Positions 1 through 27,851 of a stretch of DNA of 27,851 bases are shown here, one piece after another. The translations under genes and the position numbers were made by a program. Source of the DNA: a virus; the IMG/VR virus record IMGVR_UViG_3300037584_000446, positions 1-27,851 of that record; one strand, given 5' to 3'. How positions within the stretch are numbered: the first letter of the stretch is position 1; every line of letters begins with the position of its first letter. The notes beneath the pieces were generated by a model. It was not told the origin of the DNA. It saw only the letters and a list, made by a program, of their open reading frames with translations, and did no database searches.

Positions 1-3000
1 GACCTTTTCAATATGTCAAGAGCCTGGTCACCCGCAAACTTTTTAGTTCTGTTTTTTTCTAGCCTATTTATTTCAGCAAGGGCTTGTTTCTTTGTTAATT
101 CACCCTTTCTTAGTTTCTCATTAACCTCTGCCTTTTTCTTGTCGATGTTTAAGTCTTCAAGTATAATAACAGTGCTTCCTTTCTTACCTTTCGACTCCTT
201 GATAACTCTAAAATCCCCATCTGGTGTCGATACAATTCTACCTTCAATTCTTCGGTCTTCCTGAATATTAAAGTCAGATATGGATGACATCATTACATCT
301 TCAGTGTTGCCAATCTCTACAACCTTCTTTTTCCTTTTCTTTCTTTGGTTTAACTCCTCTGTTTTTGTATCTAGCTGAGACTGTAACTTAGCCTTCATGC
401 CTTCGTCGTCAATATCCTCAATGGTCTTAGTTAATGTCTCAACCTCTTGTTCTAAACCAGAAACATCCTCTTCTAACTCCATGCTTTCAAAGATGACCGT
501 ACCCGGATTATTAGGGTCTTGCTTTATAACGCCCCTTTCTCCGTCTATCGTAACCTCTTTACCTATTACATTTCCTACCGTCCTCTTGTCTTTATCTACT
601 TGACTTGTTTCCTTCTTCTCAGTTTGGAATATGCTATCAAGTTCATCCATTCTATTTTCCGGTACTTTTTCAGTCTCTTGTTCAATAACTTGTTCAACTT
701 CAGTACCATCTAACGTATATGTATAATACTCATCTAGTGACACCTCTTTCTTTTTCCCAATCGGTAGACCAAAGACAGTGTCTCTAAATGTTACATCCTG
801 ATCTCCCCTTTCTACCTTCTCTGCACGATCACGATACTGCTCAGGTACGTCCTCTAATGTCTCAGCATAAAACACTTGACTCTCCCCGGATTGCATATTC
901 AAGACATCAGAAACAGATACTTCAGCATCTACTTCGTCTAAAACGGCATCAATTCTAGACTCTATATTTTTGAGTTCCTTTTTGTCATTCTTATTGAACA
1001 CATCATCAGTCCTTTCAACTTTTTCAGACAAAGACTGATGCTCCATTAGTAATCCTAATAGCTGTTTTTTCTTACGTGGATTTTCAACTCCCTCCGGCAT
1101 TTTTTGCAACGCCCCATTTAGCCTATTGTAATCACCCAATATTCTATCCTTTTCTTTCGTTGTAATCTCTCCATTTACTACTTGCTGTTCAAGTTTAGAA
1201 GTAACAAAGTCTAAGTACTTACTATCCTTTGACATAGCTTCAAAAATCTTAAACGTATTGTCATCTATTTCAGAAAGTTCTTTTGTACCTAAAGAATATG
1301 ACAGTGCTTTTGGTGTAGCCATCATAGCACCACCCATACCCTCAGCAATACCAGCCATAAAAACCTGCTGAACAGCCTCTCCTATGGTTTCAGGTGTCTC
1401 AAACATGTCAGTACCTTTTACTGTATTGTAAAGCTCCTTCAGACCTATGTCAGCAACCTCTTGTAATGCACCTGTTTCAAACTCAGCAACACCACCAGTA
1501 CCCATTCGTAATAGACCCTTTGCCGTCAAAGATTTTACTTCTTGGCTTATAAACTCATTGACAGTTCGCATTGACGCTGGATTACGATTGAAAGCACGAT
1601 ATATTAATGATGTCATTGGCTTCGACTTCAATACGTTGGTAAAACCAAATTTCTCCAATGCACCAACAGCACTACCAATAGCCAAAGAAACGCCCATCTT
1701 TTCCATTTCAGATACATTGTCAAACTCAGGGTTATCCCTCATCTCTTGATTTACGTATTGAGAAGACATCGCAATAGTTCCAATCATGCCACCCGCATAT
1801 GCTGCAGGTAAGAACTCTACCACACCAAAAAATACATTACCTACACCTTTTGCACTAAATAAATCAGCCTGCTGATAATCTTTTAAGTATTCCTCTGTAG
1901 ATGTTCTGCCAAGTACAGAAAAAGGAGCTTCTTCTGCCATCTCTACCAATCCTTTGTCTAAGTCTCTAGACTCTAACGTAGCGATATCTGAGAATGGATT
2001 AACAAACTTCTCCTCTTTACCATACTTTACCTCTTTTAATACTTCGTCAAAGTCTTGACCTTTTTTATACGTCCTACTCAATCCAAAAGCTATAGGTATT
2101 GACACAAATTCAGATCCAAAACCTAATAGCTTTCCTACTGATGATTTTAATTGGTCATATGTTTGCCCAAAAAAAGTACCTTGCTCTCTTCTCATAAGAG
2201 CATACTCGCCAACCATTGCGTCATATTCTTTACCTTTTTCGCTTAGACCTTCTTTTATACTAGTTATTTCGGCTTCTAACTTAGCGTAGTTTTCTTTTCT
2301 TGCAGCTAGTTCTTGGAACTCAGGCGTGCCTTTTTGAACTTGTTTAGACAACCTATTTAACTCGTCTCTTTCTTGGTTTAACTCCTTTTCCTTTTGTAAA
2401 TACGTTTTTGCTTGAGCATTAAAGCCTTTAGTGTAATCATCTAACTCTTTTTCATTGATGATTTTCTTTTTGGTCTCATCTACATTTATAGATACATCTC
2501 TATTTTGCTTTATGAATGACTTTATTTCAGACTCTTGCTCTTCAGATCCAAACACTAAATTCTCCAATCCTAAAAAGTCAATTGCTTTTGGTATATTTTT
2601 TATAGTAACAACCTTCTCTTCTCCATTAGGAGCGGTTATTTTAACGTTGTCTCTAATTCCAGCTTCTTCAAACTTAAAATTATAATCACCAAATAAAGCA
2701 TTAAGTTCGGGAACTAATTCTTCTTCACTTTTGTTAGCAACATCTATCCTACTAAGCTTATCTTTTAATATCTTAGTTTGCTCATCTTCTGGTAAAACAC
2801 CAAAAGACTCTTGATACTCTTCAAGTGTCGGTGGAGCTTCTTCAACAGGTTTCTCAATCTTCTCTGAACCATCCGATATACCATCTTCCGATTCTGAATC
2901 GAAATTTTTTTTTTCGACTAATGTGCCTTTAGTTATTGGTTGTTCGCCAAGACCATAAACAGAGTTAAATTGTTCAATACTTGAAACATCATATTTAGGC

Positions 3001-3131
3001 TCTACTATTTGCTCGTAAAAAAGTTTTCTTTTTGTTCCATCTGACAAATACGATTTAAAGTCGTCTACTGACCCTATGTCATAATCATTCTTTAAATCAT
3101 TATAAAGCTCTAGTATTGCTTGTTCATTCAT
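1..3131 (-). CDS. Large internal virion / cargo-type protein (3' end outside window)
   Basis: The frame stays open from the ATG at 3131 to the left edge, giving at least 1043 residues with no stop, so the C-terminus is missing. The start lies 10 bases after the preceding stop. By my translation, residues about 225-312 are charged and heptad-rich (coiled coil). Glycine/alanine-rich hydrophobic stretches follow near residues 327-350, 433-465, 477-497 and 580-607, including FFGVVEFLPAAYAGGMIGTI. The rest is highly charged and rich in E and K, with no catalytic motif that I recognise. It follows two other internal-virion-like genes. By analogy with T7 gp14-gp15-gp16 and crAss-like cargo proteins, I infer a protein packaged in the head and ejected into the host, whose hydrophobic parts may meet membranes. 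A run of ten A bases lies in codons 69-72. A giant polyvalent protein with an enzymatic C-terminus outside the window is equally possible. Confidence 0.7.
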   Translation of the reverse strand, partial: MNEQAILELYNDLKNDYDIGSVDDFKSYLSDGTKRKLFYEQIVEPKYDVSSIEQFNSVYGLGEQPITKGTLVEKKNFDSESEDGISDGSEKIEKPVEEAPPTLEEYQESFGVLPEDEQTKILKDKLSRIDVANKSEEELVPELNALFGDYNFKFEEAGIRDNVKITAPNGEEKVVTIKNIPKAIDFLGLENLVFGSEEQESEIKSFIKQNRDVSINVDETKKKIINEKELDDYTKGFNAQAKTYLQKEKELNQERDELNRLSKQVQKGTPEFQELAARKENYAKLEAEITSIKEGLSEKGKEYDAMVGEYALMRREQGTFFGQTYDQLKSSVGKLLGFGSEFVSIPIAFGLSRTYKKGQDFDEVLKEVKYGKEEKFVNPFSDIATLESRDLDKGLVEMAEEAPFSVLGRTSTEEYLKDYQQADLFSAKGVGNVFFGVVEFLPAAYAGGMIGTIAMSSQYVNQEMRDNPEFDNVSEMEKMGVSLAIGSAVGALEKFGFTNVLKSKPMTSLIYRAFNRNPASMRTVNEFISQEVKSLTAKGLLRMGTGGVAEFETGALQEVADIGLKELYNTVKGTDMFETPETIGEAVQQVFMAGIAEGMGGAMMATPKALSYSLGTKELSEIDDNTFKIFEAMSKDSKYLDFVTSKLEQQVVNGEITTKEKDRILGDYNRLNGALQKMPEGVENPRKKKQLLGLLMEHQSLSEKVERTDDVFNKNDKKELKNIESRIDAVLDEVDAEVSVSDVLNMQSGESQVFYAETLEDVPEQYRDRAEKVERGDQDVTFRDTVFGLPIGKKKEVSLDEYYTYTLDGTEVEQVIEQETEKVPENRMDELDSIFQTEKKETSQVDKDKRTVGNVIGKEVTIDGERGVIKQDPNNPGTVIFESMELEEDVSGLEQEVETLTKTIEDIDDEGMKAKLQSQLDTKTEELNQRKKRKKKVVEIGNTEDVMMSSISDFNIQEDRRIEGRIVSTPDGDFRVIKESKGKKGSTVIILEDLNIDKKKAEVNEKLRKGELTKKQALAEINRLEKNRTKKFAGDQALDILKR

Positions 3132-3141
3132 TTTAATGCTT

Positions 3142-5307
3142 TTATTGTTGTCCTGGTAATTTAGGCTTTTGAAGATTTCCAGTAGTAGTTGCCCCTGCTT
3201 GAACCGCATCTTTGTTCCCAAGTTTTATCATCATGTCAACTACTAGGTCTAGTTTAGTTTGATCGTTCATTATATCATCAACAGTATAGTTTTTACCATT
3301 TATAACTAAGACAGTAGAGTTCGCATCCTTATCAGCACTATTCAAAACTTTTGAATAATCACTAGCAGCAGAAATTATCTTTCCAGCTACTTCATCTCTA
3401 TTTACAACATCTTCACCATATGTTCCCTTGTTAATTTCTAAAGGAATTAAATCAAATTGTTTCTTAGCATTAGCCATACCCGTGCCATCATAAAATACAT
3501 AATCAACCCTATTACCTCGTTGATCGGCTACATACATATTTGTCACTCCACCACTAGGAGCTGTTCCGACAGTAAGGCTTAACCTGTCATCACCAACAAG
3601 GTTATTATTGTATTGACCATAAACCCTAGACGTTACAGTACTTATACTTTCAGCCCTTTGCGTATCGTTTGTCATCCCTGCCAAAGCAGATTTATTAACT
3701 TCTCCGTAAGCGGCATCCAACTCAGTCATTACTACATTACCGTCATCATCTAAACTATATATCTTCATATTCGGAACAGAAAAGTCAATAGTTCTTCCCG
3801 CTTGGTTTATCTCTGGATTGAACCCATTAGTTTTTCCGTAACCTTCGCCCCAATGCTTTTTACCTAACGCCTCTAGTTCATCGTTGCTTAAAACATCTTT
3901 CAATCCCTTAGGCAATATAAAGTTGATTGCAGTTACATAATCTGAAGGCTTCGAAAAGTTAATATCTTCTTTGAAAATTTTACCTCCTTTGTCGTTTCGG
4001 TAATATACAGTCAGCCCTCCAGGTTTTTTGTCAATATTAATCACAGCATTACCTTGATCATCAACTATTGGATTATTACCTATCAATGCATCATTAGCTG
4101 CTTGAGAAGCCGATGCATTAGAACCAAATTTAGACATATTGACCCAATGACGCATGTATGTGTCTATTTTATTTCGCTTTTGTTTCATTTCTTCTTTAAA
4201 CTCTTTCGTCGCTGTTGGTGTAAACGCTCTATTACTAGTAGAAGCAGTTGCCTTAACATCAATCTGCGCACGTATATTTGTTCTCAATGCCTCTTCTACT
4301 TGTTTTTCTTGCTCAGGCTTAAACACTGGAACACCCTCCTTACTACCTTTAGATGTATCTAAATATACATACCTACCTGTCTTGTCATTCTTAAACTGCT
4401 CATAATTATAAGTAGGTTCAATTTGCTGTCCATCTTTAGATTTAATATTAAAATCAGTAAGTAATGACATGGTGTTGTTTGGATTACTCATAAATGATTT
4501 AATAGTGTTGGTTTCCCATTTTTTATAACCATTTACCATTTGTTCATCTCCCGGAAGATAGTAATTACCCTTTTTAGCATCTGAGTTTTTTATGATTGTA
4601 TTTATACCACCTTCATACTTTGCCGCAGAAATAATAACTTCTTCCATCTCACCCAATGTACCTACTGCTGCTTGAGTTTTACCTTCTAAGTCAAATTTAT
4701 CAAACTTACCCTGTAGTCTATTTCTAAGCTCATTTACAGTCATAAAGTCATTAGGGTCTTTACTCATTTCATAAACACCATCTTTATTTTTCATCATTTT
4801 AGCAATAGACACCTTGAAATTAGTAGGGTTAATCATTGCTCTTGTGTTTTGGAAATTAGCCAATCCCTCAGCTTGACTCAACTGCCAAAACTCTCTATAT
4901 GATGACTCTTCATTTTTCCATCTCTTCAATCCCTCAGAGTATGCTGTTTGATATTCTTCGGCAATCTTAAACATCTGATCTGTCCCACTGACTAAATTAT
5001 CCCTAGCAAGAACATAGTCTTTAACTTTTAACTGACCGCTTTTTAGCAATCGCTCTTGCATTAACATTGCTTGTGTTGCATCATTTGAGAAGTTAGACAT
5101 ATACTCATTAGCATCAGTATACTCACCTTGTGGAGCATTAGCTAGTTGCTCCTCATAAGCTCTTGTTGCATCTTCTAATGCTTGTTTCTTATTCTCACGA
5201 AGCTGTACTTCGGTTTGCAACATTGTCGTAATGTCCTTACCGATTTGTGACCAATCAACAAAGCTGTCAGCCTCTCTCTCTGCGTATCCGTAAAATGTCT
5301 TTGCCAT
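3142..5307 (-). CDS. Internal virion / cargo protein candidate, 721 aa
   Basis: This 721-aa protein starts at an ATG 3 bases after the stop of the 369-aa gene and ends 10 bases before the giant gene, so the three form one unit. It has no signal peptide, no membrane segment and no nuclease or lysozyme motif that I can see. The N-terminal ~150 residues are helical and rich in Q, E and A (for example WSQIGKDITTMLQTEVQLRE). The middle and end are mixed alpha/beta with many N, D and K. Size, composition and position between a small Ala-rich protein and a giant protein resemble the middle member of an ejection-protein trio (T7 gp15-like role) or a crAss-like cargo protein. This is inference from context; I do not recognise a specific family domain. 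Confidence 0.65.
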   Translation of the reverse strand: MAKTFYGYAEREADSFVDWSQIGKDITTMLQTEVQLRENKKQALEDATRAYEEQLANAPQGEYTDANEYMSNFSNDATQAMLMQERLLKSGQLKVKDYVLARDNLVSGTDQMFKIAEEYQTAYSEGLKRWKNEESSYREFWQLSQAEGLANFQNTRAMINPTNFKVSIAKMMKNKDGVYEMSKDPNDFMTVNELRNRLQGKFDKFDLEGKTQAAVGTLGEMEEVIISAAKYEGGINTIIKNSDAKKGNYYLPGDEQMVNGYKKWETNTIKSFMSNPNNTMSLLTDFNIKSKDGQQIEPTYNYEQFKNDKTGRYVYLDTSKGSKEGVPVFKPEQEKQVEEALRTNIRAQIDVKATASTSNRAFTPTATKEFKEEMKQKRNKIDTYMRHWVNMSKFGSNASASQAANDALIGNNPIVDDQGNAVINIDKKPGGLTVYYRNDKGGKIFKEDINFSKPSDYVTAINFILPKGLKDVLSNDELEALGKKHWGEGYGKTNGFNPEINQAGRTIDFSVPNMKIYSLDDDGNVVMTELDAAYGEVNKSALAGMTNDTQRAESISTVTSRVYGQYNNNLVGDDRLSLTVGTAPSGGVTNMYVADQRGNRVDYVFYDGTGMANAKKQFDLIPLEINKGTYGEDVVNRDEVAGKIISAASDYSKVLNSADKDANSTVLVINGKNYTVDDIMNDQTKLDLVVDMMIKLGNKDAVQAGATTTGNLQKPKLPGQQ

Positions 5308-5310
5308 AGG

Positions 5311-6420
5311 TTACCTTCTGTTTATATTAAATGGGTCTAGTGGATTGTAAAAACCTGGTTGAGGACCATACTGTTCGCCTCTAAACTGAAATGGAGTAAA
5401 AGATCCTTGCCCGGGATAAAAAGTAGTTTGAAGCTCTAGCGGGGGAATGGGAGTCCTATAATCCATACCCATTAATGATTGATATGCTTCAGCAGGATCG
5501 ATCTTAGAAAAATCCTTGTATTTCAAGTCATATCTCAAGCTAGATGTTGGGTCATTAGGATCGAGATATATATTCATCCCTTTAGACTTTTGACCTAGCG
5601 TAGCTTGTATATTTTGTAACTGATTCGTCTCTAACGATCCTAAAAAGTCGTCGATTTGCTTTTGACTCATTTTACTAAAATCACCACCATATTGATTGTA
5701 TAAACTCAACTGTTCATTTGTCATATTCAAACGAGCTGGATCAACATCCATTAACGCCTCTCTAAAAGGCTTTTCACTCAAATCCATACCCACTGGACCT
5801 AATTGAGTAGGTTGCCCAGCTTGTTTTCTTTGTATTTTTGCTGCTAATCTCGCTTCTGGAGTTTTAGCAAACAAAGGAGCTAATGAAGCTGCTTGCGTCC
5901 CTAAACTAGTTAAACCAGCAAATCCTTGTTGAATAGCTTGAGCCTCAGCCCTAGCAGCATCAGATGCAGCTTGCTGCGCACCTTGAGCCTCCATTGTGTC
6001 TAACTGCACTCCAATATCTCTAAGCCTTGTATCTTCTCCAGCTACCAACTTGTCAAGTTGTGCTTGTTCTTGTTGCATAGCTGTAGCCACCTTCTCTTGA
6101 CCTGCTTGCTGTGCTAACTGAACACGACCAACACCTGCCGCTAATGATCTCTCATCACCCTCAGCTAATGCTTGAGTAGCCAATGCACCTTGAGCCAATA
6201 ACTCTCTTCTAGCTAATTCATATGGCTCTTTTTGAATACCAAGTTGCTCATAGTAATTCACGTCTAATTTTTTACGTGCTTCTTCCATTGCTTTTGCTGC
6301 TGCTTCCTCAGCTTCTCTTTTTAATCTTGCTTGCTCACCAGCTTGAGCGAAACTGCCAATTGTAGTTCCGGCTGTTACTGCTAAACCTACTCCTGCTGCT
6401 ATTGCTGTAAATCCTGCCAT
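5311..6420 (-). CDS. Alanine/glutamine-rich internal virion protein, T7 gp14-like role
   Basis: The 369-aa protein starts one base after the acetyltransferase stop (TAAtATG). It opens with a small-residue hydrophobic segment at residues 2-25 (AIAAGVGLAVTAGTTIGSFA) that could insert in a membrane. From about residue 27 to 180 it is a long helix-forming region very rich in A, Q and E, with LDVNYYEQLGIQKEPYELAR near residue 52 and RLRDIGVQLDTMEAQGAQQA near residue 132. I recognise these patterns from a conserved family encoded next to large internal proteins in marine and crAss-like phages. The C-terminal ~130 residues are proline- and aromatic-rich. A role as a small ejected protein that helps form a channel in the cell envelope is inferred from this architecture and from the two larger genes that follow. 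Confidence 0.7.
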   Translation of the reverse strand: MAGFTAIAAGVGLAVTAGTTIGSFAQAGEQARLKREAEEAAAKAMEEARKKLDVNYYEQLGIQKEPYELARRELLAQGALATQALAEGDERSLAAGVGRVQLAQQAGQEKVATAMQQEQAQLDKLVAGEDTRLRDIGVQLDTMEAQGAQQAASDAARAEAQAIQQGFAGLTSLGTQAASLAPLFAKTPEARLAAKIQRKQAGQPTQLGPVGMDLSEKPFREALMDVDPARLNMTNEQLSLYNQYGGDFSKMSQKQIDDFLGSLETNQLQNIQATLGQKSKGMNIYLDPNDPTSSLRYDLKYKDFSKIDPAEAYQSLMGMDYRTPIPPLELQTTFYPGQGSFTPFQFRGEQYGPQPGFYNPLDPFNINRR

Positions 6421-6421
6421 A

Positions 6422-6829
6422 TTATAATATTTTTATCATCTCTTGAGTGTATGAATCTGCTTCTATATATCCTAGTTCTTTATATGTCTCAATCAATCCT
6501 TTATGCTTTATCAAGGCGTAACAATACTTAAAACCAGAAGATTTACAAGTACCTGTCAATGTCTCTATCAATAAACCAATGGCTTGCCCCCTTTCCGGTT
6601 TCTTACGATAATTTTTATTTGATATTATCCAATCAACCCAAGCAACCTTTGAATTGGTAGCATACATAAACCCTGCACATATAGGAACGTCATCTTCTAA
6701 AACCATTAAACCACCCGTGCCATCAGCTGGTAAAAAGTCTTTTTGTGGAGCTTCCCAACCCCAATCTTTCCACCAATCTAACAATATTTTGTCATAGTCC
6801 GTTTCTATCAATGGTCTTATATTAAACAT
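6422..6829 (-). CDS. GNAT-family N-acetyltransferase-like protein
   Basis: This 135-aa protein has the layout of a small GNAT acetyltransferase: an N-terminal MFNIRPLIETDYDKI (beta1-alpha1), central strands GLMVLEDDVPICAGFMY and AWVDWIISNKNYR (beta2-beta4), then RGQAIGLLIETL in the position of the acetyl-CoA pyrophosphate-binding loop, and the C-terminal KGLIETYKELGYIEAD typical of GNAT ends. The canonical R/Q-x-x-G-x-G/A loop is only partly kept, so activity is uncertain. Substrate is unknown. It sits between a structural gene (14 bases upstream) and the Ala-rich internal protein (1 base downstream), so it is expressed with virion genes. Possible roles are modification of a virion protein or of a host target. 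The start follows an A/T-rich leader (TTTGTATCTTT) without a Shine-Dalgarno. Confidence 0.75.
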   Translation of the reverse strand: MFNIRPLIETDYDKILLDWWKDWGWEAPQKDFLPADGTGGLMVLEDDVPICAGFMYATNSKVAWVDWIISNKNYRKKPERGQAIGLLIETLTGTCKSSGFKYCYALIKHKGLIETYKELGYIEADSYTQEMIKIL

Positions 6830-6843
6830 AAAGATACAAATTT

Positions 6844-7662
6844 TTAAGGGAACGATTTCATTATCTCTGTCTCAACAGCAAACAACTCAACAGGAGTAGT
6901 AGCTGTATTGGTAAGAGTAAACTCGCAGAAGTGTCCCAATACTCCATAACTCTCTGCGTTTTGATTCTTAGCAAACAATATAAAATCGCCGTTATTTAGC
7001 ACTGGTGGACTAGAAGGGTCAATACTAACAGTCATACTATTATTACCTGCAGGTAAATTAATATTTAAAGCAGTAACAGTACCTATTAACACAGGTGTAG
7101 ATGTAGCATATATTTGATCGCCTATACTAAGTGAACTACCTATCTCTGTGGTTACAGCAAAGTTTATAGTATATGGATTAGATGCTGTTACTACTGTTGT
7201 ACAGTTTCCAATACCCGTCATTGACCTTAATGAATAATCACTTGATAATATCGGTGTATTGTTCTCTGTTCTTATATATGCAAACCATGCCCCCTCTTTC
7301 TTTTCAAAGAAACTAGCATCAATAAACCCAGTCTTTTGAATGTCAGTGTCAAACTGTCCTGACCATGCATCAGCAGCAGTTGCAAATGATGACTCAAGAT
7401 TAATGGTCTTAAATATCTTATTATCTAATGGTCCTTCATTAAATACACTTGTGATTAATGAATTATACTGCGATCCATAGAAATTGTTTCTAGGTACAGT
7501 CGCACCACCTATTGTCGTAGCAACATTGTGCTTGTATATATCACCTTTGTTAAATGTATAAAAGTGACTATTCATACCAATCATAAAGTCAGGTATGTAA
7601 CTATAGAACGAAGGGAATCCCTTGAACTTATCACTATATGTTAATGTGTATGTTGTAGACAT
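6844..7662 (-). CDS. Virion structural protein, 272 aa (tail/fibre-associated)
   Basis: The protein starts STTYTLTYSDKFKGFPSFYS and continues with FMIGMNSHFYTFNKGDIYKH, then a SLITSVFNEGPLDNKIFKT segment and FFEKKEGAWFAYIRTENN near residue 117. I recognise this series of motifs from a structural-protein family found in many marine phages. The C-terminal half (from about residue 155) is strand-rich and Thr/Ser/Asn-rich, typical of a beta-sandwich or small adhesin domain. No membrane segment or enzyme motif is visible. It begins 4 bases after the stop of the 347-aa fibre-like gene and is followed after 14 bases by the acetyltransferase gene. The exact place in the particle (tail, baseplate or fibre adaptor) cannot be read from the sequence. 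Confidence 0.65.
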   Translation of the reverse strand: MSTTYTLTYSDKFKGFPSFYSYIPDFMIGMNSHFYTFNKGDIYKHNVATTIGGATVPRNNFYGSQYNSLITSVFNEGPLDNKIFKTINLESSFATAADAWSGQFDTDIQKTGFIDASFFEKKEGAWFAYIRTENNTPILSSDYSLRSMTGIGNCTTVVTASNPYTINFAVTTEIGSSLSIGDQIYATSTPVLIGTVTALNINLPAGNNSMTVSIDPSSPPVLNNGDFILFAKNQNAESYGVLGHFCEFTLTNTATTPVELFAVETEIMKSFP

Positions 7663-7666
7663 ATTT

Positions 7667-8710
7667 TTATACTTCGTTTAATAGAAATGAACTGAATTTA
7701 CCAAAGAAATTTGTTCCTTCATTCCAATACCCCGTTCCAATAGAATCTAATTGGCTTATCATAGGGTATGTGTAAGTTACTGAACCTCTAGTTATACCCA
7801 TAATCTGCGTTCCTGCTGCAACTCTACCTAATGGAGTATCCATTTTTGGTTGATTATATGCAGACATTGAACCCCTACCAGTATCTGTTGACACCACATT
7901 TAGATATATACCTTGATCTAATGTAGTTTGAGTTATTGACACGGTTTGAAATCCAGATACTCCCATGTTCCAACTATTTGTTTCTGTACTTGCTATTTTA
8001 TTAAATTTAGCAGTTGCACTATCGTACTTGTATATTGCAGTTGCTAAATTACCACCACCTCCGGCACTTGTTATAGTCAACCCATCTATTGTAACTTGTC
8101 CATGTATAGCATAGCAATAACCAACAAGAGTATTTGCACCTTGACCTCCATTTGTTGCAAATGCTCCAACTGTTGGATTAAATAATGATGTATTAACATA
8201 ATTATTTTCAAAAGATGCACCTAAGAAAGAAGAAACGTCTCCTTTCTTTAATGTTCCTGAATCATTAACCAATACCTCCATGCCAGCTGCAGGAGTAACA
8301 CTTGATTGTCCAGATATTAAAGCAGAATTAGCAGATAATGTTATATCATTTGTATTCTGTGTAACATTAAGCTCTGTGGAGTTTATCTTTCTGAACTCTA
8401 AATCTACACCAACTTTTTGTTTAAATACTTCTGTTCCAGTTCCTACATTACTTGCAGTATTTACTTCTCCACCACCACCACTTGAAGGTGTAGTAACATA
8501 AGCCAATGAGTCAGCTTGTGATAACTGAACACCATCTCTAATAATAACAGCACTACCTGCATTTATAAAGTCCTTTAGTGACTCAGCCGCTGCTAAATCA
8601 AAAAAGTCATACGTACCAAGAAAAAAAGTCTGATTGCCAGACACCTCTACTTGAAGCTCTTTGACATATAAAGTATTTGCTGTTAAGTTTTTTATTCCTA
8701 TAGGAATCAT
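7667..8710 (-). CDS. Fibre-like / receptor-binding structural protein, 347 aa
   Basis: The N-terminal ~80 residues form a small beta-rich attachment domain. A glycine linker (SSGGGG) then leads into EVNTASNVGTGTEVFKQKVG and DLEFRKINSTELNVT, a motif series that recurs in fibre-type proteins of marine phages. From about residue 160 the protein becomes a compact strand-rich domain (for example VTIDGLTITSAGGGGNLATA, FQTVSITQTTLDQGIYLNVV) that looks like a jelly-roll or carbohydrate-binding head. This anchor, linker and globular-tip layout suggests a head or tail fibre that contacts the host surface. It lies 10 bases after the muzzle gene and 4 before another structural gene. Receptor and particle location are not known. 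Confidence 0.65.
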   Translation of the reverse strand: MIPIGIKNLTANTLYVKELQVEVSGNQTFFLGTYDFFDLAAAESLKDFINAGSAVIIRDGVQLSQADSLAYVTTPSSGGGGEVNTASNVGTGTEVFKQKVGVDLEFRKINSTELNVTQNTNDITLSANSALISGQSSVTPAAGMEVLVNDSGTLKKGDVSSFLGASFENNYVNTSLFNPTVGAFATNGGQGANTLVGYCYAIHGQVTIDGLTITSAGGGGNLATAIYKYDSATAKFNKIASTETNSWNMGVSGFQTVSITQTTLDQGIYLNVVSTDTGRGSMSAYNQPKMDTPLGRVAAGTQIMGITRGSVTYTYPMISQLDSIGTGYWNEGTNFFGKFSSFLLNEV

Positions 8711-8720
8711 AATCTAAATT

Positions 8721-11700
8721 TTAAGGTACACATGATGGTGTCGATGCAACAACTCCGTTTGCGTCAACTTGAATGACAGCAGCTCCAACTACTGAATAGA
8801 ATCCAGCACCAGCTAAAGTAGTACCATTAGCGTCTGTATATATTATATCACCAACACCAGGATTACCTGCTGATCCGCCCACAACCACATGGTAGTATGT
8901 TGTTACCGCACCGACTGTACATAATCCACTCGCATTCGTTGCTGAAGGAGCAGCTTGATAACTTTCCCAAGCAGACAATGCAGTAGGACAAGCCGGTGTT
9001 ATTTCAATCTCTGATTTATCACATGGGCTTATAATGGTCATTGTGGCTATACTTGGACTAGCGGCAGCTTTTGGTATAATCATCTTACATGTTCCTAACC
9101 CTGTAGCTTTTAAAAACACCGAAGTAGGATCTACCGTTACGCTCTTAATAGTTCCTGTTTTATTGAAACCATTACCATTAAATTGATAATCAATTAGTGA
9201 AGGAAAGGTAGACCCAGAAATGCTACAATCAAAAGCAGTTATACCCGTATACAATGGGTTAGCTGCCGGACTGTTTATGAAACCAAAGTTAGGAGAGTAT
9301 ATAGAATTGTATGTGACACCATTATACTCAACTTTCACACCATCAGGTACTCCTTTAAAATCAATATCTAAAACCACTGCACCCGTCGCTGACCCTAAAT
9401 CAATATTAACAGTATAAAACCCTCTAGAAGTATCCATAGATAATGTAGTACCACACGCAAGATTACACGCAGAGCATAAGGTGTTTATCTCTAACAATCC
9501 ACTTGTCTGTTTTCTATTGAATCCACCTGTTGAGTACCATCCGTCAGTAGCTTTTGTCGTTAAAGAAGAAGATGTATATACAGCCGTAGCTTTGTCTAGC
9601 GTTGGTCCATCTATGTAGTACGTAGCTGAAGTTCCACATGTGCAGCAAGCATCGTCTGCACTAGTATTAGAATAACAAAGTGTAACAGCTACAGGTTTTC
9701 TATAATCATATATAAGATACAAATTGTCGTTATTACTTCCTGAAGGCATTGTAAACGAACCCGTAAATACACCTCCACTACCTGATGCAGCAACATTTGA
9801 AGCAGCAGCCAACAACGATGCAATATCAGCTGGTGTGTTATTGTATAAAGTTGCTGTTCTTAATTGTGCAAAGTTATTGACAGAACTATCAAAAGCAAAA
9901 TTATCACTTTGAAGCCTATTGCTTATCAACTCGACCGTAGCTCCGTCTATAGGCACTATATTTCCACCTTGAGGACCTATGATTTTATTATACTGAGAAA
10001 CCAAAGGAGAAGCTGTGCCTTCTGCCAACGACACAAAATTAGAATGCAATGCTGAATTAAATGAACCTGAACTCCATCTATACTCATTGTGTATAGTCTT
10101 GTCAGAATCATTGTCATCAGATATACAAACCTGAAACACATTTAATGTATCTGCACTTGGGTTTTCTACTGTTATCTCTAAATCTAATGATGCATTTGGA
10201 TTTGGATCACCAGGAGGAGCGTAAACTATACTTACTGTTGCTGTTTGTGGATCAACGGTTGATTTATTAACTGTAAAACTACCTGTTCCTAAACCATTTA
10301 ACACTTCAACCACAGGAGGATTAGAGTCATATGTCACCACAACATTAAATACATCTCCGGGAGTTATACTTGAAACATTATATGAAACAGTACATAGTCC
10401 TACTGTTTGCCCTAAGTCAACAGTATAAGAAACAGATTTTGTAGGAGTGACTAAAAACTTTTGCTTTATCCCTCCCTCTACTAAAACTGGAGTAAAAGGT
10501 AGTTCTATGTTAGGAGATGAAAGGACATATTCTTTCATATATGGATCATACGCTCCTAGCTTTTGAGTGTTTGGAAAATCAATAAATAAATTCCTAAACC
10601 AAGACCCTAACCCAAAGTTAGATATTACTGTCAACTGGTCATTATTATACGATGATCCCTTTAGCTGTATTACTACACCTCTTTTAGAATCTGTAAAATA
10701 CTTATCGTATCCATAACTCGCAAAAGACTCTGGGTTATCACCTATACCATACTCTTCTAAACGAGCTATCTGAGTACCTAGCACTTCAGGAACTGATGTT
10801 ATTACACCTCCGGCTGCTGCATCTGACAATAGATTCTTACCCGCTAATACATATGATATTTTATCTTCTTGTAGAATAAGAATATCCGTAGCTCTAGCAA
10901 ATATTTTTTGTATTTCTCCAAATGATGGCTCAAGTGATTTAAAGTTCAATAAACCTAAATTAAATTCATTTAGATTATTAACATTAAAGCTATACACACC
11001 ACTATATGTTAAGTCTGAGAATCTATGAACCTCTCTAAAATCTTCACCTTTTAAAATAGCAGATGTTCTATTTCCAATAGACATCCTACTCCTTGTAACC
11101 GAGTCTCTTATCTTATAACTTTCTACACCATTACCAAAAGTAAAACAATTCTGAAATTCAGTTTCAATGATAGCTGGTAATGACGCTGTTTGAGTTTGCA
11201 CATTACCAGTGTGAAAACCATTTGTTATTGGATAAGACACTGATGACTCAAAGAAAATATCAGGAGCAGTATCTTGAGCTTCTGTCTCAAAAGCCAATAA
11301 TTCACCAGGGCGAGTCATCTTGCAATGTATTTTTAAAGATGAACTAATACCTGACGTTCCAAGAGACCTTACTATTAAAGATATAAAATTAGTAACAGGA
11401 TCTCTAAACCATTGAAAAGTGAAATCCGTAGATACTGGGGACAAAGTGTTTATAGCTCTTTGCGTAGCTGCATTCAAGTCAGTCTCTACAGTAGGTGTGT
11501 AGACAATGTTATTAAGAAAAAACCCAGGAGTTGGATCAACAGGTAATCCTGCACTACCCAAGCAAGATAAATTAGATATATTAGTATCTAAAACTTCTGA
11601 CCCAAACTTTAAATTATCGGCAATGTTATTAGTGTTCCACCAATTTATAATATCAGTATAATCAACTGTTGTGGTAAAACTTTTATCATATGTATAAGTT

Positions 11701-14219
11701 AAAGTGTAAAAAAGATTTGTACCCCCAGCACAAAAAGTACTTAAATAGTTTAACATCCAGTCGGGTAGTGAAATTTCAGCCTCTATAAAGAACTCTATCT
11801 TTGTTCCTCTAGGAATAGAATCTCCTAATGAAATCCTACCACTGCTAGTGTCAATATTATTAAACCCTTGATATACAATAAAAGGAGCTGATAAGATACC
11901 ATTCGAAATAGCGTTGTTATTTATCGTACTAGACTTTTCTCCAAAATCTAAAAATCCCAAAGCATTCCCCGTGTTATTTAAAACAAAGTTATTGTTCTTT
12001 GTCTTCATATAAACACCTGCAGGGGCTTTGATTATTTGATTGGTTATAGGATCTGTATGTTCTAAAAACCCACCTTCTTTAGCTTCTTTTTCTAATACAT
12101 CTACAAATACACAATTATTCAATGGTCCATTTCCATCTTTTTTTACAATCAAAGTGTCTCCAACTTCTACTTTTTGTGCGTTTTCTCCTTGAATTAAAAA
12201 AAAGTAACATGTACTTTCTGGGTCATAAAAATATATATTAGAGTAGATTGTTTCATATATATCTTTATTTTGTTTTATAGCAAATTTGTATCTAGTAGCC
12301 CAAGATGGTGGTAATTGATTAGGACCAATATTTACTCTTAAAAAGTTTTGAGTAGAACTGTTTGAGCAAGGTATATAGACTACATTATTTTTACTGACTA
12401 AAACAGTTGTTGATCTATTGTAATCATCCATATATATTATACCAACTTCATAATCTCTGTTACTGTGCAAACTTGGATTATCAGCTATGGATTGATACGA
12501 AGACGAAGCTGCTGTTATTTGATAATACTCAACAAACATATCTGTTCCTCCATCTTCTTGGTAAACACTTGCTATTAATTTTATAGTAACTTGATTTGGA
12601 GGAGTTGCCCCACCTATAGCCATTCCATCCAAAGCGTTGGATATACCACTTTCTATTTTAGTAAAAACTCTACCATTACCATCTACTTTTGTTAAAGGAA
12701 TTTCACAATTTACAATATCTGTAAAAGAAGTTCCACTACAAGATGTAGACGGAGGATTTACTTGACCATTCCTACCTACTACGTCATTAAAATCTTGATT
12801 AAATTGCAAGTCTTGTCCTGTTGGAAAATCTTGCGGAAAAGTATATGATAAAAAAATATTTTTAGAACTAGTTTGTAAAGAGGCAGAACTAGCAGTACCT
12901 GATACATTAAAGAAAGAATGATGACTAAATGAAAATTGAATATCTAATCTTCCCCCACTTTCTAATCCAACAGTATTTACAAGAGTGTTGAAATCAAAAA
13001 CCATTTCAGAATTAGGAATACTAGTTGAATTACCTCTAATACTATAAGCTCCCGATTGACGAGTTGTTGTTATTGTTTGTACATTTAATATGTTTGAAAT
13101 GTAATCTACTTCATACTCTAATTTTACATCATTTACATCAAACCCATCAGTGTAATTACCATACACCAATCGACTATCCATTATTGTTTGTGCCTTTGCT
13201 TTAATAGGTACGTTATCATATAGTCTCAATATTTCATTATCATCTAATATTGAATATATTTTGTTATTTGAGAAATCATAGGTTCTATCTTCATTATCTC
13301 CAAATCCCAATTCTTCTTTGTCGAGTTTTTCAATTATTTTTATTACAGAATTACTAGACTCTTTAAACAATAAATCAATACCAATAACAAGTTCGCTACC
13401 AGTATTAAAATTTATAATTGCAGTATCAAAAGAATTTTCCATACCGTCGTTTAGATATGTGCTTTGATCTAACACAAAAGCCTTTGGTATAAAAGCCACA
13501 TCACTAAACTGAGAGGTAGCAGAATACATATCATCAGCATATCGATATCTATAAGCAAAACAGATAAACTTATCCTCTAAAAAATTCTGTTCAGAACCCC
13601 TATTTAACAAGGTAAAAGCTGGACTATTTACTGGTGGTTTTTTTACAACCAATAAAGACTCTGCTAATAAAGCAGCAGCAGCAGAGCTACCTCCGTCTAT
13701 ATTAGTGGCAGGATACGCATAGCTACTAGTTACATTTATAAATCTCGGTTGATTAAAATTATCTGTAAAAAATAATAAGTCATCAATCTTATCAACACCT
13801 GTTATTAAATATTGTGAATTAAAATTCAAAGTAGTGTTTGTGCCACCTCCATCATCTACACTTATCACATGATATTTAACTGAATTGTTTATCATATTAT
13901 ACGAGACAATCATATCAAGCTTATTAGTAGCTTGTCCTCCCGTATGTGCAGAGTCAGTAACAAACCAATATATGGTGTCATTAGCTCCGTCTTCAAAAGC
14001 ACCTATACACTTTGCACTAGAACTTAAAGTTGTGTTTTCGTATCTTAAAGTAGTAAGTCTCTCGTTACCTCTACTATTTTCTACAGCACCTATCTCAGAA
14101 AGCTCAGTAGTACCTACTCTAACATTTAATGCATCTATATACTCACCATTAGGAACAAGTCTTTCGTCAAGACCTTTGTTCATTTTACCTTTGATAAAGT
14201 TCCGCTGTAACTTAGCCAT
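8721..14219 (-). CDS. Muzzle / tail stabilization protein, crAss-like, 1832 aa
   Basis: The N-terminus carries the hallmark of the crAss-like stabilization or muzzle protein: RNFIKGKMNKGLDERLVPNG followed by EYIDALNVRVGTTELSEIGA and the VEN..GN motif (residues ~5-55). In crAss-like virions this protein forms the distal part of the short tail. The next ~1300 residues are strand-rich with many N, T and S. About residues 1320-1450 look like an Ig-like or fibronectin-like insertion (FTVNKSTVDPQTATVSIVYA). Residues ~1520-1832 are cysteine-rich (ACCTC, CSACNLAC) with two related YY...VYT...G-W/F-Y modules, suggesting surface adhesin domains. The gene starts 1 base after the ring-protein stop and is followed after 10 bases by a fibre-like gene. 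At 1832 aa it is long for the family as I know it, mainly through the C-terminal extension. No signal peptide or enzyme motif is visible. Confidence 0.85.
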   Translation of the reverse strand: MAKLQRNFIKGKMNKGLDERLVPNGEYIDALNVRVGTTELSEIGAVENSRGNERLTTLRYENTTLSSSAKCIGAFEDGANDTIYWFVTDSAHTGGQATNKLDMIVSYNMINNSVKYHVISVDDGGGTNTTLNFNSQYLITGVDKIDDLLFFTDNFNQPRFINVTSSYAYPATNIDGGSSAAAALLAESLLVVKKPPVNSPAFTLLNRGSEQNFLEDKFICFAYRYRYADDMYSATSQFSDVAFIPKAFVLDQSTYLNDGMENSFDTAIINFNTGSELVIGIDLLFKESSNSVIKIIEKLDKEELGFGDNEDRTYDFSNNKIYSILDDNEILRLYDNVPIKAKAQTIMDSRLVYGNYTDGFDVNDVKLEYEVDYISNILNVQTITTTRQSGAYSIRGNSTSIPNSEMVFDFNTLVNTVGLESGGRLDIQFSFSHHSFFNVSGTASSASLQTSSKNIFLSYTFPQDFPTGQDLQFNQDFNDVVGRNGQVNPPSTSCSGTSFTDIVNCEIPLTKVDGNGRVFTKIESGISNALDGMAIGGATPPNQVTIKLIASVYQEDGGTDMFVEYYQITAASSSYQSIADNPSLHSNRDYEVGIIYMDDYNRSTTVLVSKNNVVYIPCSNSSTQNFLRVNIGPNQLPPSWATRYKFAIKQNKDIYETIYSNIYFYDPESTCYFFLIQGENAQKVEVGDTLIVKKDGNGPLNNCVFVDVLEKEAKEGGFLEHTDPITNQIIKAPAGVYMKTKNNNFVLNNTGNALGFLDFGEKSSTINNNAISNGILSAPFIVYQGFNNIDTSSGRISLGDSIPRGTKIEFFIEAEISLPDWMLNYLSTFCAGGTNLFYTLTYTYDKSFTTTVDYTDIINWWNTNNIADNLKFGSEVLDTNISNLSCLGSAGLPVDPTPGFFLNNIVYTPTVETDLNAATQRAINTLSPVSTDFTFQWFRDPVTNFISLIVRSLGTSGISSSLKIHCKMTRPGELLAFETEAQDTAPDIFFESSVSYPITNGFHTGNVQTQTASLPAIIETEFQNCFTFGNGVESYKIRDSVTRSRMSIGNRTSAILKGEDFREVHRFSDLTYSGVYSFNVNNLNEFNLGLLNFKSLEPSFGEIQKIFARATDILILQEDKISYVLAGKNLLSDAAAGGVITSVPEVLGTQIARLEEYGIGDNPESFASYGYDKYFTDSKRGVVIQLKGSSYNNDQLTVISNFGLGSWFRNLFIDFPNTQKLGAYDPYMKEYVLSSPNIELPFTPVLVEGGIKQKFLVTPTKSVSYTVDLGQTVGLCTVSYNVSSITPGDVFNVVVTYDSNPPVVEVLNGLGTGSFTVNKSTVDPQTATVSIVYAPPGDPNPNASLDLEITVENPSADTLNVFQVCISDDNDSDKTIHNEYRWSSGSFNSALHSNFVSLAEGTASPLVSQYNKIIGPQGGNIVPIDGATVELISNRLQSDNFAFDSSVNNFAQLRTATLYNNTPADIASLLAAASNVAASGSGGVFTGSFTMPSGSNNDNLYLIYDYRKPVAVTLCYSNTSADDACCTCGTSATYYIDGPTLDKATAVYTSSSLTTKATDGWYSTGGFNRKQTSGLLEINTLCSACNLACGTTLSMDTSRGFYTVNIDLGSATGAVVLDIDFKGVPDGVKVEYNGVTYNSIYSPNFGFINSPAANPLYTGITAFDCSISGSTFPSLIDYQFNGNGFNKTGTIKSVTVDPTSVFLKATGLGTCKMIIPKAAASPSIATMTIISPCDKSEIEITPACPTALSAWESYQAAPSATNASGLCTVGAVTTYYHVVVGGSAGNPGVGDIIYTDANGTTLAGAGFYSVVGAAVIQVDANGVVASTPSCVP

Positions 14220-14220
14220 A

Positions 14221-15144
14221 TTATTTTATCCACTTGTCCTGACCTCTCATGTTCATCAATAACCTGCCAGGATGTATGTTACTTAATCGTATCTTTGCAT
14301 TTCGTAGAAGTGCTGTCTTTTTCTTTTGAGATCGTCTTACTATATACTCTTGAACATTTAGCTTTGAATCAAGAATAGCATATGTTATATACGCATATAC
14401 AAAATCCTCAAACATCTTGTTCACAGTGATAAGACTATCATCACCATTCTCCATTCCATCAGAAATATATTCTAATATACAATTTTCACCAGACATTGTA
14501 GAGTCAAAGTTTATAACACCACTTTTTTTGTCAATTGTAAACGTTGGATTTGCATTTGCAGTCTCTGTATTCAAACCATATCTAGCACTGCCCGGATAGT
14601 CAAAATACCAACAGCCATCGCAACAGTATCCTTCGAAACCATCAAACTGACTGTTCTTATTCAAGTATATACTTTTCTTTGTGCCTTTGATTCTTTCGAA
14701 ATCTAAAGTCGAGTATTCAGGACTCAGTACATTACCGTCCTGATCGAATAGAAACTTCCCTGTATTGTCTTGTAGATATGCTAGTGCAGAACCAACTTGA
14801 ATGTTCTCTGTCAATGGTCTAAGCACTCCATCTTTATATAAAGATATCCTTACCCAGTTCACATAGTCAGAAGGTAATATAAATCTTAGGTTCTCATCTA
14901 TTGGAAGCTCAAGGACTTTTATCTCCTTAAATGCATCGTAGTTGAGTTCTTGTATCGCTCTCTTAGCATGAAATAACACCTTGTATCTGCTCTCGTTGTT
15001 GACTAATGAATGGTTACCCATATACATCAACTGATAGTTGTTTACAATGTCATATAGACTGACATATTGATAGGATCCCCAGTTCTTATTTGTCGGTGTA
15101 GCTCCTGCGTTATCGTAATATTGAAACTGTGTTATATATGCCAT
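14221..15144 (-). CDS. Head-tail connector / ring protein, 307 aa
   Basis: The 307-aa product begins MAYITQFQYYDN and then GSYQYVSLYDIVNNYQLMYM and YKVLFHAKRAIQELNYDAFK (residues ~22-90). This pattern is strongly conserved in crAss-like phages and marine relatives, in genes directly upstream of the muzzle protein. Such proteins form rings stacked below the portal or the tail tube, analogous to the T7 gp11 / P22 gp4 class. The centre has strand-rich sequence with LRFILPSDYVNWVRISLYKD, and the C-terminus is basic (RRSQKKKTALLRNAKIRLSN), which could face DNA or the portal. Its ATG overlaps the previous stop by one base (TAATG) and it ends one base before the muzzle start, so the three genes are probably co-translated. 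Confidence 0.8.
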   Translation of the reverse strand: MAYITQFQYYDNAGATPTNKNWGSYQYVSLYDIVNNYQLMYMGNHSLVNNESRYKVLFHAKRAIQELNYDAFKEIKVLELPIDENLRFILPSDYVNWVRISLYKDGVLRPLTENIQVGSALAYLQDNTGKFLFDQDGNVLSPEYSTLDFERIKGTKKSIYLNKNSQFDGFEGYCCDGCWYFDYPGSARYGLNTETANANPTFTIDKKSGVINFDSTMSGENCILEYISDGMENGDDSLITVNKMFEDFVYAYITYAILDSKLNVQEYIVRRSQKKKTALLRNAKIRLSNIHPGRLLMNMRGQDKWIK

Positions 15145-15875
15145 TATTTTTTCTCTTGTATGTTAATTTGGTCTTCTGCTTTCGCAAACTGAACCGCTTG
15201 TATCTCTCTTATTGACATACCCGCCATGTGTAGTATTTTCATTACTAAATCCACCTGATCGTCAATAGCTAACTCAAAATCTTGATAGTCTGCTTGTGTT
15301 TGGTCGAAGATAGGCGTTCCACCCGTTATAGTAGTAAACGTCCACTTAGGGTCTTTAGGATACCTTATATACTGTGCCTGTACATCATTCGCACCATTAA
15401 TTGTAGCAGGGAATACAGTAATCGCTGAACCATTCTGAACGTATGCCGGAAACTTCTCTGTAGGTGCAGTAAGAGATGAGTTGTTAAGCATAGTTATCTT
15501 ACTATGACTAACTCTCTCTGCCTCTCCTAAAAACGTAACACCCCTAGAACAAAGTACCTTGTTTATCAAGTAGTAATCATCAGATGTTGTAACCTGCGAT
15601 GGTAAGAAGTATGTATTGGTTGCGTTTTGCGTTAGGTTCTTAGTTTCTGAAAGTCCATCAATAACCTCCTCATACCCCTTCTTTAAATCAGCATATCCAG
15701 TGCCTGACTGCCTAGCATTCTCTTTATTTACTTGATAGTTATAATTAGTAAAATAATCATCAAGTATGTCTAACTGTGCCTGCTTTGCATATAAGTTAAA
15801 GTCTTGTGGCGTTATATAGCCATAGTTGTTCTTATTAAGAATTGAAAGAACAGTTTTATATACATCGTTTATCAT
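15144..15875 (-). CDS. Head-tail connector / ring protein, 243 aa
   Basis: The N-terminus, INDVYKTVLSILNKNNYGYI followed by TPQDFNLYAKQAQLDILDDY, is the signature of a small conserved connector family in crAss-like and flavobacterial podoviruses, where the gene lies between the capsid and the tail-tube/muzzle genes. The remainder is strand-rich, with NTYFLPSQVTTSDDYYLINK near residue 86. The C-terminus is helical and charged (EIQAVQFAKAEDQINIQEKK). It has no enzymatic motif. The gene is the first after an intrinsic terminator, has a TATCTTTG promoter element 17 bases before its ATG, and overlaps the 307-aa ring gene by one base. It therefore looks like the first gene of the tail transcription unit. 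Confidence 0.75.
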   Translation of the reverse strand: MINDVYKTVLSILNKNNYGYITPQDFNLYAKQAQLDILDDYFTNYNYQVNKENARQSGTGYADLKKGYEEVIDGLSETKNLTQNATNTYFLPSQVTTSDDYYLINKVLCSRGVTFLGEAERVSHSKITMLNNSSLTAPTEKFPAYVQNGSAITVFPATINGANDVQAQYIRYPKDPKWTFTTITGGTPIFDQTQADYQDFELAIDDQVDLVMKILHMAGMSIREIQAVQFAKAEDQINIQEKK

Positions 15876-15891
15876 TTAGCAACTTTTTATA

Positions 15892-15899
15892 CAAAGATA
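15892..15899 (-). promoter_or_regulatory. Bacteroidetes-type -7 promoter element (TATCTTTG)
   Basis: The minus strand reads TATCTTTG, a full match to the Bacteroidetes -7 consensus TAnnTTTG, 16 bases upstream of the 243-aa connector gene and just downstream of a terminator. I see no TTTG element at the expected -33 spacing, because that space is filled by the terminator T-run. It may be weak, or use a phage or alternative factor. Confidence 0.5.
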
Positions 15900-15902
15900 A
15901 AT

Positions 15903-15934
15903 AAAAAAAGAGAGATATAAATATACCCCTCTTT
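15903..15934 (-). terminator. Intrinsic terminator after the 246-aa gene
   Basis: On the minus strand, arms AAAGAGGGGTATA (15934-15922) and TATATCTCTCTTT (15919-15907) pair over about 12 base pairs, counting two G-T pairs, around a small A/T loop, followed directly by more T bases. It lies 26 bases after the stop of the 246-aa gene and before the promoter element of the connector gene, which is where a transcription unit would be expected to end. Confidence 0.75.
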
Positions 15935-15959
15935 CCAAAACAGTAAATCAAAGATGGAG

Positions 15960-16700
15960 TTAAACTTGCTTTTCTAAATATTCTAGAACGTCAATACCTT
16001 CATCCGTTTTGAAATATGAAAATAAAACATGAATCAAATCTTCACCATAAGGTACGTTCATTAGCTTCTTTTTGTTTCCTTTAGTATTAAACCAAAGTTC
16101 TTTTCCTTTATTACGAGTAGTTAAAAGACCCTCAGACATAAACAATTGACATTTTGATTTTAATGTCAAATCAGAGTCGTTGATCATATCTAAAAACTCT
16201 TCTGGATAGTTTCTTGCAAATACAAGAATATCTCTTTTTAACTCAGCAGTTGATATGCGTGAAATATCTTTGTTTAAAAGAATTCTAGCTACAACCTCTA
16301 ACTGTTCAAGTGACATAGACTTTGCCTCTATCAAGGCATCGACCTGCACATTCATTTGGTCAAGTTCTTCTTGAGCTTCTTTCTTGTTATCAACCACCTC
16401 GAACTTTTTACCGTTCATTGGATGATATTCTAAGAACTGTTGAAGCACAGGATTTGTTCTTGGTACTCTCAAAAATCCATCTTCAAAGATAACAGGCTCT
16501 ACAATTGCATTGCCATCTTGCTCATCTTCAAATGGTGTTCTTTGATTCCGTGCATATCTAAGTGGTCTATTGATCCCCTTGTCTTCATCAAAATAAAGCA
16601 AAGGTGACCGACTTGAACTTCTAGTCTGAATAATGTAGGATAAAGGTGCATTGTTTCTTTTTAGACGATACACCTTGTCCTCTAAAGGTTTTTGTTTCAT
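15960..16700 (-). CDS. Conserved phage structural-module protein, 246 aa, function unknown
   Basis: I chose the ATG at 16700 (MKQKPLEDKVYRLKRNN). An in-frame ATG at 16751 would add 17 residues encoded wholly across the terminator hairpin that follows the capsid gene, so it is very unlikely. The product has APLSYIIQTRSSSRSPLLYF, then RPLRYARNQRTPFEDEQDGN and PVLQQFLEYHPMNGKKFEVV, followed by a helical middle and the terminal YGEDLIHVLFSYFKTDEGID. I recognise this as a conserved orphan encoded beside the capsid gene in crAss-like and marine phages. It has no enzymatic motif or membrane segment. A capsid accessory or head-assembly role is inferred only from location. It is enclosed by terminators on both sides and has no visible promoter of its own, so it probably depends on readthrough from the capsid gene. 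Confidence 0.75.
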   Translation of the reverse strand: MKQKPLEDKVYRLKRNNAPLSYIIQTRSSSRSPLLYFDEDKGINRPLRYARNQRTPFEDEQDGNAIVEPVIFEDGFLRVPRTNPVLQQFLEYHPMNGKKFEVVDNKKEAQEELDQMNVQVDALIEAKSMSLEQLEVVARILLNKDISRISTAELKRDILVFARNYPEEFLDMINDSDLTLKSKCQLFMSEGLLTTRNKGKELWFNTKGNKKKLMNVPYGEDLIHVLFSYFKTDEGIDVLEYLEKQV

Positions 16701-16713
16701 TATATTAAATTTT

Positions 16714-16744
16714 AAAAAATAGGGTGACCCGAAAGCCACCCTAT
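16714..16744 (-). terminator. Strong intrinsic terminator directly after the capsid gene
   Basis: On the minus strand ATAGGGTGGC (16744-16735) pairs with GTCACCCTAT (16728-16719) over 10 base pairs including one G-T, around the loop TTTCGG, which can close further as a TTCG tetraloop. Six T bases follow (16719-16714). It begins 11 bases after the capsid stop codon. This is the classic form of a Rho-independent terminator, and here it may also stabilise the 3' end of capsid mRNA. Confidence 0.88.
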
Positions 16745-16755
16745 GTATCAATTAA

Positions 16756-18270
16756 TTAATCTTCGAAAATTACGAAGTTGTTTGCTCCCATTACACAAAC
16801 AGCTCTCTCAGAAAGGAAGTGTACTTCCATTGCATCAAGATCGCTAGTAGCAGCACCACCAGCAGAACCAGTAATGAATGTTTTCAAGCGTCTGTCCTCA
16901 GTTTGAGAAGCTCTGTATCGAACGTGTAAGAATGGTCTCTTAGCGTTTTTACCAAGAACTTGGTCATATACAGTTGTCGTACCCGCTGGTACTAATAAAC
17001 CGCTTACAGAACCTGCACCCGCAGCTAAACCGCCACGCATTGTAGGATCGTTAAGATATTTCCAATCAGTCTTGTAGAAGTCATAACCTCTGCGGAATCC
17101 TGAGAATCCAAGGTTTAATGCCATCTGCTCATCGTTATCAAATAAACCATAAGACGTTCCACCTGCTCCGTAAGAGTTTTGAGCAGCTAACATGTCATCA
17201 ATAGCGAAGTTAAGCTCTCTATTTACAAATAACACGTTTTCTTCAATAGCACCTTGAGCATCTAATCGTGCGATAACTGTGTCAAAATCTGCAAGAGTAG
17301 ATGGTAGACCACCTGCCCATACATTACCTCTAGTCTCTACAGCATTAAACACACCTTCAGTACCAGCGAAACCTTGTGCTAAAGCTCCAGAACCAGCTCC
17401 AGAAGGAACAGCTTCAATCATTGCAGTCTCAAGGTAGTCATCAAAGCGAAGTCTTGTTTCATGCTCTGACTTCATGTACCAAAGGTATCCTGTAGCACCA
17501 TTCTCAGTAGATACTTCAATCCAACCGATCTGAGTCATGTCAGAACCAGTGACTTGATATTTGTCTTTAAGAATAATTGGTTTGTTTTCGAAGATAACAG
17601 AATCTCCTTCTAAAGAACCATCCATTCCTACAGTCCCTTTTGCAAACTCAGAACCGTAAACAAATACTGTACAGTCGGAATTACCCGCACCAGTACCCGC
17701 AGCAACTAAACCACCAGCTTCATAGAAATCTACAATAAACTCAGTAGCACCTAATCCCGTTCCTGTAGTTTGACCTGTTTCTCTAACAATACCTTTATTT
17801 ATTCCTGAACCATCATTAAATGAAATCAAAACAGTTTGTCCCACTCTAATAGCAATAGTAGGAGCTGCTAAACTAGACCCAGCTACATTAGATGCCGTAG
17901 AAGCAATGTTCTTAGCTGCAGCAACACCTGCAGGGTATGCACCTGGAGTAAGAAGGTCATCATTTACTCGGAAAGTAGCAAATGCATTACCTGCACCACC
18001 AACTGGTAAACCAACTTGTGTATACTTAACATGTAATCTACCTTGCTCTGCCCACTTAATAAGGTCAGACTCACAAGGCATCTCAGCACCTACCATTCTC
18101 ATAAATGATGCTACTGAACGGTTTCCGTATCTCTCAAACTCCTTCTCGTAAGTATCAGGAAGATACTGATTCAAGAAGTCAAAGTTTGTTATATAATTCG
18201 TAGACAACGCAATTTTCGATGCCGACGGTTGCAGCCCAAATGTGGGCAATGCGTTAAAATTTCCTGCCAT
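16756..18270 (-). CDS. Major capsid protein (HK97-fold, crAss-like)
   Basis: This 504-aa protein has the length and motifs of crAss-like major capsid proteins: an N-terminal STNYITNFDFLNQYLPDTYE, then FMRMVGAEMPCESDLIKWAE and QGRLHVKYTQV (residues ~57-85), a Gly/Ala-rich variable insertion around residues 90-210, and a C-terminal RPFLHVRYRASQTEDRRLKT. It would assemble around the scaffold into the icosahedral shell. The gene follows the scaffold gene after 23 bases, with an A-rich leader (AAAAAGATAAAA) before the ATG and no Shine-Dalgarno, and is followed by a strong terminator. That arrangement fits a highly expressed gene. Codons seem regular throughout. I do not see an N-terminal cleavage site. 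The HK97 fold is inferred from the family, not visible directly. Confidence 0.87.
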   Translation of the reverse strand: MAGNFNALPTFGLQPSASKIALSTNYITNFDFLNQYLPDTYEKEFERYGNRSVASFMRMVGAEMPCESDLIKWAEQGRLHVKYTQVGLPVGGAGNAFATFRVNDDLLTPGAYPAGVAAAKNIASTASNVAGSSLAAPTIAIRVGQTVLISFNDGSGINKGIVRETGQTTGTGLGATEFIVDFYEAGGLVAAGTGAGNSDCTVFVYGSEFAKGTVGMDGSLEGDSVIFENKPIILKDKYQVTGSDMTQIGWIEVSTENGATGYLWYMKSEHETRLRFDDYLETAMIEAVPSGAGSGALAQGFAGTEGVFNAVETRGNVWAGGLPSTLADFDTVIARLDAQGAIEENVLFVNRELNFAIDDMLAAQNSYGAGGTSYGLFDNDEQMALNLGFSGFRRGYDFYKTDWKYLNDPTMRGGLAAGAGSVSGLLVPAGTTTVYDQVLGKNAKRPFLHVRYRASQTEDRRLKTFITGSAGGAATSDLDAMEVHFLSERAVCVMGANNFVIFED

Positions 18271-18293
18271 TTTTTATCTTTTTAAAATGTTTG

Positions 18294-19343
18294 TTATTTT
18301 CTTTTACTTTTAATTTTTAAGCCACGAGATGATGGTTCACTCATAGCTCGAATCTTCATGCCCCCCTTAGATGTTACCTCTGGCGTTCTACGTTCTCCCA
18401 TGTTTACATTCTTGGTCTTACGCATCACATCTTCAGTAGCCTCAGATTTGCCTTGCTCATAAAAGAACTTGGCAAACTTTTCAGGATTCATTGCAACTGC
18501 TAACGCCTTATGGTATCCAACTGAATCTTTTAAAAGTCCAGTGTCATCCAAATACTTCGATATGAAGTTCATAGGATTCGACTGTATCTTTTTCAGTTCA
18601 TCAGCAGAACCAGGATTGAAAGTGACATTTTTGTCATCTAGCTTGAATTCAAAACCTTTGAACTCGCTATTGAATAACTGATCTGTCTTTTCGGTAAACC
18701 ATGTTTGCCGTCTTTCTGTCTCCTCTTTATGGGTTTTAGCAGATTCTATATATTTCCGATAAGCTCCTAATTCTTCCTCTTGCTCCGCAGTTAAACCGCC
18801 ACTTGACTCAAGTGGTTGCTTATAATACTCCTTCTGCTTTTCGAAATATTTCTTAGCTTTCGATAATATTTTCTTCTTTGCTAACTTTTTCTTTTTTACC
18901 TCGGACTCGTCATCTAAATCTTCATCATATGAAAAATCTTCCATCATAATGTTGATATCATCACTATCAAGCCCATCTTCGGTAGCTTTATAGTACTCTT
19001 TTAGCAAAGCATCCTCATTCATAGAGTCAAAGTCTCGATTCAAACGCACGTAATCATCAATACCTCGACCCGTTTCTTTTTTATACTTTAAGTAAGCAGC
19101 TACATCCTCTGGCATTTCTGGCGTTACTTCTTTCTCTGTAACCAGATCATCAAATGATGTAATCTCCCTACCGTATCTATCCCCTAAAAATTTAAGAACT
19201 TTTTCTTCACTTAATTCAGTGTCTTGTTCAACTACCTCCTCAGTAACCTGTTCTTTATCTTCATGCTGGTCAAGAATCTCTTGTTCTTTTTCAGCTAATG
19301 ACTTTTCTTCGTTACCATCTACTTCACGTACTTTAAATTCCAT
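18294..19343 (-). CDS. Head scaffolding protein candidate, 349 aa
   Basis: The product is very acidic at the N-terminus (many E, D and Q in residues 1-50), with an acidic patch DDSEVKKKKL preceded by DEDLDDE, then a lysine-rich coiled coil (KKKLAKKKILSKAKKYFEKQ, residues ~152-172). Another helical region contains KTHKEETERRQTWFTEKTDQ, and a short basic tail GLKIKSKRK could bind the capsid protein. It has no membrane segment or protease motif. Its position between portal and capsid genes, its charge pattern and its basic C-terminus are those of phage scaffolds. The ATG is preceded by an A/T-rich leader and a TAACTTTG promoter-like motif. It could also include a capsid-associated delta domain rather than a separate scaffold. 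Confidence 0.75.
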   Translation of the reverse strand: MEFKVREVDGNEEKSLAEKEQEILDQHEDKEQVTEEVVEQDTELSEEKVLKFLGDRYGREITSFDDLVTEKEVTPEMPEDVAAYLKYKKETGRGIDDYVRLNRDFDSMNEDALLKEYYKATEDGLDSDDINIMMEDFSYDEDLDDESEVKKKKLAKKKILSKAKKYFEKQKEYYKQPLESSGGLTAEQEEELGAYRKYIESAKTHKEETERRQTWFTEKTDQLFNSEFKGFEFKLDDKNVTFNPGSADELKKIQSNPMNFISKYLDDTGLLKDSVGYHKALAVAMNPEKFAKFFYEQGKSEATEDVMRKTKNVNMGERRTPEVTSKGGMKIRAMSEPSSRGLKIKSKRK

Positions 19344-19360
19344 TATATTATAATTTTATA

Positions 19361-19368
19361 CAAAGTTA
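19361..19368 (-). promoter_or_regulatory. Bacteroidetes-type -7 promoter element (TAACTTTG)
   Basis: The minus strand reads TAACTTTG in the 36-base gap between the portal stop and the scaffold ATG, 17 bases before that ATG. It matches TAnnTTTG and sits almost exactly as the one before the connector gene. No -33 TTTG is seen upstream; an AAAAATTTTT tract and the end of the portal gene occupy that region. Confidence 0.5.
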
Positions 19369-19379
19369 ATAAAAATTTT

Positions 19380-21815
19380 TTATCTCGGATTGAACTCAGC
19401 TAAGTCAAAGCCATCTAGACTGTCCTCATTAGACTCAAACCTCTGTGGAGGTAGATTGTTCTTACGTTGATTTATCAATTTAGACTGCTCACTATTCTGC
19501 TGACTAATCCGATCTGATTTTGCTTTCTCTCTAGCACTCTCTCTGTCAGATAATGACTGATTTGACATCTGATGTATTTGTTGGTTGTATTGAAACTCTT
19601 GAGCCATTAACTGTGCTTTCATTTCTGCTTCAGCCTTCATCTTCTCAATTTCAAAAGCTATTTCAGCTTGTTTAATTTGCATCTTAGCACGAGCTTCCAT
19701 CTCAATCTTTTGCATTGCAGTTTGCGCAGCCATTTGCTGAGACTGTTGTTGTATCTGAGCTTGCATAGCTTGCTGTTGCATCTGCATTTTTTCTTCTCGC
19801 TCTTGTTTAGCTGTTCGTTTTACTTTCAACAACTGATTAGCTAGTTTTATATTTTTTATCTCTCTAATATCAATAGCATCTTCTAAATTTATGTCACCTT
19901 TAGATAATGCCATTTGAATATTTTGTTCTAACTGAGCCTTCTGCTCTTCATCAGGAGACACTTCGATAAATATACCAAAGTCGTATATGTATAAATCAGA
20001 TATCTCATTCAATATACTTACGTTGTACTTTCCAATCTTATTTGCAAAGTCATCTTTAAACTCAGCATACTCTAATATATCAGCAATTCGACATGATACA
20101 GCTTCTGCTAATTTTCTATACATAAAAAGACTACCGTCAAGTATATGCCTAGTTGCTGTATTTGAGTTTAGAGCCGCTAACTTTTGCACTCCGACTAAAG
20201 CATTAGGATCTGGCGTTGAGCCGTCTCTCGCCTCATTTAGACCCGTTACATTGCGTATTTGGTTAAGGTAATGGTTGTAGTTGGCAATAAGCATTTGAGT
20301 TTTACCAGCACCCGAACTAGATGTCAACTGCTGAATCGGAACTCTAGCGTTATTAAATTCACCATCTTGAGTATAGCTCCTACCAATGACACTACCCGTT
20401 TGGAAGTATAACCTTAAAGCATCTTCAGGATTATATGCAGCACCTGTACCTAAGTCTACTTCATTCAAACCGTCTGCATCAATAAACACACCATCGGGAA
20501 CGACCTTAGCAATTACCTGCTGTAGTTTTAAATGCGTAACCTGTATCAAGTCAGCAAATGGTATCATCCTGCGAACTAAAGACTCTATAACACCCTTATA
20601 CATTCTTGGAGCTGATGCTACGTAATTTGGCATTGCATGCTGAGATGATGACTTAGGTCGAACCATGTTCTCTGCCATCTTCCACTTCAAAATAATATTT
20701 GTACCCATTACCATGATACCTTCATACCATACATCAATGGTCTTAGATATTTTTTCAAATCCACCTTCTTCCATCATCTCCTCTGGTGGATTAAACTGAT
20801 CATCTTTCTCTATTACTCGTGACCCACCACCTTCTAAGTTTTTCTTTTTGTATACAAACTTCTTTGTGGTCTTATAGTTGAAATATAATAAAGTACAAGT
20901 ATCTTTATAAAAAATGTCATTATCATAAAACTGCGAAACATTGTAGTAGTCATACCAGCTTTGACTATACTGAGATATCTTCTCTAAATCGTCACTAGTT
21001 AAAGACTGATCAATCTTCATAAGCTCCGTAAGAGGAACTGTTTTTATTTCGCCCCAATAGAAACAATCTTTAAAGTGTGGGTCTTCAGTGTAACTATAAA
21101 CAACATTAGCAGGATCTACATACGAAAGTTCAACACCTGCACCAGGTAAAAACTCATGCTTTGTTACACTAATCCCTAAAACTGTTAAGTCATAATCTAT
21201 TCTTTTTCTTAAATCGTAGTAGTGATTCTCTTCAAATATTGTATCTATAGCTTCTTCTTCTGCAATCTCAATAGCTGGTTTATAATGAAGATTCATGTAT
21301 AAAGATAACTCTTCATCATTATTAGGAAGCTCATCCGGTGGCATGATAAAAGGATCAAAACCTGATTTTTCTTTTATAATATTCAGCACAGGTTTAGCAA
21401 CCATTTGCCCCTCTATTATATCTTGATACTTATTCCTTTTTGCTTGAGACAATGCATCTTGAGCATGAGCCTTTGCTTTGAATAATCTGTTAGACATTCC
21501 ATTTACAACAATATCTACAAACTTAGGAAGGATAGGCACAGGTGTCCAATCTAAATTCAAGTAAGACAAATCACCGTCTACAGCAAGTTCATCTTTATAC
21601 TTACGTATAGACTGCTCTCCCCTAGCATACAATCTAAGATTATGGAATTGCCTACGTTGGTCGTAGAATCTACATCCACCACCATCTTTCTTAAACCATT
21701 CATATTGTATCGCCTGACCAATCTGCAATCCAAATTCTTCAGTTGCCTTTTCTGCATCTGAAACAAATTGACTAGGAAACCCTTGCGGGGATATATTGAC
21801 TACTACTTCCTTCAT
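19380..21815 (-). CDS. Portal protein (crAss-like)
   Basis: This 811-aa protein forms the ring at the head vertex through which DNA enters and leaves. Residues ~55-110 contain RRQFHNLRLYARGEQSIRKY and then YLNLDWTPVPILPKFVDIVV and NGMSNRLF, the strongest signature of crAss-like and related portals. The centre carries the usual long helical and wing segments (FADLIQVTHLKLQQVIAKVV near residue 415). From about residue 665 to the end it is a Q-, M- and K-rich coiled coil (QAQIQQQSQQMAAQTAMQKI) matching an extended barrel or crown inside the head. The ATG overlaps the terminase stop by one base (TAATG). The scaffold gene follows after 36 bases. The length matches crAss-like portals, and nothing appears truncated. 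Confidence 0.9.
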   Translation of the reverse strand: MKEVVVNISPQGFPSQFVSDAEKATEEFGLQIGQAIQYEWFKKDGGGCRFYDQRRQFHNLRLYARGEQSIRKYKDELAVDGDLSYLNLDWTPVPILPKFVDIVVNGMSNRLFKAKAHAQDALSQAKRNKYQDIIEGQMVAKPVLNIIKEKSGFDPFIMPPDELPNNDEELSLYMNLHYKPAIEIAEEEAIDTIFEENHYYDLRKRIDYDLTVLGISVTKHEFLPGAGVELSYVDPANVVYSYTEDPHFKDCFYWGEIKTVPLTELMKIDQSLTSDDLEKISQYSQSWYDYYNVSQFYDNDIFYKDTCTLLYFNYKTTKKFVYKKKNLEGGGSRVIEKDDQFNPPEEMMEEGGFEKISKTIDVWYEGIMVMGTNIILKWKMAENMVRPKSSSQHAMPNYVASAPRMYKGVIESLVRRMIPFADLIQVTHLKLQQVIAKVVPDGVFIDADGLNEVDLGTGAAYNPEDALRLYFQTGSVIGRSYTQDGEFNNARVPIQQLTSSSGAGKTQMLIANYNHYLNQIRNVTGLNEARDGSTPDPNALVGVQKLAALNSNTATRHILDGSLFMYRKLAEAVSCRIADILEYAEFKDDFANKIGKYNVSILNEISDLYIYDFGIFIEVSPDEEQKAQLEQNIQMALSKGDINLEDAIDIREIKNIKLANQLLKVKRTAKQEREEKMQMQQQAMQAQIQQQSQQMAAQTAMQKIEMEARAKMQIKQAEIAFEIEKMKAEAEMKAQLMAQEFQYNQQIHQMSNQSLSDRESAREKAKSDRISQQNSEQSKLINQRKNNLPPQRFESNEDSLDGFDLAEFNPR

Positions 21816-24061
21816 TATCTTATTATTTCGCTACTTATTCCTTTATTATTATACCTTGCAAAGTTAATACTTATTTTTGATTGCTTTTTTTGAGGGGTAT
21901 ATAAGTGTTTTTGATTTGCCATTATAGCCAAACCTGAGCTAATCGTAGCATCAAATTTTGTACGATTATTTATATCAAACTTTGCCCAATCCTCAAGAGT
22001 TCTATTAAAATGCATGTCACCAATTACATCAGAATCTCTTTCAATACCCTCCATGTCAAACCCCACATATTTCTCAATGTATGATTCAATAGCTGATGCA
22101 TGTGCTTGCTTTACCGCTTCCGATGAGTTTGGTATTCCCCCAAGCTCACGTTCTGCTTTTGATAGCTTGCTATATTGCTTATCGGGTCTATTTACACTAA
22201 ATCCTCTATACCCTCTATTTTTAAAATGATACAACAATCTTGGTTTATTGTTTTCTACTAGCACCGGCATTCCATAGAACACACATGCCATTAGTACCTC
22301 TTCAAAAAATATCTCTGCGGTCTGTGGTCGTGCAACATACTGCAAGAAAAACTGATTGGTAGGTCCTTCGTCCATATGAAACTTAGTCATACCATGTAAT
22401 GCACCATTAGACCCTCCACCACCTACAACACCTGATATGTCGTAACTGTCGCATCCAAACGCCCCCATATGGTCGTTACCAGGATATTTTATTCCGTTTT
22501 TATTAATTATTCTATTTTGCAATCCAACATTAGGAATCCAACTGACCGAGAATCTACCTTTTTTATTAGGAGTCCATATCACCTTTGTGTCTCTCACTCC
22601 ATTTTGCCAATGGAATCCACCTCTTGTTATATAATGCCCTTTTATCATTGCATCATTAAAATCTATCTGCTGATATATCTTTGTAAGATTAAATATAGAT
22701 GCCTTACTCTCATCTCTAAATGCATGTGATTCTGTTCTAGGAAACTGTCGATAGTACTCATTTAATGCATCAGCATCTCCTTTCAATGACTCAACTTCTG
22801 CCTCCCAATAATCAACAGCTCCTTGATCTATTAACTCGCCATCAATTCCATAAACAGGATTATCAGGAGTTCTAAACACAGGCATACCATACTTGTCTAT
22901 AAACCCTTCTAAGTTCCACTCCATTGGAATAAATAAACTATACAGACCTGTTTTAGTCTGTCCATTACCATTCCTTTTCTTGACATTTGATTCTTGATAT
23001 AACTTCTTAAAGTTTCCACCACCTTTGTCTAACGCATTACAAGTAGAACCCATCATGCACTTACCAATAATTTTACGACCTAATCTTAGACATGTCTTTG
23101 TTACCTTCCAGTTGTTTAAAATATTATTAGGTCTTAACCATTTACCACTCTCATCGTGAGCTAAAAATAATATCTTCTCACCATCATATGAGTTATCGTC
23201 AGTATTCTTCCAATCAATTGTAGTATCTAATCCATCTATATGATCCTTGCTTTCCTCGTACATGTTCTTACGAGTTATTTTAGATGCAGGAACTCTAAAT
23301 GCTAACTCTGTTTTTGGTCTATCCATACCATCTTGAACAGGCTTAAAAAAGAAAGGTAACTTATTAGCTATAGGAACAACTTTATCAGTAAACATCTTCT
23401 TAGCATCAGCACCTGTTTTAGATAATATACCAAGCCGAGAATCTCTAGCTAATGTTCCTATGTTTACACACTCTGATGATGACATGAAAGAAAACCCTGA
23501 ACGTCTAATCTTTAAATACACCATTCCAAATGCTCTAGGGTCAGCTTTGCAAGCCTCCCAAAATATATGAAATATTCTATTAGCCTCTCTAAAGTCAGGA
23601 TATCCAATATCTATACTTGACCACTGTATGTACATGTAATGAGAGCCTGTAATGTATGTAGGCTTACCATTGTTCATAAACCAATGCCCATACTCTCTCT
23701 TATCAAATTCTTTCTCTATATACGAAACCCATTGAGCCTTAAATTCGTTAGGCATTTGATTCCATTGAAATATAGACTTAATACGTTTTAATGCTTTAGG
23801 CTCTTCTATCCTCTCCCAATATTGGTCTTCAGAATACTTGCTTCTACTATTAACCCTCATAGGCTCTGGGGGTAAAGCAATTTTTAAACCGTTTATATCA
23901 TAAACTTCTCCAATCTTACCATTCTTAGAAATTACAACTACATCAAACTCTTTGTTATACCCATACGTCCATCCTTGACCTCGATTTTTCTTCTTGATCA
24001 CTGTGGATGGTATGTAGTCAACCAACACACTATATAACCTATTTTGATCTTCGTTCTGCAA
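21815..24061 (-). CDS. terL: Terminase large subunit (packaging ATPase/nuclease)
   Basis: The 748-aa protein pumps DNA into the procapsid and cuts it. The ATPase domain shows YLKIRRSGFSFMSSSECVNI at residues 182-201 in the Walker A position, lacking the usual GK[ST], and LFLAHDES at residues 298-305 as Walker B with the catalytic D-E pair. The nuclease (RNase H-like) domain shows FGCDSYD with Asp538, LVEN with Glu603, and FDATISSGLAIMA with Asp704, a plausible acidic triad. The start overlaps the upstream gene by 23 bases; a shorter overlap is not offered by any nearby Met. The stop overlaps the portal start. Length and order (TerL then portal) fit crAss-like and flavobacterial podoviruses. 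The degenerate Walker A is odd but occurs in divergent terminases. Confidence 0.9.
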   Translation of the reverse strand: MQNEDQNRLYSVLVDYIPSTVIKKKNRGQGWTYGYNKEFDVVVISKNGKIGEVYDINGLKIALPPEPMRVNSRSKYSEDQYWERIEEPKALKRIKSIFQWNQMPNEFKAQWVSYIEKEFDKREYGHWFMNNGKPTYITGSHYMYIQWSSIDIGYPDFREANRIFHIFWEACKADPRAFGMVYLKIRRSGFSFMSSSECVNIGTLARDSRLGILSKTGADAKKMFTDKVVPIANKLPFFFKPVQDGMDRPKTELAFRVPASKITRKNMYEESKDHIDGLDTTIDWKNTDDNSYDGEKILFLAHDESGKWLRPNNILNNWKVTKTCLRLGRKIIGKCMMGSTCNALDKGGGNFKKLYQESNVKKRNGNGQTKTGLYSLFIPMEWNLEGFIDKYGMPVFRTPDNPVYGIDGELIDQGAVDYWEAEVESLKGDADALNEYYRQFPRTESHAFRDESKASIFNLTKIYQQIDFNDAMIKGHYITRGGFHWQNGVRDTKVIWTPNKKGRFSVSWIPNVGLQNRIINKNGIKYPGNDHMGAFGCDSYDISGVVGGGGSNGALHGMTKFHMDEGPTNQFFLQYVARPQTAEIFFEEVLMACVFYGMPVLVENNKPRLLYHFKNRGYRGFSVNRPDKQYSKLSKAERELGGIPNSSEAVKQAHASAIESYIEKYVGFDMEGIERDSDVIGDMHFNRTLEDWAKFDINNRTKFDATISSGLAIMANQKHLYTPQKKQSKISINFARYNNKGISSEIIR
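21859..21866 (-). promoter_or_regulatory. Promoter-like TAACTTTG inside the end of terL
   Basis: The same TAACTTTG octamer as before the scaffold gene lies within the last codons of terL, 43 bases before the portal ATG. It could give portal its own transcript. The site encodes Asn-Phe-Ala in terL, so chance is possible, and no -33 element is evident. Confidence 0.35.
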
Positions 24062-24314
24062 ACCCTTGCTTTGTATTTATGTTTTCAGCAATTGTTTTAG
24101 TTGATTCAATTTTCTCTTTCTCTTCGTCTATCTTATCCAATATTGCAAATGCATCAAATATTGCCAACTTCTTTGTAGCTGCTGCGTTCTTTAGCCGGTC
24201 CGCTGCTAATTCATCCTCTGGATCTGGCTTGATAATTTCTTCCTCTGCCACCTTTATTAGATGATCAACAGCTTTATAACCAGCTTCAATTATTCTTTTC
24301 TTTTTGTCTTTCAT
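24039..24314 (-). CDS. Candidate small terminase subunit, 91 aa
   Basis: This small, almost wholly helical, charged protein has a basic N-terminus (MKDKKKRIIEAGYKAVDHLI), a linker with acidic residues (IIKPDPEDELAADRL), and a second helix KNAAATKKLAIFDAFAILDK followed by a heptad-like EEEKEKIEST region. It lies directly before terL and overlaps it by 23 bases, and its own ATG overlaps the previous stop (ATGA). Position, size and helical character resemble small terminase subunits, which bind the packaging site and regulate TerL. I see no clear helix-turn-helix, so the assignment rests on context. An alternative is a small packaging or assembly accessory protein. Confidence 0.5.
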   Translation of the reverse strand: MKDKKKRIIEAGYKAVDHLIKVAEEEIIKPDPEDELAADRLKNAAATKKLAIFDAFAILDKIDEEKEKIESTKTIAENINTKQGFAERRSK

Positions 24315-24874
24315 AGGACCATAGATATTTGATTATCAAAAAGTCTATACATCCTCTCTCCATCAATAACAAACTCATAGTTACAGTTCGGCTTATAACC
24401 TACTATACTCCCTTTGTCTACACCCTTACTCAACATGTATGCATTTGGATATAGCATCTCGCCCATCAAAGGCTCTTCCTTGTCATTAGTGTCTATGCTC
24501 TTTTTAATTTTATCAATAGGCTTTATAAAACAATACCTATCGTGAGCGAACCACTTGCCATCTCGACCATACATGTAGAACTGACTATTGTCTACAAAAA
24601 ATAAATCGTCTTTTAAAAAACTTCTTCCACTCTTCTTTCTACCATACATGTCATTGTAAAACTTAAATACATTGTGATGTACAACCAATGAGTCTCCAAC
24701 TTGAATGTCTCCATTATAGTTAACAGGTGTCGAAACAACTACAGCAATCCTATTGGATGCCTTATGATTCTCCTCAGAAGTATTAACTATAAAGTCAACA
24801 CCCTCAATATCTTTACTGCCCACATAACGATTACCTCCCGATGCTCTTACTATAAAGCTATACGGTGATTTCAT
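24311..24874 (-). CDS. GroES-like co-chaperonin, apparently two tandem Cpn10-type domains
   Basis: The 187-aa protein reads like two GroES chains in tandem. Residues ~5-103 contain DFIVNTSEENHKASNRIAVV in the mobile-loop region, IQVGDSLVVHHN (residues 57-68, GD motif) and FFVDNSQFYMYG as the last strand pair. Residues ~111-187 repeat the order: RYCFIKPI, GEMLYPNAYMLSKGVDKGSI, then YEFVIDGERMYRLFDNQISM, matching the C-terminal half of GroES (GD-V-x-F ... IDNEE ... ESDILAIV). GroES is about 97 aa and T4 gp31 about 111 aa, so a double-length form is unusual; plant chloroplast Cpn20 is a known tandem analogue. I infer that it caps host GroEL to fold the capsid or another virion protein. It overlaps its downstream neighbour by ATGA and follows TAGTATG. 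The homology is read by eye. Confidence 0.7.
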   Translation of the reverse strand: MKSPYSFIVRASGGNRYVGSKDIEGVDFIVNTSEENHKASNRIAVVVSTPVNYNGDIQVGDSLVVHHNVFKFYNDMYGRKKSGRSFLKDDLFFVDNSQFYMYGRDGKWFAHDRYCFIKPIDKIKKSIDTNDKEEPLMGEMLYPNAYMLSKGVDKGSIVGYKPNCNYEFVIDGERMYRLFDNQISMVL

Positions 24875-24875
24875 A

Positions 24876-25097
24876 CTAAAAGTTTATATTATATTCTATT
24901 GAGGAAGGCATAGCGACATTAAATTGTTTCCATAGAAGAATCTCATCACCTTGCTCTATCCAAATCTTTATAGACCCATCCTTGTCATCTTGCTGTATCA
25001 AGTGAATGCTATAACTACCGCCAAGGACTTTTTGCCCTATCACGTAATTCATACTAGACTTATAGTCTGGACCTATTGCTATTTTTCTTATATGCAT
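24876..25097 (-). CDS. Conserved small phage protein, 73 aa
   Basis: I chose the ATG at 25097 (MHIRKIAIGPDYK), one base after the upstream stop (TAAtATG), over the ATG at 25112, which would add MLYHN and overlap the neighbour by 14 bases. The product has IRKIAIGPDYKSSMNYVIGQ, a central IHLIQQDDKDGSIKIWIEQ, and ends LWKQFNVAMPSSIEYNINF. I recognise the pattern from small conserved genes near the packaging genes of flavobacterial and crAss-like phages. It looks like a compact alpha/beta fold without membrane segment or catalytic motif. Function is unknown. It is co-translated with the GroES-like gene (TAGTATG). Confidence 0.7.
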   Translation of the reverse strand: MHIRKIAIGPDYKSSMNYVIGQKVLGGSYSIHLIQQDDKDGSIKIWIEQGDEILLWKQFNVAMPSSIEYNINF

Positions 25098-25098
25098 A

Positions 25099-25359
25099 TT
25101 ATGATAAAGCACTAAGTGCTACTCTTTTCCAAACTGATCCTGTGTATATATATAAATAACTAGCATCAACTCTTATTTCACCTTTTACACCAATGGTATC
25201 AGCTGTAGGAGTAGTACCTCCATTAAATAATGTTACAAGCTGCTCTAGTTTAAAGTTTTTAGTAGCATTTGATGATGTGTCACCAACCTCTGTACCTATT
25301 ACCTTGTCTCTGCTTAAATTTGGTGCAGATGCGTTATCGTACGTACTTATTTTTGCCAT
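25099..25359 (-). CDS. Small fibre-like structural protein, 86 aa
   Basis: The 86-aa product begins MAKISTYDNASAPNLSRDKV and has TKNFKLEQLVTLFN in the middle. Its C-terminal half, VKGEIRVDASYLYIYTGSVW followed by KRVALS, is a motif I recognise from the ends of phage fibre and tail-surface proteins (the GxIxxDxxYLYI-x-W-x-R pattern). This suggests a small fibre tip, collar or adaptor subunit. It starts with a TAATG overlap on the coiled-coil gene and ends one base before the next start. No membrane segment or enzyme motif is present. The particle location is unknown. Confidence 0.65.
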   Translation of the reverse strand: MAKISTYDNASAPNLSRDKVIGTEVGDTSSNATKNFKLEQLVTLFNGGTTPTADTIGVKGEIRVDASYLYIYTGSVWKRVALSALS

Positions 25360-25586
25360 TACTCTTCTTTTTGTTTGACCTCACCCGTCTGCATGTTTAT
25401 AACCGAGTTTAGTCCATATTTTTCAATTAGTTCCTTCTCTTTTAACTGGAACTGTACCTTTAATCCGTCAACCTCTAGCAGTAGCTCATGCTTTTTGATC
25501 TCAATGTCACCAAGCATTGCCTTTGCAGAATTTAATTTAGCAGTAGACTCTTTTATAAAATTTAATTCTGTTTCTTCTAATTTCAT
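25359..25586 (-). CDS. Small coiled-coil phage protein, 75 aa
   Basis: This 75-aa protein is one long amphipathic helix (residues ~3-55: LNFIKESTAKLNSAKAMLGD, IEIKKHELLLEVDGLKVQFQ) followed by EKYGLNSVINMQTGEVKQKE. The terminal pattern, a charged helix and then YG-x-x-x-V-I-x-x-Q-T-G-E, recurs in small conserved proteins of Bacteroidetes and marine phages. No function is established as far as I know. It overlaps the holin stop by ATGA and the fibre-like gene by TAATG, so it belongs to the lysis and packaging unit. Confidence 0.7.
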   Translation of the reverse strand: MKLEETELNFIKESTAKLNSAKAMLGDIEIKKHELLLEVDGLKVQFQLKEKELIEKYGLNSVINMQTGEVKQKEE

Positions 25587-26041
25587 TTTGTTCTATTTTT
25601 TCTTCTGAATAATCCCTTCTTTTTTTGTGGTGGTCTAGGCTCAGAAAATATCTTTACCTTCTCATACGAGCGACCCCCAAAATATGATGCAATTACAGTA
25701 GTTAAAATTAACTGCAAAAGCGATATCCATTCTTGCTTTACATTGAATGTTACAACTCCAGCTTCGATGAATATAAGAATCATTGTGTTAACTATCAAAA
25801 ATATTAGCACTAATGGTCGAACATTCTTACTTAACCAAGAATCACTAGACATGTCAGCATTCCACCTTTCTGTTACATTCTTCTCCATCTCTGCCTCCAT
25901 CTCAATTAAGATTTCAGTCATCTCCTTCTCAAACTCAGCCTTCTCGTCCTTAGTACGAACAAAGCGATCTACAAGACCGCCCAACTTATCAACAACAGTA
26001 CCTGTCGTTTCAGCTATTGTATTTGGCAGTATATCTTTCAT
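25583..26041 (-). CDS. Holin (GTA_holin_3TM-like)
   Basis: This 152-aa protein is the likely membrane-hole protein of the lysis cassette. Residues ~33-60 are an acidic helix (KAEFEKEMTEILIEMEAEME), then RWNADMSSDSWLSKNVRPLV leads into two hydrophobic segments at ~75-95 (LVLIFLIVNTMILIFIEAG) and ~105-122 (WISLLQLILTTVIASYFGG). The motif before the first segment is characteristic of the GTA_holin_3TM family. The tail is very basic (PPQKKKGLFRRKNRTK), as in many holins that face the cytoplasm. It follows the amidase with an ATGA overlap. The only caveat is that members of this family are usually described with three segments and I see two strong ones. Confidence 0.8.
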   Translation of the reverse strand: MKDILPNTIAETTGTVVDKLGGLVDRFVRTKDEKAEFEKEMTEILIEMEAEMEKNVTERWNADMSSDSWLSKNVRPLVLIFLIVNTMILIFIEAGVVTFNVKQEWISLLQLILTTVIASYFGGRSYEKVKIFSEPRPPQKKKGLFRRKNRTK

Positions 26042-26451
26042 ATATATTTGTATTCTTCAGTAGCGTCAAAACTTGGACACGCCTTATTAGCAAAGTCCCT
26101 GTGTCCATGTATTACCGAATCAGGAAATGTCAATTTCAAAAACTCTAAAAGTATTTTTAACGACTTCTTTTGCTCATCAGTGCGAGTGTCCTCAGCATCT
26201 CCTTTCTCATTAACACCACCTACATAGCATATGCCTACACTCTCTTTATTGTACCCTTTAGTATGCGCCCCTTGTCTACTTATAGGTCTACCTATCTCAA
26301 TCGACCCATCTAGTCTTACAACGTAATGGTATCCAATGTCTGACCACTTACGATCCTCAACGTGCCATTTTCTAATGGTATCCACACCAATATCCATAGA
26401 TGGTGGTGTAGCAGCACAGTGTACAATAATTTTTTTAATCTTTCTATTCAT
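26038..26451 (-). CDS. Endolysin: N-acetylmuramoyl-L-alanine amidase, T7 lysozyme type
   Basis: The enzyme cleaves the bond between MurNAc and L-Ala in peptidoglycan. In the 137-aa form from 26451, IIVHCAATPPS carries zinc ligand His11, GYHYVVRLDGS carries Tyr41 (T7 Tyr46), GAHTKGYNKESVGICYVGG is the central family motif, and HGHRDFANKACPSF carries His117, Lys123 and Cys125, matching T7 His122, Lys128 and Cys130. All key residues are present, so it should be active. The ATG at 26451 overlaps the previous stop by 8 bases; an in-frame ATG at 26466 adds five residues and is also possible. There is no signal peptide, so the holin must release it. T7 lysozyme also inhibits T7 RNA polymerase, but nothing suggests that here. 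Confidence 0.92.
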   Translation of the reverse strand: MNRKIKKIIVHCAATPPSMDIGVDTIRKWHVEDRKWSDIGYHYVVRLDGSIEIGRPISRQGAHTKGYNKESVGICYVGGVNEKGDAEDTRTDEQKKSLKILLEFLKLTFPDSVIHGHRDFANKACPSFDATEEYKYI

Positions 26452-26713
26452 TGTTGTTAATTTCATAAAGCCTTTGCTCCATTGTGTTTAGTTTAGATTT
26501 TATTTCTATAATTTCAGTCTTTATGTACTCAAGCTCTGCACTTGTTTTTACAATCGCTCTTTTTAACTGCTCATCCATAATAGGTAACTCTTTAGCCTCT
26601 TCAATCTGTGCTTTTAATGAAAAGTACATACCAATAACAAATCCTAAGACCATAATAACTGAAACCATGTCTTTTGCTGTTAGATTGATCCGTGTCTTTT
26701 CACTTATATTCAT
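26444..26713 (-). CDS. Membrane-anchored coiled-coil protein, spanin-like
   Basis: The 89-aa product has one N-terminal hydrophobic segment (residues ~15-33, DMVSVIMVLGFVIGMYFSLK) and then a long charged helix with heptad spacing (EAKELPIMDEQLKRAIVKTS, TEIIEIKSKLNTMEQRLYEI). This matches the layout of an inner-membrane spanin such as Rz, with a membrane anchor and a periplasmic coiled coil. It directly precedes the amidase (8-base overlap), and its ATG overlaps the upstream stop (ATGA). I see no nested or following small lipoprotein (Rz1-type), so the spanin call rests on topology and neighbours. It could also be an accessory holin or antiholin. Confidence 0.6.
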   Translation of the reverse strand: MNISEKTRINLTAKDMVSVIMVLGFVIGMYFSLKAQIEEAKELPIMDEQLKRAIVKTSAELEYIKTEIIEIKSKLNTMEQRLYEINNNE

Positions 26714-27117
26714 GATTGAAATTGTGCTAAATAGTTAGTAATCATTTGTAGGTACTTGTCTTTTCTCTCTTGTGTAAATACATCATCTACAGATATACCT
26801 GATAATAAATCATTAACAGATCCTACTGCACCTGTTTGTGCAAACTGTAATACATTTACAAACTTAGTCATCAAGGCTTCACCCTGCTCAACTGTAACAC
26901 CTGCATTCCTATTATCTAATAAGAACGTTTGTATTAGTTGCAGGCAAAACTCTATATCCATTGAAAGCCTCTCGTCTACACTTATAGGTTGCACAGGTCC
27001 AATATACTCAACAGCATAACCTTCACCTAAAGTGTCAGCAAATGCTTGAGCATCTTCCTCTGTTGCAAACTTTTTTGTGCAACTCCAGTTGTCTTTATAT
27101 ATCTTATAATAATTCAT
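26710..27117 (-). CDS. Hypothetical phage protein, 135 aa
   Basis: The product starts NYYKIYKDNWSCTKKFATEE with a small alpha/beta N-terminal part (DAQAFADTLGEGYAVEYIGP, residues ~20-43). A helical C-terminal part follows (DIEFCLQLIQTFLLDNRNAG, KFVNVLQFAQTGAVGSVNDL). It has no membrane segment or catalytic motif. It lies between a conserved 88-aa gene (ATGA overlap) and the spanin-like gene (ATGA overlap), just downstream of a fibre gene. The location would fit a fibre-assembly chaperone, but nothing in the sequence proves this. I do not recognise a named family. Confidence 0.65.
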   Translation of the reverse strand: MNYYKIYKDNWSCTKKFATEEDAQAFADTLGEGYAVEYIGPVQPISVDERLSMDIEFCLQLIQTFLLDNRNAGVTVEQGEALMTKFVNVLQFAQTGAVGSVNDLLSGISVDDVFTQERKDKYLQMITNYLAQFQS

Positions 27118-27380
27118 TCCATTGAAGGTTCAGGGCTTTTCCAATCGGCAGTATTCATTATCTGAAATATCTCTTCATTATTATAAACTCCTTCCGATGT
27201 AGTTAATGCTTGAACGGATGCAGGAATAGATTCAGTGTCCCACTTTACTAATGTTTTAGTATTGTCATTTGACTTTCTAAGAGTTTCAGCAGAGTCTTCT
27301 AGTACCTGACTAAAATCAATTAGACCTATCTCGGAAATATTAAATATTGTATAACTTCTATGTTCATTATTATGCGACAT
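27114..27380 (-). CDS. Conserved small phage protein, 88 aa
   Basis: The product has HRSYTIFNISEIGLIDFSQV, then VLEDSAETLRKSNDNTKTLV and KWDTESIPASVQALTTSEGV, ending EIFQIMNTADWKSPEPSME. I recognise this series from small conserved genes of flavobacterial phages that accompany fibre genes; no function is known to me. It is hydrophilic, without membrane segment. The ATG is 16 bases after the LamG-like gene and is preceded by TTTTAAAATATAAGT with no Shine-Dalgarno. It overlaps the next gene by ATGA. Confidence 0.7.
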   Translation of the reverse strand: MSHNNEHRSYTIFNISEIGLIDFSQVLEDSAETLRKSNDNTKTLVKWDTESIPASVQALTTSEGVYNNEEIFQIMNTADWKSPEPSME

Positions 27381-27396
27381 ACTTATATTTTAAAAT

Positions 27397-27851
27397 TTAT
27401 CTAATAATGCCGTATCTGACTTTAATAGCATTATAATTCCTTAAAACTTCAGCAGCTGAAAGAGCCTTACCATAGATTGCTGCTTGTGATATTTTTCCAT
27501 TTAAAGGAAACTGACCAACAGGAAAGTTTACATTATCCTCAAATGATCCAAGCATCAACTCACTGGTATTTGTGAAATTATATTCTTCTAATCCACTAGC
27601 ACCTAAAAAAGCACCATTTACATATACAGAAAGATTATCTATATCATCATACGTTGCAACTATATTATTCCAACTTCCATCAGAGAATATACCTCTAAAA
27701 TCTAACCCAGAAAAAAAATCTCCAAAGGAACCCGATGTAGAAGCCCTAACAATTAAACCTTTATATGTACTACCCCCTCTCAATCCAATGGTCCATCCAC
27801 CTACAGTATTCGTGTCACGCTTACTTATCAGTCCGTATATGTCACTTGATG
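27397..27851 (-). CDS. LamG / concanavalin A-like fibre or adhesin (5' end outside window)
   Basis: The frame is open to the right edge, so only the C-terminal ~151 residues are seen. They include DGSWNNIVATYDDIDNLSVY followed by VNGAFLGASG, the strand pattern of LamG and ConA-like lectin domains, then FPLNGKISQAAIYGKALSAA and EVLRNYNAIKVRYGI, the common end of that fold in phage and bacterial surface proteins. This supports a carbohydrate-binding fibre tip. No ATG is needed inside the window; a TTG at 27783 is internal. The gene is followed after 16 bases by two small conserved genes and the lysis cassette. Confidence 0.8.
   Translation of the reverse strand, partial: SSDIYGLISKRDTNTVGGWTIGLRGGSTYKGLIVRASTSGSFGDFFSGLDFRGIFSDGSWNNIVATYDDIDNLSVYVNGAFLGASGLEEYNFTNTSELMLGSFEDNVNFPVGQFPLNGKISQAAIYGKALSAAEVLRNYNAIKVRYGIIR

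Follow-up and report, generated by a model that had tools for sequence, protein, structure and literature searches.

A putative late cassette of ejection-type proteins with a giant last member in a podovirus-type phage fragment

Gene content of the locus

The window, that is, the whole 27,851-nucleotide stretch of the viral record IMGVR_UViG_3300037584_000446, is, judged by its sequence relatives, a fragment of a podovirus-type phage akin to MW202828, the Flavobacterium elemo phages and the Cellulophaga phages of Callevirus and Baltivirus. The closest named relatives are Podoviridae sp. ctfjg026 (MW202828; terminase 75.2%) and the Flavobacterium elemo phages (terminase 46.0%), and the phage is read as a short-tailed virus of Bacteroidota-type bacteria. 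Relatives in viral contigs were reached via alignment of the tail protein next to the cassette; it has relatives in at least 576 of the 600 candidate stretches listed, so the phage group is large and mostly uncultured.

The cassette lies at the left end of the window on the minus strand and comprises four genes. The first (6422..6829) encodes a 135-aa protein which is called acetyltransferase-like after the annotation of MW202828, and for which no Pfam family was found even at E 10. It is followed by the complete frames of a small ejection-type protein of 369 aa (5311..6420; phrog_13764, 'virion structural protein', E 7.9e-13) and of a mid ejection-type protein of 721 aa (3142..5307; phrog_35506, E 1.3e-24). 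The last gene is that of a giant ejection-type protein, of which the N-terminal 1043 aa are in view (3..3131) before it leaves the contig at the left end. Its open frame covers 3..3221 (1073 aa) and opens at a TTG inside the mid gene; the probable start is the ATG at 3131, 10 bases past the mid-gene stop. The initial annotation had described a three-gene module with sizes rising from 369 through 721 to at least 1043 aa. These three reading frames are real, and their order and rise in size recur in relatives, but the acetyltransferase-like gene is a further upstream member and makes the module one of four genes. In 45 of 58 loci, the window among them, the small frame is followed by a mid-family frame at a distance of at most 60 bases; more than 400 downstream bases were present in 54 of the 58, and two of the 45 positives had less.

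Directly upstream of the cassette, the muzzle marker PF25729 (E 4.5e-17, 62.7 bits with a cut-off of 27) was recognised in a 272-aa muzzle C-terminal-domain protein (6844..7662, minus strand), which gives a tail-tip context. Further upstream is a muzzle/stabilisation-like tail protein of 1832 aa (8721..14219, minus strand; phrog_14478, E 4.3e-221), which has a profile match to crAss001 gp44 over 138 columns (E 3.8e-5, probability 70.9).

Correspondence to virion proteins of Cellulophaga phages

By profile comparison, the cassette corresponds to gp098-gp101 of phages phi38:1 and phi40:1, the two small proteins directly and the mid and giant proteins through intermediate profiles. The profile of the small protein (47 window-group members) reaches phi38:1 gp099 at E 1e-12, and that of the acetyltransferase-like protein reaches gp098 at E 1e-7; neither contains a member of the phi38:1 group. 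The mid family matched a profile of nine Pervagoviridae/Pachyviridae-type mid proteins (probability 95.3, E 2.4e-8), and 18 complete giants (aa 101-1000) matched that of nine giants of the same type (probability 96.2, E 2.1e-9), with unlike-family profile pairs as control giving E 0.48-0.67. When phi38:1 was the only counterpart and no intermediates were used, neither the mid family (E 0.035, probability 1.5) nor the giants (E 0.0014 with probability 17.9, or nothing, E 0.31) gave a significant match, so both links rest on the intermediate profiles. In direct comparison, the phi38:1 giant shows 27% over 560 aa to the giant of L088 (E 3.6e-36) and 24% over 626 aa to that of phi13:2 (E 1.1e-11), and the L114 giant matches the L088 giant at E 5e-7.

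Phages phi40:1 and phi38:1 (Pervagoviridae, Callevirus) have the same four genes as the window, in the same order and behind a muzzle-like gene, but their giant has 1691 aa, its tag repeat unit is LDEFGIPxKK, and the similarity is low. The products gp097-gp101 of phi40:1 are all annotated 'experimental MS/MS proteomics', and phi40:1 and phi38:1 have identical mid proteins. Because the corresponding phi40:1 products carry this annotation, the term virion proteins is well supported. The reading as a virion ejection-type module put forward in the initial annotation thus gains support from phi40:1, and also from hydrophobic zones that recur at like places in relatives. Presence in virions, on which that reading had been made to depend, is thereby answered for the relative phi40:1 and not for the phage of the window itself. 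In phi19:3 (Pachyviridae), the small and mid neighbours are annotated as 'structural' by similarity and the giant as 'hypothetical protein'. MW202828 and the elemo phages share the cassette of the window; for the elemo mid protein, neither of the mid profiles gave a match.

Comparison with known ejection systems

Most known ejection proteins belong to Proteobacteria phages, with those of a crassvirus added in 2023. The closest positional parallel to the cassette is the crassvirus gp45-gp46-gp47 set behind the muzzle gene. As is proposed for the cassette products, these crAss001 cargo proteins are virion proteins; they are likewise encoded behind the muzzle gene, the last one before an opposite-strand gene. 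The order from muzzle to cargo is common to both, but other genes intervene in the window, whereas in crAss001 the annotation has gp45 directly after gp44; there gp45 has 842 aa and gp47 is annotated as a polymerase subunit. Nine-member profiles of gp45 and gp46 showed no homology to the cassette. The giant occupies the place of gp47 ('putative RNA-polymerase subunit') in the gene order and might, as in crassviruses, be a virion RNA polymerase subunit. This is extremely improbable, since no profile match to gp47 was obtained and the polymerase signature string D-hydrophobic-D-[GAS]-D occurs neither in the window part nor in 18 complete giants. Among 28 scanned proteins, it occurred only in elemo and the BKO1-TP3 fragment, and the looser DxDxD in several.

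The likeness to T7 gp14, gp15 and gp16 proposed in the initial annotation holds for gene order and rising size, but homology was not found, just as that annotation had itself seen no direct similarity. As in the window, a gene for about 140-150 aa precedes three proteins of rising size in T7 (gp13-gp14-gp15-gp16; 138, 196, 747 and 1318 aa) and in P22 (gp14-gp7-gp20-gp16; 151, 229, 471 and 609 aa), whereas SP6 and phiKMV are without such a first gene. No homology to the ejection proteins was detected for T7 and P22 singly or for sets of all four phages. Of 52 comparisons, that of the acetyltransferase-like family with T7 gp13 came out best, at an E of 0.0066 that is not significant.

N-terminal tag of the giant protein

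In the alignment, the giant begins with a tag of two degenerate helical-hairpin repeats (aa 1-60; 2952..3131, minus strand; AlphaFold2 block pLDDT 82-90), and aa 74-76, KKN (2904..2912, minus strand), stand where the family has its KKK motif. A small alpha/beta domain with positions conserved in relatives follows at aa 115-210 (2502..2789, minus strand), as indicated by the consensus and AlphaFold2. The tag repeat was reached by 0 of 60 shuffles (z 4.2) and, in a second test, by 0 of 100 (z 3.5, under the limit of 4 used there); the window giant itself is a weak case of the doubled tag. What is new here is the apparent usual start of these giants, two tandem copies of a peptide specific to the lineage and then KKK, which was counted in 34 of 42 giants and in 4 of 250 control frames. 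In the first count of 33 giants, 24 came from the giant-family profile search or are its MW202828 member; among the 18 of the 42 that were chosen by position only, the repeat is present in 12. The tag also matches the tag of the nine Pervagoviridae/Pachyviridae-type giants by profile (probability 92.3, E 5.5e-7). KKK is followed by an EDGS-like string within the first 200 aa of 13 of 28 proteins, as opposed to 1 of 318 other 200-aa bins; as a candidate cleavage site this combination was rejected as too patchy.

In T4, a capsid targeting sequence is described as a short N-terminal stretch which sends virion-internal proteins into the head, of which about 10 residues are needed and which is cleaved. 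Compared with these roughly 10 residues, the window-group giants have a unit of some 25-35 residues, usually duplicated, together with KKK. The tag may have a role in loading or ejection. The tag further resembles the start of a 'DarB-like antirestriction' protein of Bacteroides phage BKO1-TP3 (40% over 62 aa, with E 1.2e-6 among 28 proteins but only E 4e-3 in the whole collection). Searched in plasmids, this DarB-like start gave no match, and in phages it found itself alone at E <=0.1. We tentatively suggest, at somewhat less than even chances, that the two-copy docking peptide with KKK, whose unit varies by lineage while the architecture is constant, is a new virion-loading or ejection signal (twin tag), perhaps also carried by the DarB-like giant of the Bacteroides phage and able to direct whatever cargo it is attached to into the head and from there into the cell. 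With a tag on the giant that is defined by sequence, loading and ejection would be open to direct tests in cultured relatives, phi38:1 for example, and the tag could provide a means of protein delivery into Bacteroidota.

Hydrophobic zones and C-terminal part of the giant protein

Four hydrophobic stretches separated by charged coiled-coil regions had been noted in the giant. Exactly four are present at a Kyte-Doolittle value >=0.9 (three at >=1.1), but the count is not above chance, as shuffled sequences of the same composition contain on average 3.15 and 1.81, respectively. Their positions are partly conserved. The stretch at aa 479-501 (1629..1697) is best conserved, its place in five relatives having a mean hydropathy of 1.14 that is matched by 0.2% of random segments, and that at aa 586-605 (1317..1376) is also conserved (0.97, matched by 1.1%). 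The places of the stretches at about aa 330-353 (2073..2141) and 422-456 (1764..1865), all four on the minus strand, are unremarkable (8%) and not significantly conserved. In 25 complete giants, 105 of 124 merged hydrophobic segments fall between 0.10 and 0.35 or at >=0.80 of the protein length, zone limits that were set after viewing the segment distribution; the circular-shift control had a mean of 55.7 and a maximum of 78 in 5000. A hydrophobic segment is located within the last 450 aa in 24 of the 25.

The coiled-coil part of the claim agrees with the AlphaFold2 model at aa 227-316 (2184..2453, minus strand), where long helices are predicted (block pLDDT 50 to 85); for the remaining helical parts the confidence is lower or mixed. 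The coiled coil, the hydrophobic zones and some weak tape-measure fold matches (best E 0.0078, probability 0.47) would also suit a tail tape-measure or scaffold-type protein that is not ejected. We regard this as very improbable: the phages Calle and Gundel, which are relatives, are described as podoviral with tails some 23 nm long, no long-tail tube family was recognised among 20 scanned window proteins, and the phi40:1 giant is an MS/MS-annotated virion protein, which argues against a discarded scaffold.

It had been suggested that the unseen C-terminus may carry an enzyme, possibly a lysozyme, protease or RNA polymerase. The C-terminus of the window giant is out of view; its five closest complete relatives (L108, L109, L115, L118 and L120) yielded no recognised enzyme family and instead show a second hydrophobic zone towards the C-terminal end. 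No Pfam family exceeded the cut-off in these five or in the window part, sub-cut-off weak matches to RNB, DraIII and Phage_L5_gp82 occurred in three of the five, and a profile search of the 1073-aa frame in view found no lysozyme domain, a feature that not every largest protein of the T7 type has. Complete relatives range from 1479 to 3859 aa, the giants of MW202828 and the elemo phages having 3859 and 3694 aa, and the MW202828 giant matches that of the window in short stretches only. The N bodies of the giants form one single-linkage group, and the C-terminal parts fall into two main classes and five singletons; a recombinational N/C mosaic was considered as a possible origin.

This variation in length and C-terminal class would fit a giant that serves chiefly as a delivered effector (polyvalent, DarB-like anti-defence or host-takeover cargo), while the small and mid proteins form the channel by themselves. 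The BKO1-TP3 resemblance of the tag, polyvalent-type domains in some relatives (LPD38 in 1 of 20 records, DUF3293 in elemo) and a ParB-like match that two libraries each gave for 1 of 18 giants point the same way. However, neither the window part nor any of the five closest complete relatives has a polyvalent-type effector domain, or another Pfam family, over its cut-off, the LPD38 match being in another relative, and hydrophobic zones recur at both ends, so we consider a mainly effector role unlikely. LPD38 as a general C-terminal domain was rejected and is not claimed, because it was found in that single record and both C-terminal class profiles miss this member.

Proposed ejection pathway

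We consider it likely that the locus is a late cassette of virion-borne ejection proteins in a podovirus-type phage, and that the giant is ejected and inserts into membranes. The small, mid and giant proteins would be located in the head near the portal, leave before the DNA through the portal and the muzzle tail in a partly unfolded state, and form a path through the outer and inner membranes and the periplasm between them. The tag would hold or aim the giant, which would enter the membrane with two hydrophobic zones, the first at about 10-35% of the protein length and the second near the C-terminus, out of view here; we infer that it may form a channel. Its long soluble middle may span the periplasm or be delivered to the cytoplasm. 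The acetyltransferase-like protein, at the place of T7 gp13, may be an assembly or loading helper.

Fold and sequence comparisons

The conserved part of the small protein is its N-terminal ~190 aa, and tblastn in annotated phages gave no match to this protein. The small, mid and tail profiles found nothing among PDB sequences, peptide patterns of the mid protein found nothing in viral contigs, and none of 200 PDB matches to the mid model reached E <=1e-3. With VIA-align, aa 225-318 of the giant gave middling matches to unrelated coiled coils, and the mid model likewise only to helical parts; nothing is claimed from these matches, also as regards a fold like that of T7 gp15. The mid model has a weak fold match (E 9.6e-3, probability 0.91) to a 512-aa protein of cr131_1, presumably a crAss-like phage.

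Genome context and conservation of the cassette

The 27,851-base window represents the entire record of the viral contig, and its large frames are located on the minus strand. In reading order, holin and amidase come first, then a GroES-like gene, the terminase and portal genes, those of the capsid region and those for tail proteins; the cassette lies at the left end. The terminase matches 87 phage records; among the matches listed, identity is 75.2% to MW202828 (Podoviridae sp. ctfjg026), 46.0% to Flavobacterium elemo phages, 36-38% to Cellulophaga Baltivirus and Callevirus, and 31.4% to Tenacibaculum Gundel. The GroES-like co-chaperonin gene (24311-24874, minus strand; phrog_13932, E 3.4e-19) lies near the terminase. 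A crassvirus-type muzzle marker is present in the tail genes: PF25729, the crassvirus muzzle C-terminal domain, forms its own 272-aa gene (6844-7662, minus strand), apart from a 1832-aa muzzle-like protein in which no Pfam family was found.

The frames proposed in the initial annotation were borne out, namely small (5311-6420, 369 aa), mid (3142-5307, 721 aa) and the open giant frame of 1043 aa from the ATG at 3131, which runs off the contig. Iterated profile searches of 98 other loci and the window (2768 frames) recruited 58 members of the small family, 46 of the mid family, 28 of the giant N-terminal family and 39 of the acetyltransferase-like family (6422-6829, minus strand, in the window). 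A mid frame follows within 60 bases downstream in 45 of the 58 small frames, and the acetyltransferase-like family is found upstream in 37, within 60 bases in 32 of these. This first cassette gene is not universal, because several other loci carry in its place a frame of 170-180 aa that its profile did not recruit, and in L019, L023 and L027 frames of 80 aa or more are absent from that place. Its name is the annotation in MW202828; the protein matched no Pfam family even at E 10.

In Flavobacteriaceae/Myroides assemblies (L088, L089, L090, L092, L094, L096 and L099), too, mid-sized and giant frames come after a small-family frame; these could be prophages or phage contamination. The cassette is also carried by a 61.6-kb contig assigned to a Pseudomonadales MAG (WLWP01000006; L087/L120), which might be a prophage or else a phage contig placed in the wrong bin.

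Relationship to virion proteins

Profiles built without any phi38:1-group member found the Cellulophaga phage proteins phi38:1 gp099 (small family, E 1e-12) and gp098 (acetyltransferase-like, E 1e-7). Against nine Pervagoviridae/Pachyviridae-type mids, the mid family gave E 2.4e-8. Against a like profile of nine giants, the complete giants gave E 2.1e-9 for the body, and the window-group tag (the start of the giant) gave E 5.5e-7 against the nine-giant tag; comparisons between unlike families stayed at E 0.48-0.67. For mid and giant, the links to phi38:1 lean on intermediates, because neither is significant against phi38:1 alone (E 0.035 and 0.0014, respectively). The phi38:1 giant is tied to L088 and phi13:2 by direct BLAST, and phi40:1 shares the mid protein of phi38:1 with 100% identity. 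For phi40:1 gp097-gp101 the record annotation cites MS/MS proteomics, and virion status is taken from that note; the original study is reportedly that of Holmfeldt and colleagues in 2013. Against virion status stands the phi19:3 giant, annotated 'hypothetical'.

According to passages of PMC10172136, crAss001 gp45-gp47, encoded behind the muzzle gene, are virion cargo identified by mass spectrometry, and parts of gp45 are visible in both head and tail. The authors propose there that these proteins are ejected before the DNA with partial unfolding, and that gp45 and gp46 form a channel. Judged by gene position, the cassette described here corresponds to gp45-gp47. Profile and fold comparison gave no sign of common descent with the crassvirus or T7/P22 proteins, the one exception being a weak match of the mid model by fold. 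An ejection-protein review notes that gp15-like proteins are matched mostly via size and synteny. Ahead of the trio, two of the four comparators have a gene positioned like T7 gp13/P22 gp14, whereas SP6 and phiKMV lack one.

Length and architecture of the giant protein

A complete giant was present in 18 of 21 fetched regions (1954-3499 aa); in 16 of the 18 it is followed by other frames of 100 aa or more, the next one on the opposite strand in 15 of 16 (exception L115). Seven others complete the set of 25: MW202828 (3859 aa), elemo (3694), L088 (2107), phi13:2 (1990), L025 (1928), phi38:1 (1691) and L043 (1479). The window part best matches L120 (E 1.5e-55; 3388 aa), L109 (2755), L118 (2530), L115 (2400) and L108 (3110). 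Since these span 2400-3388 aa, the full window giant is probably about 2400-3400 aa.

The four hydrophobic stretches initially described exist at a cut-off of 0.9, but they are no more numerous than in shuffled sequence. Two of them lie at places significantly hydrophobic in five relatives, and the other two do not; between the window part and these relatives, hydropathy profiles correlate at r 0.40-0.60 over aligned windows. Along the giant, the tag is followed by an alpha/beta domain, a coiled coil, a first hydrophobic zone, a long soluble middle part and, close to the end, a second hydrophobic zone. Hydrophobic segments, merged and counted per tenth of length in the 25 complete giants, number 2, 26, 25, 5, 5, 5, 0, 5, 20 and 31, and 24 of the 25, all except elemo, have one within the last 450 aa.

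A C-terminal enzyme had also been suggested. No Pfam family reached the cut-off in the window part, nor in the five best-matching complete giants (L108, L109, L115, L118, L120). Because LPD38 occurs in the genome of L105, a ParB-like match in one of 18 complete giants and DUF3293 in elemo, some giants may carry a payload domain; none was recognised in the part of the window giant in view.

N-terminal tag of the giant

A tandem repeat within the first 75 aa (0 of 100 shuffles and z of at least 4; 60 shuffles for controls) was detected in 34 of 42 giants vs 4 of 250 controls, which were frames of 300 aa or more drawn from a pool of 551. The four positive controls include two low-complexity frames and one whose position makes it the giant of L097. 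Among the 42 giants, 41 have KK[KN] in their first 120 aa, compared with 10 of the 250 controls. The window tag falls below the z limit (z 3.5, 0 of 100 shuffles), and L045, elemo, phi13:2, L010, L090, L096 and L121 also fail. Judged by eye, the units are unlike between lineages (phi38:1 has LDEFGIPxKK, L094 and L099 a different type), and therefore the doubling itself seems kept or re-made. AlphaFold2 predicts four short helices for the tag of the window giant (block pLDDT 82-90; whole-model mean 56.8).

No title or abstract start describing the tag or naming these genes an ejection module was found in a search of open literature with a selection of wordings; passages of PMC13288928, PMC8776804, PMC7077304 and PMC5512222 were also covered. 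This is weak evidence that such a description is absent from the literature. The start of Bacteroides phage BKO1-TP3 gp55, a 'DarB-like' giant (L100, 5630-17824), resembles the tag of the window giant, the resemblance being weak in the whole collection.
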